From the IMG/VR virus record IMGVR_UViG_3300030098_003519, positions 25,494-89,493 of that record: a stretch of DNA of 64,000 bases, one strand, 5' to 3'. Within the stretch, counting starts at the first letter, position 1; each line of letters begins with the position of its first letter. The position numbers and the translations under genes were made by a program. The notes beneath the pieces were generated by a model, which saw only the letters and a program-made list of their open reading frames with translations, did no database searches and was not told the origin of the DNA. Origin of the DNA: a virus. Positions 1 to 64,000 of the stretch are shown piece after piece.

Positions 1-1636
1 TAGAACCATCACTCTGTCTTGAGAAGAATATTCCAGATCCTTCATTACTTACGTCATCGTGTGCTGCAGTTCCAAATGATATGTGTTTATTAGTTCCAGT
101 TGTTATCTGTGCTTTATATGTTGTTTGAGTAAAATTAGCACCAATGTTTACTGTTCCTGCTTGAGTAATGCGAAGTGCTTCTGCATTTACAGCAGCCTCA
201 TTCTTTGTAAAGAATGAAAGCCATCCACCAGAATCATCACCAGCATTAGTATCACTAGTTTTTAGATACGCCTGTATAGCTGCTACCTGTTTAGAACCAG
301 CATTATTACCACTTGAACTATGACTATTTTCCCTATTAACAAATCTTAGTGTTCCAACATTAGTACTATCTGCATTTTGATTTGAACTTATATTAATAAT
401 TCCATACTCACCAACACTTCCATCACCTGTTACTTCTAATATCTTACAATTTGCTGTATCATTATTGAATGAATAACTGCTTAAACCTTGAGTTACTATA
501 TGTCCTGCATTTGTAATGCGAAATTTTTCTGTTGGTGTACCACCTGGACAAGTAAAGAAAGTTGTATCAAATTTATTAGTACCATCTACATCTAAAACTC
601 TGATTGAATTATACCTATCGTTAGGACTTGCATCTGATGGAACAAATTTTAACTCAGTACTTGTATTTGTAGTCGTTCCATGATTTTCTAATATTAATGA
701 TACTAAATTATTTCCAGCACTACTCTGGTAAATGTGCATTCCACCTGCAGCAACTTCTGTTGAAATTCCAGCACCAGTTGATAATCTTCCACTTCCATCA
801 ATACGAAGTTTTTCTGTGCCACCATCATCTTCAACAACAAAAGCATCAGTAGCTGCTGGCATACCAATATTCCAACCACCAATTCCACTACTATCAAAGT
901 GTATTGTTACTTTATTGGTTGTAGTCGATCCATCCCAGTTACTTAAAGTAAGAGCATCTGTATCTACATCTCCAGTATTAATAATTGCTGTTGTGTTGAT
1001 ATTATTGCCAGCACCAACAATAAGTTTAGTATTTGAACCTGTGTTATTACTTGATCCGATATGGAATCTACCATCTGAGTCGATGCGAAGTTTTTCTACA
1101 TTACCTGGTGAGAATACTATAGGTTCAAGAGCATATGTTCTTAATCTCCATTCTGGGTTTGCAGTTGCAATATTAGAACATTGCACACCAAATGCTCCTG
1201 TAGCACTTCTAACCATGAATAAGTCTTTATCAGTTGCAGCAGTATTTGAAAAGACATCTAAAGGAGCATTTGGTGCAACAGTTCCTATTCCCACCTCACC
1301 AGTATCAACAACTGTAAGAACTTCACTAGTTCCATCAAATAAGTTTAATATATCTCCTGCACCTGTTTGAGTTATAATTCCTGCTGTTGTTGTACTATTA
1401 GCCGCTACTCTTAACAACTCCACATTTCTCAGAGTTGTATTTAAAGTTGTTGTATCTCCTTGTACTGTTAAATTACCAGTAACATTGACATTAGTAAAAG
1501 TTGAGGTATTACCAGTACCAGCTCCTATCTCACCAACAAATCTTGTTGCTGTTATAATTCCTGCAGAATGTATATTGTGAGTTCGGAGTTGTGCTAGTGT
1601 ATGAATACCAGGTCCAACAACTTTAGTAAATGCCAT
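1..1636 (-). CDS. Fibre-like virion structural protein (3' end beyond window)
   Basis: The reading frame opens with ATG at 1636 and runs without a stop to the left edge, so at least 545 residues are present and the C-terminus is missing. The N-terminus (MAFTKVVGPGIHT) leads into a module resembling that of the genes at 8227-12801 and 1669-6387: a 'GNLTVQGDTTTLNTTLRNVE' stretch, then 'GDILNLFDG'. Repeats of the type 'EKLRIDSDG...' and 'GEVGIGT' follow, as in many marine phage fibre proteins. No enzymatic motif is visible. A late promoter motif lies just upstream. I infer a tail-fibre or adhesin subunit. The family resemblance is clear, but the exact position in the virion is unknown. Confidence 0.8.
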   Translation of the reverse strand, partial: MAFTKVVGPGIHTLAQLRTHNIHSAGIITATRFVGEIGAGTGNTSTFTNVNVTGNLTVQGDTTTLNTTLRNVELLRVAANSTTTAGIITQTGAGDILNLFDGTSEVLTVVDTGEVGIGTVAPNAPLDVFSNTAATDKDLFMVRSATGAFGVQCSNIATANPEWRLRTYALEPIVFSPGNVEKLRIDSDGRFHIGSSNNTGSNTKLIVGAGNNINTTAIINTGDVDTDALTLSNWDGSTTTNKVTIHFDSSGIGGWNIGMPAATDAFVVEDDGGTEKLRIDGSGRLSTGAGISTEVAAGGMHIYQSSAGNNLVSLILENHGTTTNTSTELKFVPSDASPNDRYNSIRVLDVDGTNKFDTTFFTCPGGTPTEKFRITNAGHIVTQGLSSYSFNNDTANCKILEVTGDGSVGEYGIINISSNQNADSTNVGTLRFVNRENSHSSSGNNAGSKQVAAIQAYLKTSDTNAGDDSGGWLSFFTKNEAAVNAEALRITQAGTVNIGANFTQTTYKAQITTGTNKHISFGTAAHDDVSNEGSGIFFSRQSDGS

Positions 1637-1653
1637 TAGATATTACTTTTTAG

Positions 1654-1663
1654 TTATTTATGT
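1654..1663 (-). promoter_or_regulatory. Putative T4-type late promoter (CATAAATAAC)
   Basis: On the minus strand ATAAATA lies about 18-25 bases upstream of the ATG at 1636, between that gene and the stop of the 1572-aa gene at 1669. T4-like phages use TATAAATA-like boxes read by gp55/gp33-modified RNA polymerase. Assigned by motif and position only. Confidence 0.5.
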
Positions 1664-1668
1664 GAAGA

Positions 1669-4600
1669 TTACTTAAATTCATCTGGTACTACTACATCAT
1701 CAGTTCCATTCAAATTCTCAACAGTTCTTGCTGGTTCAAGAATAAGATTACCATCATTATCAGTAAGATCACTTGATTTAATAATATCATCTTGCCTTTC
1801 ACCAACAACCATCCAAGAAACAGTATCAGTACAACTATTATCTTGAGCAGTAATAGTTAAAGTGTTTCCAGAAACAGTACCTTTAACATTAGTCCATCCA
1901 GTTTCATTAGTTGTGAAACATTGTATATCTCTATTTAATGCGACAAAGGTTCCAGCACTCATGCCAACCTTAGTATCAATATTAACGGTAGCAGTACCAC
2001 CAACAAGATCAACTTTACCACGATAAATGTTATCACATTGTGGACCTTCAATAAATGAGTGTACTAAATCTTTTGTAGTTGAAAGACCAACAAGAGGATG
2101 AGGAATCTTAAATGATCCACTACCTTTAGATATTGAACCAGTAATAGAAAGATTATTGGAGATCTGAACTCTATGGAATTTACGATAATCATTAGAATAA
2201 TAAGAGTTTGGAGGATTAGCATTAGTCAAATCCCATCTTATATTAGAACCAGGAATGATATCAATACTTGCATTAGGTGGTGATGCATCACTATTTCTCA
2301 TTCTTCCAACAGTTGCAGCATTTGTCCCTACAGTGAAGTCACTGTTTATAGTAACAGATTCACCATAAATCATTCTATATCTGAAATCATGGTTCCAATC
2401 ATAACCATGAAATCTTATCCATACATCTTGATTACTATCAACAACAAGTTGAACAACAGATTTTTCTGCCGTCTGTTGATCATGACATATACTCATACTA
2501 GAGTTGGCATACTTTAAAACTTCAATTGTTCCCCTAACAGAACGTGGATAGTTAGTATCACCAGTAGCCATATATTCAAGGTATGCAAGACCAGAACTTC
2601 CTACATTTTTAACTAACTTAATCCAATAGTAATCCATAGCAGGAGATTTACTGGTATTATAATCAAAACAACTTGTTGTATACCAAGGAGTACCAGCTAT
2701 TATCTGATGTCCCATAGAATCTGATAAAATAGTTGTACTATCAACAATAGATACACCAAAACCAACATTATTACCAGATAACATCAATTGACCAGTATTA
2801 TTGATGCGAACTCTTTCAGATCCATCTACTTGTAAAGATATATTTGATCCACCTCCACTAGAAGCATTTCCAGCATCACATCTAATTTTTAGATTGTCAC
2901 CATTACTTTCGATAATACTTTGTCCATGAGTACCATCAGTGTCTTCCATGCATACGGCAGGAACACCACCTTTCAGGTGAATCATATAATCTGGATTAGT
3001 TTCTCCGATACCAAGTCTCCTATTAACACCATCAAAAGTTGCTATAGGATAACCACCACCATAAATTTGAGTATGTCTAATAGTAGAAGTTCCTGTTGAT
3101 CCAAGTCTTGCTGCATATGTACCACCAGACCAACTAAAAGAAGCATATGAAACAAGAGGATGAGTATCTATTTTATAAGAAGTACCACCTACTATTGCAA
3201 TATTTCCACCATTAACCTGAAATTTTTCTGCTGGATTTGTAATTCCGATACCAACATAACCTGTATCTCCTACGCAACGAAGTCTTTCATTTGAATTTAC
3301 AACAAGTCTCAAGTCATCTTCAATTGCATCAATATTTGTTTGTGTTCCTCTAACAACATTATTTCTAAAAATTAAACGAGAACGATTAACTCCATAACAA
3401 TCAAGAGTCAATGCACTATTTCCTGATGCCCTTGCAACAGATAATTGACTACCAGAAGCAGGTGTTCCGATACCAACTAGACCACTACCACTGATGGCAA
3501 GTCTTTTTAGACTAGTAGTTCCATCTGATGTCCATATATTATAGTAAGAATCTAATAATGTTGCACCACTAGGAGTATCTGTAGAACCTGTAGCAATATT
3601 TGATCCTGTAAAATATCCATTAGTAACATCAGCAAAACAAGAAGTAGAACTATATCCTTCTCTATACTTTACCCATATTTCAGCACTTTTGGCAGAACTA
3701 TCATACTTATGAGCAACTCCAGCAATACCTTCACGAACAGCAGTTGTACTATAAAAATAACCATATAAAGTAGGGTTGGAAGAGAATGCTAAATGAATCT
3801 TTGTTTCACCAGAAACATTACTATTAGAATCATGAGTTGCTGCTCCAAGAACTGTTATCGTTGCCCTTGCTGCAGCATCAACACCTACACCAGCCCAAGT
3901 ACCAACCTTAAACCATTTACCAGGATCATTAGAATTTGCTTCTGTACCGCCTACAGTTCCACGAGTAAATTTGGTTCCTCCATCAGATGCAATTCTAAGT
4001 CTTTCTGCTACACCAACCCCAGATGCATTTGTTTTAAGTACTAATGAAGAACCACCAGAAAGATAAGGAGCAATTGATGCTTCACCAGCATCAGTTACAG
4101 ACATATCAATTACACCATTCTGACTAGGACTTAGTATTCCAAAAGTTCCTTTAAGATTTAATGTTCTTGTACTTGAATCAGTAGTGGCTATCATTACATT
4201 GCCACCTGCAGGTTGAATTGCCAAGTGTCTAGCACCATCTCCACTATGTCTAGCTTGCATAAAATAAGGATGTGGTGAAGAGTTAGAAAGTCCAAATACT
4301 AATTCAGATCCTTCACACCTAAGAGTATGTCCACCTGTTGCATTCCAAGTTACTGATGGAGCAAAAGTACTTGCATATTTTGCAACTAATCCTGCATCAG
4401 TTTGTGGATCTGTTATACCAATACCAACCGAACCACCCATAGGGTTTAAAGTTATTTGTCTAAGACCACTACCACTTGTATTTGCTTGTATAAACAATGC
4501 ATAAGGGGCATATGCAGTCAATCCAAATTTTAATTCGGATCCTTCATTCCTGAATATCTGACCTGGATTACCACCACCCCAAGTTAAAGTTGGAGTAGAT

Positions 4601-6387
4601 AATCCTATATTTCTAGATTCAAGAGATTTTGCATTTAAACCATTATCTCCAGTTCCAATACCAAGAACTCCAGCATTGGTGAGAGTCATTTTTCTTCCAC
4701 CAGCTGAAACCCAAGCATGTTCTCCAGAACCACCTACATTTGATTGGAATTTATCACCAGATTCAAGAGTAAGGTATGCACTATTTCCAGAAGTATAATT
4801 ATGCCATCTTGCTCCTACTCCTTGAGTACCTCCAAGATGTAATGTATTACCTGGCGTAACAGTTCCGACACCAAGTTTACCATTTGGCATCTTTACATTT
4901 TTATCATGATCAATATGTAAACCTAAATCACCAGCATCATTACCACGCATGTAGAGTTGAAATTCTTGTCCACTTGCAACATCATTTTTATCAACAGTAA
5001 TTCTAAGATCACCATTACCTGGTGTTCCAAATTCATGTGTAGTTTCATTATCTGAATCAATTAGAGATAATATACTTACACCACTATTATTTCTAATAGA
5101 TACATTACTTTTAAAAGTTGAAACTCCAGTTGAACCGATGCGAAGTCTTTCTGTACCAGCAGTTTCTACTGTAAATGTATCAGGATCAGGAAATCTAATT
5201 GCAGTATCTCCATCTCCGATATGATAAATTGAATCAGCAATACCTACTTTATTACCATCACCAACAGTAAATACTTCAGTGGTATTGTCATATAATTTAA
5301 GTATATCTCCTGTACCTGCTTGTGTTACTGCTACTGCTACATTAGCACTATTATCTGCTACTTCTATTCTATCAACAGCCTTTAAGGTAGTATCAATTGT
5401 TGTTGTCGTTCCATTGACTGTTAGGTCGCCTGTAATTGTTGCATCTCCAGTAATAGCTGCGTCATTAACTGTGATGTTATCAGTATTCAATAGAACAACA
5501 TTACCAGTTCTTCCATAAACTCCAGTTACTCCACCTCCACCACTACCAGTTGTAGCACCAGCAAAACCAATATGTCTTACTTCTATCTGTGTTCCACTAC
5601 CAGGAGCAGTTGTGAGGTTTATAACATTTGCAGCAACACTATATGCTCTTATATTTCCAGCACTATCATTAGGGTACTGAACAACACCATCAATAGTTAC
5701 CAAGATATTTTCATTATTTGGAGGTGACTTTGAAAGTGTGAATGAAGAAGTTGATCCGTCACCACTAAAATGATCTACCTTATTATCTGATATATCAAAG
5801 GTAACATTATTATTGGTTAGAATATGACCCCAGAATGCATCTGTAGATTGTGGTGCTTGTGAAAATACAATCGTACCATCTAAATCAAATCCAAATCCAG
5901 TTGAAGGACTTGAACTATCATGTGGTTGCTGAATAACACCATTAACAGAAAGAACTAATTGAGCAGATCTTGTTATTCTTGCCTTTTTACCAGTCGTATG
6001 AGTTGCTTTGAATTTTGTATTGACACCATCAAAAGCAACATTTAATGTATGAGATGATCCTGAAGTTCCTGTTAATGAAAGATCTTCTGCTGTTCCAGAT
6101 GCAGCACGAGCAGCAGTGGTAGCAAGTTTAATATTATTATGATCCTCCTTAATGACAAAATAAACTGAACCAGAAGTCAGTCCATTAATATTTCCACCAC
6201 CACCGTTATTATATGTTACTCTCTGTCCTTGTACGAATCTATGGTTATATGAATATATTGTATCGTTTGCAGCCGAAACTACACTAGAACTTGACCCATC
6301 AAAAGTTAAAGTATATGATGAGATATCATCGAGTATCTTAAAATTGTTATCTTCGCCTGTAGATGGAGAATGACCAATATATGCCAT
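1669..6387 (-). CDS. Long tail-fibre-like protein, 1572 aa
   Basis: Residues 1-100 include an 'FVQGQRVTYNN...SGSVYFVIKEDHNNIKLA' type module also seen in the 2481-aa protein. Residues about 285-385 hold 'GDLTVNGTTTTIDTTL' and 'GTGDILKLYDNTTEVFTVGD', shared with two neighbouring fibres. The middle is a long run of 'ERLRI..G', 'VGIG' and 'RNEGSELKFGL' repeats, typical of beta-structured phage fibre shafts. From about residue 1425 there is a distinct C-terminal domain ('KIPHPLVG', 'IEGPQCDNIYRG', 'VSWMVVGERQD') that is widespread at the ends of phage fibre proteins and resembles the C-terminus of the 300-aa protein at 43488-44390. Likely a fibre involved in host contact. It precedes the gene ending at the left edge and follows a probable assembly protein. 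Confidence 0.85.
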   Translation of the reverse strand: MAYIGHSPSTGEDNNFKILDDISSYTLTFDGSSSSVVSAANDTIYSYNHRFVQGQRVTYNNGGGGNINGLTSGSVYFVIKEDHNNIKLATTAARAASGTAEDLSLTGTSGSSHTLNVAFDGVNTKFKATHTTGKKARITRSAQLVLSVNGVIQQPHDSSSPSTGFGFDLDGTIVFSQAPQSTDAFWGHILTNNNVTFDISDNKVDHFSGDGSTSSFTLSKSPPNNENILVTIDGVVQYPNDSAGNIRAYSVAANVINLTTAPGSGTQIEVRHIGFAGATTGSGGGGVTGVYGRTGNVVLLNTDNITVNDAAITGDATITGDLTVNGTTTTIDTTLKAVDRIEVADNSANVAVAVTQAGTGDILKLYDNTTEVFTVGDGNKVGIADSIYHIGDGDTAIRFPDPDTFTVETAGTERLRIGSTGVSTFKSNVSIRNNSGVSILSLIDSDNETTHEFGTPGNGDLRITVDKNDVASGQEFQLYMRGNDAGDLGLHIDHDKNVKMPNGKLGVGTVTPGNTLHLGGTQGVGARWHNYTSGNSAYLTLESGDKFQSNVGGSGEHAWVSAGGRKMTLTNAGVLGIGTGDNGLNAKSLESRNIGLSTPTLTWGGGNPGQIFRNEGSELKFGLTAYAPYALFIQANTSGSGLRQITLNPMGGSVGIGITDPQTDAGLVAKYASTFAPSVTWNATGGHTLRCEGSELVFGLSNSSPHPYFMQARHSGDGARHLAIQPAGGNVMIATTDSSTRTLNLKGTFGILSPSQNGVIDMSVTDAGEASIAPYLSGGSSLVLKTNASGVGVAERLRIASDGGTKFTRGTVGGTEANSNDPGKWFKVGTWAGVGVDAAARATITVLGAATHDSNSNVSGETKIHLAFSSNPTLYGYFYSTTAVREGIAGVAHKYDSSAKSAEIWVKYREGYSSTSCFADVTNGYFTGSNIATGSTDTPSGATLLDSYYNIWTSDGTTSLKRLAISGSGLVGIGTPASGSQLSVARASGNSALTLDCYGVNRSRLIFRNNVVRGTQTNIDAIEDDLRLVVNSNERLRCVGDTGYVGIGITNPAEKFQVNGGNIAIVGGTSYKIDTHPLVSYASFSWSGGTYAARLGSTGTSTIRHTQIYGGGYPIATFDGVNRRLGIGETNPDYMIHLKGGVPAVCMEDTDGTHGQSIIESNGDNLKIRCDAGNASSGGGSNISLQVDGSERVRINNTGQLMLSGNNVGFGVSIVDSTTILSDSMGHQIIAGTPWYTTSCFDYNTSKSPAMDYYWIKLVKNVGSSGLAYLEYMATGDTNYPRSVRGTIEVLKYANSSMSICHDQQTAEKSVVQLVVDSNQDVWIRFHGYDWNHDFRYRMIYGESVTINSDFTVGTNAATVGRMRNSDASPPNASIDIIPGSNIRWDLTNANPPNSYYSNDYRKFHRVQISNNLSITGSISKGSGSFKIPHPLVGLSTTKDLVHSFIEGPQCDNIYRGKVDLVGGTATVNIDTKVGMSAGTFVALNRDIQCFTTNETGWTNVKGTVSGNTLTITAQDNSCTDTVSWMVVGERQDDIIKSSDLTDNDGNLILEPARTVENLNGTDDVVVPDEFK

Positions 6388-6400
6388 AGTACTCTATTTT

Positions 6401-7015
6401 TTAAGTATTTATTGAATCAATAATGGACTGTGGTGTCCCATCAATAACTGCTTGGGCAGCATCTCTTTGTGCTTCATCATTTAGAACACGAGGATCGTCT
6501 GCAGCAGGAACATTTTTATATACAATTTGATCAAAATATGTATTATTAGATGGATCCCATACACTTTCCATAGATGGTGTTCCTAATTTAAGTCTTTGTT
6601 GCTTAAGTCGTTCAACAGCTGATAGATAACTATTTTTTTGATCAATTGCTTTCTTCTCATCTGCAGCAGTCTGAACCCAAGAAGGAATTGCTGCTATTGT
6701 AGTAACACCAACTTGACTCTTAGGATACTTGTCTTTAATTGCTTTAATATCTGCCTTCCATGCAGTAAGAGATGTATGATAGATCTTATCTAATTGATCT
6801 TCAATAGGTGGATACTCTGCTTTACGTGCAATAGTATATGCCGTAGTAACACCAACTGTTGGTCCTTCTACAATACCAATACCTTGTTCATTTATATCTT
6901 GAAGAAACTTCTGATAATCTGTATTATTGGGATCTCTAGGAATACCAGTTTTATCTGATAAACGAATTATAGAATTTGCTTCGTTTGAAGGTGGAACTAT
7001 GGATAACTTATACAT
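6401..7015 (-). CDS. Tail-fibre-associated or assembly-type small protein
   Basis: This 204-aa, mainly helical and charged protein sits directly upstream of the 1572-aa fibre, only 13 bases away. Residues about 68-95 carry 'YPPIEDQLDKIYH' followed by 'AWKADIKAIKDKYP', a motif common in short phage proteins encoded next to tail fibres and often annotated as tail-fibre assembly or XkdW-like. There is no transmembrane segment or signal peptide. The position and motif suggest a chaperone or small fibre component. Which of the two is not decided by the sequence. Confidence 0.7.
   Translation of the reverse strand: MYKLSIVPPSNEANSIIRLSDKTGIPRDPNNTDYQKFLQDINEQGIGIVEGPTVGVTTAYTIARKAEYPPIEDQLDKIYHTSLTAWKADIKAIKDKYPKSQVGVTTIAAIPSWVQTAADEKKAIDQKNSYLSAVERLKQQRLKLGTPSMESVWDPSNNTYFDQIVYKNVPAADDPRVLNDEAQRDAAQAVIDGTPQSIIDSINT
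6405..6414 (-). promoter_or_regulatory. Putative late promoter (AATAAATAC)
   Basis: CAATAAATACTT on the minus strand lies about 20 bases before the ATG of the 1572-aa fibre and inside the 3' end of the preceding gene. The match to the T4 late box core ATAAATA is exact. No function has been demonstrated here. Confidence 0.45.
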
Positions 7016-7017
7016 GT

Positions 7018-8226
7018 TTACATCTCCGCACTAAGAATTAATTTTGCATTTGGTAATACCTGACACCAAAGACCATCTCCTGTAGATAAACTACTATGAC
7101 CAGTAGTTTGACAATATACACGTATATTATTATTAACCTTTTCCCCGACTTCTACACTTGCATTACTATTCTGACCACTAGCTCCCTTATATGATTGTAA
7201 CCAATTACCACTAGCAGTCACTGTAGAGACACTTGGTTGAGCTCTCATAGTTACAGGTGTGGAAACTGTTAAATTAATATTAGTAGAATTATAAGCAACA
7301 CCAATTCCTAAATGCACTTCATCATCATCACCATATGCCACACAATATCTCTGACAATCATGCAATTGATCGGCATGAGTTTTATAATCAAACGGTGTTG
7401 CATTATAACCTTCCTCAAGTTGAACACCTGTAATCCATAGATTATTTGATGTAGAACTTGCTATATTAATTGTAGTGCCTGGTGCTTGTTGATTACTAGC
7501 ATTATTTCTCCAATAATTTCTAGTACCAGTTCCAGCAGTCCATGTTGAACCTGCCTTAAACCAAAGCCATAATCTTATACCAGTAGTATTATCTGTTGTC
7601 CAAGCATTTTCAGGCCCATGAGCAGGGAATGACATAGTTTTATATTCCCATTCATTTGCATTATGTATTGTAAAGGTTTGATTAATTATCTTACCAACAT
7701 TAAAGTTATCAGCATGAAGCATAGCATTACAATCACCAGTAACACTAGACTTTACCCAGAATGATAAAGTAACTGGTTTTGCCCTTTGTGTTCCCCAACA
7801 AAGATGTGCCATTCTATTTGCTTCAATCCTCTGTTCTAGAAGAAAATAATCACCACCATCAACAGCAGCATCAGCAGTAGTACAATCCAATTTCCAAGAT
7901 TTAGTAAATCCTTGTCCTATAGGAACATCAGTATCTTGAGAAGAAGTCCATGTTCCAGCACCAGACATTCCAAGTTTCCATCTGTCTACTGTACTGAATA
8001 CCCAATTGGGACTTCCATTAAAACCTGAGTCCGTTGTAGCTCTCTGGGCTATTTGGAAATCTCCATTGATAACCATGTTCTTTCGACCTGCTTTCACAAT
8101 ATCAAAAGACTCTCCTGCAGATGATGAGTTCATTAACTCACTACCATGAGCTCCTATAGGAGGAGTGTCAACCTCATTTAACTTCTCCCTTAAATTTATT
8201 GCTGGTTGTGATACTCTTATAGACAT
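7018..8226 (-). CDS. Virion structural protein with carbohydrate-binding-like fold, 402 aa
   Basis: After an N-terminal segment there is 'NMVINGDFQIAQR' near residue 50, a signature found in many marine phage structural proteins. A beta-rich, aromatic-rich region follows ('VTLSFWVKSSVTG', 'EWEYKTMSFPA', 'LWITGVQLEEG') of the type seen in carbohydrate-binding jelly-roll modules. The stretch 'GVQLEEGYNATPFDYK' (about residue 263) is also frequent in phage fibre proteins. The gene abuts the 1524-aa protein upstream and the 204-aa assembly-type protein downstream, so the three are probably co-expressed. I infer a receptor-binding or fibre-tip protein; a direct ligand is not evident. Confidence 0.75.
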   Translation of the reverse strand: MSIRVSQPAINLREKLNEVDTPPIGAHGSELMNSSSAGESFDIVKAGRKNMVINGDFQIAQRATTDSGFNGSPNWVFSTVDRWKLGMSGAGTWTSSQDTDVPIGQGFTKSWKLDCTTADAAVDGGDYFLLEQRIEANRMAHLCWGTQRAKPVTLSFWVKSSVTGDCNAMLHADNFNVGKIINQTFTIHNANEWEYKTMSFPAHGPENAWTTDNTTGIRLWLWFKAGSTWTAGTGTRNYWRNNASNQQAPGTTINIASSTSNNLWITGVQLEEGYNATPFDYKTHADQLHDCQRYCVAYGDDDEVHLGIGVAYNSTNINLTVSTPVTMRAQPSVSTVTASGNWLQSYKGASGQNSNASVEVGEKVNNNIRVYCQTTGHSSLSTGDGLWCQVLPNAKLILSAEM

Positions 8227-11200
8227 TTAATACTCCACTACTAAATCATTTGATGCTGAAACACCACGGGTTACTTCCGTAGTATTGTTATTTATTCTGA
8301 CTAATCCACTGAAATCTGCACGACCACCTTTAGCACCAACGTATAAAATATCATTTCTCTTATCATATGCCATTGCTTCAATGTGATCATTTGTAGTACC
8401 AATAAGAGTACACTTAGCATTCTCTTGGAAGAGTGGTAATTCATCCTTATACATCTTCTGAATCTGATGTTCATTTGGTGCTGATCTTGAAGATCTGAAC
8501 AATGCCATTTCTATCTCACTATCAGCAGCTCCTGTACTAGTATCATGTCCTATTCTCAATTCAGAATAAGCAGTAAAAGGACTATTATCCCACATACCTG
8601 TGTTCATTATTCTAACCAGTTCTCTTCTACCATTAACCCACAACTCCATAGTATTACCTCTTCTAATAATATGACAAAGCATCCATGATTTCATATCTTG
8701 AGGATGCATAAGAAGTCCTTTTTGATTTGGATCATAAGCAAATCCAGCAGTACTCATATCAAATCGTATATCATCACCATTAAAATAAACACGAAGATAT
8801 GACATATCATTACCAGATGACAATGTCTCATCATCAGATATTGACCAAATTGTTTTTCCACCTTGACTATCATTAGGATTCATCCACCAATAGAAAGCAA
8901 AGTCACCACTACCATGATTTAAGTTAGGATTATATGCTTGATAAAGATAATTATCAGAACTCCAACCACTATAAGAACATAATTCTGCACCAGTAGCAAC
9001 AGCCTGTTTAGTTACTGTTCCATATACTTGGAGTCCACGATTCAATCCTTGATTCCTTGAACCAGCACCAGAAAAACCATGTGTATTTGTATGATCTGGA
9101 TCTGCCTCTGTTACAATAACACTATCAATATATCCATCACTATCCTGGCTAGTTGAAGACTCTGTTAAATTAAAATATGCTGTAGTTGTTGTTGCTTGGA
9201 AGGTTCCAGTAAACATTTGCCATTGAGCAACTGTACCTATTGGAGGAGACTCAAAATATTGATTTCCATCTATACCAGATGTTCCTAATTTAATTGTAAA
9301 GGAATCATGTGTAACCCAAAGTCTAGCTGAAACCGAATATTTTTTACCTACAACAGTCGTGAAAGAGAAATAAGCAGCATCTCCATTACTATTAGCAGTC
9401 GCATGTATAGAATAAGATCCATTATATGCTCTGGTATTAGAAGAACCCCACTGCACGAATCCAGCATTAGTCCAACCAGTGGTAGTGTTTGCTTCTGTCC
9501 TTCCAGGTCCAGCACTAGCACAGTTATTAGGAGCTAAATCAGTTCCTGATAAGTTTGTGTCATCAGTAGAAGCCATGACACACATTTTCTCTTTTCCTAC
9601 TAACCAACCAGTAGTATAAGATTTAGTTGTATATGCAATCATACTATTATCACCTTCTGGATTCTCATAGATATGATTTAATCCACCTCTAGTACGAGCA
9701 GCAAATTCATATCCTTTCTTTGCAGTAACTTGAGGAACTTTATGTTGATGAGTGTTCCATGTTGTACTCCAATCACTACCAATAGAAAGTAGATTAGAAT
9801 AAATGGCACTATTAGAATTCAAACCTCTCCACATAGATCTAACATTATGACCAGAACCACCAGTCTTAGTGTCTATAGTAATAGCATTATCCCATTTTAT
9901 GTGTCCATCCATAGTATGAATATAACAATAGTCTCCATTACCATCACCCATAACAAAAATTAAATCATCATTATCAGTCCACTCTACAGAATATCCTTGA
10001 GTATAACCATTATCATTAGAATTAATATCTACAATATGTCCACTTACATCATTGACATGATTAGATGGTGTATTTGATCTATTAAGTCCCATAGTCCATT
10101 CAGGTTTAATGATACTAATACCAGCATCAACAGCAACAGCAATAGTAGGTATTGGAAGATTAGTTATAGGATCTATAGGTGCTCCTCTTAATGCCTTTAC
10201 TGCTACAGACCATACATCATCAGATTTTAGTGTTCCAAGATCAGTATTATCATATCCTCTACCACTTTCAGTCCATAATCCACCAGAATCATCTGTTCCA
10301 TTTCTACCTGCAATTCCTGTAGGCCACCAACCATGTGTTCCGTTACTAGTAACTGATGCTCTAACTCTCTTTGCAGTATCTTTGATGAAATCTATGATAT
10401 GAAAACCACCATAAACATTCTTAGCACCGATATATATTACTCCATTCAGAGCAGTCACACAAGAAGGTCTATCATCATTACATCCAAGCATATATCCTTC
10501 AGATGATGATCTAAACTGCATCCATAATGGCATTGTTGGATCATCACCATCATAAATTGTTGTTCTAACTTGTCCTAAAACAATTACAGCAACAGCAGGG
10601 AATTCTTTTCTTGTTCCTCTATAGGTTCCTGCTGTTTCATTATACCATGATGTATGTCTACATTTCTTTCTCCATGCTCCACCATCAGCATCATTTCTAG
10701 TATCATATATAAATATTGTTTCTCCACTTCCAGATTCATCATAAGGAGACTCTTTACCACTAGTTATACTGATTGCAGAGAAATCATAAGCAGTTGCAGT
10801 TGCTATTCCAGCAACCGTTATTCCTCCTCCAGTGGTGGTTAGTTTTATAGCATTATTATAATATAAATTGACATAAGGAGCACCAGAATTATTAAACCCT
10901 TTAATAATTTTTTTAGACAAAGCCATGTGGTGTTCTATGTCACCAACAGATGAAACTATAAAATTGTTAGCGTGACCATTACTGTGTTTGATGTATAAAT
11001 TACTGTCATTACCTAGAGTTAATTGTTTATCATCAGCAATATAAACATTACCCCATCCTTTTGAAGCACTACCGAAATTTTGAGTACCTAAAGCACCTGG
11101 CGTTACGTGACCATCTTTGTCAATGCGAAGTCTTTCTGTTGGCGATGCTGCACCATCAGCAGTAGTAGAAAATACTAATCTACCAGGAACGTCATTAGTG

Positions 11201-12801
11201 CCAGTAGTGCCGTCACAAGCTCCAATAATAGATGCTAAAGGATCTGTATTTGTTCCATCTGCACCCTCAAATATAATTGTTCCTACAGCATCACCGCTAT
11301 TAATACTTGTAGCAGATCCAACAGAAGTTCCTCTTGATTTTTGGAAAATTAAGTTAGAAGATGATGCATTAGCTGAGTTTCTTGCAATTATTACAGAAGA
11401 GGTTGCTGTGGATGTTCCTTCAACCTGTAATGGAGCAGCAAAACCATTACTTTCTACCCTTGCAGAAGTTGATCCAATTAATACTCTACCACTTGAGTCG
11501 ATGCGAACTTGAGTTGAGGTTCCATTATTTCCAGAGATTGATATACCACTTTTTCCTCTTATACCCAAATCACCTGCTGTCGAACCATTCATTAGGTTTC
11601 CAGCTGCTTGAATTCCCCAAATATAATGATCACCTAATGGAGTTTGCATCATCAATCCATTAGATCCTGATGCCTGAGTATGAATTAACGATTGAGGATC
11701 AGCAGTTCCGATACCAACTTTACCTGCATTAGTGATACGCATTTTCTCATCACTAGTACCATCGGTATTGAATACCATAAAGTTGTTATCACTATCATAA
11801 AAAATTCTACCTTTTGTAGCACCTGCACTATTCAAGAAAGCAAGAATATTATTACCAGTTGAAGTTCCACACTTTAATTTTAGTTCTGCATTATCAACAC
11901 CAGTGATAGTTAAATCACCATCATTTTCTAATTTTAATCTCTCAGTACCATTACAATGCCAATAATGATGTCCAGCAGTACCAACAAAATACTGAGCAGT
12001 CACTATACCTGCTGCAGAAGCACCATTTGCGAAATTTATTCCACCAAGAGTACCAGATGTTCTCGCAGAATGAATTGTTATATCAGAAGATGTATCAGAA
12101 AAAACTTCCAATTCAGTCTGTGGTGTGGTGGTATTGATACCAACCTCACCTGTTCCTTTAATGCGAAGTCTTTCTGTATTATTAGTTTTAATTGTTAGAG
12201 GATGATTTGAACTCTGATTCAATTCTACTGAATTTGCTCCAGCACCAGCAGTACTATTTGTTCCTTCTCTGCTTATCTGAAAATATCCACCTTCTGCAGC
12301 ACCTTGCTGTAAAATCACTCTTGAATAAGATGTATTTGTAGAGTTTCTTACATCTACACTTGGAATCGTAGTTCTTTTAACGAATAAACGTCCCTCTTCT
12401 AATGTTACATTACCAGCCTTTACATCAACATTACCACCATCAGCAACTGAAAATACCTCAGTGGTATTATCATATAAGTTTAATATATCTCCTGTACCTG
12501 TTTGAGTTATTATACCTGCTGGCAATGTACTAGCAGTTGATACTCTTAATAATTCTACATTGCGTAATGTTGTATTTAAAGTTGTATAATCTCCTTGTAC
12601 CGTGAAACTGCCACCAATAGTAACATTTCCATTAAAATCTGCACTCCCATTAACATCTAATTGTGTAAACGTACCAACACCTGCTGTAACATCACTACCA
12701 CTACCACCACGAAAAGGACCATCAAAAGCAGTTGCAGTTACTACACCTGCAATACTAAGACCTGGATCGAGAATATCACCAGCTACCTTTGTTAGTGCCA
12801 T
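8227..12801 (-). CDS. Giant multidomain adhesin or tail-fibre protein, 1524 aa
   Basis: Residues 1-130 are the fibre N-terminal module shared with the gene at the left edge ('TTLNTTLRNVELLRV', 'GIITQTGTGDILNLYD'). About 130-600 is shaft-type repeat ('ERLRI', 'KVGIGT'). About 700-1060 has repeated 'GVIYIGAKN..GGFHIIDF' and 'DLIFVMGDGNG' segments resembling beta-propeller blades, matched again near the C-terminus ('DILYVGAKGGRADFSGLVRI'). About 1110-1230 looks like a carbohydrate-binding module. About 1300-1430 looks like a LamG or concanavalin-type domain ('FAFYWWMNPND', 'MELWVNGRRE', 'ELRIGHDTS'). These domain assignments are by eye. The architecture suggests binding of a host-surface glycan. 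Confidence 0.85.
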   Translation of the reverse strand: MALTKVAGDILDPGLSIAGVVTATAFDGPFRGGSGSDVTAGVGTFTQLDVNGSADFNGNVTIGGSFTVQGDYTTLNTTLRNVELLRVSTASTLPAGIITQTGTGDILNLYDNTTEVFSVADGGNVDVKAGNVTLEEGRLFVKRTTIPSVDVRNSTNTSYSRVILQQGAAEGGYFQISREGTNSTAGAGANSVELNQSSNHPLTIKTNNTERLRIKGTGEVGINTTTPQTELEVFSDTSSDITIHSARTSGTLGGINFANGASAAGIVTAQYFVGTAGHHYWHCNGTERLKLENDGDLTITGVDNAELKLKCGTSTGNNILAFLNSAGATKGRIFYDSDNNFMVFNTDGTSDEKMRITNAGKVGIGTADPQSLIHTQASGSNGLMMQTPLGDHYIWGIQAAGNLMNGSTAGDLGIRGKSGISISGNNGTSTQVRIDSSGRVLIGSTSARVESNGFAAPLQVEGTSTATSSVIIARNSANASSSNLIFQKSRGTSVGSATSINSGDAVGTIIFEGADGTNTDPLASIIGACDGTTGTNDVPGRLVFSTTADGAASPTERLRIDKDGHVTPGALGTQNFGSASKGWGNVYIADDKQLTLGNDSNLYIKHSNGHANNFIVSSVGDIEHHMALSKKIIKGFNNSGAPYVNLYYNNAIKLTTTGGGITVAGIATATAYDFSAISITSGKESPYDESGSGETIFIYDTRNDADGGAWRKKCRHTSWYNETAGTYRGTRKEFPAVAVIVLGQVRTTIYDGDDPTMPLWMQFRSSSEGYMLGCNDDRPSCVTALNGVIYIGAKNVYGGFHIIDFIKDTAKRVRASVTSNGTHGWWPTGIAGRNGTDDSGGLWTESGRGYDNTDLGTLKSDDVWSVAVKALRGAPIDPITNLPIPTIAVAVDAGISIIKPEWTMGLNRSNTPSNHVNDVSGHIVDINSNDNGYTQGYSVEWTDNDDLIFVMGDGNGDYCYIHTMDGHIKWDNAITIDTKTGGSGHNVRSMWRGLNSNSAIYSNLLSIGSDWSTTWNTHQHKVPQVTAKKGYEFAARTRGGLNHIYENPEGDNSMIAYTTKSYTTGWLVGKEKMCVMASTDDTNLSGTDLAPNNCASAGPGRTEANTTTGWTNAGFVQWGSSNTRAYNGSYSIHATANSNGDAAYFSFTTVVGKKYSVSARLWVTHDSFTIKLGTSGIDGNQYFESPPIGTVAQWQMFTGTFQATTTTAYFNLTESSTSQDSDGYIDSVIVTEADPDHTNTHGFSGAGSRNQGLNRGLQVYGTVTKQAVATGAELCSYSGWSSDNYLYQAYNPNLNHGSGDFAFYWWMNPNDSQGGKTIWSISDDETLSSGNDMSYLRVYFNGDDIRFDMSTAGFAYDPNQKGLLMHPQDMKSWMLCHIIRRGNTMELWVNGRRELVRIMNTGMWDNSPFTAYSELRIGHDTSTGAADSEIEMALFRSSRSAPNEHQIQKMYKDELPLFQENAKCTLIGTTNDHIEAMAYDKRNDILYVGAKGGRADFSGLVRINNNTTEVTRGVSASNDLVVEY

Positions 12802-12814
12802 ACTCTGTTACCTC

Positions 12815-13150
12815 TTAAGTAATTTCCATTATTGTCAAAGCAACATCAAGACTATTATTCACATCACTTTCTGCAGTTAATGTATCGTTTGTTTGTAATA
12901 CTACTTTGTTTCCTCCCATAAATTCAAATGCAGATCCTTGAGGAATTGGTATATTCTTCATAAGATTCACATCTTCACCAGATGCAGAAGGTCTTGTAAT
13001 TCCAAGTCCAACATTAATACTTGACCCAGAAACATTTGCCATTGTTACACCAATAACAACAGTTGCAGTGACAGGAGAAGTTGCAGTGTAGATACCGACT
13101 GTTGTTACACCTACATTTGCTTTCGTTTTTAATTTAAAGGTATTTGCCAT
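12815..13150 (-). CDS. Small virion structural protein, 111 aa
   Basis: A compact beta-rich protein with 'TVVIGVTMANVSGS' near the middle and 'IPIPQGSAFEFMGGNKVVLQ' leading to a C-terminus ending in 'LTIMEIT'. This arrangement is common in short structural proteins of marine myoviruses encoded beside fibre genes. It fits as a single unit between two giant fibre genes, 14 and 4 bases from its neighbours, so it is translated as part of the same operon. A fibre-associated or head/tail decoration role is possible, with no direct evidence for either. Confidence 0.7.
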   Translation of the reverse strand: MANTFKLKTKANVGVTTVGIYTATSPVTATVVIGVTMANVSGSSINVGLGITRPSASGEDVNLMKNIPIPQGSAFEFMGGNKVVLQTNDTLTAESDVNNSLDVALTIMEIT

Positions 13151-13153
13151 GTT

Positions 13154-16100
13154 TTATCCTAGAGCGATTGCCATTGCGACTGCTTCATCAAGTGCGGAAG
13201 TAAGAACACTAGTTCCATTAATTTGTACGTCTGTCTCACTATTTATTACACCAGAAGCAGTAGAGATTCCAGTGGTATAAGTACCATCATTAGTAGTACG
13301 GATTTTTTCATTTCCATTATAATATAATTTAACATCTTGACCATTAATAGCTTGAAGATATCCTTTATTACCAGTAACACTCTTTAGTTCAATAATATTT
13401 GATTTTATAGTTAAATGACCATAAGTATCTTCAAACCTTGAAGAAGATCCATCATGGAATAACTTTATGTCGTCATTATTTCCAAGGTTTAACGAAATAC
13501 CATCAAGAAACTTAAATGCACCAGCAGACTGATCCCAGAATGCAGATGTAATACCAGCAGTTTGACCAACAAATTCTACATCATTATTAAATGTAGATAT
13601 ACCAGTTACAGAAAGACTTCCAATACCAGCATTTGAAGCAACAGTAAGATCATTTGCGATAGTTACATCATTAGGAAGACCAACTGTAAGTGTTTGACCA
13701 GATGCAGAAGTTTCTATTTCATTAGATGTTCCTGCAATAGTTAATGATTGACTATCAAGATCAACAGCACCAGTTCCACTATCACCAGCAAAATCTAAAT
13801 CTTGTGCTGTTACAGTAGTATCAACATATGCTTTGATAGATTGCTGAGTGGCCAGTGCTGTTGCACTGTCTGATGCCATATTATCTTCATCAAGTATGGT
13901 ATTAATACCAACTAATGTCTGACCACTAACACCTACATTAAGAGTTGCAACTGTAGTAATACCAGTAACATTCAATCTAGCACTAGTTGTAATACCAGTA
14001 ACATTCAATCTAGCACTAGTTGTAATACCAGTGACATATGCATCATTGTCTATATGAATAGATCCACCAATACCAACTCCTCTTTGAAGAGTTTCAAATT
14101 TTTTCGATGCTGCATAATATAAATCTACTGAACCATCATTGATGAAATTGGCCATATAGCCACCACCATATTTCTCAAGAAGAATGCCTGATGCTCCTCT
14201 TAATACTAAATTACCTGTACCAGTATCATCAATTCTACTATGCCCACCTGCATTATCATGCCATATTTGTAAATCATCCGAATCTCCTAATAATATCTTT
14301 TTACCATCAACAATAGTAACATCATCACTAAATGTAGAAATACCAGAGACTTGTACAGTACCACGAACATCTAATGTCGTTGTTGGTGTTGTACTATTGA
14401 TACCAACATTACCAGTGCCATCTACTATAGTAAATCTTTCATCACCACCAGATGAAGTTCCATCTTTTATTGTGAAATTATTAGTACCATATGAACCAAC
14501 CAACCATCTTTGAGTTCCACCACTTGATAATTTAAGTCCATAATATCCACTACTTCCAGAGTCTGCTTCAAACCAAGCACCAGCAGTCGTAGTTCTTACT
14601 TGAATTATTGCATTGTTAGATGTCTTATAAACGTCTAACAATTCTCCTGGATTCTCAGTTCCGATACCAACTTTACCATCTGATTTGATGCGAAGTCTTT
14701 CATTAGTTGTTATATCTGTTCCATTGGTATGGAACGACATATAATCACCAGTATTATCATATTTTATTAATCCCCTTCTTGGATCATCACTATCACCAAA
14801 AACAATTCCTGTATGTCCAGTAGTATTTCCTGTAACTCTAATTGATAAATTACAATCAGTTGCTCTTCCGATACGGAATCTCTGATTGTCATCATATCCA
14901 GTGTCATCAATAGCAGTTCCCGTCTCAATAATACCATCCTGTTTAATACGAAGCCTCTCTATCATGGTTCCTGCTTCTGCAGTAAAGAGACGCATTGATG
15001 CATTATCTTTATTCGTTGTATCATTGCCAGCAGCAACAACTATTCTTGCTACACCAGTTCCATTCCAGTGTCCTCGAAACTCCGCTAAATGTTCTCCTTC
15101 AACACCTCTGTTAGCATCTCCAATGAAACGTCCTGAAGAGGCATCATCAGTTGCTTTAAGTAATATTGATGGGTTTGTAGTGCCTATACCTGTTATTATT
15201 TCACTTGGATTATCAGTACCAATCCCCAATTTACCATCTGATGTGATGCGAACTTTTTCATCAGTTCCTTGAGTTCTAAAAATAATACCACCACTTCCAC
15301 TTGCACCACGATCCCCACTAATATAAAGTGAATGACCACTTTGAGATATATCACTATATTGAGCAGTATCTGAATCAGTAAAACGAATAGTTGGAACTGG
15401 AGTGTTTATATGAAGATCCGAGGCAGGATTAGCAGTTCCTATACCTATATTTTGATTTTCATCTATAGTAATTGCTACAGATCCACCTGTAGTAAATCTT
15501 ATATTATCAGCAGCAGGTCTATCAATATAAGTATTCGGATCATCCGCAAAACCTAATTGCTTTCCAGCAGCAACCTGAATGTGCTCAGAAGATGTCCATG
15601 CATCTGTGGCATCTACCCAATTTAATGTCTTATCTCCGTCTCCACTATCAATTGTAATACCTGCTCCGTCTGCAGCTGCATCATTCGCAGCACCCTTGGC
15701 AATTTCAATGTTCTTATCCGTCACCGTCATGGTGGCAGAATTTACCGTAGTCTGGGTTCCATCGACTTGGAGATTTCCTTTAACAACAAGTAATCCAGTA
15801 TTGTCACCTACAGTTGCAGGATCGATATACATGGTTGCAGGGCCTTTAATCAGTCCTGTACTAATACCAACAGAACCTAATGTAGTAATACCAGAAACTA
15901 CTAATCCACCAGTTATATTGAGATTTGAATTAGCATCAAAAGTTAAATTACCACTATCTTCAAGAGCACCAGAAGTACCAGCAAGTACAACTCTATTATC
16001 TGTTAGATCTGAAATCTTAGCAGAAGCAGCAGTAAGATCCGTACCATCAAATGTTAAATTACCACTATCTTGTAACTCTCCTCCTGTTCCAGCATATGTT

Positions 16101-17236
16101 ACACGACCAGCAGTTAAATCTTCTACCTTAAATGTATTTGCCTGACCACCACCATTAATATCAACTAATTGAGTAAATGTCGATAAACCTGCTACAGATA
16201 AATTAGCACCAGCACGAACATCATCTGTCAGTGTTGATATGCCAGTAACATATAAATCATTGTCTATATGAATAGATCCACCAATACCAACTCCTCTTTC
16301 AAGAGTTTCTAATCTCTTAACGTTTGAATGATATAATTCAACATTCGTTGCATTAGCACCAGATGTATTAGCAGTAATAAGAGTTTGTGTATCACCAACA
16401 TTTTTTACTTGAAATCCACCAAGTATTTTTAATCTTCCTACACCTGCATCTTTTATAATGCTGTCGGCTCCATCATGCGATATTTGGAGATCTCTTGTAT
16501 TTCCAAATGTTAACAGTACATTATCTTTCAACTCTAATCTATTATTAGACTTATCCCAGAAAGCAGATGCAATACCAGAAACACCATGAAACTCTACATC
16601 ATCTTTAAATGTAGCAATACCAGTGACATGTAAACTACTAAATGTACCAATACCAGTAACAGGTTTAACACCTATACCACCAGTATAACGATATCCTACA
16701 AGATATACATTAGTGGTTGTAATACCAGCAGGAAGATTAGTATCATTAAAATTCAGAACACCTGAAGAATAATCAAAGAACCATGCATCACTACTTGTAC
16801 CAGCTTGAGGTATTTCATTACTAGAATTTGTTGCAGCTCCTACAAATACCCTAACTGCATAATCTGCACCAAATTGAGAATCTATCCAATTTCCATCAAT
16901 AGATGCTGTTTGATTACCATGAGTAGATCTTGCAACAAAAGAACGATATAAACTACTTCCCGATGCAGTAGCATCATGAGTTAACTGATAAGCACTACCA
17001 GTTGTATTAACTCCTACAGGAAAAGTACTTGTAGTTGGTGGTGTAGAAGGTATAAGACTACTATCTGCCCATACACTTGTACTAGGTACTACTAATGGAG
17101 ATGGTATAGCCTCACCAAAAGGTTGTTTAGATGTACCACTAACAGCACCAGTTCCTGATACAGAACCTGTTTTGGATGCCGTATAACCGATTTTCTTTAA
17201 TAGAAAATCAACCTTTTGTTCAGTAGATGCTGCCAC
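13154..17236 (-). CDS. Tail-fibre-like repeat protein, 1360 aa, GTG start
   Basis: Translation most likely starts at the GTG at 17234-17236 (GTG GCA GCA TCT), preceded by GGAGAGGTATTTAA as ribosome binding site; no ATG lies close by in frame. The protein contains many shaft repeats ('GIGTANPASDL', 'ERLRIKSDGKVGIGT'), a 'GNLQVDGTQTTVNSATMTVT' block analogous to the other fibres, and two copies of 'RGVGIGGSIHIDND.YVTGI'. A short tandem duplication 'ARLNVTGITTS' lies near residue 1070-1095. The C-terminus is short and non-enzymatic. It is probably a long fibre or shaft component. Confidence 0.85.
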   Translation of the reverse strand: MAASTEQKVDFLLKKIGYTASKTGSVSGTGAVSGTSKQPFGEAIPSPLVVPSTSVWADSSLIPSTPPTTSTFPVGVNTTGSAYQLTHDATASGSSLYRSFVARSTHGNQTASIDGNWIDSQFGADYAVRVFVGAATNSSNEIPQAGTSSDAWFFDYSSGVLNFNDTNLPAGITTTNVYLVGYRYTGGIGVKPVTGIGTFSSLHVTGIATFKDDVEFHGVSGIASAFWDKSNNRLELKDNVLLTFGNTRDLQISHDGADSIIKDAGVGRLKILGGFQVKNVGDTQTLITANTSGANATNVELYHSNVKRLETLERGVGIGGSIHIDNDLYVTGISTLTDDVRAGANLSVAGLSTFTQLVDINGGGQANTFKVEDLTAGRVTYAGTGGELQDSGNLTFDGTDLTAASAKISDLTDNRVVLAGTSGALEDSGNLTFDANSNLNITGGLVVSGITTLGSVGISTGLIKGPATMYIDPATVGDNTGLLVVKGNLQVDGTQTTVNSATMTVTDKNIEIAKGAANDAAADGAGITIDSGDGDKTLNWVDATDAWTSSEHIQVAAGKQLGFADDPNTYIDRPAADNIRFTTGGSVAITIDENQNIGIGTANPASDLHINTPVPTIRFTDSDTAQYSDISQSGHSLYISGDRGASGSGGIIFRTQGTDEKVRITSDGKLGIGTDNPSEIITGIGTTNPSILLKATDDASSGRFIGDANRGVEGEHLAEFRGHWNGTGVARIVVAAGNDTTNKDNASMRLFTAEAGTMIERLRIKQDGIIETGTAIDDTGYDDNQRFRIGRATDCNLSIRVTGNTTGHTGIVFGDSDDPRRGLIKYDNTGDYMSFHTNGTDITTNERLRIKSDGKVGIGTENPGELLDVYKTSNNAIIQVRTTTAGAWFEADSGSSGYYGLKLSSGGTQRWLVGSYGTNNFTIKDGTSSGGDERFTIVDGTGNVGINSTTPTTTLDVRGTVQVSGISTFSDDVTIVDGKKILLGDSDDLQIWHDNAGGHSRIDDTGTGNLVLRGASGILLEKYGGGYMANFINDGSVDLYYAASKKFETLQRGVGIGGSIHIDNDAYVTGITTSARLNVTGITTSARLNVTGITTVATLNVGVSGQTLVGINTILDEDNMASDSATALATQQSIKAYVDTTVTAQDLDFAGDSGTGAVDLDSQSLTIAGTSNEIETSASGQTLTVGLPNDVTIANDLTVASNAGIGSLSVTGISTFNNDVEFVGQTAGITSAFWDQSAGAFKFLDGISLNLGNNDDIKLFHDGSSSRFEDTYGHLTIKSNIIELKSVTGNKGYLQAINGQDVKLYYNGNEKIRTTNDGTYTTGISTASGVINSETDVQINGTSVLTSALDEAVAMAIALG
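13950..14033 (+). repeat. Tandem 33-base repeat inside fibre gene
   Basis: Two adjacent copies of a 33-base unit that contains 'aacattcaatctagcactag', followed by a partial third copy. It encodes the duplicated peptide 'VTGITTSARLN'. The copies appear identical, suggesting recent slippage or duplication. Boundaries are approximate. Confidence 0.8.
14043..14095 (+). repeat. Near-identical 53-base repeat, copy 1
   Basis: This 53-base stretch recurs at 16257-16309 with a single difference (g versus c near the end). Both copies encode the 'RGVGIGGSIHIDND' segment of the 1360-aa fibre protein, about 2.2 kb apart in the same orientation. Confidence 0.85.
16257..16309 (+). repeat. Near-identical 53-base repeat, copy 2
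   Basis: Direct repeat of 14043-14095. Such identity in otherwise divergent shaft sequence points to a recent duplication or gene conversion within the gene. Confidence 0.85.
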
Positions 17237-17254
17237 TTAAATACCTCTCCTACC

Positions 17255-19210
17255 TTATGTATCTGCGAATGAAATATCACTAATTGACTGTCCAGAAGTC
17301 AATTTAAATCTAACTAAAATAACGTTATCACTAGCATTTGATGATGATTCCGTTCCAAATACACAAGTAAATGTGCCACCATTATTATCCATAACACCAC
17401 CAGATGAACATCCAGGAAAATCATTTCTAGGAACACCAGCATTTGGTGCTGCTGCAAACATATCTGCCCAACCATTAGTATTATTCAATCCTGTAGTCCA
17501 TGTAGAATTGTTTGGCATACATACCCAACATCCTGCACAAGAACCAGTATATGATATTGTAAACTCTGAAATACTTGCCTGAGTAAATTTAACTTGGAAA
17601 TACTGATTACCAGTTCTACCAGATGAGAAATCTGGGCCAACTGGAAAATATCCAGTAGAATAATTAGTCACATCATGTCTTAAATCTCCACCTCTCACAA
17701 TCGCTTCATATACCGCAGGTGTTGCACTAGCATTCCATGCAGTCTGTACAGGGGTTGGAGTATCTCCAGTTGCTCCTGCATTGACTCTTGTAGCGGAACC
17801 ATTAGTCAAACTACCAACAGTACACTCTATTGCATCTTCATCAACATTATTAGTCCAATCTGCAGAAGTACCCATAATATTTACGGATCCACTCAATGTT
17901 GCTCTTTCATTTTGATCGGTTCCATATGGAGTCCAACAATCCCATCTATGGAAATGATTAGAAGAGATAGTTGCATGAACATTATTTGGAGTATGAGTTG
18001 CTAAACATGTCACCGCAGTTCCAACACCAAAATTTTGTGTTGGTGGATGAGTTCCTGCTGTTGAACCTGCACCAATAAATTCATTAAATGTTTTATGTTG
18101 ATCAGGTCTTGTAAATCCAGTAGTAGCATTCTCTGCCCAAAGAAGTCTATTATTAGTGCTGTAATAAAAATGTCCAGTGGCATTCAATACAGAAATAACA
18201 TATGTAAATGCATTATCAGTTGATTGAGTGTAATGTGGAACACCTGAAGAATAAGCAACGGCATGTTCACCTGTTGTTGGTGTTCTAACCGCACTAAAGG
18301 TCATGTCAGGAGCACCTGGATAATTATCCTCCTCATAGAAAAATTCAGTACCACTTCGATAAGCACCCCATGTGAAATAACAAGAATTAAATCCTACTGG
18401 TGCTGCAGCATCTAATATACGAACATCTAATACTTCATAGAAATTAGATGCAATTCCTGCCACATCAGCATAATCCTGTTCATTTGCTACTTGCAAACCA
18501 AGAGTAGATGATATTCCTGATGGATTATAGATTCCATTATCAGTTCCAGCATCATATAATCCAAATGATACTTTTAATGCTGTGCTTCCTATACTTGTAT
18601 TATTAACATATCCAGTAAGAGTTCCAGAATCTGCTGGCCCTTTTTGAGTTATATAATCAGTCGTTACAGTATTATCTAAATTTAACCAATATGCTGTTCC
18701 TGCAGATGGTGCAGTTGCTGCTGGAGTATTATTAACAGGTGTAAATCCTTGACAAAGAGGTCTTTTAGCAACAGATGAATTTGCTGGATGATAAATCGTA
18801 TCATCATCAATAGTTACAGCAACACCACTAATAGTAGGTGGTGCTGTTGGTACTAATTTACCTAAAATATAATTTATTTCTTCCACCTGATCCTTTGTTT
18901 TGTCTCCTATAGTTGGTGATGCCATTGCTCCTGATCTGAAATTTCCCACAGTAGGAGTTCCAACGATTTGATCACCATGATAAGTTGTTGCAGTAACAAC
19001 ACCAGAATATCTAAGAGTTCCTCCACCATAATCTTCAATCCAAGGTGTGAGAAGTGCAACAGTAGTCCCTATACCAACACCACCTGTATCTCTCTCTGCG
19101 AACAGGTGTCCATCGTAAAAATTAAATGCTAATTCGCCTAACTCTAGATCTGCAAGTGCTGGTCTCTTATTTGAGACAGCAGATCTTTTCAGCCTATAGG
19201 GGGTTGCCAT
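17255..19210 (-). CDS. Virion structural or fibre protein, 651 aa
   Basis: The N-terminus ('YRLKRSAVSNKRPALADLEL' then 'GELAFNFYDGHLF') is a well-known opening of marine phage structural proteins. 'YRLKRS' plus 'LELGELA' probably marks an attachment domain. The body is beta-rich with several Trp and Tyr. The last 150 residues contain 'GSCAGCWVCMPNNS' and 'NDFPGCSSGG', with four to six cysteines that could bind metal or form disulfides. The sequence after the stop of the 65-aa gene holds a strong hairpin, so this gene may be expressed separately from it. Role inferred: fibre or short adhesin. Confidence 0.78.
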   Translation of the reverse strand: MATPYRLKRSAVSNKRPALADLELGELAFNFYDGHLFAERDTGGVGIGTTVALLTPWIEDYGGGTLRYSGVVTATTYHGDQIVGTPTVGNFRSGAMASPTIGDKTKDQVEEINYILGKLVPTAPPTISGVAVTIDDDTIYHPANSSVAKRPLCQGFTPVNNTPAATAPSAGTAYWLNLDNTVTTDYITQKGPADSGTLTGYVNNTSIGSTALKVSFGLYDAGTDNGIYNPSGISSTLGLQVANEQDYADVAGIASNFYEVLDVRILDAAAPVGFNSCYFTWGAYRSGTEFFYEEDNYPGAPDMTFSAVRTPTTGEHAVAYSSGVPHYTQSTDNAFTYVISVLNATGHFYYSTNNRLLWAENATTGFTRPDQHKTFNEFIGAGSTAGTHPPTQNFGVGTAVTCLATHTPNNVHATISSNHFHRWDCWTPYGTDQNERATLSGSVNIMGTSADWTNNVDEDAIECTVGSLTNGSATRVNAGATGDTPTPVQTAWNASATPAVYEAIVRGGDLRHDVTNYSTGYFPVGPDFSSGRTGNQYFQVKFTQASISEFTISYTGSCAGCWVCMPNNSTWTTGLNNTNGWADMFAAAPNAGVPRNDFPGCSSGGVMDNNGGTFTCVFGTESSSNASDNVILVRFKLTSGQSISDISFADT

Positions 19211-19233
19211 CTATGATAATCGGTATGTACCAA

Positions 19234-19259
19234 AAAAGGAGACTATGTAGTCTCCTTTT
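19234..19259. terminator. Strong 12-bp-stem hairpin, terminator-like in both directions
   Basis: Arms AAAAGGAGACTA (19234-19245) and TAGTCTCCTTTT (19248-19259) are perfectly complementary around a TG centre. A runs on one side and T runs on the other make it terminator-like on either strand. It lies between the stop of the 65-aa gene (minus) and the start of the 651-aa gene (minus). Confidence 0.8.
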
Positions 19260-19268
19260 ATTTATCAT
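19259..19268 (-). promoter_or_regulatory. Putative late promoter overlapping a stop codon (TGATAAATAA)
   Basis: The TGA stop of the 65-aa gene forms the first bases of GATAAATAA on the minus strand, facing the 651-aa gene whose ATG is at 19210. A start site a few bases downstream would place the hairpin 19234-19259 at the 5' end of the mRNA. Confidence 0.4.
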
Positions 19269-19462
19269 GGTTCTACATTGTCCTCTGTAAGTATTGGTGG
19301 AGTACCTTCTGGAGTACACATTGCCAATCCTTCAATAGCACCTTGTACTTTCAAATACTGTTCCTTTTTAGCATTAAATTTACCTTCCAGTTCAATAAGT
19401 ACTGTTCTTAATTCCTTCTCTTGTCTTTGTAAATCTTCAAGAAGTGCCTCTGGTTGCATCAT
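19265..19462 (-). CDS. Small coiled-coil protein, 65 aa
   Basis: An acidic protein whose first 45 residues form a strong heptad-like helix ('LEDLQRQEKELRTVLIELEG'), ending in a Pro-rich tail. Small coiled-coil proteins of this kind are frequent among cyanophage structural genes, but I do not recognise a named family. It begins with two Met codons; either may start. A GATAAATAG late promoter motif lies 24 bases upstream and a strong hairpin follows the stop, so it may be its own transcription unit. Confidence 0.65.
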   Translation of the reverse strand: MMQPEALLEDLQRQEKELRTVLIELEGKFNAKKEQYLKVQGAIEGLAMCTPEGTPPILTEDNVEP

Positions 19463-19485
19463 GGGTTATAGTTATCTAATGATTT

Positions 19486-19495
19486 CTATTTATCA
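19486..19495 (-). promoter_or_regulatory. Putative late promoter for the 65-aa gene (TGATAAATAG)
   Basis: The GATAAATAG box on the minus strand lies upstream of the ATG at 19462. It is only a few bases from the plus-strand CTAAATAG box, giving a compact divergent promoter pair. Confidence 0.5.
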
Positions 19496-19497
19496 TA

Positions 19498-19508
19498 CAC
19501 TAAATAGT
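19498..19508 (+). promoter_or_regulatory. Putative late promoter for the 850-aa gene (CTAAATAGT)
   Basis: CTAAATA starts at 19500, 23 bases before the ATG at 19523, with an A-rich spacer. CTAAATA is the variant of the T4 late box expected in T4-like cyanophages. Confidence 0.6.
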
Positions 19509-19522
19509 AAAAAAAGTCAATC

Positions 19523-22075
19523 ATGACTCGTAAAATATACAAAAGAATTGGATTAAGAAGAGATAAGAACTTTGGAGACTTATCCGATGCTCGTTTATCC
19601 TTAAATAATCTACTAGACGGTCTAGTAGATACAGTAGGTAATACATTCACTTCGGAAGATTTAAATGCAATACGAAATATCAATAATATTGGATTGAGTA
19701 ATAGTCAATATCTAAAAGTCGTTGGAAGTACTACAAAATATACACCTAGTGGTGGTGGAAGTAATTTATCATACGTACCACACATAACATACCAAAATCG
19801 TATTGATCAATTCACTGTATTTTCTGGTCAACCAAGAATATCTGGTGGTAATGGACCTACTGCTAGATATTGGCAAAAAGATCAAATTCTTGTTAATAAA
19901 GAAAACGCATCAGAAGGAAAAAAATTCGAGTATTGGCAAAATACAAATAGTACTGCATCTGAAGTATTAGCAGGTGTGACCACAATGGGTCAACTTCCAA
20001 CAGATACTCAATGGGAAGCAGGAAACTTTGATTATAGTGGAAAATTACATCCACAATCAGTTTTAACGGATGGTGGAGTTACATGGGAAGGTTATTTCAC
20101 AGCAACTAGAACTGGGCCTCATATATTTGATACTACTACAACTGGATATACCACATTTGACTTTAATTTAGATGGGTATGAAGAAGATAATGATAAAGTC
20201 CAAACACCAACATCAATTGCTGCTGTAGGAGCAGGAAATACATATAAAGAATGGGTAAGAGTTGGTATAACTACAACCTTTGACGGAAATAGTGCAAGTG
20301 CAAATTCAAACGATTTAACCATCAAGGCAGATTTCTCAAAAACCATAGGTGCTGGAATGTCTGTTTCTGGATCAGGACTTATATCTGGTACTGGTGGTAA
20401 TGGAGAAACAATATGGCCAACTGTAGAATCTTATAATAATCGAATTGACGGATCCACATCAACAGTTACATTAAAACCCATACCTGGTCAAACATACGCA
20501 GTAGGTGGTACTGCTCTTAGCAATGCTACTCTGACATTCTTTAGAAATCTTGGTCAAAGTGTTACCACAAGATTTACTACACAATATCTAGTAGAATTTC
20601 GTAGATATAGATGGAGAGCAAGATTCTTTTTCCCAAATGATGTTAATACGAATTATTTAAAGAGAATAATTAATTTTGACTATAATTATCCAGGTACATC
20701 TAGTATAGATCTCTACTATTATAGACTTTTTGATTTAGATTACACATTCACGGAAGCAAAGAAAGGTGGATTTAATAGATTCTTCGATGCATCAGTTAGA
20801 TTTGGAGGAACAAACCCAATTGGAATTGGAGGAACACTTGCCGAAGCTGGAAAACCAAATCCTTTTGCAGATAATAATCCATATGTAAAAGTAAAGACTT
20901 CAGATAAAATTCAAGCAAAATATTCACCAAAAACATCACTTGCAGGAATAGAAAAAAGATCACAAGCATTCAGTGGTACAACTGGAGGTACAGTACTTCA
21001 GTTAAGCACAGGACCAGGTTCTTCTTATAGTACTGGAGGAATTGAAATTGGAAACTACGTATTTGGTCCAAATACAGATGATTCCACTAATTTAGTTGCA
21101 GAAGGAACAAGAGTAGTTGACATTTCTGTTAATGAATTAATAATAGTAGATAAACCTTGCCAAATAGATGCTAGTCAAACTTTAAAATTCATAGATCATC
21201 GTGGATTTGTAAAAAGAATCAAAGGATCTGCTACTCAAGCTGGTGGTTTATTAGTAGCATTATCACCTGGATATTCAACAGGTGATAATGACAAGTGGAA
21301 GGAAAGTCTAAAAAAAGGAATGTTAGTATTGACCACAAAACAAGGTGGAGGAGACGTAAATTCATATACACGAATAACATCGGTCAATTCAGATACTCAG
21401 ATGAATATAAGTAGTGGAATGACAGATTCAACCACTACTCCAATATACATCTACCAATCAAGAGGACTTGTTGATAATTCTCTCGTAACCTTCTGCCCTC
21501 AAACTGGAGGTGCTACAACTAGATGCCATCTATTACCTGAAACATTTGATTCTGATGGAGATGGTACTCCTGAAGCATATATCGCTGCTGCTGGACAAAA
21601 CGTAATCCAACTAGTAAGTGTTAGTAATCTTTCTAATGGATTAATAGTTGAAGGTTTTGGTATTCCTGCTGGTACTGAAATTGATAGTGTTAGTGGTAGT
21701 TCTATTCTATTAACTGCAAATTTAACTAAAAGTATTAATGGTGGTGCTACTGTCACCATTCATGAAGCCTCATTAACTGGAGACAGACAATTATGTTGTC
21801 CACCAACCGATACTTCTCCTCCATTTGAAGCATCTCCCAATGGATTAATGACACCTAATTCAAAAAGAAACCTATCTTTCACACAAGGTAATGTGAAATT
21901 TGATGAATTAAGATTTAAATTTACAACTTCTGATGCAGGAACTCCTGCTGTTGGAGGTAGAATCGAAAAATATGGAACTGGTAATACAGATGTAACTAGA
22001 AAAATTCATATAAGGACAGGAGCAGTACAAGATCAACCAAATGGTCTATTCTATCTCTTAGGTACTACATCATAA
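19523..22075 (+). CDS. Virion structural protein on the opposite strand, 850 aa
   Basis: This is the only plus-strand gene in the first 53 kb. The N-terminus ('MTRKIYKRIGLRRDKNFGDL', then 'SDARLSLNNLLDGLVD') is of a kind seen in cyanophage virion proteins. The region at about 190-235 ('WEGYFTATRTGPHIF', 'TTFDFNLDGYEEDN') resembles PA14- or carbohydrate-type beta sandwiches. About 360-410 is rich in Arg and aromatic residues, and the C-terminal half is beta-rich with several Cys. No enzymatic motif is seen. It has a late promoter upstream and a clear terminator downstream, so it is a self-contained late transcription unit. A baseplate-peripheral or fibre role is inferred. Confidence 0.8.
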   Translation: MTRKIYKRIGLRRDKNFGDLSDARLSLNNLLDGLVDTVGNTFTSEDLNAIRNINNIGLSNSQYLKVVGSTTKYTPSGGGSNLSYVPHITYQNRIDQFTVFSGQPRISGGNGPTARYWQKDQILVNKENASEGKKFEYWQNTNSTASEVLAGVTTMGQLPTDTQWEAGNFDYSGKLHPQSVLTDGGVTWEGYFTATRTGPHIFDTTTTGYTTFDFNLDGYEEDNDKVQTPTSIAAVGAGNTYKEWVRVGITTTFDGNSASANSNDLTIKADFSKTIGAGMSVSGSGLISGTGGNGETIWPTVESYNNRIDGSTSTVTLKPIPGQTYAVGGTALSNATLTFFRNLGQSVTTRFTTQYLVEFRRYRWRARFFFPNDVNTNYLKRIINFDYNYPGTSSIDLYYYRLFDLDYTFTEAKKGGFNRFFDASVRFGGTNPIGIGGTLAEAGKPNPFADNNPYVKVKTSDKIQAKYSPKTSLAGIEKRSQAFSGTTGGTVLQLSTGPGSSYSTGGIEIGNYVFGPNTDDSTNLVAEGTRVVDISVNELIIVDKPCQIDASQTLKFIDHRGFVKRIKGSATQAGGLLVALSPGYSTGDNDKWKESLKKGMLVLTTKQGGGDVNSYTRITSVNSDTQMNISSGMTDSTTTPIYIYQSRGLVDNSLVTFCPQTGGATTRCHLLPETFDSDGDGTPEAYIAAAGQNVIQLVSVSNLSNGLIVEGFGIPAGTEIDSVSGSSILLTANLTKSINGGATVTIHEASLTGDRQLCCPPTDTSPPFEASPNGLMTPNSKRNLSFTQGNVKFDELRFKFTTSDAGTPAVGGRIEKYGTGNTDVTRKIHIRTGAVQDQPNGLFYLLGTTS

Positions 22076-22090
22076 AAAAGGTTTTGACAT

Positions 22091-22125
22091 AAAAAAATGT
22101 CGGAGTTTTTTTCCGACATTTTTTG
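22091..22125. terminator. Bidirectional terminator between convergent genes
   Basis: Stem ATGTCGG (22097-22103) with CCGACAT (22113-22119), loop AGTTTTTTT, an A run before and a T run after. It ends the plus-strand 850-aa gene and the minus-strand 474-aa gene reads away from it on the other side, so it lies at their shared 3' end. An alternative smaller hairpin, GACAT with ATGTC (around 22086-22101), would exclude it. Confidence 0.85.
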
Positions 22126-22146
22126 GAATTAAAAGTTGATTTTCAA

Positions 22147-23571
22147 TCAGGGTAACGTAGAAGTATTCTCTGTGTTTCTAGCCAACAATAAGTAATATGT
22201 CTCTACATTTCCATCAGTATTTTCAATTCTAACTGGTATCTTGTAAGTAAAATCAGTTGGAGCAATTGTACCAGCAGTTACTGATTTGACTCCAGTAAGT
22301 GTGTCTGGAGCATGAGTACCATCAAATCCACTACCAGTAATTACTGGACCATCACTATGATTTCCAAAATATAACTCTCCTATCGATACATGATCTGCTT
22401 CTGTTTCTAATTTATTAGCACCAGTATCTGTCCAAGGATTATTATCTGTTGAGAATGCACGAGTTCCTTCAATAAACATACCAGAACCACTGTCATATGA
22501 AGTCACAATATTAGCAGCATTCATCTTCTGCTTTGGATCACTCATGCTAATAGTACCTTCAGTCTTAATAAAATCCGAAGAAACAGTATTAGTAGTACCT
22601 TTGTACTTCTTACCTATAAAATATTTTGAGGACTCATTATTATTTTGAATTCCATCTAACTGATCACTGAAAGTACCAGAACCAAAACTAAATCCCTCAT
22701 CAAATATATCAGGTTCTATAAAGTTAATAAGATTACCTTGTTCTACTGGTTCAAAACGAATAAAATTAAAAGAATTAGGAGATACAGTAGTTGTTAATCC
22801 AGTGTATCCACTATCACTATTACCAGTTTTAATTTCAACTGGATTAGTTCCTGATTCAGAATAAGACGGAGTAGTAGATATCTTAAATTTTTCTAATCCA
22901 TCAGAGTCACAAATATAATACTCTGTCCCTTGAACAAAATTAACATCTGTAATATCAGTAGATCCATCATTTACTTTAATGTTAACATTTCTATCGAAAG
23001 TGACTTTATCATCATTTGTATAAGTAAAAACATCATTTCCTCTAATCACTAAATTAGATCCAGAAACATTCTGATCTCTTATAGACGTACTAAATCCAGT
23101 TCTTACAGCTGTAAATTCATTTTCATCATCATTTATTGTTGTTAAAGCAAATTCTCCATTAAAAATATCAACACCAACTGAAGTATCTGTTCCTGTTAGA
23201 TTTCCTTGACCATCAGTAAATTTTCCAGTTCCAGTAACATTTTGTATTTTAATCAGATCACCTATTCTAAGAAGATAACTTCTATCAACATGTGCAGTTA
23301 TATTAACTCCATCCACAAGACCTGTAGTTCCATATACTTTCGTAGCAATACATCTTAATGAAGTTATGCCAACATTGATATCATCAGCAAAATCAAAATA
23401 ACCATCAGTTATGGTATGAAAGGATTTTTTAGATGTATTTTTTAAATTATTTTGAAGTTTATCTAAATCCTCTGCTATACCTGCTCCACCAAGGTTAGCC
23501 AAAGCCGTACGGTCACTAGTAGTTTCCGCTAAATTTAAATCTCTTCTATAACCTTGATTTGGTATTCCCAT
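22147..23571 (-). CDS. Virion structural protein, 474 aa
   Basis: It starts 'MGIPNQGYRRDLNLAE' followed by 'TALANLGGAGIAEDLDKLQN', then a beta-rich body. An N-terminal helix and a beta-rich C-terminal part would suit a baseplate- or fibre-attached protein. The gene lies 6 bases from the LRR-containing gene upstream and probably shares its promoter. The C-terminus ('TDFTKIPVRIENTDG'-like strand region) gives no clue to function. I recognise no catalytic motif. Functional class inferred from context only. Confidence 0.72.
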   Translation of the reverse strand: MGIPNQGYRRDLNLAETTSDRTALANLGGAGIAEDLDKLQNNLKNTSKKSFHTITDGYFDFADDINVGITSLRCIATKVYGTTGLVDGVNITAHVDRSYLLRIGDLIKIQNVTGTGKFTDGQGNLTGTDTSVGVDIFNGEFALTTINDDENEFTAVRTGFSTSIRDQNVSGSNLVIRGNDVFTYTNDDKVTFDRNVNIKVNDGSTDITDVNFVQGTEYYICDSDGLEKFKISTTPSYSESGTNPVEIKTGNSDSGYTGLTTTVSPNSFNFIRFEPVEQGNLINFIEPDIFDEGFSFGSGTFSDQLDGIQNNNESSKYFIGKKYKGTTNTVSSDFIKTEGTISMSDPKQKMNAANIVTSYDSGSGMFIEGTRAFSTDNNPWTDTGANKLETEADHVSIGELYFGNHSDGPVITGSGFDGTHAPDTLTGVKSVTAGTIAPTDFTYKIPVRIENTDGNVETYYLLLARNTENTSTLP

Positions 23572-23577
23572 TTTTCT

Positions 23578-26208
23578 TTAAGTGAATGTGATTGTCCAGC
23601 CCCTCTGTCTGAGAAGAATTATAATCTCAATTGCTGCTTCACCTGGAGTTGCGTTTCCACGTAAATTGAGAGTTACTCTTCTTCCACCACCATAGGTCTG
23701 ATAATTTAAATATAGGTCATCAATAATTGAATTAACTGCTTGTTGTGATAAATCATTATTCGCTAAATCTATATATTTAATTCTACGTAGATCTACAAAT
23801 GATCCAGACGTATAACTACTAAATTTATTATTGAAAAGTATCAAATAATATAAATTACCACATGCAGTAAAATCTGGTATTACTCCACCTATATCATTAT
23901 TGTGTGCTTCAAAACGATAAAGACTTCCAAGTCCAGTAAATGTTCCAAGTGATGTAAAATTATTATTATACAAATAAAGATAAGTTAAACTAGTAAGACT
24001 TGAAAAAGATGGAATACCACCACTTAAATTATTATCAGATAAATTTACATAGTAAATACTAGGACTTCCAGAAAAAGTAGGAATACTACCACCAAAATTA
24101 TTACCCATCATTTGTAAATATCTTAAATTTCCATTTCCAGTAAAGTCAGGTAAATTACCACCAGTTGATCCATAAGAATAATAATAAAAAGAATTAAGAG
24201 CAGCACAGTTAACAAATGCATACTGATGTATTGATGATGCTAATAAATTACCAGATCTAATAGTAATAGATGAAAGATTAGTACATAATTCAAATGTATC
24301 TTCAGCAATTACATTAGTCTCATTTCCATCTGGTTTCCCACCTCTAATACTAGTTTCATATAAATTAAGACTAGTTAAATTAGGATTTGTAAATTTTGGA
24401 AATCTATCATTCTTAAGATTACTGTAATTAAGATTAATTCTACCTAATGCACCACAACCACCAAATTTATATCCAGACATACTAGTCTTTGCATTAGCAT
24501 CAGTATCTGCTCCAGAACCATCTTGAGTAGTAAACAAACTATATGCATTACGACACCAAGTTGCTTCAATAGTAGTTAAGAAATCTTTTCCTATACAATT
24601 TGGAAGACGCAAATCAGTATTGTGCATATTAATATATTCTATAGCACCACTAGCAATACTGAAAGAATTATCATTCAGATAATGATTGTTATAGAGATAT
24701 AGATATCGTAGATTAGGTGCGTCCTTAAAATTATAACTTCCATTAGGAAAATGCTTAGTATTTGATCCATTATCAGTTCTTGAGGGAGCTATGGTTCTGA
24801 AATCATTATTCCCAAGATGATAATAAGTACATGTACTTGGAACATTAGGTGCATAAGCAGCGTCTACATTATCTGGATAATAGTAACCGCCTCCATTCCT
24901 ATACAGATTCATAGCAGTTAGATTAGGAAATCTTCTTACAATAAGATCCTTTGATGTATAGGTACCACCAGTTTCAGTATATGTACCATTACCTCCTGCA
25001 CCAGAACCATTACCATTTCCAGTAGTTTGTCCTCTTATACTTCCATACCAGGTACCACCCATTTGGAAATTAGTTATAGTAGTAGGGAACTTAGCAATTG
25101 TAATTGGATTTAAAAATCTTTCTGATTCTGTCTCGCTCAAGTGAAGTGGATTGCGATGAAGATTTATAGAGGTAAGAATCGGTGTTAAGAAATTAAAATC
25201 AGGAAGATTTTTAATTTGATTATAATATAAATCATAATTTGTTGCACTTGAAAGTTTTATCTCTGGAATATCAGAAATATTTCCCCCCTGAATTTGAACA
25301 GATTGAATATAATCTGGATCATAATAAAATTGTATAAATCTTTCTCTTGAAACAGGAGATCTAAATGCAATATTGGAAGTTGTACCACCTTTATCAGGAA
25401 AATTCACATAACTATTAGAATTTCCAGTTTCTACAACTTTCCAACTTGCTGCTGTACCATTCTTTAAAGTTGTTAATCTAAATTCAGCATTTATGTTTCT
25501 AAAAAATCCCTTTACACTATAAGGAATCCCCTTCATAGCATACAACCAGACATCTGTAGTACCTAGTTTTACTTTAATTTTATGTGTAGGACTTTCCGAA
25601 TTAAATTCTTTTTTCTGTGGAACAATACTAGTTTGTAATCTAGGCCCTAAACAATCATTATAAGTAACACCATCAACAGTCTTTGCACTACCTTGTGTTC
25701 CAAAAATTAATGTTCCACTTGCTGTTGCTATACCAACTTGTGCTCCATATGAAATACTAGCATGTTGTTGAATACTAAGATCATTATTAGTTGATCTTGC
25801 ATCAGAAGAACTCCATGCACTTACTCTTGATGTAGAAATATCTGCAATCTTAAATCTATTACTATCATCAAAATCAATGTAACTATATCGTATTGCCTTT
25901 CCACTTATCGATCCATTTACATCTAAATTACCAAATAAAATAGAGTTTGTTCCTGCTCTTCTTTCAATTAGACTAACATATAGATCAGTTTCTGCTCTAT
26001 ACCTATCAGTAGTCTTTACAAGAGGTATAGTCAAACGAGAAAAACTTCTCCAATCACTTGGTAACATACCTTCATTGGCTGACCCACGAATTACTTCCAA
26101 GTCAAAAGGTGCAAGGTTTAATCTTCTTAAGGCTAATGAAGGGTCTGATACATCTGTAAGTGCTGCTTTTATTTCATACCCAAATAGTTTAGGATTTTGT
26201 AATGCCAT
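23578..26208 (-). CDS. Leucine-rich-repeat virion protein, 876 aa
   Basis: Residues 1-330 are a phage-type structural domain ('YEIKAALTDVSDPSLALRRL', 'LFGNLDVNGSISGKAIRY'). From about 336 to 850 there is a long leucine-rich-repeat array. The clearest repeats lie in the C-terminal third: 'NLRYLQMMGNNFGGSIPTF', 'SIYYVNLSDNNLSGGIPSF', 'SLTYLYLYNNNFTSL', 'NLYYLILFNNKFSS'. These match the plant-type consensus LxxLxLxxNxLSGxIP. Asn, Tyr and Gly are abundant. The end ('LLRQRGWTITFT') closes the solenoid. LRR solenoids normally mediate protein binding, so a host receptor or virion contact is likely. A late promoter motif lies just upstream. Confidence 0.88.
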   Translation of the reverse strand: MALQNPKLFGYEIKAALTDVSDPSLALRRLNLAPFDLEVIRGSANEGMLPSDWRSFSRLTIPLVKTTDRYRAETDLYVSLIERRAGTNSILFGNLDVNGSISGKAIRYSYIDFDDSNRFKIADISTSRVSAWSSSDARSTNNDLSIQQHASISYGAQVGIATASGTLIFGTQGSAKTVDGVTYNDCLGPRLQTSIVPQKKEFNSESPTHKIKVKLGTTDVWLYAMKGIPYSVKGFFRNINAEFRLTTLKNGTAASWKVVETGNSNSYVNFPDKGGTTSNIAFRSPVSRERFIQFYYDPDYIQSVQIQGGNISDIPEIKLSSATNYDLYYNQIKNLPDFNFLTPILTSINLHRNPLHLSETESERFLNPITIAKFPTTITNFQMGGTWYGSIRGQTTGNGNGSGAGGNGTYTETGGTYTSKDLIVRRFPNLTAMNLYRNGGGYYYPDNVDAAYAPNVPSTCTYYHLGNNDFRTIAPSRTDNGSNTKHFPNGSYNFKDAPNLRYLYLYNNHYLNDNSFSIASGAIEYINMHNTDLRLPNCIGKDFLTTIEATWCRNAYSLFTTQDGSGADTDANAKTSMSGYKFGGCGALGRINLNYSNLKNDRFPKFTNPNLTSLNLYETSIRGGKPDGNETNVIAEDTFELCTNLSSITIRSGNLLASSIHQYAFVNCAALNSFYYYSYGSTGGNLPDFTGNGNLRYLQMMGNNFGGSIPTFSGSPSIYYVNLSDNNLSGGIPSFSSLTSLTYLYLYNNNFTSLGTFTGLGSLYRFEAHNNDIGGVIPDFTACGNLYYLILFNNKFSSYTSGSFVDLRRIKYIDLANNDLSQQAVNSIIDDLYLNYQTYGGGRRVTLNLRGNATPGEAAIEIIILLRQRGWTITFT

Positions 26209-26230
26209 ATCAGATTTCTAGGGTATGCGA

Positions 26231-26240
26231 CTATTTATCA
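26231..26240 (-). promoter_or_regulatory. Putative late promoter overlapping a stop codon (TGATAAATAG)
   Basis: The TGA stop of the 1299-aa gene (26238-26240) is the start of GATAAATAG on the minus strand, about 25 bases before the ATG of the LRR gene. Confidence 0.55.
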
Positions 26241-29200
26241 TTGCTCAGTATAAGTTACAGTTGCTTGAACTTGTCCTGCACTTCCAGCATCAATTTTTTC
26301 TGCAACAAAGAATGTTGCTTCTAAATTTAGATTATCAGGTGTAATTGAATCCCTATCAGGATTGAATATTTTACTCATATCAATATCTTTAGACTTACCA
26401 GAACCAACATAGAAAGTATCTAGAACTGTACCTGGTCTCAAAGTTTGCTCATCTTGAGTATCATATAGTGCAGATGACAATCTATCTACTTCCTGATAAT
26501 GTGGGGGTGCTTCTCCTAACGTACTAGCATTATTATCTGCATTAGTAACCGAGATATTACCTTTAACATAAAGTCTAGGTGTAATTGTTCTTTCAAAATC
26601 ACCAACAGTTTCCTTTACTGTGATATTGTTTATAGCAGAATTATCTTTCAAATTACCAGTCAAATATAAAGGCCAAGGATTATAATTATAAAGTTTTGAC
26701 CTATTAACCATATTAGGTGTAGTTCTCATAACAGGTCTTATGAAAATACTAAACTCTCCAGAAACACTAGGAATTTCTTGATCTATTTGAATATAATATA
26801 CATTTTTATTCTCAGTAGTATCAAAATAACTTCTCACTACACCTACAAACCTAGAATTTGTAGCAGTTGGTGTTCCACTCACCTCTACAGCAACTTGTCC
26901 ACCATCAAATTCATTAACTATAGCTGGGAATGTAGAACCTGGAGGATTTTTAACAAGATAAAAATCAGAATCACTAATAGTTGGATCTGGATTACCATTA
27001 ACTTGACTTATACCTGGTACTTCAACTGGATCCATAACTTCATATTCTATTTTAGAAGGGTGTCCACTAGAACTGCCTTTAGGTTCAGGTATCCTATCAT
27101 CAATCTGCATTCTAAACGTAGAAGTACCACGATCCCAAATGGCTTCATGAGTTTCCACACCATCTTTATTAAATCCTGCATAGTCATGATTATGTTCACC
27201 ATATAATACATCTTTTTTGGTTAAAATTGTAGTATTTCCAGTACCAACAGTTCCATCAACTTGCGTCCAATTTACTCCACTCCATTCAACCAATACATCA
27301 GGAGCACTAACTACTGGAGTTTTATCAGTAAGACCAATATAAAAATCACTGTGATGATGTCCTCCATCTTTTGGTAATGGATTTAAGAATTGAATTTCAA
27401 TTTTTGATCCAGTAAATTTAAAATCAGATGCAAACTCATGAACATAATTACTTAAACGAATTGGATATCCATCAAGATTCATTGGCCAACCAAAGGTACC
27501 ACCAATACCAGCACCTGGATCTGCAGTAGGTGTGAATGTTACTATACCAGCAATATGGTCATAAACTTCATTATTTGCAATTGTTCTATTTCCTGTTGCT
27601 GCATGATAATTAGGGTAACTATATCCACTTGGCCCAAATCCAAGAACAGTAGCACTAGTATATGCGGAATAACCATCCCTCTTTGGTGCTGTAAGATCTT
27701 GACTATCAACAGCAGTAACATACCAATTATAAAGTCCTCCAGCAGTAATTAATTTTGAACCAATATCAGTCTCATAGAAAAGAGTAACTCCAATACCTGA
27801 AATACTATTATTTCCATCAAATGTAACCTTAATATCTCTTCCTGTAACTGTAGATGCAACTCCTGGAGTATAAGCATGGGCAAATCCAGGCCCAGATTTA
27901 ACATTAACTACCTGAACTTCTGTTAATGAATCAGATGCTATATTAATTTTCTTAGGGATAATTAACTTTCTATTAGGTATTTCTGTTCCATCACTACTTG
28001 TTATTAAAGTCTTTGGTGTTATTCCTATAATTGGTTTTTGAACATTCGTGAATGTAGATTTGATTCCTGAATTTACAGAGTAAACAGTCTGAGTTCCCTC
28101 ATCTCCACCATCAATATAATACGAAGCACCATACTTATAAATGAAAACTGGTTTTTTAATTGCAGCAGTATTGTAAACATCATTAATATATCTAAGACGG
28201 AAATAAGAATCTTCCAAACATGGTTGTCCTAAAGAGTTTTCAATAACAAGAGTATGAACCACTACCCATCTTGCTTCACCAGAATCAACAGGAACATAAG
28301 CATAGAATCTTGCACCAATAGCACCGTACCAACCAAATTCAATCTTCCACATGGTAACTCGATCAGACTGAAACTGGTATCCAGAAATACCATTACCATC
28401 TAATCTATCACCGTTCCATTTATCTCTAGGTATATCCAGATTATAAAGCATTCTATCTTCACCATAAGGATCACCGTCTTTAATTTGAGGTTGAATAGTA
28501 TTATAGAATTCACCATCAATTCCTACATTAGTATTCAATGGATTCAAATTACTTCTCGCAATAGCACTATTGTCTAATGGAATAGTACTTCTACGACGAA
28601 TTGATATTTGACCACCATAAACATGGAACATATAAGCATCAGTTGGATTTGAAATACCCCACTCAATAGTATATCCAGAAACTGGTTCATCAGATGACTT
28701 TACACCAAATGTAAATCCACTTATTCTACCTGGTTGATATCTGAATACCCTTCTCGATTGTAATGTAGAATATCTTCTATTATTTTCATCATATCCAGGT
28801 CTAGTAGTTGAAGTTTTATATAAATTTCCAATATTAGTTCCACTTAAAACTTGAATTGCTTCATCATCAAAAGTATTTCCATTAGGATCTAGAAAAGTAG
28901 GATCATCTTTAATTCTTCTCCATGTATCTGTCCAAGTATCAACCTTTTCAAATGCTTCATCAGTTTCTACTAGATACTCAACATCACTACCAATAACAGT
29001 AACAAGAGTAGGATCTAAGAAATTATCTGCCCAAGATTGAGGCCAACCTTGTCCACCTATATTGTTAGCAAAATAAGTATATAAAGCATTTCCAAATCTA
29101 ATAAAATCTATATACAAATCAAATCTCGTTTGATCAAAAAAACCAAGATCTTCAAAATTTGGGCCCCAAGGATAAGAATATGGAACAGGATACGATTCTA

Positions 29201-30137
29201 AAGTAATCGCAGACTCCATAGTATTCTCATCAACTTTTGCATTATAATGATTTCCATATATTAAATTTGATCTAGTATCCCATTCAGAAAGAGACAATCC
29301 ACCAGTATAAGAATAAGATTCAAATTCACTTTCATCTAAACCATATGAAGATACATTAGAAAATAAACTAAGTTGAGTTTCTGCACGTTCAACACCCAAT
29401 AGTGTACTACTTACTTCACTAGTTTCTTTAAATACTTCAGCAACTTTTATAATATTATTTGCTTTATATTTTGCTTCTTCAGTTCTTCTTATACGAAGTT
29501 TAGATATTTGTATACCTGTATTAATATCATTAGAAACAATTAATCTACCACGATTAATTCTAGTTACAAAGGTGCCATCAGGAATATTGGAACCAGTTAC
29601 CTTATCACCAAGTTTAACACCAACAACGGATTGAATACCAACTCCATCACCATAATAAATTTTATTAGACTCTCCCCTAGAATCTGAAGCATCTACAGTT
29701 TTAACCTCAACATTACCATCAGATAAAGTACTGATACCAGGATGACCTTCAATCGTTATATTATAATTACTGCGTTGTAGAACTGTTGTTTTTGATATAC
29801 CTACAACCGTTCCAGTTCTTTGTAATACTGGTAGACTTGCAGCACTACCAACATAAACATCTAGATCTACTCCATAAGTAGCCGTATGAATTCCTACAAA
29901 TGAATGCTTTTTGTAAGTGTAAACGTCACTAGGTTCACCATCAAAAGTAACTGAAGTAGATCTTTCAGCTGTTGCATCATTCAGAAAGAACTCCTCTTGT
30001 TCAGTAATCAATGGATTACCAGACTCATCAACTAATGGTTGACCAGTCTGATAGTTGTAAAGATTTTGCTCTCTATTTGTAAACGTAGATATTGGGCGTT
30101 TATCATGCCCAAACTTAATATCCTTACCGCCAGCCAT
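26238..30137 (-). CDS. Large virion structural protein, 1299 aa, paralogue of the next gene
   Basis: It shares three segments with the 1276-aa protein upstream: 'FRYQPGR' (about residue 464), 'KIEFGWYGAIGARFYAYVPV' (about 600) with following 'GEARW', and 'KYGASYYIDGGD' (about 670). The N-terminus ('NREQNLYNYQTGQPLVD') is rich in Tyr and Asn. The rest is beta-rich with no enzymatic motif. Proteins carrying this core are often annotated as virion structural proteins in T4-like cyanophages. A peripheral baseplate or fibre-anchoring role fits its place between the LRR protein and the 2481-aa protein. T4 gp7 and gp10 are possible functional analogues, but no homology is claimed. Confidence 0.8.
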   Translation of the reverse strand: MAGGKDIKFGHDKRPISTFTNREQNLYNYQTGQPLVDESGNPLITEQEEFFLNDATAERSTSVTFDGEPSDVYTYKKHSFVGIHTATYGVDLDVYVGSAASLPVLQRTGTVVGISKTTVLQRSNYNITIEGHPGISTLSDGNVEVKTVDASDSRGESNKIYYGDGVGIQSVVGVKLGDKVTGSNIPDGTFVTRINRGRLIVSNDINTGIQISKLRIRRTEEAKYKANNIIKVAEVFKETSEVSSTLLGVERAETQLSLFSNVSSYGLDESEFESYSYTGGLSLSEWDTRSNLIYGNHYNAKVDENTMESAITLESYPVPYSYPWGPNFEDLGFFDQTRFDLYIDFIRFGNALYTYFANNIGGQGWPQSWADNFLDPTLVTVIGSDVEYLVETDEAFEKVDTWTDTWRRIKDDPTFLDPNGNTFDDEAIQVLSGTNIGNLYKTSTTRPGYDENNRRYSTLQSRRVFRYQPGRISGFTFGVKSSDEPVSGYTIEWGISNPTDAYMFHVYGGQISIRRRSTIPLDNSAIARSNLNPLNTNVGIDGEFYNTIQPQIKDGDPYGEDRMLYNLDIPRDKWNGDRLDGNGISGYQFQSDRVTMWKIEFGWYGAIGARFYAYVPVDSGEARWVVVHTLVIENSLGQPCLEDSYFRLRYINDVYNTAAIKKPVFIYKYGASYYIDGGDEGTQTVYSVNSGIKSTFTNVQKPIIGITPKTLITSSDGTEIPNRKLIIPKKINIASDSLTEVQVVNVKSGPGFAHAYTPGVASTVTGRDIKVTFDGNNSISGIGVTLFYETDIGSKLITAGGLYNWYVTAVDSQDLTAPKRDGYSAYTSATVLGFGPSGYSYPNYHAATGNRTIANNEVYDHIAGIVTFTPTADPGAGIGGTFGWPMNLDGYPIRLSNYVHEFASDFKFTGSKIEIQFLNPLPKDGGHHHSDFYIGLTDKTPVVSAPDVLVEWSGVNWTQVDGTVGTGNTTILTKKDVLYGEHNHDYAGFNKDGVETHEAIWDRGTSTFRMQIDDRIPEPKGSSSGHPSKIEYEVMDPVEVPGISQVNGNPDPTISDSDFYLVKNPPGSTFPAIVNEFDGGQVAVEVSGTPTATNSRFVGVVRSYFDTTENKNVYYIQIDQEIPSVSGEFSIFIRPVMRTTPNMVNRSKLYNYNPWPLYLTGNLKDNSAINNITVKETVGDFERTITPRLYVKGNISVTNADNNASTLGEAPPHYQEVDRLSSALYDTQDEQTLRPGTVLDTFYVGSGKSKDIDMSKIFNPDRDSITPDNLNLEATFFVAEKIDAGSAGQVQATVTYTEQ

Positions 30138-30140
30138 ATA

Positions 30141-33100
30141 TCACTGCTCCTCCCAGGTAAGACTTCCTGAAATCTTAGCAGTTGATAATCCAACATTGTA
30201 GTCGTTATCTGTAGAAGCACAAAGATATAAACTATCAATCTTGTCAGTCAATGGGAAGGATAAGTATTCTTTATTGTAATCAAAGTAAGTAGCAAGATCA
30301 TAATTCTCACCAGATGCAGGAGCATATAGACTCGCAACAATAGTTCCAGTCTTAGGAATAGGTGCTCTTATCTGTGGATTCACTTTAACAGATGACAATT
30401 GATCTAATGTGAACTTAGATGTTGTAGGAGATGTAATTGTTCCATCCTTTGGAGTTGTCTGGTTCTCATAAAGGAAGTTACCATCTTTAAGTAATACAAT
30501 ATTATCGTTGGTTGATTCTAATGCTGAGAAATACCAACCATCCTCTTCAATATTCTGCGTTCTAGACATTCCTCTATTCTCTAAAAGACCAAGAACAGAA
30601 ATCTTCTTCTTAGCAGCATCAGTTTCATAATAACCCCTGAAGTATCCATAGACACCTTCAGTCTCTTCTCTTCTGATAAATTCTGCATCAGATGGTTTAG
30701 TAGCAGTACTGTTATGAGCAATATTAGTAGTTACACTAACATAGAATACAGTAGTAGTAAGTCCAGTTGTTCTAACTCTTAATGTTCTACTATAAACTCG
30801 GCCACTATCCGTAGTTGTTGATCCACTAAAGTCAGTACCACCACCACATGCTGTACCATCCATGATTGGATCAACTGCACGAGGATACTTGTGAGTACTA
30901 CCGTTATTATCAAATGTACATGTGAATGCAAATGCACCTTGTAGAAGTTGGAGAGTATCATTGGCACTAAAACCATGAGAAGTAGAAGTTGTTATCTTCA
31001 TCAATCCAGTAGCAGAATCATATGATACTGCACTTGATCCATCAGCAATATTCAAGAATGAACCAGAAGATTTTCTAACTGCAGCAGTCTTAGTAGTAGC
31101 AGACTCAACATAAGTATGTGCTCCACTATAAGTAGATAGATTTAAAGCAATCTTAGTGGGTTTACCTCTCTTACCGATGTTCCAGTTACCATCACTTGTA
31201 GCTGGATTTTCTTGCAATATTGGTGAAGTACCAGTATTAGCAGTTATAACATCTGTCTGGAAGATAGGAGACTTAATCATATCCACCTTAAGAAGAGCAT
31301 CAGATCCAGTAGAAAGTCTTGTTGGATATACCTGAGTTCTGTTTCTTACATCCTGACCAGTACTACTTTGAATAAAGTCTTTACACTCTAATCCAATGAG
31401 TGGTGTTACACGATTTGTAATAATTTTTATACTTCCTTTGGCAGCACCAGTTGCACTCAATGGAGCACTTAGATATACCTGTTTAGTAGATGGTTCAACA
31501 TAGGTAATCTCAATATTTTGATCTAACGATTCACCAGTAATCACTTTTGAACCAACATAGTACGATGTTGCAAGTCCAGAAATTATACTATTCTGATCAG
31601 CAAGTAAATATGGATCAGTAGCATTCGTAGCATTACCTACAGTAATACTTGTTCCTGCACCAGTTGCAAAGGTTCTAGCAGATCCATAAACTTCTACAGG
31701 TGTTGGAGTTCCATGACTGAATAGTTTAACAGTACCACGGTCACCACCATCAATGTAGTATGAAGCACCATACTTGATTATATTCTCTGAGTGTGATGCA
31801 TAATCTGCCTGTTGACTTCTTAGAGTATCACTATATCCAAAAGAATTGCTACTTCCTCCACCATAAACCATGTATGTAATAGGTAAAGTCGCATTACCCA
31901 GTGAGGAGACCTTCAGTTGGTTAGATGCTCTCAAATGGTGTACACGCACCCAACGTGCTTCTCCAGCACTCACAGGGACATACGCAAGGAATAGAGCACC
32001 AACAGCACCATACCATGAGAATTCAATCTTGTACATGGTAACCTTGTCAAAGGCAAGATCCCAAATACTAGTATCTTCTGTTTGAGCACCAGTTGCAGTA
32101 AGGACAGGACTACCAGCTCTCTTATCTGCTACAGAATCACTATAAAGTAGAGTGTCTGTTGCACCATCTAATCTATCTCCACTAAATCTTGAACGTGGAA
32201 CACGATACTCATATACTGTATGATATGGAAGAGCAACGTTTTGTTGTACCCAATTATCATAGAAACTATTAACATCATCTATCTGACTCTTCAGTGTAGC
32301 AGTACTAGTTAAAGTTGTGTCAATATAACCAACAGTTGTACTTGAGTCAGTTGGTTTTGCATACTTGTATGGGAACATACCAGAATGCTTTGTATTATTC
32401 TGGTGATATGCTTTAGTATCACTATTAATTAAACTTCCAGTTACTGGTTGCACAAATGGTACAGGAGTAACTAAAACATGACTCGATATACCAACATTAT
32501 GATCGGAACTAAGAGAAACATCTGACTCAGTAGCATCCAAATTCTTAAGTGTTACTACTGTTGCAAACTGATCAACACCATCCACATTACTTGTAGTTAC
32601 ACCACTAATTGTTTTAATCTTATAGATCTTATTATCAGTAAATCCACCACTAAGAGCAGCATCATTAGTTCCTTTATCGTATCTAACATACTGATTAGCA
32701 GCAAGAGGAGTTACCCAACCTCCAGAATGATAAAAAGTAGGAACAGTTGAAACACCAACATTTAAAGTAAATGATGTTGTACTATTAACCTGTACAATAT
32801 TAAATCCAGTATTTCTACCAGCATTCGTATACAAATCTGGGTAGAATTTAATTCCACCAGGCCCTGCTTTAGGGTTAGCATCACCAGGAGTAGCATAACT
32901 GAATTGGCAAGTCATACCAATACCAGCAACGGTAAGATACTTACCAAGTTTAAATCCATGCGGTTCATGAGTCGTAATGACCATCAAACCAGTATCTTTA
33001 TTATAAGTTGCGTTACTTACACTTCTTGCAATACCTACAAGAGATACTTTGTTACCACTAGCAGTAACAGAAGTAATTCCAGTCTTATGTGGATCCTGTA

Positions 33101-33971
33101 GAAGTGATGTGTCATAACATCCAGCATGAGTCATTAAGAGATTATCTCTTAAAATAACTAAATCACCAAATTTCTTTTGAGGATATCCTACCGCAGCAGT
33201 ACCCATTCCAACGTTCTCTGAACCTCTCTTACCAAGAGGATCCATTGGAGATGAAGTACCATAATCTTCAGATTGATCAGTACCATATACCCCAAGACCA
33301 TCAAAAACAACTGACTGTGTTCTTCTAACTACACAGAAATTATCTCCTTGTCCATTATTTCTTGTTTCCCAATAATATCCATCGTACTTATCAAATATAC
33401 CATACTTACGAACAGCAGGGTTCTCTATCGTTGCTCCAATATGTTCTTTCTGAGTATCATTCAACGCAGTAGTAGAATCCTTTACGGTAGCATCAAAAAT
33501 AGAAGTCTTAACACCAAAGGTAGCAGCAGAAACACGACCAGGCTGATACCTAAAAAATCTTTTTGAAGTCAGAACACCAGTCTTATCAGGTGGTGCCTCA
33601 ATTAGAGCACCAGATTCTGCAGGAACGTGAGTTAATCCCCACCCCATATCACCATTAATATTTTCATAAAGACCAGTATTATCAACACTAGCAAACTGTT
33701 CAGGAGTCGAAGTCCACTCTGAAGGGTTTACGTCATAAGTGTTAACATCTGCAAAGATACCAAGGGCAACTTCTGCTCTAGGAATACCAAGAAGTGACAG
33801 TGCAACTTCTGATGCAACTTTATTCTGTTCAGCAACAGGTATAGTTGACTGATCACTTGCAATTACAACAGGTATAGATTTCTCCGCTTTTTGTTGGCCA
33901 GGAGGTACTGGAGCAGTCCTACCTACGACAACAACTGCCGAAGAATTATTTACATTAGTGTTATCAGGCAT
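30141..33971 (-). CDS. Large virion structural protein, 1276 aa, paralogue of the previous gene
   Basis: The N-terminus holds 'IPVVIASDQSTIPV', a motif frequent in phage structural proteins. The core shared with the 1299-aa protein appears as 'FRYQPGR' (about residue 142), 'YKIEFSWYGAVGALFLAYVP' (about 653) and 'KYGASYYIDGGDRGT' (about 733). Between these lie 'HGFKLGKYLTVAGIGMTCQF' type strands found in other proteins of this window. The gene starts within one base of the stop-to-start junction with the 2481-aa gene, so the three large genes form a tight operon. Likely baseplate-associated. Confidence 0.8.
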   Translation of the reverse strand: MPDNTNVNNSSAVVVVGRTAPVPPGQQKAEKSIPVVIASDQSTIPVAEQNKVASEVALSLLGIPRAEVALGIFADVNTYDVNPSEWTSTPEQFASVDNTGLYENINGDMGWGLTHVPAESGALIEAPPDKTGVLTSKRFFRYQPGRVSAATFGVKTSIFDATVKDSTTALNDTQKEHIGATIENPAVRKYGIFDKYDGYYWETRNNGQGDNFCVVRRTQSVVFDGLGVYGTDQSEDYGTSSPMDPLGKRGSENVGMGTAAVGYPQKKFGDLVILRDNLLMTHAGCYDTSLLQDPHKTGITSVTASGNKVSLVGIARSVSNATYNKDTGLMVITTHEPHGFKLGKYLTVAGIGMTCQFSYATPGDANPKAGPGGIKFYPDLYTNAGRNTGFNIVQVNSTTSFTLNVGVSTVPTFYHSGGWVTPLAANQYVRYDKGTNDAALSGGFTDNKIYKIKTISGVTTSNVDGVDQFATVVTLKNLDATESDVSLSSDHNVGISSHVLVTPVPFVQPVTGSLINSDTKAYHQNNTKHSGMFPYKYAKPTDSSTTVGYIDTTLTSTATLKSQIDDVNSFYDNWVQQNVALPYHTVYEYRVPRSRFSGDRLDGATDTLLYSDSVADKRAGSPVLTATGAQTEDTSIWDLAFDKVTMYKIEFSWYGAVGALFLAYVPVSAGEARWVRVHHLRASNQLKVSSLGNATLPITYMVYGGGSSNSFGYSDTLRSQQADYASHSENIIKYGASYYIDGGDRGTVKLFSHGTPTPVEVYGSARTFATGAGTSITVGNATNATDPYLLADQNSIISGLATSYYVGSKVITGESLDQNIEITYVEPSTKQVYLSAPLSATGAAKGSIKIITNRVTPLIGLECKDFIQSSTGQDVRNRTQVYPTRLSTGSDALLKVDMIKSPIFQTDVITANTGTSPILQENPATSDGNWNIGKRGKPTKIALNLSTYSGAHTYVESATTKTAAVRKSSGSFLNIADGSSAVSYDSATGLMKITTSTSHGFSANDTLQLLQGAFAFTCTFDNNGSTHKYPRAVDPIMDGTACGGGTDFSGSTTTDSGRVYSRTLRVRTTGLTTTVFYVSVTTNIAHNSTATKPSDAEFIRREETEGVYGYFRGYYETDAAKKKISVLGLLENRGMSRTQNIEEDGWYFSALESTNDNIVLLKDGNFLYENQTTPKDGTITSPTTSKFTLDQLSSVKVNPQIRAPIPKTGTIVASLYAPASGENYDLATYFDYNKEYLSFPLTDKIDSLYLCASTDNDYNVGLSTAKISGSLTWEEQ

Positions 33972-36900
33972 TTAAATGACTCCGACTCTTCCTTTAAAGA
34001 TTGTGAATGTATTCCTTATAGATATATATCCATTTTCTCCACCGTTACTTGCGGAAACCGCAGTAATATTGGCGAATCTATGGTTACCACTACCAACGTT
34101 TGTGATATCACGAGCTGATCCAGAAGTTGCTTGATCTGGAGTTGCTGCAAGTTTGATGGTATTATCATCAACTTTAATAACATAATGCTCTGTATTGGTA
34201 GCAATACCAACGATAGCATTTCCACTTGAATCAATATATGTTAATCCATCACGAGTGGCAAATCCATGCCCAGTGATAGTAATCTGATCATTAGTATTTA
34301 CAGAACCTGCAGGTACTAAGTATGATTTGTAAGAAGATATTCCAGCAAAGGATAGAATAAATTGCTTATTCTCTGCATTAACATTATTCTTACCAGCAAT
34401 CATCATTGCCTTTCCACTAATATCTGGTGACATTGAATGTCCAGGAATCTTACAAACATGTCCTGTAGCAATTCCAGTGAAATGAGCAGGTGTTTGAAGT
34501 TGAACAATATACTGAGTACAAGCAGTACCAACTACTGCTTCAGTAGTTCCATTACTTGTCCAGTATCCAGTAGCAATACCAACAGTTGCTGCATACCCAA
34601 CTGGTTTTTCTCTATATTCTGTGGCAATTGCCTCATATGCCAATGGAGTAGTTCTATAACCATCAAGCTGCCATGTACCTGGAGTAGTTGTTCCAGTACC
34701 AATACCTTTCGGTAATGTTAGAGAGTAATATCCATGCTCTCTATCAATATCATCAGGAGAATCATCAATTGTTCCAGATTGAAGTTCAACAATAGTAGAT
34801 CCAATAGATGGTGTAGTTGTTGTGTTATATAATCCAACTAATTCACCAATTCTAGCATGGACAGTTACCTTACCACTACTCATATCCTTCGGTTCATTAT
34901 CTTCAAGATACAATACTCTAGGCCCGAACCAGTCATTGCCAGGTTTGATGGATACGTTAACAGAATTCCAATCACTATCGTAGATGTCAGGTGATGGTAA
35001 CCATTCATCTGAAGGACCAAGAATAATATTATTAGATGTAGTAATCTTAGCAGTTGCATATGCATCTATTCCAGTACCACAATTTCTAATAATGTTACCA
35101 CCAGTAGAAACAATAGAAGTTACTGAAAGATCAACAGGACCAGGATAATTTTCAAAGAGGTTATCATTAACTCTAACAGTCTCAGAGTTTTGTGCATCTA
35201 ATGGTTTAAATGCATCAACATCTGACAAACATCCATCAACAAAGGTAGAGTTCTCTACAGATACTCTCTTAGAATCGTAAATATATAATCCACCTCCAGG
35301 TGTATTACGTATTTCCATATCCTTGAATAGTGCAGAGTTTACACCTCTAAAGTAAACAAGATAATTATCAGATATACCATCAAATGTAACATTATTTGAA
35401 TTATTTCCATCAATTGTTACCTCTTGTAGAGTAATATCAACTCCATTTGTCACTGCAATTCCAACAAAGTTACCATCATTAGTTAATGAATTACCAGCAT
35501 CATCATTAGCATCAGTAGCAAAGTACTGTTGCTTAAGAATTGTATTCTTTCCATTACCCTTAAGAGTGAAACTGGTTGGAACTACAATTTTATTTGCAAG
35601 GTATATTCCACTTGGAAGTGTAAGGTAATTACCACCAGATGCAACGGTCTTATCTATTGCACTCTTCAATGCAGAAGTGTTGTCATGAACAACCTTAACA
35701 ACAGTAGTAGAACCAAACGAAACAGAACTATTAACATAACAATTATCAGCAAGAGTTATGCTATTTGCACCAATAGAAACAACTTCATCAAGATTCCAAC
35801 CTCTCTTAGCACCTGTAGTACCAATAACAGGGAAGTGAATTTGCTCTATAGCTACATCAGTAGTAGCAGATCCAACATACTCATTCTTAGCAGATTTTGG
35901 TGACCATTCTGTTTGCTCATAAACACCATAATCTAACCAAGTAATTCCAGAAGTCAATCCCTTCAATTGTTTCTCACCAAGAATCGCAACCAATCTAGAT
36001 TCAGTAATATCTGCATTAGAAGCAGCACCTACTCCATCAAATTCTTGACGATAAACTGCAATACCATTATCAACAGATGATCTCTTTAACTTCAATCTAA
36101 TGAAATCAGAAGAATTCCATTTATCTAAATCAGTATGACCTACTCCTGCTCTCTTTGTAGATAAACTTCCAGTATAGGTTCCATCAGGAGAAATCTGTGA
36201 TGAAATTCCAATTCTACCATTTCTTTCATTAAATTCAGAAATCCAATAGTAGTAAGTCTTACTAAATGGTGCTCCACCACCAGCACCTGCTCTTTCAAAT
36301 GTAACTGAAGTATCTAAGACAGGATCTGCCATATCAGCACCATCAGCAACACTCTTAACAGTAGCACCAAATACCTTAACTTTCTCTCCTTTATAGAATC
36401 TAGCAGTTGAAATACCAGAAATAGTTAATGGTTGAGCTGGATTTGTACTACCTTCACCAACATAAATTGTACCATCGTTACTTACACCATAACTTCTCAA
36501 CTCATATGCTGGTAATTCGTGTGAATCAATTAATTCATAACCAGTTTCATCACTCTTAACCATCAAAATACGGTTTCTCTGGAATGTTGGTTCTAGAGTT
36601 GTTGGAAGGTCAGTTAATTCAAAGTTATTATATGCATTTGCACGGATTGTTCCATTAACATCTAATTCATATGCTGGATCAGCAGTCTGAATACCAACTC
36701 TCTGAGTATCTTCCTTAACAACAAAGGATGGTGAAGTCTCATCCCCAACTAAGAATGATGGATTCTGAGTTGCTGTACCCTTAAGAAGAAGTTTGATTGC
36801 TTCTATACCATCAGCAGCAGTGGATGTTATCTTATTACCAAAGTTAACTGGGCCTCTAAAGTCTGATGGTAAATTTCTATTAGGACCACCACCAACACGA

Positions 36901-39900
36901 AGTGTATTTCTTACGTAAAGATCATCAAATACCCCAGTAGCATCAGATCCAATCTCTCCGACGAAATTCTCTCTTGGAGTAATTCTGTCTCCAGTGAAGT
37001 AATCTCCACGATCATTCATACCAGAGAAGAATACGATTCCACCTTTCTCTTCTCTAGAAATTGCAAGTGATTCTTCTTCATCAGTAAGAGATCTAACTTG
37101 CTTTGCTGGAAGTGCGGTTGAGTAGTTACCTGGCCCATATCCAACGTACTCAAATGTATGACCAGAAGCACGGATACTTGAATACCTATGTGTCTGTGTT
37201 GGAATTACTTTAATCTTTCTAACAATAGATCCATTAGCATGGTCTACTGCTCTTGTACCCAAAGTACCTCTAATAACAGTAAGATCTGTACTATTTGCAA
37301 TTGATCTTGCAGTTACTCTAACAACTTCATTGTCTATTTGTAAGAAATCACCCTTATCAAATCCAAGATAATTAGTAATCTTTAATGTTGGAGAAGCAGT
37401 GGTAATACCAGCAGACATCGTTGTACTAATACCTGCATTCAATGGTACATAACTTCCAGCAATATTCTCAAGTTCAAATGACTGACTCTGACCAAATGCA
37501 CCAAGATTATACTTATAAACTTCTGCACTACTTACTTGATCTGTTCCAATTCCAGTAGATGCCTGAACTGTGAATTGAGTTAGACTAAGTTTTTCCTTAA
37601 CAACAAAATCAGTATTAAAAGTTGATGCATCTACTCCAGTTACACCAGCAATTTTAATTTTATTTCCTGCAATTAATCCATGAGCCTTGCTTGTAGTTGC
37701 AGTCACGATACCAGCGAGTGTAGTACCTGCAGTACCAACTATTGATGAAATAGGAACTGCTTCATCGCCCACATAAACCATTCCTTGAGGTAATGTAGAG
37801 ATTCCTGCGTATTCACCAGGATTTGATCCAGCATTATAAGTGATCGTCTTAGAACTAGAAATACCAGTAATCTTATACAGTCCGTTATATCCACTATCAT
37901 TACGATTTGCAGTTACACCAACTCCAACAACTTGTACTGCCTTACCAACAGCATCATTAATCTTACTAACAGTTACGGTAGCATTACCAGTACCAACTTT
38001 TAATACATTACCAACAGCATATGCAGAACCAGAGTCCACTAATTCATATGCTGTAACTGTACCAGAGTTATTAACTACAATATTTGCAGTTGCTCCATCA
38101 CCAGTCATTGTACTAGTATTATTATTCAAAGGAACATTATAAAGTGTAGTGACACCTGCTCCAGTAACATATCCAGATCCAGCAGAAGTTAAAGTAAAGG
38201 TAACAATACCAGATAAGTTATGAGAATTATCAGTAAATGCACTTACAATTCCACTAGTACCAGCATCACCAATTGTACCAGTAATACCAATACCTATTCT
38301 ATTATCTTTTAGATAATTAATTGCAACTTCTTTTGTAAGACTATTTTGTGGATCGTTTGAGTCAACTTTACCGATTTCATTATTTACAGCTGAAGATACT
38401 GCTTCTAGAGGATCATTATTTGGATTATCCTTATCAACTGTAGGATATAAACTAGCAATACTCTGCTTGAATTTTAAATCATCAAATGGTTCTACAGTTG
38501 GTCTAATATTACCAATCAAACATGTTAGATGATAGATTCCATCTTGTGCTCCCTGCTCATATTCCTGAACGGTTTCTACATCCTGTATAGTATATGTGGT
38601 ATCATATTCAACTCTTTCAAAAGTTGCAAGAGTATATCCAATTCCTGTTCCACCAATATCATTACGATTATACTTCAACTTATCAAGATAAGTACCAGCA
38701 CTCTTTGGATTGGTATAAGTAAATTTCTTTGTGCTTGGAACACTAGTAACTTCAAAATATCCATTAAATCCAGTATTACCTACACCAGCAATATTTCTTG
38801 TACTAAATGCATTTTTAACACGAATCCTATCCTTAACACTCAACTTATGTGGTAATTCTGTTGAAACAGTAACAAGAGAACCAGTACTTGCTTCACTAGT
38901 AATACCAGCAATTACCTTTGGGTTACGGTTAGAGTTAACAGTAGTAATTACATTCTTCTCATCAACAGTTTTAGATTCCTGAATTGTATAATTCTTTTCT
39001 GGTTTCTTTGCAATAGCACCACTTTCCGTATCCTCTTTTGGTATTACATAACGGAATCTATAAAGACGACTATCTAAATCACGACCTTCAGATAATCTCT
39101 GAACATAAGTAGAAGAGTTATTTGCTGCAATTTGAGTAGAGAAACCAACAATTCCACTAGTGTATAGTGTGTTGCTAGAGGCAGTTAAGACATACCAATT
39201 ATTCTTTGTGTCATCCCACTGAATAGGATGCCCAATCTCACCTGGAGATTTATCAGTAACTTTACTTACAATACTAATTACACCACCATCTTGGTTCTTA
39301 ATACTAATAGCTTCAGGTGAACTTAATTTAGATTTATTGAATGTACTTGCCAATTTAATGGTAGTAGTAGAAACACTAATAACATAATATGTCTTTCCAT
39401 TCTCCATTCCATCAGGAACATTACAGTTATCACTATAAACTCTTACTGATTCACCAGTTATGAAATTGTGAGTACCTTCGAGAGTTATTACATCAGTAGA
39501 TATATTAATATTATTACCATCACTAAGAGTTCTTGCAACCTTATGTCTCTTTTCTGCAGTTGGTCCTTCGGTAGTATTGCTAACTATACCATTTGCTCCT
39601 GCTTGCATCAAAATTGGAGCAGAATATGACTTACTATCTCCACCAATAACTACATCAAGATATAGTTTATCATCAGTCTTAGAACCAATTCTATATCCAT
39701 TACTAATATTACTTGGAGGATTTTCCTTATCCTTTGCTTCAAGAATATAAAGTCTTCTTGTATTAGCAGTAGTTAATGTCAATGTTGGATCTATTGTTCT
39801 CCAAATAACATTAAATGTGTCTTCTTGAAGATCTGTTGGTGGAATAATGTGTGTTACATAACCACTGTCATCACGATCAAATGAATCTCTTCTAAAACCA

Positions 39901-41417
39901 TGAGAAAGTAGAGCCTTAGAACCGAAGTTTGAGTTGGAGTTAGTGATTGACTGCTCACCACCAGATTCTGATAAGAATTGTGCAGCAAAACCGATAGCAA
40001 AAGTAGATACTGCCTGAATAACAGCATCATTTGATGCCTTAATATGATAATTCTCGTATGCTGGTTTAAATACTGCGTCTTGGTTGATATAAAGAGGTAA
40101 TTGCTTAGAATCAGTTACTGAATCCTTTCCGTTATATCTACCAGTTGATGAATCATAAAGAATAAACGCATTATCATCCTTCTGTAGACCAATACCAGTA
40201 AACTGGGCAACAACCATAGACTTAAATCCAGTTGCCTTTGCTCCATCAGCATGAAGACCACACATACCATAGACTGATCTCAATGAACAGTTAAAGATAT
40301 ATGGTGAAGAACCATCAACATTATCTGCCTCAATAACAACCTTTGCTGCTGATGTAACAGCAGGTGTTAAATCATTAGGTGTTGAAGGTAGATAGTAGTT
40401 AAATGATCTATCACTACCAACTCCTGCAACCTTATAACTTCCTTCATAGAAGGTAGAATTAGCAATACCAGCAATACGAACAGAATCATCGGTATTCAAA
40501 CCATGAGCCTTCTGTGTTCCAACTTGAATAAGACTTCCAGTAGCATTTAATGAGATAATACTATTATCATTTGCTACTAAATCACCAACAATCTTAAATT
40601 CTGGTGTATTTGGTTCAAAATCAGTAGCAGTTGGAAATGCTGTAATATTTCTAGTTCCTGTATTCTGACCATAAGCATTCATTAACTTATAGTAATACAT
40701 TTGAAGGTCTGTATAACCTGTATTACTATCAACAGTCAAACCATCAGCATACTCAAAACAAGTCAATTTGTGATGAGATAAACTTGGATTGGTTTTTTGA
40801 GTTGTCTTATTAAAATAAACTGACTGATTCGCATCAAACATACTGAATTGCCAGAAATAGCAACCACCAGTTACACGGAAAATTGCTGATCTTGGTATAA
40901 AATCAGCAGATGTAGGGGTATTCTTTGTGGGATCAGGTACATATAAAGGTCTTATCTTCGTCTTTCTCAAGTCCATACCAACAAGAGAAGTTCCTTTAGG
41001 AATTATTACACCACCTTCTATTGAGTTAAACTTATATAATACATTATCTGAATTATTTAAATCGAATATTGTTGAGTTCTTTAGTTCTAAATCTGTCTGT
41101 GCAGTAACATCATTACCCCAAAGATAGTACTTTGCAGCACTACTTACAGATTTAATTGAAAGGCCTGGTCTGTTATCAATGGTATGAGTACCAGGATACA
41201 GCAAGATTGTTGTTTTATCAAATCTATCATTATTACGTCCAGACTGATAAGCAAACCTCGCAGATTCTATAAGTGCTCTCTGAATAGTTTTAAAAGGTCT
41301 AGTAAGAGAGTTACCTTTATTATCGAAACTATCTGTGGAATCCAAATCATTTGGATTCACATAGAGAATATTACCTTCAGTATTAATAAGGAAATTTTCT
41401 AACCTAGAAAGAGGCAT
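33972..41417 (-). CDS. Giant virion structural protein with C-terminal beta-helix, 2481 aa
   Basis: The largest gene of the window. Residues 1-280 begin 'MPLSRLENFLINTEGNILYV' and include 'DSTDSFDNKGNSLTRPFKTI', a fold-start typical of beta-helical phage proteins. Repeated 'HNFITGESVRV...KTYYVISVSTTTIKLA' modules occur near 655 and again at the C-terminus ('NTEHYVIKVDDNTIKLAATP'). About 1580-1660 has a fibre-type 'FVVKEDTQRVGIQTADPAYE' segment. About 1890-2130 reads as a right-handed parallel beta-helix ('YLTLPSGIYLANKIVVPTSF', 'SVENSTFVDGC', 'GGNIIRNCGTGIDAY'), resembling pectate-lyase-like tailspikes. No catalytic acid pair could be assigned. A baseplate-attached spike or fibre is likely. 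Confidence 0.85.
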   Translation of the reverse strand: MPLSRLENFLINTEGNILYVNPNDLDSTDSFDNKGNSLTRPFKTIQRALIESARFAYQSGRNNDRFDKTTILLYPGTHTIDNRPGLSIKSVSSAAKYYLWGNDVTAQTDLELKNSTIFDLNNSDNVLYKFNSIEGGVIIPKGTSLVGMDLRKTKIRPLYVPDPTKNTPTSADFIPRSAIFRVTGGCYFWQFSMFDANQSVYFNKTTQKTNPSLSHHKLTCFEYADGLTVDSNTGYTDLQMYYYKLMNAYGQNTGTRNITAFPTATDFEPNTPEFKIVGDLVANDNSIISLNATGSLIQVGTQKAHGLNTDDSVRIAGIANSTFYEGSYKVAGVGSDRSFNYYLPSTPNDLTPAVTSAAKVVIEADNVDGSSPYIFNCSLRSVYGMCGLHADGAKATGFKSMVVAQFTGIGLQKDDNAFILYDSSTGRYNGKDSVTDSKQLPLYINQDAVFKPAYENYHIKASNDAVIQAVSTFAIGFAAQFLSESGGEQSITNSNSNFGSKALLSHGFRRDSFDRDDSGYVTHIIPPTDLQEDTFNVIWRTIDPTLTLTTANTRRLYILEAKDKENPPSNISNGYRIGSKTDDKLYLDVVIGGDSKSYSAPILMQAGANGIVSNTTEGPTAEKRHKVARTLSDGNNINISTDVITLEGTHNFITGESVRVYSDNCNVPDGMENGKTYYVISVSTTTIKLASTFNKSKLSSPEAISIKNQDGGVISIVSKVTDKSPGEIGHPIQWDDTKNNWYVLTASSNTLYTSGIVGFSTQIAANNSSTYVQRLSEGRDLDSRLYRFRYVIPKEDTESGAIAKKPEKNYTIQESKTVDEKNVITTVNSNRNPKVIAGITSEASTGSLVTVSTELPHKLSVKDRIRVKNAFSTRNIAGVGNTGFNGYFEVTSVPSTKKFTYTNPKSAGTYLDKLKYNRNDIGGTGIGYTLATFERVEYDTTYTIQDVETVQEYEQGAQDGIYHLTCLIGNIRPTVEPFDDLKFKQSIASLYPTVDKDNPNNDPLEAVSSAVNNEIGKVDSNDPQNSLTKEVAINYLKDNRIGIGITGTIGDAGTSGIVSAFTDNSHNLSGIVTFTLTSAGSGYVTGAGVTTLYNVPLNNNTSTMTGDGATANIVVNNSGTVTAYELVDSGSAYAVGNVLKVGTGNATVTVSKINDAVGKAVQVVGVGVTANRNDSGYNGLYKITGISSSKTITYNAGSNPGEYAGISTLPQGMVYVGDEAVPISSIVGTAGTTLAGIVTATTSKAHGLIAGNKIKIAGVTGVDASTFNTDFVVKEKLSLTQFTVQASTGIGTDQVSSAEVYKYNLGAFGQSQSFELENIAGSYVPLNAGISTTMSAGITTASPTLKITNYLGFDKGDFLQIDNEVVRVTARSIANSTDLTVIRGTLGTRAVDHANGSIVRKIKVIPTQTHRYSSIRASGHTFEYVGYGPGNYSTALPAKQVRSLTDEEESLAISREEKGGIVFFSGMNDRGDYFTGDRITPRENFVGEIGSDATGVFDDLYVRNTLRVGGGPNRNLPSDFRGPVNFGNKITSTAADGIEAIKLLLKGTATQNPSFLVGDETSPSFVVKEDTQRVGIQTADPAYELDVNGTIRANAYNNFELTDLPTTLEPTFQRNRILMVKSDETGYELIDSHELPAYELRSYGVSNDGTIYVGEGSTNPAQPLTISGISTARFYKGEKVKVFGATVKSVADGADMADPVLDTSVTFERAGAGGGAPFSKTYYYWISEFNERNGRIGISSQISPDGTYTGSLSTKRAGVGHTDLDKWNSSDFIRLKLKRSSVDNGIAVYRQEFDGVGAASNADITESRLVAILGEKQLKGLTSGITWLDYGVYEQTEWSPKSAKNEYVGSATTDVAIEQIHFPVIGTTGAKRGWNLDEVVSIGANSITLADNCYVNSSVSFGSTTVVKVVHDNTSALKSAIDKTVASGGNYLTLPSGIYLANKIVVPTSFTLKGNGKNTILKQQYFATDANDDAGNSLTNDGNFVGIAVTNGVDITLQEVTIDGNNSNNVTFDGISDNYLVYFRGVNSALFKDMEIRNTPGGGLYIYDSKRVSVENSTFVDGCLSDVDAFKPLDAQNSETVRVNDNLFENYPGPVDLSVTSIVSTGGNIIRNCGTGIDAYATAKITTSNNIILGPSDEWLPSPDIYDSDWNSVNVSIKPGNDWFGPRVLYLEDNEPKDMSSGKVTVHARIGELVGLYNTTTTPSIGSTIVELQSGTIDDSPDDIDREHGYYSLTLPKGIGTGTTTPGTWQLDGYRTTPLAYEAIATEYREKPVGYAATVGIATGYWTSNGTTEAVVGTACTQYIVQLQTPAHFTGIATGHVCKIPGHSMSPDISGKAMMIAGKNNVNAENKQFILSFAGISSYKSYLVPAGSVNTNDQITITGHGFATRDGLTYIDSSGNAIVGIATNTEHYVIKVDDNTIKLAATPDQATSGSARDITNVGSGNHRFANITAVSASNGGENGYISIRNTFTIFKGRVGVI

Positions 41418-41446
41418 TGTATCAGCACACTAATTTTTCTTCTGAC

Positions 41447-41456
41447 TTATTTATCA
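41447..41456 (-). promoter_or_regulatory. Putative late promoter for the 2481-aa gene (TGATAAATAA)
   Basis: GATAAATAA on the minus strand, about 30 bases upstream of the ATG at 41417. The three giant genes 41417-26238 could be one late transcript from here. Confidence 0.55.
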
Positions 41457-41478
41457 TGCTAAGAAAGGAAGGGCGTTC

Positions 41479-41492
41479 TTTCTACGTAGAAA
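41479..41492. promoter_or_regulatory. 14-base perfect palindrome TTTCTACGTAGAAA
   Basis: Perfectly self-complementary, in the non-coding stretch between the 55-aa gene and the 2481-aa gene, upstream of the late promoter box. It could be a protein-binding site or part of a hairpin with the neighbouring AGAAAG at 41462-41467. Function unknown. Confidence 0.45.
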
Positions 41493-41517
41493 TCTTTGAT
41501 ACTCCCTTCAATTTTTT

Positions 41518-41586
41518 TAAAAAAGGTTTTTGACGAAAAAAATACCTGAATTTTTTTTGCCAGATTTTTGGAACTAAAAGTCGATT
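41518..41586 (-). terminator. Terminator-like element, related to the one at 22076-22143
   Basis: An imperfect hairpin (CTG with CAG plus A/T flanks, bulged) with T runs after the 55-aa gene on the minus strand. The element shares 'aaaaaaggttttt' and 'ttttggaactaaaagtcgat' with the region 22076-22143 (there 'ttttggaattaaaagttgat'). The stem is weaker than that copy. Confidence 0.5.
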
Positions 41587-41596
41587 TTGGTTTCAG

Positions 41597-41764
41597 CTAC
41601 TCAAAGATGATTTCCCCACGTAACTCTGCAAGTTTTGCAGTACCCATAGTCTCAACGCAAGTCCAATACGTTTCACCACTCACTCCATACTCATCGCAGA
41701 AATGCTCTGCAATATCTTCTTGCAGATGTTGAAGTTCAGTTAGGTCTTCTCTGCGAATGAACAT
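41597..41764 (-). CDS. Small protein of unknown function, 55 aa
   Basis: ATG at 41764, TAG at 41597. The protein starts 'MFIRREDLTELQHLQEDIAE' and continues with Cys, Tyr and Trp residues to 'LAELRGEIIFE'. It is acidic and probably helical. A sigma70-like promoter (TTGACA, 17-base spacer, TAAACT with extended TG) lies directly upstream and a terminator-like element follows, so it appears to be an independent, possibly early gene within the late structural region. A CTAAATAG box beside the ATG could add late expression. I do not recognise the family. Confidence 0.6.
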   Translation of the reverse strand: MFIRREDLTELQHLQEDIAEHFCDEYGVSGETYWTCVETMGTAKLAELRGEIIFE

Positions 41765-41765
41765 A

Positions 41766-41775
41766 TCTATTTAGT
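41766..41775 (-). promoter_or_regulatory. CTAAATAG late-type box next to the 55-aa gene
   Basis: ACTAAATAGAT on the minus strand ends directly before the ATG at 41764. The distance is too short for a usual leader, so this may be coincidental. Confidence 0.25.
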
Positions 41776-41786
41776 GTGTAGTGTAC

Positions 41787-41815
41787 AGTTTATCACAACC
41801 AAACTCACATGTCAA
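41787..41815 (-). promoter_or_regulatory. Sigma70-type promoter upstream of the 55-aa gene
   Basis: Minus-strand TTGACA (41815-41810), 17-base spacer, TAAACT (41792-41787), with TG one base before the -10 box. The -35 box overlaps the stop codon of the 556-aa structural gene. This is a host-RNA-polymerase-type, early-looking promoter. Confidence 0.65.
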
Positions 41816-43482
41816 CTTTCATACTGAGAAAAATCTTCTCCTTTAATCTCAGCAAGATACTTTTCAAGTTTAGTTATCTCACCTCTTAGATACGATGCAC
41901 CCTGTAAATAACCCCATGCTCTAATCTGTTTATCATTTCTATAATCCCTTAATGTAGCAGTCATTGCTACCAATTTTCGTATTTGGGGTTCATTTTCTGC
42001 CTTAATTGCTGCCATTTCTGCTTCTGCAGTATCAATTGCAGTTTTTAAAGCAGCACAATTTGATGGGGATGGACTTGCTGGTGTGTCATTTGTGGTACCA
42101 AGTGACCCACTTCCACCCTGAACAAATACTCTTGTACCTTCAGTAATATATCTTGAATCACTTATCGGACTTTCAACATCACCATCATCATCTACTAAAC
42201 AAGGCCAAGTATCAACACCAATAGGAACTCTTATACTTCCACCACCTTGTTTTGGTTCTGGATGTAAAGTTAATGTTGCTTCATCAAAAGGATCTGAACC
42301 ATTTTTAAATTCTCTGATTGCTCTACCAGGAAGTCCTTGAGGGAATGATACCATTCTATTCGACCACCATGTGAATGGGCCTGTAGGATAAGTGGTATAT
42401 TCTGAGGAATCGTCTACCAGAACTGCACTATGTCCCAATCCAACTTTACCTGAAGATATGTTTCCCACTCTAACAGGATCATTAGGAAACTTATTAAAAT
42501 CAAAAGCTTCATCTACATCAGCTTCACTACGAATTACATAGTAATCTCTACCATCTCCATTTGTAGTCGTACATGCTGTACCAAGAATAATTGATGGAAC
42601 ATTTGTAGTCAACCCAACCTGAAATGTTGATCCACTATGAGCAGTTCCGACTGCTGCATTAGATAAAATATAAGCAGTAACTGTTTTTGATACAGTAAAT
42701 TCTTTTACTTTATTACTGTCACTAGGATCAGGTTTCTGAACTTTTACAGATATCTGAGTGTTACCAAACCCAACAACTTTCGTATTGTATGGTAGATAAT
42801 TAGTATATGCTATACCAGAAAGGATTGGGATGTCCTGATTAGTACCAATACCAGTATTATATAACTCAGAAGATCCAATAGCAATATATCCACTAAGTGT
42901 AGTACTAATCCCTGAGTTGGTATCTGTTCTTCCAAATCCAACAACCTTCGGAAAGGTTCCTATAGGAAATATTTCTGGTGCTTCAAGATCATCTGTTATC
43001 TCATCACCAATTTGAATATTCCGATAACCTGAATCCTCTGTACCTCCAATAACTGCAAGAACAGTTTCACCTAGACCAATATTACCACGCAAACTTGTAA
43101 TTAAATTGGATCCATAGTCTCTATCTTTTGGAGACTGATAATACTTTACTGAATAATATCCTGTAGTAATACCAACGAACTTTGCTTCATATTCATCTGC
43201 ATCCTCATCACCCCAATCAACTGTACCAATAAAAACCCACTCCAAATCACTTTTACATCCAGCTTCTATTCTTGCTTCATATGCATCCACATGTGCTTGA
43301 ATCTTTGTATTAATTTGTTCAATTAATGGTGGTATATCTTTATCAATATTGACAATTAATTCATCAAGTTGATCTATTTCAACATCAGCAAGAGAAAGTT
43401 GATCTAATAATGATTCTCTTTGTTGTTTCTTTTCTTTTATTTCAGTAATTATATCATCAATAAATTTTTGTGCTTTAGCCAT
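41812..43482 (-). CDS. Virion structural protein with terminal coiled coils, 556 aa
   Basis: Residues 1-75 are a long amphipathic helix ('FIDDIITEIKEKKQQRESLL', 'DVEIDQLDELIVNIDKD'). Residues about 460-530 form a second coiled coil ('LKTAIDTAEAEMAAIKAENE'). Between them is a beta-rich region with repeated 'VVGFG' and 'GIGT' motifs and 'EWVFIGTVDWGDED'. Helical ends flanking a beta domain suit an elongated virion protein such as a trimeric fibre or baseplate arm. It is first downstream of the spike and hub genes, 5 bases from the 300-aa gene, so probably part of the hub operon. No catalytic motif is seen. Confidence 0.75.
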   Translation of the reverse strand: MAKAQKFIDDIITEIKEKKQQRESLLDQLSLADVEIDQLDELIVNIDKDIPPLIEQINTKIQAHVDAYEARIEAGCKSDLEWVFIGTVDWGDEDADEYEAKFVGITTGYYSVKYYQSPKDRDYGSNLITSLRGNIGLGETVLAVIGGTEDSGYRNIQIGDEITDDLEAPEIFPIGTFPKVVGFGRTDTNSGISTTLSGYIAIGSSELYNTGIGTNQDIPILSGIAYTNYLPYNTKVVGFGNTQISVKVQKPDPSDSNKVKEFTVSKTVTAYILSNAAVGTAHSGSTFQVGLTTNVPSIILGTACTTTNGDGRDYYVIRSEADVDEAFDFNKFPNDPVRVGNISSGKVGLGHSAVLVDDSSEYTTYPTGPFTWWSNRMVSFPQGLPGRAIREFKNGSDPFDEATLTLHPEPKQGGGSIRVPIGVDTWPCLVDDDGDVESPISDSRYITEGTRVFVQGGSGSLGTTNDTPASPSPSNCAALKTAIDTAEAEMAAIKAENEPQIRKLVAMTATLRDYRNDKQIRAWGYLQGASYLRGEITKLEKYLAEIKGEDFSQYES

Positions 43483-43487
43483 TATTA

Positions 43488-44390
43488 TTACCTCTTATCG
43501 TAATGATATCCTGCGATAGAAAATTGACTATTATCTCCTGGATAATCTTCTGGTGTCTTTCCTTCATACTCAGGAATGTTTTTCTCAACATCAATTCTTT
43601 CTCCATGTATTATATAATGGCAATTAATTGGTGCAGCACTATTATTGAAAACTGTTACTTTATTATTCTCAATTGATTTAATAAAAAGTTCTTGATGAAC
43701 ATCATTAGAAGTTAAATTAACAGTAATTGATTCTGGATCAACTAGACCTTTCCAATACTCTGGCAATTCTATCACATTACTATCCTTAAGTCTACCCCTA
43801 ACATATATGTCTGCTGTTGGTGCTTCTACACAAATATGTCTTACTCTCTTTTCCTTTTTAGTAGGATGAGGTATATCAAAACTCTTACATCCTGCAGGAA
43901 TACCAACACATCCAGAAACATTACCAAAAAATTTAGGTGCTGTAACAGTAGCACCTGCTGCTATAACTCCACCAACAGTGAGAGATCCAGAAATAGTATG
44001 TGTTGTATTATCTTGAACTGGGCCATTTGCTAGACCTATAGCATTTTTAATATCAACACCATTCTTCAAACTCAATGCATTTTTAACAGTAACACCATAA
44101 AGTGTAGTCATTCCATAGTGGAAAGTAAGTCCAAAGTTGGAAACCATTCCTATGAATACACTATTACCCTCTACCCATAATGAATTAGGTAAAGTCTTTC
44201 CTAGATTGGCAAGTGGAGGGCCAATATTAACTGCTGCCTTGAAACCTCCTGCAATTGAATCACCAAAAATACTAATTCCTGGACAAGTTAACTCACCATT
44301 CCCAAGAACATCAGGAATACCTGGTTTAGTCCAGTCACGGTTACCAACCGAAAGTTTACCTGTTTCAACCTGAACGTTCTTTATACTCAT
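43488..44390 (-). CDS. Virion structural protein with fibre-type C-terminal domain, 300 aa
   Basis: The N-terminal half has beta repeats ('VKNALSLKNGVDIKNAIG', 'HTISGSLTVGGVIAAGATVT'). The C-terminal half begins 'KSFDIPHPTKKEKRVRHICV' and continues 'ADIYVRGRLK', 'NVIELPEYWKGLVDPESITV', 'HYIIHGERID'. This domain is common in phage and marine-virus structural proteins and resembles the C-terminus of the 1572-aa fibre ('KIPHP', 'IYRG', 'GERQD'). It may be a chaperone-like or assembly domain. The gene lies directly downstream of the putative spike gene and may belong to the tail tip. Confidence 0.75.
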   Translation of the reverse strand: MSIKNVQVETGKLSVGNRDWTKPGIPDVLGNGELTCPGISIFGDSIAGGFKAAVNIGPPLANLGKTLPNSLWVEGNSVFIGMVSNFGLTFHYGMTTLYGVTVKNALSLKNGVDIKNAIGLANGPVQDNTTHTISGSLTVGGVIAAGATVTAPKFFGNVSGCVGIPAGCKSFDIPHPTKKEKRVRHICVEAPTADIYVRGRLKDSNVIELPEYWKGLVDPESITVNLTSNDVHQELFIKSIENNKVTVFNNSAAPINCHYIIHGERIDVEKNIPEYEGKTPEDYPGDNSQFSIAGYHYDKR

Positions 44391-44393
44391 ATC

Positions 44394-45116
44394 TTAAACT
44401 GCTCCACTCGTAAATAACATCTTGGCATTCTTCACTGCTGCTAAGATTTTTTCTGTCAAACTGGTTGCAATGATTGGATCACCACCACTTCCAGTTTCTA
44501 CTGGGCCTGATTCACAATAAACCATAGTATCATTACCACCGTATAATAACATATCAGAAGATGCTGCTATCGTAGCATAATCACTATCAACTGTCAAACT
44601 TGGTGCATCCAAATACAAATTTTGCTTAGTCTTAACAGTTACTTGACCTTCTGGATCAGTAGCCTCTAAGAGAACATTCAATCCTTGTAAAATTAGATTA
44701 CCATTTGGTGCTGATATTTTAATGGTTCCATTTTCTGCTGTAATAAAGACAGAAAGGTCATCTGATGTTGCTTTATCACCAGTTTTAAGTTCTATTGAAT
44801 TTCTAGAACCTATTTTACAGTTACCTTGTTCATAAAAATGTATACACTGAGCAGTATCAGTAGTAAGCATCAACTCTCCTTTACCATGTCCCAATGTATT
44901 GACACCAGATGACATCGTAAATCCTGGAAAACGTCTTCTATAAAATTTCTCAAATCTTTTCTCAAATTCTTTATCCTCCTCAGTCATCTCACCAACTTGA
45001 TCAAGACCAGTATCCTCCATAGCTGCCGTAGCTTCATCTGAGAATGCAGTTGCTGTATCTATTTGAGTAGTTGGATTAGATGTTTGATTGTATGGATTGA
45101 AACTACTATCAGTCAT
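44394..45116 (-). CDS. Putative central-spike or needle-like baseplate protein, 240 aa
   Basis: After an acidic, disordered N-terminus and a helix ('TEEDKEFEKRFEKFYRRRFP'), residues about 75-200 form a regular beta-strand array ('GTIKISAPNGNLILQGLNV', 'QVTVKTKQNLYLDAPSLTV', 'YATIAASSDMLLYGG'). Strands repeat every eight to ten residues, as in the triple-stranded beta-helix of the T4 gp5 C-terminus and gpV-type spikes. It lies 12 bases from the gp5-like hub gene, which itself shows no such helix. I infer that the membrane-piercing spike is encoded separately here. No metal-binding tip motif was identified. Confidence 0.6.
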   Translation of the reverse strand: MTDSSFNPYNQTSNPTTQIDTATAFSDEATAAMEDTGLDQVGEMTEEDKEFEKRFEKFYRRRFPGFTMSSGVNTLGHGKGELMLTTDTAQCIHFYEQGNCKIGSRNSIELKTGDKATSDDLSVFITAENGTIKISAPNGNLILQGLNVLLEATDPEGQVTVKTKQNLYLDAPSLTVDSDYATIAASSDMLLYGGNDTMVYCESGPVETGSGGDPIIATSLTEKILAAVKNAKMLFTSGAV

Positions 45117-45128
45117 AATAATACCTCC

Positions 45129-47537
45129 TTATTGGTGATCAGTTGTTGGGCAGTCAATAACAGTTGTAATTCCAATGAGTGGTCTTACAACGTCATCCAT
45201 AGTAATTCCATCAGAAATACCAGTGGTTCCCGTCCGAGTTCTTGGAAGGTCACTAGTTGATTGTGGATGGGTTCTCATTATCGGAATAAATTCAGCACCA
45301 TATCCTGTATCAGAGTCGTAAGTAACCTCTGGAGCTTCCCACACTTCCCTTTCCCAAGGTTTCCAGTCCACTTTCCAAATACCACCCCAAGAAGTAGTTT
45401 GAATCTTAGCAGTTGTACAGACACCAACAGCACAAATCTTGACTCTATCATCTGGATCAAAATCCCTACCTGGTCTCTTCACAAATATATCCTCGATAAA
45501 TCCATAAGTACCAGTTCCAATTCCAGTTCCTCCACCAGGCCCTGTACCTGTTGTTCCTATACCTATTGTTACTGTAGTTCCAGTACCAACTGTAGTTCCA
45601 GTACCAGTATTACCACCACAATATCCATATCCTTTATTCAATAAGACAACACTATCAATAGAACCATTAACAATCTGTGGGTATGCTTGAGCACCAGAAC
45701 CCCATCCACTATTATCAACTATAGCAACACTAGTGTCACTATCATATCCACTTCCACCATTTATAACATCAATTGCAAATATCGAACTATTATTAGCAAC
45801 AGTTATGAATAAATCTGCACCTGTACCATTTCCGTTTAACCTAACTACAGGTGGAATACAAACAGCTGCTTTAGTACCAGGTTTTGTTACAAGATCATCC
45901 TGATTAGTAATATTATAAGGATCACATGCATTAAATATGGAATTCTTTCCACCAAGTAATGGCATTGTTGATATTGCTGCTTCAATACTTGACAATTTAT
46001 CTGCAGCAGTACCAGAAAGATTTCCTCCAGTTAGTGTGTCAACATTATCAAGAACTTCTTTAGCATTACTTCCATTGTAATTAAATAACTCAACACTTGT
46101 ATAAGTACCATCCTCATTCTGAACGACTGGTCCATCTATATCACTTACATTTACTTTTTCACCATCAACAATAGCAGAACCGAATCCAGTATCAATAGCA
46201 CCAGTAATCGATTTACCTATACCAGTAAGAGAAGAACTAATACCTGAGAATACATCCATTCCACTTATTATACCTCCACTCTTATTCCAATCATCCATCT
46301 TACCTTCTAAGAACTTGTTCGTTGTGGATGCCCATTTACCTGGTTTAGAACATAAAGGACCATTACAAGCAAGGAAAGCATAGATTGCTTTGGCAAAAGC
46401 ACTTGCCTTCTTAAGAACACCTGCAACTGAAGCGAGTCCACCCATCAACCAATTCAATCCTGCTAAGAGTGGCCCCAACAACCCCTCCAACATGTTCATT
46501 AACTTTGATAATAAACCAGATATGAATTGCTCAATCGCACATATTGGTCCACCAATAACCCTACCAATAAGTTTATTGAGCATTCCTAAAAGAAAATTCC
46601 AAAAACCTCCAATTATTTTATTAAAATTACACCAAAGGATTTTAAGAATATTTGTCTTTGCCATCTTAGCGATGGGATCAGTAAGAAATGCAAAAGGATT
46701 AAACTTTTTTATTTTTGCTAAGAACTTACCAAAAATAATATTGATTTTTCCTATTAGACCTTTTCTTATATTATTGAGAATATCTTTAATGACTGCTAGA
46801 ATTTTTTTAGCAAAAACTTTTACCTTCTTTTGTATATCAACAAACTCTTCAAGCATAGGATCAATATACTTTTCTCCTACTTTTGTAAGATTATCAGTAA
46901 CTGAAATAAAATCTTGAAGAAACTGTCCTATCTTACTGATAGCATCATCACCACAAGTACTATCAATAACTTCATCAGTATCAAACAATCTCTCTGCTGC
47001 TCCTTCAGCCTTAGTAACATCATTCTTCTTTGTTATAATACTGTTTGGATTTTCCTTAGTGAAATTAGTATCCCTAGCAGTGATTGAATTTCCCTGAGTT
47101 TCATTAGTCCAAGTCTCAAAACCACCACTCTTATCTGGTGTAATCTTATCATCAGAACTAATACTACTCTCAACCTCCTGATTCCTATTAAGCAACCCCA
47201 TAACAACTGGTTGCTGTCCCTCTTCACCATCTAAGAAAAACCCAACAGCAGTCTCACCACCCTGAAGTGACATGGTTTCACCTATACCACCCTGTCCACT
47301 ACCGACTTGTGCATCCTGCATTACCTCAGCCCAAGGGAGATCATTCTCTGGCATTTCAGTCTCTTCCCAAGGGTGATATCCGATAATACGAACCTTCACC
47401 CTTTGCTGTTTCTTACCATCAACTGCAAGAGTATTATTTTGTTTCTTCCATGACGATGCAGCAGCAACACGACCTATCCACCAGACAAATCCGTCACGTC
47501 CTACAATATTCGTTTTTATTACAGAATCATTTAACAT
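45129..47537 (-). CDS. 5: Baseplate hub OB-fold protein, gp5-like, 802 aa
   Basis: Residues 10-115 carry the gp5/VgrG-type OB fold: 'FVWWIGRVAAASS', 'QQRVKVRIIGYHPWEE', 'LPWAEVMQDAQVGSG', 'GFFLDGEEGQQPVVMGLLN'. Residues about 240-395 are a long hydrophobic, amphipathic helical stretch ('IIGGFWNFLLGMLNKLIG', 'GLLGPLLAGLNWLMGGLASV'). About 590-700 is beta-rich ('DVINGGSGYDSD') followed by a Gly/Thr repeat. Unlike T4 gp5 I see no T4-type lysozyme domain and no C-terminal beta-helix. It is in the hub operon beside the gp27-like gene, as expected for its partner. The OB fold identifies it; the central region's role is unknown. Confidence 0.8.
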   Translation of the reverse strand: MLNDSVIKTNIVGRDGFVWWIGRVAAASSWKKQNNTLAVDGKKQQRVKVRIIGYHPWEETEMPENDLPWAEVMQDAQVGSGQGGIGETMSLQGGETAVGFFLDGEEGQQPVVMGLLNRNQEVESSISSDDKITPDKSGGFETWTNETQGNSITARDTNFTKENPNSIITKKNDVTKAEGAAERLFDTDEVIDSTCGDDAISKIGQFLQDFISVTDNLTKVGEKYIDPMLEEFVDIQKKVKVFAKKILAVIKDILNNIRKGLIGKINIIFGKFLAKIKKFNPFAFLTDPIAKMAKTNILKILWCNFNKIIGGFWNFLLGMLNKLIGRVIGGPICAIEQFISGLLSKLMNMLEGLLGPLLAGLNWLMGGLASVAGVLKKASAFAKAIYAFLACNGPLCSKPGKWASTTNKFLEGKMDDWNKSGGIISGMDVFSGISSSLTGIGKSITGAIDTGFGSAIVDGEKVNVSDIDGPVVQNEDGTYTSVELFNYNGSNAKEVLDNVDTLTGGNLSGTAADKLSSIEAAISTMPLLGGKNSIFNACDPYNITNQDDLVTKPGTKAAVCIPPVVRLNGNGTGADLFITVANNSSIFAIDVINGGSGYDSDTSVAIVDNSGWGSGAQAYPQIVNGSIDSVVLLNKGYGYCGGNTGTGTTVGTGTTVTIGIGTTGTGPGGGTGIGTGTYGFIEDIFVKRPGRDFDPDDRVKICAVGVCTTAKIQTTSWGGIWKVDWKPWEREVWEAPEVTYDSDTGYGAEFIPIMRTHPQSTSDLPRTRTGTTGISDGITMDDVVRPLIGITTVIDCPTTDHQ

Positions 47538-47806
47538 CAGTCGTCGTAAACTCTACACTCCATTGAATCGGGATGATTATCACAATACACTTCTAAGTGC
47601 TGATCCTCATGGCGTGTGTGCCAATCATTAATCTTTGCACCACCTGGATTCTCTTCATTCTCTTCATGATCATGAAAAGCATCATTGTGAAGTTTCAAAT
47701 CTTCTTCAGTATATTCAAGCATACCATGATTAACATGCTCTTTATGATCCTTTGGATCAAGATACACTTCATGGTTTAAATCGTGTTCTGGTACTTTAGT
47801 AGTCAT
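47537..47806 (-). CDS. Small His- and Asp/Glu-rich protein, 89 aa
   Basis: A very acidic protein containing about a dozen His residues ('DHKEHVNHGML', 'HNDAFHDHEENEEN', 'WHTRHEDQHLEVY') and a C-terminal 'CDNHPDSMECRVYDD' with two Cys. The composition suggests metal binding. It lies between the gp27-like hub gene and the gp5-like gene; its stop overlaps the gp5-like start by one base. Small proteins ending in CRVYDD are, as I recall, widespread in cyanophages near tail genes, but no function is established. A PAAR-like tip or hub assembly role is speculative. Confidence 0.6.
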   Translation of the reverse strand: MTTKVPEHDLNHEVYLDPKDHKEHVNHGMLEYTEEDLKLHNDAFHDHEENEENPGGAKINDWHTRHEDQHLEVYCDNHPDSMECRVYDD

Positions 47807-47814
47807 AATTCTCC

Positions 47815-49149
47815 TTAAGTAGAATCTGGAATTTTAAATCCGTAAGAATCTCTTATGAGTCTAAGTGAAGTTGTAACCTCACCAACTTCAATATGATGTC
47901 TTACTTCTTTAATTATATAATAACCACTTAATGATAGGTCAATTTCCCTAGATTGTCCTTCCTGGACACGGGGAAATTCGCATTTGATAACATTACCTAC
48001 CTTCAAGTCTAGGTTACAAGGTACAAGAATATTTAGTGCCTGTGTGAACAACAAGTTATAACGAGAGAAAGATTTAGCCATATCAGCAGTATCTCTACCA
48101 GATTCTTTCTTAGCCTGATGAATACCATCTTTATCAAGAACACCATGATCAGTAATTCTTGTTATAACTCTTGTTGGTCTAGTTGCTATCTCACTAAACA
48201 AAGAAGATGGATCATGAATATCATCTTGACCAAGATGACTATCTCCCAACTCATCTTTAAAATTATATCCATAATAAGAAGCCCGATGATGTAATGAATC
48301 CCAGATATAACTCACATTTTTATACAATCCAATAGCAAATGCTTTCTTTACATCAACATTCCTATCCATATAATGGTTAATAATCTGGAAATTATTCTCC
48401 AATAAATTTGCATCTATTCCACCAAATCCTTTACTTTCATATACGAATACATCTTCAGCATCTGCACTATTATCTTGTATTCTAGTATCAGAAACTAGAC
48501 TATCAATACTTCTGAAATGGAATCCATCTGCATTCTCATAGAAGAAAAATCCTGCAGTACCTTTTGCTTTACCAGTATGAGTAAACTTACCACTCACACC
48601 ACTCACACCCCAAGCAGATATTCCTTTAGGACACAACCACTGACACACCTCAAGTGGTTTTCTCATATTTCCAATGAACCCATAAGTATTACTCGTCTGT
48701 TCTATCTTCTTTATTTTATCATCTGGTACTTTTAATATATTTGTTAGAATACTTCTAACATGTTTATCAATTGGAACTGTATCAGAATATCTTTTCGTAC
48801 ATCTAGTTCCCTCATTTACAAGAGAATGGTATGATGTCAAATGTAATATAATTGATGCTGTTTGTCTTTGAGAGTCTCCTGAACTTGCTTTAACAAGATA
48901 CATCTCCTTCTCAAATGTTCCAGAACCAAGTTCCAATTCTACATTGACTTTTTCTCCACCCTGTAATCCGAATTCACTAACCAAATTATAAGAACCAATC
49001 AAAGTAATCTGCATTGATACAACTGGTTCAAGTAAATCCTCAAAATAATCAACAGAAAAAGTAGATCCACTCAATGCTTGAGATCCCTTAGTTCTGCTTT
49101 CTATTGAAATGTTTACTGGTTTTAAACCAATTTGATATTCTACTGCCAT
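47815..49149 (-). CDS. 27: Baseplate hub subunit, gp27-like, 444 aa
   Basis: A beta-rich protein with tube-like N-terminal strands ('GSTFSVDYFEDLLEPVVSMQ', 'SGTFEKEMYLVKASSGD'). Residues about 160-215 contain 'MRKPLEVCQWLCPKGISAWG' and 'AGFFFYENADGFHFRSIDSL', reminiscent of T4 gp27 and other hub proteins with a 'FFYE..DGF.F' motif. The C-terminus ('LSLSGYYIIKEVRHHIEVGE') matches the usual hub end, where strands close the tube ring. Length is similar to T4 gp27 (391 aa). It is encoded just upstream of the gp5-like gene, the order expected for hub partners. Assigned by pattern and context. Confidence 0.7.
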   Translation of the reverse strand: MAVEYQIGLKPVNISIESRTKGSQALSGSTFSVDYFEDLLEPVVSMQITLIGSYNLVSEFGLQGGEKVNVELELGSGTFEKEMYLVKASSGDSQRQTASIILHLTSYHSLVNEGTRCTKRYSDTVPIDKHVRSILTNILKVPDDKIKKIEQTSNTYGFIGNMRKPLEVCQWLCPKGISAWGVSGVSGKFTHTGKAKGTAGFFFYENADGFHFRSIDSLVSDTRIQDNSADAEDVFVYESKGFGGIDANLLENNFQIINHYMDRNVDVKKAFAIGLYKNVSYIWDSLHHRASYYGYNFKDELGDSHLGQDDIHDPSSLFSEIATRPTRVITRITDHGVLDKDGIHQAKKESGRDTADMAKSFSRYNLLFTQALNILVPCNLDLKVGNVIKCEFPRVQEGQSREIDLSLSGYYIIKEVRHHIEVGEVTTSLRLIRDSYGFKIPDST

Positions 49150-50453
49150 TATTTTAGATTAGTAAGTAAAAGATCTGAGAATGGATTATCATCACTATTT
49201 AATCCGAAAGGTATTGATGATTCAGAGGAGGAAGACTTAGTGAAAGCATTCGTATCAATAGTAGGAAGATTGAATTTCTCTGACATATCAGTTGTTATTA
49301 TTGGGAAAGGTACAGTTGTCTCACCAGATTGGAATATATTTTTTGATTGATTATTTAATTGATCTTTATACTTGGTTTTTATATAATCAATATCAAATTC
49401 AACTTCTTTCAAGAACTTTTGATTAAACTCATTTTGTCCAGTAAGAAATTCCACAGCCCAATTAACTGGTTTCTTACTTACCAACTTTTCTTTCCGTTCT
49501 ATTAACCTTGAAAGAACTTTAGGAGCACCGTGCTTTTTAACTTGTTTATCAAGTAATTTTTTACCCAAATGCCTGAATCCTTTTGTAGATAAATGATCAA
49601 TTGGTTCTACGATAAGTTTTTGTGCTGCATAATCAAGTATCAATCCTTTACCAAGACTCTTAAGACTTGATGGTTTAAATAAATTTTTTATATTTGTTTT
49701 AAAACTTGTTTTTAATAATGGTTGCTTCTTAATTATATTTTTATTCAAAGAATCTGGGATTAGTGGTGCTTGAGCTTTCGTAGCAGAGAATGTACCTGAT
49801 CCAACCTTCATAAGTTTACTGCCATGTTTAAGTTGAACAGACTTCATTCTCTCACCAAGATTAATAACATTAGGTTTGATTCCACCTTTCTTCCAAAATT
49901 TATTCCTTAAGGTATTACTTTTTAAATTTTTTATCCAGTTACTTTTAATCTTCGCATTCTTGAGGTTTGTTTTTAGAGTATTTTTATTCTTTACATCAAT
50001 CTTATTATTGATTCTTTTAATGTTATTATTTTTACGTATATTTGGATCATTTAATTGCCTAGTTATATCTAATGCCGAAGTTAGATTAGGGCCCTGCAAA
50101 GGTTTCGGTATTGTTACACCAGTATCTTCTGCATCTACTCCATCAGCATCTTTATCTTTATCTTTATCTTTATCTTTATTAAGTGCAGCCAATGCTCCTA
50201 TCCCAAGTAGAGCAAGTAATGCAGGTAACCAATTAGAACCACCTGGACCTTTACCAAGTTTCTCGACTTCTTTTTTGCTTGGTAATTTTATACCAGCAAG
50301 TGCTTTATTACTAGACTCTATCCACTTGATAAACGTTTTAAAATCTTTCTTTCTTTTAAACTTAAGATCAGAAACAATAGCAGTACTTGGAGATACTATT
50401 ATCCTATTAGCAATAGTCTTTAAATCAGATTTTTTTGCACTTATTTTTGCCAT
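49149..50453 (-). CDS. Basic tail protein with a Lys-Asp repeat, 434 aa
   Basis: A Lys- and Asn-rich protein with one hydrophobic segment near residues 74-94 ('NWLPALLALLGIGALAAL'), then a repeated KD tract encoded by five perfect 6-base units. About 130-280 is highly basic ('KNNNIKRINNKIDVKNKN', 'KNAKIKSNWIKNLKS'). The C-terminus is acidic and Ser-rich. Its start codon overlaps the end of the preceding gene junction closely. It lies between the larger hydrophobic tail protein and the hub gene. A tape-measure, hub or DNA-contact role inside the tail tube are all possible; nothing in the sequence decides. Confidence 0.65.
   Translation of the reverse strand: MAKISAKKSDLKTIANRIIVSPSTAIVSDLKFKRKKDFKTFIKWIESSNKALAGIKLPSKKEVEKLGKGPGGSNWLPALLALLGIGALAALNKDKDKDKDKDADGVDAEDTGVTIPKPLQGPNLTSALDITRQLNDPNIRKNNNIKRINNKIDVKNKNTLKTNLKNAKIKSNWIKNLKSNTLRNKFWKKGGIKPNVINLGERMKSVQLKHGSKLMKVGSGTFSATKAQAPLIPDSLNKNIIKKQPLLKTSFKTNIKNLFKPSSLKSLGKGLILDYAAQKLIVEPIDHLSTKGFRHLGKKLLDKQVKKHGAPKVLSRLIERKEKLVSKKPVNWAVEFLTGQNEFNQKFLKEVEFDIDYIKTKYKDQLNNQSKNIFQSGETTVPFPIITTDMSEKFNLPTIDTNAFTKSSSSESSIPFGLNSDDNPFSDLLLTNLK
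50149..50178 (+). repeat. Simple repeat (TCTTTA)5
   Basis: Five perfect copies of a hexanucleotide encoding alternating Lys and Asp on the minus strand, in the 434-aa protein. Slippage here would change linker length without shifting frame. Confidence 0.9.
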
Positions 50454-50455
50454 AA

Positions 50456-51988
50456 TTATATAATATTAAATGTCATTAGTGCATTCAATTTATGATAAGT
50501 AGGATCAGAATTGGATGAAGAATAGAATGTGACAGCATTACCACTAGAAGTAGTACCACCAGAAGTATTTGTTATACCACCAGAACCAGAAGAATCCTGT
50601 CCTTGACTAAGATCAAATGTAAATGGTTCGAGATTAAAAATAGATTCACCATTAGATAGATTACCATAAAATTTACTAAAATCTAGACTATTAATATCAG
50701 ATTTAACTCCTGCTATATTTTGATTTTGAGAGGTATTAACCATCTCATCATTATTACTACTTATTGGTCCTAAGATACCTGTGCTACTAGATTTTACTCC
50801 ATCCACTTCCGAATTTGAATCTGAAGAAGTTGAGGGGGGTGATGCTGGTTTATCAAAAATACTAGACCCTTCCCACTTCTTTCCTTTACCACTAATTGAT
50901 TCATGTATAGTTCCACCAGTAGATCCTTTTATTAATATCTGTTTATACTTTTCATCTATCTCTTTAGTCAGATCCTTTATCATCTGATTAGTTTCTTTAT
51001 TGTATGCTTTTATTAACTCTCCTCTCTCCTCACCTTTCTCCATATTTTGTATATCTTCCCACTCTTGAGTATTCTTACGTTCATTTCTTATCTTATCAGT
51101 TCTAACTTTTTTCTCTCTAGTCCAAATTTTTTCGAGAACAATAGTTCCTTCTTTCCTAGCAAGTTTTGCCTCAACTCTTCCCATTTGAGCGAAAAACTCA
51201 TTCTCAATACCTTGCAATTTAGCAGGGAATGAATCAAGATACCCAGATTCTTTCTGTTTATTATACTCAGCCCTCAACATCTCAAGTGTTTGTTCGGGCC
51301 CAAACTTTTCAAGATTTTCATCAACTAATTTCTTTGGTGTATCTCCATCTTGCCAATTTAAACTACCATCATCGTTAACAAACTTACCAAGAAATAATGC
51401 TTTCGCACCAGGATATATGATACCCCATATTATTTTAGCAGAAGATTTTATAAACTTGAATACTCCATCTCTAAAATCCTCATCCTCAAACAATTTCAAT
51501 AGGAATGTTACTAGACCAACAGCAGCTATTCCAGCAGCAATTTTCAGTAAGACAGGTAAAGCAGCTATCAATGCACCTCCAAATAAACCTCCTAAAAAAG
51601 ATTTAATCATCCCACCAAACAATCCACCACCACCTTTACCATCTATACCTTTAAGACCTTTACTTATATCAACGATTACTGCTTTCAAATGCCTAGCAAT
51701 CTCAAAAGTATTAACTAATGAATCTCTGACTAACTTTAAATTCTTTCTTAAAATTTTCTCCGTCTTTTTTGATCCAAAGAAATTTGTATAATTTTTTATA
51801 AAACTACTCTCTTTCTCTTCTTTCTTCTGAGGCACCATTGCCTTTGCAGTTCTATTAAAACCTATAATATTATTTCTCGCAGCACCAACTATAGAAGAAC
51901 CTAATTTCTTTCCACCAGATAAAAAGTTCTTTGCACCTACTTTAGATGAAGACTTAGAAAATAAATTAGATTTAAATAGAGTTTGCAT
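50456..51988 (-). CDS. Putative tail tape-measure-type protein, 510 aa
   Basis: An N-terminal basic region is followed by helical segments ('KTEKILRKNLKLVRDSLVN', 'ARHLKAVIVDISKGLKGI'). Residues about 120-165 are Gly-rich and strongly hydrophobic ('GGMIKSFLGGLFGGALIAAL', 'AAGIAAVGLVTFLLKLF'). About 215-345 is a charged helical rod ('KIWTREKKVRTDKIRN', 'NQMIKDLTKEIDEKYKQ'). The C-terminal 130 residues are Ser/Gly-rich and disordered. A hydrophobic membrane-active segment in a long helical tail protein is typical of tape measures (T4 gp29 is 590 aa). It is encoded directly after a small chaperone-like gene, as tape measures often are. No sequence match to gp29 is claimed. Confidence 0.6.
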   Translation of the reverse strand: MQTLFKSNLFSKSSSKVGAKNFLSGGKKLGSSIVGAARNNIIGFNRTAKAMVPQKKEEKESSFIKNYTNFFGSKKTEKILRKNLKLVRDSLVNTFEIARHLKAVIVDISKGLKGIDGKGGGGLFGGMIKSFLGGLFGGALIAALPVLLKIAAGIAAVGLVTFLLKLFEDEDFRDGVFKFIKSSAKIIWGIIYPGAKALFLGKFVNDDGSLNWQDGDTPKKLVDENLEKFGPEQTLEMLRAEYNKQKESGYLDSFPAKLQGIENEFFAQMGRVEAKLARKEGTIVLEKIWTREKKVRTDKIRNERKNTQEWEDIQNMEKGEERGELIKAYNKETNQMIKDLTKEIDEKYKQILIKGSTGGTIHESISGKGKKWEGSSIFDKPASPPSTSSDSNSEVDGVKSSSTGILGPISSNNDEMVNTSQNQNIAGVKSDINSLDFSKFYGNLSNGESIFNLEPFTFDLSQGQDSSGSGGITNTSGGTTSSGNAVTFYSSSNSDPTYHKLNALMTFNII

Positions 51989-51993
51989 TTGGT

Positions 51994-52167
51994 CTACGAA
52001 GCCTCTTGGAGTCTTGCATTTTCTTCTTCAATAAATTGATTCAATAGAGCAAGATAGATATCTCTCTCCCAAGGCATCATGTTTTCAATCTCAGTTAATG
52101 AATATTTATGGTGTTGCATTAAGGAAAAATTAATTTTAAAGTATGACTCAAGATCAATATGAGACAT
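51994..52167 (-). CDS. Small tail-assembly-chaperone-like protein, 57 aa
   Basis: ATG at 52167 and TAG at 51994. It reads 'MSHIDLESYFKINFSLMQHH' and then 'LTEIENMMPWERDIYLALLN' before an acidic helix. The 'MPWERDIYLALL' element is the kind of motif seen in short proteins between tail-tube and tape-measure genes that act as assembly chaperones. The gene is packed between gp26 (2 bases) and the putative tape measure (5 bases). T4 gene 51, the hub assembly catalyst, is much longer, so equivalence is uncertain. Confidence 0.7.
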   Translation of the reverse strand: MSHIDLESYFKINFSLMQHHKYSLTEIENMMPWERDIYLALLNQFIEEENARLQEAS

Positions 52168-52169
52168 AC

Positions 52170-52895
52170 TTAGTCGAAAAAACTTGTCAATCCCTCCAAT
52201 GTCACCTCACTTTCAACTTTTGTATTGGGATTTGTAACCTTGAATGTATGTGTCAACTTAGGCATTGTCTCAAAAAACTTTTCAACTTGTTTAAATTGAG
52301 ATGAATTTAAAGAACCTAACCATTCAACAAGTTCCTTATGAGTACAGTCTGCTGCTGCCCAAGAATCTTCCTTATCAAATACCATATCAATACATGATGC
52401 AATAACATCAAATGATTTCTCAAGCATAGTTACATTATCCTGTTCACCAAACTCAAAATTATTTTCAATAAACTGTTCGAGTGATGGATACTTCATCCGT
52501 AATGTAAGATTACCATCTAAATTAATGTCTGTACTATGATCTTCATCCTGTAGTACTTCAATCTCATCAATAAAAACTTTCACAGGTACAGTAGTTTCAT
52601 TATCATCAGGACAAGTCACAACCAGATCTAATGCTTCTCCTACAGACTTCGCACGAATATTTAAGAACAAATATTCAATATCAAATGTTGGAAGACCATC
52701 AATTTTAATTCTAGTACTAATACAATCTTTTAGAATTGCTTTAATAGCATTCGTAATCTGTTTGACATCTTCGCTCTCTAAAGCAAGAACAAGAACCTTC
52801 TCTTCTTTAACTAAAAATGGACGATATTTAATCTTCTTTCCAGTTGAAGGCAGTACCAACTCATAAGTTGGAGTAGCAATTTTTGGTAAAGGCAT
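52170..52895 (-). CDS. 26: Baseplate hub assembly protein gp26-like
   Basis: The N-terminus 'MPLPKIATPTYELVLPSTGK' then 'KIKYRPFLVKEEKVLVLALE' is the characteristic opening of the T4 gp26 / T4_baseplate family. The predicted size of 241 aa compares with 208 in T4. The C-terminal part contains 'LEKSFDVIASCIDMVFD' and 'ELVEWLGSLNSSQFKQVEKF', also family-typical. gp26 is needed to build the hub. It is followed at once by the chaperone-like gene and the tail protein genes, matching its role in hub and tail initiation. Confidence 0.88.
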   Translation of the reverse strand: MPLPKIATPTYELVLPSTGKKIKYRPFLVKEEKVLVLALESEDVKQITNAIKAILKDCISTRIKIDGLPTFDIEYLFLNIRAKSVGEALDLVVTCPDDNETTVPVKVFIDEIEVLQDEDHSTDINLDGNLTLRMKYPSLEQFIENNFEFGEQDNVTMLEKSFDVIASCIDMVFDKEDSWAAADCTHKELVEWLGSLNSSQFKQVEKFFETMPKLTHTFKVTNPNTKVESEVTLEGLTSFFD

Positions 52896-52915
52896 AATAA
52901 ACTATAACAAGTCGT

Positions 52916-52926
52916 AATTTATATAG
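52916..52926 (-). promoter_or_regulatory. Possible late promoter (TATAAATTA) before gp26
   Basis: TATATAAATTA on the minus strand in the 39-base gap between the tube-fold gene and gp26. It differs from TATAAATA at the final base of the core. Confidence 0.35.
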
Positions 52927-52934
52927 CAGGGTTT

Positions 52935-53678
52935 TTAGAATAATCCAATTGTATAAGTCTCTTTGGCACCATGTTTAGCTACTGTATGTCTTAGATAATT
53001 AAACCCAACTGACACTTGAGTGATCGAACTGCCCTCATAAGTTAAAGGAACAGCATTAATATTCACTGGGAATGCATCAATAAATTGATAAGTTAATAAA
53101 GTTTGATTTGTAAGATTACCATACGTTCCTTGTCCTTCATTTGGTTCCTTTAAGAAGTCTCGTTCAAACTTAGTAATGGCAATTTTTCTTTTGTAATCAT
53201 TTGGATATCTAAATCTTGAGAAATTATTTCTATCACCATATTTTCCTAAGTGACTTTCAGGAGAACCTTCATATCTATCAAACCCATCGTTGATTGGACT
53301 AATAAAATTCATCCACTCTTCAAATAAACGTAAGACATTGTATTCACTATCCACATAGAAAGTAAAATCAAACTCATTATATAATCTCCGAGTTGCAAAT
53401 CTTTCAATCGTGCCTTGACGACTTCCCATCTCTTCTGACATTTCCAAAGAAGAACTTGGAAGGTTTGCTTCAGAGCATAAGAAATCATAACTATCAGAAG
53501 ATGCTCTCTTCTCAGTAAATATACCACAGTCAGTTAAATACTTAGACAATTTATTACTATCCGTACTTGAACGGTTAAGATCCAAGGAGACTTTAAATTG
53601 ACTAGTGAGTGAAAGTTTCTTCAGAACCTCACTCATTTCAGGCATTGTTAAATATAACTCGTCATTTGTTATAGCCAT
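52935..53678 (-). CDS. Tail-tube-fold baseplate protein (gp54/gp19-like), 247 aa
   Basis: The protein has the pattern of phage tail-tube proteins: an early 'SLTSQFKVSLDLN', a central 'RRLYNEFDFTFYVDSEYNVL' and 'LFEEWMNFIS', and a C-terminal end 'DAFPVNINAVPLTYEGSSIT' followed by 'VSVGFNYLRHTV'. The last is the usual closing strand of tube subunits. It is larger than gp19 (163 aa) and smaller than gp54 (320 aa). Near gp26 and opposite gp4/gp48, it is more likely the tube initiator or a hub ring than the main tube. The divergent intergenic space is just 36 bases. Confidence 0.65.
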   Translation of the reverse strand: MAITNDELYLTMPEMSEVLKKLSLTSQFKVSLDLNRSSTDSNKLSKYLTDCGIFTEKRASSDSYDFLCSEANLPSSSLEMSEEMGSRQGTIERFATRRLYNEFDFTFYVDSEYNVLRLFEEWMNFISPINDGFDRYEGSPESHLGKYGDRNNFSRFRYPNDYKRKIAITKFERDFLKEPNEGQGTYGNLTNQTLLTYQFIDAFPVNINAVPLTYEGSSITQVSVGFNYLRHTVAKHGAKETYTIGLF

Positions 53679-53688
53679 CTAAATACTT
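53679..53688 (+). promoter_or_regulatory. Putative late promoter for gp4-gp53 (CTAAATACTT)
   Basis: CTAAATA begins one base after the divergent minus-strand ATG and 36 bases before the gp4 ATG. It is the only promoter-like element for the four-gene plus-strand unit. Confidence 0.6.
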
Positions 53689-53714
53689 TTTAAACTAGTT
53701 CTACTAATATATGT

Positions 53715-54155
53715 ATGTCATATAATGGAAAATATTATCCAAGGTACCCTAAAAAGTACAAAGGAGACCCGACTAACATAGTTTATCGGTCACTTTGGGA
53801 AAGAAAGTTTATGAACTATTGTGATCTTACAGAGAATGTAAGTGAGTGGCAGTCAGAAGAATTCTGGATTCCTTATCGTTCTCCTATAGATAATAGAGTA
53901 CATAGATACTTTCCTGATTTTTATATTAAGTATAAAGATAGTTCTGGTAAAAGAAGATCAGTGGTCATTGAAGTAAAACCAAAAAGTCAAACTAAGATGC
54001 CACCACAAAATCCTAAGAAGAGAACTAAGTCATGGGCATACTCAGTAAGAACATACGCAGTCAATCAAGCAAAGTGGAAAGCAGCAAGAGAATTCTGTAA
54101 AGATAGGAATATAGAATTTAAAATCATGACCGAACATGAACTAGGTATCAAGTAA
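53715..54155 (+). CDS. 4: Head completion protein gp4
   Basis: The 146-aa protein matches T4 gp4 throughout: 'GKYYPRYPKKYKGDPTNIVY' then 'RSLWERKFMNYCD', 'SEEFWIPYRSPIDNRVHRYF', 'VIEVKPKSQT' and 'TYAVNQAKWKAAREFC'. gp4 is needed to complete DNA-filled heads before tail joining. The conserved PD.Y/E.K arrangement ('FPDFYIKY', 'VIEVKPK') resembles the PD-(D/E)XK endonuclease fold. The stop overlaps the next ATG by one base (TAATG), giving translational coupling. Confidence 0.95.
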   Translation: MSYNGKYYPRYPKKYKGDPTNIVYRSLWERKFMNYCDLTENVSEWQSEEFWIPYRSPIDNRVHRYFPDFYIKYKDSSGKRRSVVIEVKPKSQTKMPPQNPKKRTKSWAYSVRTYAVNQAKWKAAREFCKDRNIEFKIMTEHELGIK

Positions 54156-54688
54156 TGGGAAGAAAAACTTTAAAACAAAGACAAGAAAGAGATGCAGCAA
54201 GAATAGCACAACAAACTATCGGTGGAAGAATAATAGAAAGAGCAAGACAAGCATCAAGTACAGATGCAGACTGGTATGCTAATGAATTATATACAGAACT
54301 ATCTGAAGTAGCAGAGACAAGATTCCCAGAGATAGGAGAGTTATGTTTCTTCTCATACTCTGCTGCATACCCAGAGAAGTATCCACATTATGATAGAAGA
54401 CCACTCGTTTACATCATGGATTATCAGGAAGATAAGTTGCTTGGAGCAAACTTACACTACCTAAATCCAGACTATCGTGACGGAGTTGCACGAGGTCTCA
54501 TAAATAAAGTTAGTGCAAGGTTACCAAAGAAGACACTACATCGTTATTTCTTTACAAATATAGGAGATATTTTTATAATTCCTCCAAGTGCTGATGAGTG
54601 GGCCAGTGTTGCAGAACTAGTAACTGAGAATTTCGTTAATAAATATGGTCGAAAGGTCGAATTACAAAAAGTTTGGGATAGCATTTAA
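54155..54688 (+). CDS. Conserved protein of unknown function, 177 aa
   Basis: A mixed alpha/beta protein with a basic N-terminal helix ('RKTLKQRQERDAARIAQQT'), then 'PLVYIMDYQEDKLLGANLHY', 'LNPDYRDGVARGLINKVSAR', and 'RYFFTNIGDIFIIPPSADEW'. The 'GANLHYLNPDYR' type motif recurs in my memory of myovirus structural operons, without a known function. It is encoded between gp4 and gp48, with one-base TAATG overlaps at both ends, so strong translational coupling indicates a virion or baseplate role. I do not assign it to a T4 gene. Confidence 0.7.
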   Translation: MGRKTLKQRQERDAARIAQQTIGGRIIERARQASSTDADWYANELYTELSEVAETRFPEIGELCFFSYSAAYPEKYPHYDRRPLVYIMDYQEDKLLGANLHYLNPDYRDGVARGLINKVSARLPKKTLHRYFFTNIGDIFIIPPSADEWASVAELVTENFVNKYGRKVELQKVWDSI

Positions 54689-56298
54689 TGTCTAATTGGC
54701 AAATAGTTGGAGATTCATCAATATCATTCGCAAATGCAGCTGCAGGTGATGTAAGGTATTGGTGGGATCCTGATAACGGTTATACAAAATTCACACAAGT
54801 ATGGAAGTCAGATGATATAACTGATTCAAATAGGGCTGTGTTTGAAACACTAACCGCAGGACAAAGAACTGCAATACTTAACGCACATGATGATACAAGA
54901 GTTCCTGCTGCTGGTGGTGTAATAGCAAAAGCAAGTCTCAAACGTCAACTACGTCAATATGAGATGGAACTATCAGGTGAAAACGATACAGGTCTTTGGT
55001 ACAATGGAAATTGGAATATTAATAGTATAGATTTCTTTTCATCTGTTATTGATCCTGAAGAGAAAAATACCCTTATGAATTATTTCAGTGATGAAGGTAC
55101 TACTTTCCTTGATTATGCAAATGCAGCAAATTTAACTGGGGTTGCACCCATAAAAGATTGTCAAGTTTGTGCCAACAACGTAGGTGAAGCAGATGATAAT
55201 AATGAAGGTAATAATGCAATCTTTTTAGAACACGCAGATCTAATAGGATCATCAGATTTAGAATTTGGATTAACAGATGATCTCATAACAGATACATTAA
55301 AAAATTTAAAATACCCAGAAGATGCTCTATATCATCAAGGAGGACAAGACTTTATAAAAATAAAACAATATAAGTACCAACCACCAGGAAAAGATCTAAT
55401 CACTGGTGCTCAAGGTAGTGTTGGTGTAGGATTAGGACAAGGTTATCAAAGAAAAAAGGCAAGAAAACAAGAACTTGGATTTGTAAGGTTGCCAATACCT
55501 AATCAAATACAAGATTCAAACAATGTCTCATGGGGCCCAGATCAAATAAGCAATATCACTGCAGCAGTTGCATCAGGAGTATTACCATTAGTCAATGCAA
55601 AAAACATCAACAAGTTGATAGACAGTCCATTAGATACAATGGAGGCAATGGGTAATGCAGCAGGCCCTAAAACAAAAAAATTCTGGGAGAATCTATCAGC
55701 AGCAATGAAAACTCCACAAGCTGGTGCTGGTATACAAGGAATATTAGGTTCTAAAATATTAAACATGGCTGGTTTTGATATTAGTGCAGAATCAATCCTA
55801 GCAAGAGGTATGGGTGTAGTACCAAACAATAACATGGAACTTCTATTCAATTCTCCTACACTCAGAGAGTTCCAATTCAACTGGAAGATGAGTCCAAGAA
55901 GTGAGAGTGAAGCAAGACAAGTAAATAAAATTATAAAGTTCTTCAAAGCAGGAATGGCAGTGAAGAAACAAGGTAATGTAGGATCTGGTAGTGGTGGTGC
56001 TTCTTACTTCTTAGGTACACCAAACATCTTTGATGTTCAATTTCTGACCACAGGTAATGAACAGATAGATGGTCTTATGAGAATTAAAGAATGTGCATGT
56101 GTTGGGTGTGCAGTGAACTATACCCCAGAAAGTAACTGGGCTGCTTATGAAGATGGTCAACCAGTTTCTGTCATTATGACTCTCAAATTCTCAGAACTCG
56201 AACCTATATACGATATTGATTATCTTGAAAATAAACCAGCACAATATAAAAGTGCTAATGACATTGATGATCTACCCGAAAACGCAGTAGGATACTAA
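54688..56298 (+). CDS. 48: Baseplate tail-tube-cap protein gp48
   Basis: The C-terminal half has the gp48 signature: 'NNNMELLFNSPTLREFQFNW', 'KMSPRSESEARQVNKIIKFF', then 'GASYFLGTPNIFDVQFLTTG', 'CACVGCAVNYTPESNWAAYE' and 'VSVIMTLKFSELEPIYDIDY'. T4 gp48 is 364 aa; this one is 536 because of a longer N-terminal half that includes an acidic and Gly-rich linker. gp48 sits on the hub and starts tail-tube polymerisation. It lies between the unknown 177-aa gene and gp53 on the plus strand. Confidence 0.92.
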   Translation: MSNWQIVGDSSISFANAAAGDVRYWWDPDNGYTKFTQVWKSDDITDSNRAVFETLTAGQRTAILNAHDDTRVPAAGGVIAKASLKRQLRQYEMELSGENDTGLWYNGNWNINSIDFFSSVIDPEEKNTLMNYFSDEGTTFLDYANAANLTGVAPIKDCQVCANNVGEADDNNEGNNAIFLEHADLIGSSDLEFGLTDDLITDTLKNLKYPEDALYHQGGQDFIKIKQYKYQPPGKDLITGAQGSVGVGLGQGYQRKKARKQELGFVRLPIPNQIQDSNNVSWGPDQISNITAAVASGVLPLVNAKNINKLIDSPLDTMEAMGNAAGPKTKKFWENLSAAMKTPQAGAGIQGILGSKILNMAGFDISAESILARGMGVVPNNNMELLFNSPTLREFQFNWKMSPRSESEARQVNKIIKFFKAGMAVKKQGNVGSGSGGASYFLGTPNIFDVQFLTTGNEQIDGLMRIKECACVGCAVNYTPESNWAAYEDGQPVSVIMTLKFSELEPIYDIDYLENKPAQYKSANDIDDLPENAVGY

Positions 56299-56299
56299 G

Positions 56300-57292
56300 A
56301 TGAGTTACTTCAAAGAACTACCAAACTTATCATATGTTTCCAGATTTTCTGGAGCGAATAGAAATGATGAGAGGGTAGAAGTTAAAAATCTATTCAAGAG
56401 AGCAAGATTAAGATCTGATATTGATGCTGCCATCACTGCATTCAATTACTATAAAATATCAGAAGGAGAAAGACCCGATACTCTTGCTAAGAAAATATAT
56501 GGTGATCCAGAATTGGATTGGGTGATATTAGTTACAAATAATATTACTAATATTAGAGATCAATGGCCATTGGATGGAATGAATTTCACCAACTACTTAC
56601 TATCAAAGTATGGTACTTCTGATATGACAGAAGAACAGAAATATGCAAAATTAAATGAAGTAAAACACTATGAAACAACAGCAGTAAAGGATCAATATGA
56701 TAGATCTCTATTAGAAGCAGGTCTAATAGTTGATAAGGATTTCACATTCACATCCACAAAAGAATTAACAAGAAATACAGTAGTTAGTGAAGTAACTCTT
56801 GTATTACCATTCGCAATATCACTTAATGAAGGTGATTCAATAACACAACCAACTGCATCTAGTGGTGGTTATATATTCACTGGTGGATCAGGTACAGTTA
56901 AAACATCAGTGACAAGTAAAAGAGAAATACGTCTTAATAAAATTGTTGGTAATTTTATCTCAACTGCTAGTGGAGCAGTTAGTGGTAACCCATTATTATT
57001 GAATGGAGCAACTCTAACTGCAGATAATGGAACAGCAGGAAACCCAGTTGCAGTTTTCAAAACTTATAAAACAAATACTACTCCAGAAACAACTAATCCA
57101 GTAACAGGTGTAAGTTATTATGACTATGAAGTAAAAATAAATGAACAGAAAAGAAGAATCAAAGTCTTAAAACCAGGTTACTTACCTGTATTCATCTCAG
57201 ACATGAGATCAATTATGAAATATAGTAGATCAAGTCAATATATAAACCAAACCGTAAAGGAAACATATAATCCTAGTTCTATTGGAGTATAA
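56300..57292 (+). CDS. 53: Baseplate wedge subunit gp53
   Basis: Residues 1-150 carry the gp53 core, a LysM-like fold: 'FNYYKISEGERPDTLAKKIY', 'GDPELDWVILVTNNITN', 'WPLDGMNFTNYL'. The family-typical C-terminus is 'YYDYEVKINEQKRRIKVLKP' and 'GYLPVFISDMRSIMKY'. T4 gp53 is 196 aa; here about 115 residues of beta-rich, Ser/Thr/Gly-rich sequence are inserted between the two parts (about 150-265). gp53 joins wedges in the baseplate. The gene ends the plus-strand unit and is followed by a strong terminator. Confidence 0.92.
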   Translation: MSYFKELPNLSYVSRFSGANRNDERVEVKNLFKRARLRSDIDAAITAFNYYKISEGERPDTLAKKIYGDPELDWVILVTNNITNIRDQWPLDGMNFTNYLLSKYGTSDMTEEQKYAKLNEVKHYETTAVKDQYDRSLLEAGLIVDKDFTFTSTKELTRNTVVSEVTLVLPFAISLNEGDSITQPTASSGGYIFTGGSGTVKTSVTSKREIRLNKIVGNFISTASGAVSGNPLLLNGATLTADNGTAGNPVAVFKTYKTNTTPETTNPVTGVSYYDYEVKINEQKRRIKVLKPGYLPVFISDMRSIMKYSRSSQYINQTVKETYNPSSIGV

Positions 57293-57320
57293 AAAAAGAC
57301 CCCTGTTAAGGGGTCTTTTT
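57291..57320. terminator. Bidirectional rho-independent terminator between gp53 and gp32
   Basis: Stem GACCCC (57298-57303) with GGGGTC (57310-57315), loop TGTTAA, flanked by seven A and five T. It closes both the plus-strand gp4-gp53 unit and the minus-strand gp32 transcript. Confidence 0.95.
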
Positions 57321-57323
57321 GTT

Positions 57324-58244
57324 TTAGGAGTTAACTAACTTTGAGAAGTAACTAAGAGAATCATCTTCCTCTTCTTCAGTTGACTCTGCTACAGGATCAG
57401 GTACTACTGGTACTGGAGCAGGTGCTCGTGATGCAGTTTCATAAGAACCACGATCATCATCTTCACTACTCAACTCTTCATCAACTACAGGTCTTTTGAC
57501 TGGCTGATTCAGACCAAGAACATACTTCAGACGCTTATCAAGATCTTCATATGACTTGAACTTGTCTGGTGCAGTAAACTCATTTAGGTCATACTCTTGA
57601 CCATAAATTGTTTCTAGTTTTGCATCATCATCAAAGAGAGCACTTGGAGAATCGAACTCTGACTTATCATAGTTCTGATAACCTTCTACTCTACGGATCT
57701 TCAATTTGAAGTTTGCACCCTGCCAAAAATCGAATGGATTAATTGGAGTCTCATCTGCGAACTCAGGTTTCATTGCTTCCTGAATCTTATCAAAGATCTT
57801 CTTGCCATACTTGTACAAGAATACTTTACCTTCGTTCTCAGGATTTGAAGGATCTGCAACAATGAATATGTTGCTGTAATAAGATAATCTACGCTTCTGC
57901 TTCCTTGCTATTTCTTTGTTAGCATCAGAACCAGAGTTCCACAGTTGTGAGTTGTGCTCAGAGACAGGATCCTTCTGTCCCAATGTGGTTAGAGAATTTT
58001 CTATGAACCAACCACCAGGCCCTTGGAATGCGTGAGTGTATACTCTTGCCCAAGGAAGTTCATTACCTTCTGGTTCTGGAAGGAAACGAATGATTGCATA
58101 ACCATTTCCAGATTTGTCAACGGATGGTTTCCAAATACGTTCATCAACGTTGCTTCCCTTGTCGTTGAGTTTCTCAACTTGTTTAATTAACTTATCAGTA
58201 AGGGAACCTGATCTGGACTTTTTCTTTAGATTTGCGAATGACAT
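57324..58244 (-). CDS. 32: Single-stranded DNA-binding protein gp32
   Basis: The 306-aa protein follows T4 gp32: an N-terminal basic LAST-like motif ('LKKKSRSGSL'), an OB core with 'GYAIIRFLPEPEG', 'WFIENSLTTLGQKDPVSEHN', 'SYYSNIFIVADP', 'VFLYKYGKKIFDKI', 'NFKLKIRRVEGYQNYDKSEF', and an acidic C-terminal tail ('EEEEDDSLSYFSKL'). The zinc-site cysteines of T4 gp32 are absent; the protein has no Cys at all. It coats ssDNA in replication and recombination and loads gp59/gp41. It has a long structured leader and no clear Shine-Dalgarno before the ATG. Confidence 0.97.
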   Translation of the reverse strand: MSFANLKKKSRSGSLTDKLIKQVEKLNDKGSNVDERIWKPSVDKSGNGYAIIRFLPEPEGNELPWARVYTHAFQGPGGWFIENSLTTLGQKDPVSEHNSQLWNSGSDANKEIARKQKRRLSYYSNIFIVADPSNPENEGKVFLYKYGKKIFDKIQEAMKPEFADETPINPFDFWQGANFKLKIRRVEGYQNYDKSEFDSPSALFDDDAKLETIYGQEYDLNEFTAPDKFKSYEDLDKRLKYVLGLNQPVKRPVVDEELSSEDDDRGSYETASRAPAPVPVVPDPVAESTEEEEDDSLSYFSKLVNS

Positions 58245-58471
58245 GTGGATGTTTGAGGATTAATTGAAAAAAGGGTGGGAGGTTGGAATTATGTGTACCA
58301 ACAAGTAAGGGGCATTGCTACATGAGTAGATTTTTACCTCACTGTCTGAGACCCGACTGGTAAGTCGATTCACCTTTTCAAGGTGCAGCACCACCTGTGT
58401 CTCATCACCTTAACTAGCCTTATGCCAGCAAGTTTATTCAGTCACTCCCGTGTTGAACCCGTCGATTCAAC
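58245..58471 (-). ncRNA. Structured 5' leader of gp32 mRNA (candidate cis-regulatory RNA)
   Basis: From a predicted start near 58471 to the gp32 ATG lie about 226 non-coding bases with several perfect stems: GTTGAA/TTCAAC (58452-58457 with 58466-58471), outer TGAGAC/GTCTCA (58347-58352 with 58399-58404) enclosing CGACT/AGTCG and CACCTT/AAGGTG. The AAGGTG arm can pair instead with CACCT at 58392-58396, so two mutually exclusive hairpins exist. T4 gene 32 is known to be autoregulated by a leader pseudoknot. I did not recognise a known riboswitch family. Confidence 0.55.
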
Positions 58472-58477
58472 AGATAT

Positions 58478-58506
58478 ATTATATACCAGTATTATTTATT
58501 TGTCAA
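58478..58506 (-). promoter_or_regulatory. Consensus sigma70 promoter for gp32
   Basis: Minus-strand TTGACA (58506-58501), a 17-base spacer, and TATAAT (58483-58478), matching both boxes exactly. This suits early transcription by the host RNA polymerase. A plus-strand late box begins only five bases beyond. Confidence 0.9.
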
Positions 58507-58510
58507 CCTT

Positions 58511-58522
58511 GCATAAATAAAG
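58511..58522 (+). promoter_or_regulatory. Putative late promoter for the 536-aa gene (GCATAAATAAAG)
   Basis: ATAAATA lies about 20 bases before the ATG at 58540 and beside the divergent gp32 promoter. Confidence 0.55.
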
Positions 58523-58539
58523 AAAAAAGTACTTGAAAA

Positions 58540-60150
58540 ATGGTCGCTAGAATACCTCTGATTGTAAATTCGTCTGCAGAACAGATACAAGAACTGCCTA
58601 GTGGAGATTCCATTAATATACCTGGTGATCTTAATGTCACTGGTACCGTTACTGGAAGTGCTCTCCACTCAGTAAAATTAACTGCTGATGGTACTATTGC
58701 TGCTAATGCTGCTGTGACTTTAACCAGTGCTGGAAAAGCTAAAGCAATTTCAACTGTAGCAGAATCTACTGGTTCATCTTCAACTTTCTACACACATACT
58801 GCGGATCTTCATGTAGGTGCAATAGATGATATAACTTTTGATTCCAATCAAAGTGCTGCACTGCTAGTTTACCGACGAGATAACGATGCAGGATCTCAGT
58901 TGCCATCATATCAGTTTACATCAGGAGCATTATCTGGTACTTCTATTACATGGAGTGGTACTCATACACCACTAAATTCTACATCTGATTCCAGTTCTGT
59001 AATCCAACCTAATGTTATTTCACATCAGAATGGAGGTGGTGTTGCAATTCATGTACCATCATCGACTGTTGGTACTACTAACCGTGACTTGAAATATACA
59101 ACTTTTACTCTTAGTGGTTCCACTGTAACATGGGGTACTGCTACTCCCATATCTGCTTGGGTTAGCAACGTGAATTTACCAGACAGACATTATTGTGTTT
59201 ATTTGGGAGAAGATGGGGGTTCTCACTACTTTGCTGTTGCTTATCGCAGTGGATGGTTAGGAGGTTCAATGGTTGGAAAGCTAAGGATTCTCAAGTGGGA
59301 TGGTCAGGATAATGTAACTTTAGGTAGTGAGGCTGACATAGGTAGTCCTACGAGTGATCCTGGTCACAGACTACTTATCGATCCACAATTAATTGCACTT
59401 GAAAATAGAAGATTTCTCGTAAAAAATGGTGCAACCTGGAGAGTATGTACTAGAGTAGGTACAACAGACGTGAGACAGGGAGCTGATAGCAGTACCATTG
59501 GTAGTACTACTAACCATAAAATTTACGACCCTTATAGTAAATTCTTAATTTGCTATACTGGTACTGGTATAATTCAGGCCTATGATATTAATGGGGAAGA
59601 TATTACTTACCGTTTTCAATCACAAATGCCTTCAGGTATAGGTAATGGACGAGTTCTACTCACAGATAAAGGTCAAGTTTTACATAGTTACATCGATGGG
59701 TCAAATAATGGTAAACAGATTTTTGGAACATTTAATGATGCAAAAGATGACATAACATGGAATGATGCTGCTACAACTTGGGATAGTGGTGATGCAGATA
59801 ACTCTGGTGGTACACCTAGAACAGTGAAAGCAAATGATGGGAAAGTGATAACTGCTTATCACACAGATCCTGCTAGTGAAGGAGATGAAGACGGAAAATC
59901 AGTTGTAACACAAACAGCAACAACAACACTAACAGAAGATAACTTCTTAGGTTTTAGTTCTGCTGGTTACTCTGATGGAGAGACGGCATCGATAAGTATA
60001 TTAGGAAGTCAATCAACCCAATCAGGTCTTACTGTAGGTAAGAAATATTATGTACAAGATAATGGAACTATTGGCACCAGTAAAGGATGGTTTGGCGTTG
60101 TAGCTGGTAAAGCATTGTCTGCAACAAAATTATTGATTACAGAAGTTTAA
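58540..60150 (+). CDS. Fibre-like virion protein on opposite strand, 536 aa
   Basis: The N-terminus ('AEQIQELPSGDSINIPGDLN', 'VTGTVTGSALHSVKL') is a phage fibre-type opening. The middle has propeller-like strands ('HYFAVAYRSGWLG', 'KIYDPYSKFLICYTGTG', 'GQVLHSYIDGSNNG'). The last 75 residues ('FLGFSSAGYSDGETASI', 'GLTVGKKYYVQDNGTI', 'AGKALSATKLLITEV') form a C-terminal domain frequent in phage fibres. It lies between gp32 and a replication cluster on the other strand, and its stop overlaps the convergent DUF1825 stop by 4 bases. It looks like an inserted late gene. A fibre or adhesin role is inferred. Confidence 0.8.
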   Translation: MVARIPLIVNSSAEQIQELPSGDSINIPGDLNVTGTVTGSALHSVKLTADGTIAANAAVTLTSAGKAKAISTVAESTGSSSTFYTHTADLHVGAIDDITFDSNQSAALLVYRRDNDAGSQLPSYQFTSGALSGTSITWSGTHTPLNSTSDSSSVIQPNVISHQNGGGVAIHVPSSTVGTTNRDLKYTTFTLSGSTVTWGTATPISAWVSNVNLPDRHYCVYLGEDGGSHYFAVAYRSGWLGGSMVGKLRILKWDGQDNVTLGSEADIGSPTSDPGHRLLIDPQLIALENRRFLVKNGATWRVCTRVGTTDVRQGADSSTIGSTTNHKIYDPYSKFLICYTGTGIIQAYDINGEDITYRFQSQMPSGIGNGRVLLTDKGQVLHSYIDGSNNGKQIFGTFNDAKDDITWNDAATTWDSGDADNSGGTPRTVKANDGKVITAYHTDPASEGDEDGKSVVTQTATTTLTEDNFLGFSSAGYSDGETASISILGSQSTQSGLTVGKKYYVQDNGTIGTSKGWFGVVAGKALSATKLLITEV

Positions 60151-60482
60151 CTTTCTATATTAGATTCCAATTCCTTTATAGTAGTATCTAATTTTTTAAA
60201 GAACGCATCCATAGAATCTACTTCATCTTCAACACCAAACATTTTAGCAGCATCCATTAATCTATTTCTCATTTCTATTGCATCTTTATCTTCCGATAAT
60301 GATATACGGAAGAAGAAAATTTTCTGCTTCTCCAAGAACGTCTTCAATTTATGAAGGTGTTCTTTCTTTTGTTCTTCCTTCATCATAGGAAGATAAGGAG
60401 TCTCCATCGTAAGTTCTGTCTGGAGATTTGTCAATTCCGCAATGGTTTCTCTAACAACCTCAGACTGAAAAAATCCACTCAT
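60147..60482 (-). CDS. DUF1825-like protein, 111 aa
   Basis: 'MSGFFQSEVVRETIAELTNL' and 'KTFLEKQKIFFFRISLSED' with a helical C-terminus match the layout of the DUF1825 family, short proteins of about 110 residues conserved in cyanobacteria and T4-like cyanophages. It is all helical with no catalytic motif. Function unknown; placement directly downstream of gp59 and near gp32 suggests a link to replication or recombination. Start and the gp59 stop share one base (TAATG). Confidence 0.65.
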   Translation of the reverse strand: MSGFFQSEVVRETIAELTNLQTELTMETPYLPMMKEEQKKEHLHKLKTFLEKQKIFFFRISLSEDKDAIEMRNRLMDAAKMFGVEDEVDSMDAFFKKLDTTIKELESNIES

Positions 60483-61081
60483 TAATGATACCTCTCTTTT
60501 ACTCTTTGAACTAAGTAGTTTTTATACTCAGACACATCAATATTTAGAAATGGCTTATACTTCTTAATTTTTAAACTGACGGTTTCCCACACAGGATCAA
60601 GAAGTTGTTTGTCATAATTTTTGACGTATGAAAATATTTTATCATAGATTACCAATTCTTCAATGGAGAGTTTACCACCCAAGTATTCTTTCAGTATAGG
60701 TGGGTGTCCTTTCTTACAATCAAAGAACTCATCGTAATCATAACTATCCATCATATCTTCAGAGTTACTTTTAAAACTCTCAAATAAATTCTCTTTATGT
60801 TCTACCCATTGGTTATATACTTTTTCTCCACCATCAATTATTGGCCCAATCCATACATCATTAGAGTCTGATGCCTGACTAAAATTTGCCAGGAAGAAAT
60901 TTTTAATTTCATCGTCACTCTTCTTACGTGACATTCTCTCAAAGAAGTAACGATCCTTTCTTTTATTGAATGCACCTTCCGATGCTCGTGACCTACCACC
61001 ATACTTGAAGTAATCGTACTTCTCTTTGGTGAAATGATTCTTAAATGCTAAGTAACTTTTGTATACCTCAAGAGGTTTCAT
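60482..61081 (-). CDS. 59: Helicase loader gp59
   Basis: The 199-aa protein follows the T4 gp59 pattern: 'VYKSYLAFKNHFTKEKYDYF', 'KYGGRSRASEGAFNKRKDRY' then 'FFERMSRK', 'NFSQASDSNDVWIGPI', and the C-terminal 'DPVWETVSLKIKKYKPFLNI'. Length is close to T4 (217). gp59 binds gp32-coated forks and loads the gp41 helicase. It overlaps the gp33 stop by 4 bases and the DUF1825 start by one base, so the genes are translationally coupled. Confidence 0.93.
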   Translation of the reverse strand: MKPLEVYKSYLAFKNHFTKEKYDYFKYGGRSRASEGAFNKRKDRYFFERMSRKKSDDEIKNFFLANFSQASDSNDVWIGPIIDGGEKVYNQWVEHKENLFESFKSNSEDMMDSYDYDEFFDCKKGHPPILKEYLGGKLSIEELVIYDKIFSYVKNYDKQLLDPVWETVSLKIKKYKPFLNIDVSEYKNYLVQRVKERYH

Positions 61082-61335
61082 AAAGGTAACTTCGCTCTCG
61101 AAGTTTTCTTCATAAAATTAAGTTGCTGTGCATCATACTTTAATTTTTCCTTTAAAGGTTTTGACATTAATTTAGAGACTGCATCGATTTCTATTTTATT
61201 TTCTTCGCAGTATGCCAAGATAGCATCAATGTAATTAAAGTTATTACTTTGAACTATCTTTTCAATTTCTTCTGCAAACTTAGTTGGGCAGAGAAATTTC
61301 TCCTTCATTAAATCGTCAACATTAGTCTCCTTCAT
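61078..61335 (-). CDS. 33: Late transcription co-activator gp33
   Basis: The reading frame is open upstream to 61434, but that would overlap the exonuclease by 113 bases. The ATG at 61335, preceded by AGGAA at good spacing, gives an 85-aa protein overlapping it by 14. It reads 'MKETNVDDLMKEKFLCPTKF', 'SNNFNYIDAILAYCEENKIE', then 'LKEKLKYDAQQLN', matching the phage late-transcription co-activator family. gp33 bridges the gp45 sliding clamp and RNA polymerase for late promoters like those found across this window. Confidence 0.88.
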   Translation of the reverse strand: MKETNVDDLMKEKFLCPTKFAEEIEKIVQSNNFNYIDAILAYCEENKIEIDAVSKLMSKPLKEKLKYDAQQLNFMKKTSRAKLPL

Positions 61336-62005
61336 AATTTCCTGTTTTATAGTTGACAAACTTTCCAATGTATTTGGTAAGAAGTTTAATATAGTAGTCC
61401 TTGTTTCTCTTTTCATAGACAACACATTCTCCATTTTCAGATACCATAATTGTGATCAATTTTTTGACTGGGATACCAGTCATTTCAAAATACATACATG
61501 CGTATGCAGTCTCTTGAACGAAATAATTCTCAATCCACTTTTCAGGTTTAATTTTTGTTGAAGTCTTGAAGTCAATGACTGCAAGCTCACCATCAAATTC
61601 TGCTATGCAATCTACTCGACCAGCAAGTCCTAGATAATCACTATATAGTGACTTCTCTAGAGCGTGTATGTTGTTTATGCGGTCAAGGTTTGCTTTGGAT
61701 TGAAGAAATAAGAACTTTGTGGATGGAAGCATATCGCATCCATCAATTGTACCATTCTTAATATAATATTCTACCACATCATGATACTTTGTGCCACGAA
61801 AGGTAGACTCTCTAGTAATCCTGTTTGCCTCTGCTTCTCCAACTTTCTTTCTCCAATTAATAAAGACATCACGGTTGTAGAAACTAGTCACAGAAGTGAT
61901 TGAAGGATACATCTTACCAGAAGGAACCTTATAGAATCTGGTTCCATCTATAGTTTGTGCTTCAAGATCAACTTCTTCTTTTAAATGATCAACAAAGGTA
62001 AACAT
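61322..62005 (-). CDS. PD-(D/E)XK (RecB-like) exonuclease, 227 aa
   Basis: Conserved nuclease residues are visible: 'GTKYHDVVEYYI' (His near residue 75), 'GLAGRVDCIAEFDG' (Asp 132), 'AVIDFKTSTK' (Asp 145, Lys 147) and 'QETAYACMYFE' (Gln 164, Tyr 168). These are motifs I-IV of RecB/Cas4-type nucleases. Such a gene is common between gp33/gp59 and PhoH in T4-like cyanophages. A DNA processing or host-genome degradation role is likely; the natural substrate is unknown. Confidence 0.88.
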   Translation of the reverse strand: MFTFVDHLKEEVDLEAQTIDGTRFYKVPSGKMYPSITSVTSFYNRDVFINWRKKVGEAEANRITRESTFRGTKYHDVVEYYIKNGTIDGCDMLPSTKFLFLQSKANLDRINNIHALEKSLYSDYLGLAGRVDCIAEFDGELAVIDFKTSTKIKPEKWIENYFVQETAYACMYFEMTGIPVKKLITIMVSENGECVVYEKRNKDYYIKLLTKYIGKFVNYKTGNYEGD

Positions 62006-62769
62006 TACATACCAAGAGCAATTTTAGTTAAGAGATAATTACGGACAAGTCCAGATCGAACGATATCATCAATATCAAATTCGATGGCCTCAAAATCATC
62101 AACCATTGATAGGATGATTTTCTTGAAATCTAGAATGCCATTTCTCTCATTGGTCTTAACTAGATCAGTCTGAGCTGCGTCACCGCAGAAGATGATCTTA
62201 GTATTTTCACCAACTCTTGTTATTATACTATCTAATTCATGAAAATTCAAGTTCTGCATCTCATCCACAAGAATGATAGCATTATCCATTGTAGTTCCAC
62301 GAATGAATGATGTAGACCAGAAACCAATAGTCTCTTGTCCTTTCAATGCACCATAAAGCATTTCAAACTCAGTATCATCAGACATCTCGAACATGTATTT
62401 CACCATATTCTTATATGGTATCTGATATAAGAAAGACTTGTCCTCATGGTCTCCTGGTAGAAAACCAATCTCTCTAGTGGAAACTAAAGAGCGAACAATA
62501 TATACTTTCTCATAAGGTGTCATTTGATTTAAGACATCCTTAAGAGCAAGGTACAGTGCTATAAAAGTTTTACCTGTACCAGCAGCACCATAAGAGAAGA
62601 TATTCTTTCCTTTCTTATATGCTTCAAAAAACTTTTCCTGATTCTTGGTTAACGGTTTAATGTCAACCATTATATCATTGTTAATTGGTTTCTTCCTCTT
62701 TAATTTTTTGGTACTCATGCTACCAATTCCAGAGGAATTGTTACTTCCGTTTCTTTTTTTAGCTGGCAT
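62005..62769 (-). CDS. phoH: PhoH-like P-loop ATPase, 254 aa
   Basis: Walker A is 'GAAGTGKT' at about 61-68, Walker B 'AIILVDEMQN' at about 164-173, and 'IIFCGDAAQTD' follows, all matching the PhoH family. The N-terminal 35 residues are basic and low-complexity. PhoH is one of the most common accessory genes in marine phages. It has been linked to phosphate stress, though its biochemical role is unclear; helicase or RNase activity has been proposed for relatives. It shares its stop base with the exonuclease start (62005). Confidence 0.95.
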   Translation of the reverse strand: MPAKKRNGSNNSSGIGSMSTKKLKRKKPINNDIMVDIKPLTKNQEKFFEAYKKGKNIFSYGAAGTGKTFIALYLALKDVLNQMTPYEKVYIVRSLVSTREIGFLPGDHEDKSFLYQIPYKNMVKYMFEMSDDTEFEMLYGALKGQETIGFWSTSFIRGTTMDNAIILVDEMQNLNFHELDSIITRVGENTKIIFCGDAAQTDLVKTNERNGILDFKKIILSMVDDFEAIEFDIDDIVRSGLVRNYLLTKIALGM

Positions 62770-62771
62770 AA

Positions 62772-63029
62772 TTAGAAACTATAGTCACGATTTTTTCTTA
62801 CATTTGATCCAGGCTGTCTGGATGCCCTGTCAAGAATTTCATTCCAACCTGCTGAATTTGCTTCTCCCTTAGTAGTCATATCTCCAACTTCTCCTACACC
62901 TGCCACACCTGCTTGCCAATCTTTATCCCAATCGGGATTCTCTTTTCTCCATGTATCGTACTCCTTCATAGTCATAGAAAGTTCTTTCTTCTCTCCTGTC
63001 TCTTTATGTTTGATTGGATAAGTTGGCAT
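62772..63029 (-). CDS. FmdB-like small protein, 85 aa
   Basis: 'MPTYPIKHKETGEKKELSMT' resembles the N-terminus of FmdB-type regulatory proteins (MPTY.F.....G), as found in many phages. The Cys pairs of the usual zinc ribbon are missing, so it probably does not bind zinc that way. The C-terminal half is polar and Gly-rich. It lies between ThyX and PhoH, preceded by a CTAAATAC box that overlaps the thyX stop. Confidence 0.6.
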   Translation of the reverse strand: MPTYPIKHKETGEKKELSMTMKEYDTWRKENPDWDKDWQAGVAGVGEVGDMTTKGEANSAGWNEILDRASRQPGSNVRKNRDYSF

Positions 63030-63050
63030 GGTTTGTTAATATGTGTAAAG

Positions 63051-63059
63051 GTATTTAGA
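63051..63059 (-). promoter_or_regulatory. Putative late promoter overlapping the thyX stop (CTAAATAC)
   Basis: GTCTAAATACC contains the TAA stop of thyX. It lies about 25 bases before the ATG at 63029. Confidence 0.5.
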
Positions 63060-63687
63060 CCCATTCAAGGGCTTCGGATACTGCAGGAAATTGTTCGGTA
63101 AACACCTTCCTACATGCTTCTGCAATCTCCATATGTTCTTTCTGAGTTCCATGTGCAGAACGTAGGTTAATATAATGAACCCAAGAACGACATGAACCAG
63201 TCATATAGATTCTTGTAGGAGTTGCAAGTGGTAGTACCATTCTAGCACACTCTTTAGCAACACCTGCTTCTAACATCTGACTGTAAAGATTTGTAGATGC
63301 CGTAAATAGAGTCTCAATCTGACGATTCAATGTCTCTACTACTTCAGGATCCAAATCATCGATAGAGTTCTGACGATTCTTATCATCCTGCCTACGTAAT
63401 TCTGGTAAATCAATCTTACCTAATGCAGTACTAGCAGCATATCTCTGAGAAAACTCTTGGAATGTAAAACTTCTATGTCTTAATATCTGTGCAGCAATAG
63501 CACGAGTAGTTTCAATTTCTAATGTCATAGAAGATTGCTCAAACACAGACCAATGCTGATGTTTAATACAATACTTCAATAGACCAGCAAATTTTTCATT
63601 GTCCTGATTAGATGGATTAGATACTCTGGCAACATATGCCATAAGTTTCTCCGCATCAGGAGTAACAGTAACAAGTTTTACGTTCAT
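63055..63687 (-). CDS. thyX: Flavin-dependent thymidylate synthase ThyX
   Basis: The ThyX motif RHRxxxxxxxS is present as 'RHRSFTFQEFSQRY' (residues 70-83), with 'HQHWSVFEQ' (about 43-51) and a C-terminal 'RMVLPLATPTRIYMTGSCRS'. The 210-aa length is normal. ThyX converts dUMP to dTMP using FAD, NADPH and methylenetetrahydrofolate, supplying thymidine for AT-rich phage DNA. Its start overlaps the preceding small gene's stop (63684-63687). Confidence 0.97.
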   Translation of the reverse strand: MNVKLVTVTPDAEKLMAYVARVSNPSNQDNEKFAGLLKYCIKHQHWSVFEQSSMTLEIETTRAIAAQILRHRSFTFQEFSQRYAASTALGKIDLPELRRQDDKNRQNSIDDLDPEVVETLNRQIETLFTASTNLYSQMLEAGVAKECARMVLPLATPTRIYMTGSCRSWVHYINLRSAHGTQKEHMEIAEACRKVFTEQFPAVSEALEWV

Positions 63688-63860
63688 TCATCATCCTCAA
63701 AAACTTCATCGTAGTCTGGTAATACTCCTACATGTTCTTCGTAATTGGCCCGTTTATATGCATCAACATCTGAATATACTTCAGACTTTAATGAATCAAC
63801 AAGTAATTCCAGATTACGGACAATCAATTTTAATTGTTGTCTATCCATAAGAATTTTCAT
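63684..63860 (-). CDS. Small acidic protein, 58 aa
   Basis: An open frame continues to 63896, but the extension lies inside a terminator hairpin. The ATG at 63860 is the likely start, giving 'MKILMDRQQLKLIVRNLELL' and then 'VDSLKSEVYSDVDAYK' with an acidic end ('DYDEVFEDDE'). A second Met at position 5 is possible. It overlaps thyX by 4 bases, so the two are coupled. No family recognised. Confidence 0.65.
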   Translation of the reverse strand: MKILMDRQQLKLIVRNLELLVDSLKSEVYSDVDAYKRANYEEHVGVLPDYDEVFEDDE

Positions 63861-63873
63861 TTTATTTATTATA
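63861..63873 (-). promoter_or_regulatory. Putative late promoter (ATAATAAATAAA)
   Basis: A TAATAAATA box on the minus strand directly upstream of the ATG at 63860, beyond the hairpin. The short distance makes a leader doubtful for that ATG. Confidence 0.35.
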
Positions 63874-63877
63874 TCAC

Positions 63878-63903
63878 AAAAAAAGAGGGGTCGCAACCCC
63901 TCT
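63878..63903 (-). terminator. Rho-independent terminator for minus-strand transcripts from the right
   Basis: Stem AGAGGGGT (63884-63891) with ACCCCTCT (63896-63903), loop CGCA, followed on the minus strand by TTTTTTT. It separates the small ORF at 63909-64000 from the thyX group. Confidence 0.9.
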
Positions 63904-63908
63904 CTATC

Positions 63909-64000
63909 TTAACTGCAAGGAATTGCCTTGCTTCTAACCTTGATTCCACGATACATGAGATCATGGTTTCTGCGTTGGTCATGCTCTGTTATGAGCATTT
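63909..64000 (-). CDS. Small or partial protein at window edge
   Basis: Reading from the right edge on the minus strand, an open frame ends at TAA 63909-63911 and encodes 'MLITEHDQRRNHDLMYRGI' followed by 'KVRSKAIPCS'. It may start at the ATG near 63999 (29 aa) or begin beyond the window. The 'YRG' element is reminiscent of DUF4278-type short proteins, but this is weak. A terminator directly follows. Confidence 0.4.
   Translation of the reverse strand, partial: MLITEHDQRRNHDLMYRGIKVRSKAIPCS

Follow-up and report, generated by a model that had tools for sequence, protein, structure and literature searches.

The Region Upstream of gp32

The window, a 64,000-nucleotide stretch of a virus record from IMG/VR, carries on its minus strand the gene of the single-stranded DNA-binding protein gp32 and, upstream of it, a sigma70-type promoter matching the consensus at all 12 positions (Table 1). 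Promoter and gene are separated by a non-coding gap of 227 bases (58245-58471, minus strand), in keeping with the approximately 226 bases given by the first-pass annotation. The same annotation read the gp32 ATG as lacking a clear Shine-Dalgarno sequence, and none is present in the bases that precede it (...CAAUUAAUCCUCAAACAUCCAC-AUG). A 536-aa ORF without a PHROG or Pfam match (window positions 58540-60150, plus strand) runs divergently from the gp32 promoter.

Table 1. Features of the gp32 leader region and of the hairpin adjoining manA at other loci.
Feature	Position	Strand	Details
Sigma70-type promoter	58478..58506	-	TTGACA 58506-58501, 17 nt, TATAAT 58483-58478; 12/12 consensus
Predicted +1 of the gp32-side promoter	about 58471	-	from the sigma70-type promoter
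manA RNA (Rfam RF01745), full length, model 1-192	58272..58472	-	171 bits, E 8.3e-46
manA 5'-terminal hairpin, starting at about +1	58451..58472	-	Rfam structure; helix 1 covaries
Closing helix, 5' strand GGGAG	58445..58449	-	99.8% paired, compensated
UGGU loop, candidate kissing partner of ACCA 58358-58361	58390..58393	-	helix 7 of the 20-sequence alignment
manA internal hairpin CACCUU/AAGGUG (arm with two proposed partners)	58371..58385	-	conserved helix, compensatory changes (helix 8 in the 20-sequence, helix 7 in the 89-copy alignment)
ACCA loop, candidate kissing partner of UGGU 58390-58393	58358..58361	-	nearly invariant; helix 7 of the 20-sequence alignment
Closing helix, 3' strand CUCCC	58277..58281	-	partner of GGGAG 58445..58449; 99.8% paired, compensated
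Unstructured gp32 leader, manA to AUG; candidate gp32 operator	58245..58271	-	U tract, then UUAAUCC at 58263-58257
gp32, single-stranded DNA-binding protein	57324..58244	-	PHROG 224, E 1.7e-122; Pfam PF08804, E 3e-47
GACCUAAGAUGCA...GGGCAGAUGGUC hairpin	L092:3492-3528, L115:1973-2010(-), L065 near 197-234, about 95 others	as given	adjoins the manA 3' end

The leader had been described as structured and left without a family, a covariance search against Rfam being the proposed check. That search, run on the whole window against all of Rfam, yields manA as its sole accepted match, across the entire model and far above the gathering threshold of 55.2 bits, and the conserved helices and loop sequences of the family are present in the window copy. 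The gp32 leader is thus manA RNA, a real structure and a new member of an already described family. A match to snoR35 of 21 bits lies far under its own threshold and was discarded, and the scan gives no match in the window to wcaG or PhotoRC-II. The 89,493-base virus record that contains the window has this one manA only. The RNA was described in 2010 and is listed as a candidate riboswitch, as its discoverers proposed (PMC2864571). Its position in the window, in the 5' UTR between promoter and gp32, is that of a cis-regulatory element; this placement is not general in the family, terminators or tRNAs coming next at many loci.

Fold of the Leader RNA

In a folding-energy test the leader folds more favorably than its shuffled versions (z -2.4; 1/200 shuffles). 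The part of this structure that is conserved corresponds to the manA fold with its covarying helices, which bears out the description of the leader as structured. Covariation of the stems, named in the first-pass annotation as evidence that would support the structure, is extensive. An alignment of the window copy with 19 relatives, scored over the Rfam helices and a candidate kissing pair, has 94% paired cells and changes on both sides in 35/58 pairs; 500 shuffles match neither value and slid controls reach 31-46% paired. Among 89 distinct copies 96% of cells are paired and 37/51 pairs are compensated, in an alignment that was fitted to the model and therefore leans towards it. The helix closing the fold illustrates the pattern, GGGAG/CUCCC being replaced by GGGUG/CACCC in P-HM1 and P-RSM1 and by GGAUG/CAUCC in S-CREM1.

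The candidate kissing interaction joins the UGGU and ACCA loops. ACCA is present downstream of UGGU in 151/155 manA copies, and because both motifs are nearly invariant, covariation speaks neither for nor against their pairing. The drawing of manA in PMC2864571 marks a 'pseudoknot?'.

The arm at 58380-58385 had been proposed to pair either with 58371-58376 or with 58392-58396, forming mutually exclusive hairpins. The first pairing is a conserved helix of manA. The second occurs only in the minimum free energy fold of the window sequence; in relatives it reaches 53.6% paired cells, the level of shuffles, with zero compensatory changes. One of the two partners is retained, and the proposed switch between exclusive hairpins is not, since the other alternative exists in the window sequence alone.

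Promoters, Neighbors, and 3' Ends of manA

Two pattern scans of IMG/VR, together with a covariance model built here (R1), provided 155 distinct full-length copies of manA with flanking DNA. These copies are related and were selected by pattern, so that the counts below describe this set and not independent samples.

A promoter with at least 10 of the 12 consensus bases lies directly upstream of manA in 145/149 loci, counting those whose upstream flank is long enough, as against 1/137 for a control stretch. Its -10 box usually ends 5-8 nt before the RNA, which therefore begins at about +1. At 67 of these 145 promoters the -35 box is found inside the loop of a terminator-like hairpin (8 in shuffled flanks), so that the manA unit looks insulated from upstream transcription. 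In such fused terminator/promoter hairpins, for example at loci L008, L089, L138, L169 and in P-RSM1 (L376), the -35 TTGACA occupies the loop, and the U tract of the terminator falls within the spacer that separates it from the -10 box.

The gene that follows is most often gp32 (31/155), then a member of the transaldolase (talC) family (17), the remainder being distributed among many small families; 124 of the 155 copies thus stand before something other than gp32. A tRNA or tRNA-like gene is found within 70 nt of manA at 13 loci, and at least five more copies abut one. In S-SSM7 the last base of manA is 151563, and the annotated tRNA-Gly begins at 151564. Unusual tRNA-like genes missed by ARAGORN directly follow manA or its 3' hairpin at L094:3764-3834, L123:5685-5755(-), L113, L192, and L265; two of them score about 52 bits with the Rfam tRNA model.

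Terminator-like hairpins occur within 160 nt after manA at 47/150 loci, compared to 6/150 in shuffled sequence and 10/133 in a downstream control. Altogether a terminator or tRNA comes straight after manA at about 40% of loci, and about 60% of the copies have an ORF close behind or no clear end signal; the window copy has no 3' end signal of its own. Where terminators follow, pairing of the manA 3' end with them shows no excess that would indicate an antiterminator (mean 5.7, versus 5.8 permuted and 6.5 shuffled). The annotated hypothetical proteins PHM2_011 and PHM2_012 of P-HM2 (L200:1620-1794) fall within manA or share bases with it, and neither is likely to be a real gene; small ORFs are likewise annotated over manA in P-HM1, P-SSM4, and S-SSM5.

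Many copies have beside their 3' end a conserved hairpin, GACCUAAGAUGCA...GGGCAGAUGGUC, whose internal loop is invariant and which has no match in Rfam. When this hairpin was queried alone in IMG/VR, 72 of the 73 new loci carrying it also had manA, with the hairpin at the manA 3' end. Downstream of the hairpin there is a U tract in 39/52 contexts other than gp32 and in 1/20 gp32 contexts (p 5e-8, relatedness ignored), a bias expected if the hairpin ends the RNA unless a gene beyond must be read. It looks like an optional 3' domain of manA that doubles as terminator.

Distribution in Phage Genomes

Exactly one manA is found in each of the 15 cultured phages first examined, and P-TIM40 and P-RSM1, picked since BLAST had shown no manA in them, have one copy each, making the RNA single-copy in 17/17 manA-bearing cultured genomes. 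IMG/VR records agree, with one manA in 19/20 and two in a 4.7-kb contig. This contig (L263) carries copies at 119-315 and 3639-3836, one of them before gp32, and is the sole such record seen. With the model, a single manA is found in each of the 12 Prochlorococcus-infecting phages tested, the two that BLAST had not picked out among them, and ten Synechococcus phages chosen by gp32 similarity have none. Since most of the phages were BLAST-selected, the link to Prochlorococcus hosts is a lead only. An exact-pattern scan of bacterial genomes from 84,980 species matched 2 contigs, one in a Flavobacteriales MAG (L231) and the other in the Prochlorococcus single-cell genome AG-418-C09 (L232); both are probably phage DNA or misbinned.

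The site of the single copy differs from phage to phage. It lies after gp23 in P-HM1, P-RSM4, S-SSM5, and MED4-213, between regA and purL in P-SSM2, after pstS in P-SSM3 and P-SSM4, before talC in P-RSM6 and P-TIM40, and before gp32 in P-HM2. In P-HM1, P-SSM2, P-RSM6, and S-SSM7 it is far from gp32.

P-HM1 and P-HM2 have gp32 proteins that are 93% identical and share the gp32 promoter TTGTCA-17-TATAAT. In P-HM2 manA is placed between the gp32 start site and the gp32 leader; the corresponding site of P-HM1 is a 48-nt gap without manA, and the only copy of this phage, at 112740-112927 after gp23, has a promoter and a terminator of its own. Mapped on a quick tree of 93 gp32 proteins, the leaders with and without manA call for at least 5 to 7 changes of state. 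The group of 14 that includes the window protein has 6 members with manA and 8 without it, and the close relatives that lack manA retain promoter and leader. Most cyanophage gp32 leaders are without manA.

Repeats in gp32 Leaders

In the leaders without manA the promoter is followed by a short A/C/U-rich stretch with repeated AATCY/UUAAUCC units up to the AUG. AATCY occurs 1.8 times per 45 nt in 38 such leaders, against 0.18 in shuffled sequence and 0.39 in 203 leaders of other ORFs. These repeats, found just before the gp32 AUG across cyanophages (loci L003-L079 and L361-L370), are a candidate gp32 operator. The unstructured tract is kept in the close relatives of the window phage that lack manA; the window leader itself has one UUAAUCC unit only, the T4 unit being UUAAA. 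The T4 gene 32 operator combines a pseudoknot of about 28 nt with UUAAA repeats, the leader having UUAAA/UAAA repeats at the corresponding place, and RB49 retains the repeats and lacks the pseudoknot (PMC535899). If gp32 is autogenously regulated in the window phage, the tract between manA and the AUG is more likely to be responsible and is a better candidate than manA.

Function of manA

The likeliest interpretation is that T4-like cyanophages carry manA as an autonomous non-coding RNA gene, lodged here in the gp32 leader; we draw this reading from sequence comparison and give it a probability of about 50%. As would be expected of such a gene, the RNA has its own promoter at its 5' end. The insulation of this promoter, the single copy per genome, the unrelated neighbors, the frequency of terminators and tRNAs, and the lack of a visible expression platform fit a non-coding RNA better than a switch of the downstream gene. 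The varied neighbors and the difference in site between close relatives give the reading its weight; the single-copy argument taken alone is weak, since a riboswitch present once in a phage genome would not be exceptional. On the other side, the roughly 60% of copies with a close ORF or no clear end signal also fit a cis element, and gp32 and talC recur beyond what chance placement might give.

Transcription from the strong insulated promoter would begin where the compact fold of about 190 nt begins. The RNA would be ended by a terminator at some loci and may be released by RNase P where a tRNA abuts. In the window phage it would be left as the 5' leader of the gp32 mRNA, with the gp32 promoter on one side and the short unstructured leader on the other. 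It would act mainly in trans, with a possible secondary role as a folded 5' end of the gp32 mRNA and a presumed effect on gp32. At slightly less than even odds we extend the proposal to a single-copy trans-acting RNA gene that is present in all Prochlorococcus-infecting T4-like phages tested, moves between sites, sometimes carries the conserved 3' hairpin domain, and, on landing in the leader of gp32, stays joined to that gene's mRNA.

The foremost alternative is that manA senses a metabolite, or otherwise acts in cis, to regulate whatever gene comes next, here gp32. This is the proposal of the discoverers (PMC2864571), and it accommodates the complex conserved fold and the usual proximity to an ORF start (the AUG lies at +24 to +84 in gp32 loci). 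A coherent set of regulated genes is not what is found, however: one copy per genome stands before unrelated targets that comprise gp32, talC, many small families, tRNAs, terminators, and sites after gp23. The gp32 site has no visible expression platform, with no terminator, no Shine-Dalgarno to hide, and an A/C/U-rich spacer, and antiterminator complementarity is absent where terminators follow at other loci. P-HM1 does without manA at a gp32 gene that is nearly the same and has a matching promoter. The first-pass annotation had suggested an autogenous control RNA or riboswitch, either new or analogous to a known one; its conserved structured RNA stands, and the neighbors and 3' ends of manA make a riboswitch rather unlikely.

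manA could instead be a generic 5' protective fold that shields phage transcripts from degradation by RNase E or by other routes. Its nearly constant position at +1, its 5'-terminal hairpin, and its indifference to the downstream gene would suit such a role, which is improbable given a fold and sequence conserved far beyond the needs of a simple 5' stem, one copy only per genome, and a terminator that often comes next and leaves no mRNA to stabilize.

That manA forms the structured part of a T4-type autogenous gp32 operator in the window lineage, an analogy raised as a possibility in the first-pass annotation, is very improbable: the order of folded 5' element, unstructured repeats, and start codon resembles T4 (PMC535899) and gp32 is the commonest neighbor, but 80% of the copies are elsewhere, many before tRNAs or terminators, the RNA is not specific to gp32 leaders as the pseudoknot of a T4-type operator would be, and most of these leaders, including those of close relatives, lack it.

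If manA is a separate RNA and not a switch, effort spent on finding its ligand would be misplaced, and a target would have to be sought through which this conserved phage RNA acts on Prochlorococcus. P-HM1 and P-HM2 form a natural pair without and with manA at gp32, so that the cis and trans ideas are directly testable in cultured phages. The literature covered, which included the main text of PMC2864571, gave no account of the gp32 association, of one copy per genome at differing sites, of the 3' hairpin domain, or of the tRNA abutment. It likewise yielded no ligand or function of manA and no transcript evidence at the gp32 site of P-HM2.

Relation to Known Systems

The window RNA resembles manA RF01745 as described in its full-length match, with the same helices and conserved loops, its cyanophage origin, and its 5' UTR position. 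The downstream gene classes published in the main text of PMC2864571 do not include gp32, whereas gp32 is the commonest neighbor here, and the evidence assembled here favors an autonomous RNA present once per genome over an element acting in cis. wcaG and PhotoRC-II came out of the same survey as manA and are likewise structured RNAs from marine cyanophages; they are other Rfam families, tied to particular gene classes. The gene 32 operator of T4 and RB69 shares with the window a gp32 leader in which a folded 5' part gives way to an unstructured stretch before the AUG, made of U/A-rich repeats in T4 and RB69 and holding a single UUAAUCC unit in the window phage. It differs in that manA is about 200 nt long, precedes many other genes, and is absent from most cyanophage gp32 leaders. 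T4 also encodes the stable RNAs C and D, which resemble manA as small phage RNAs without an assigned function and have their genes near those of tRNAs; manA differs in not being confined to tRNA clusters.
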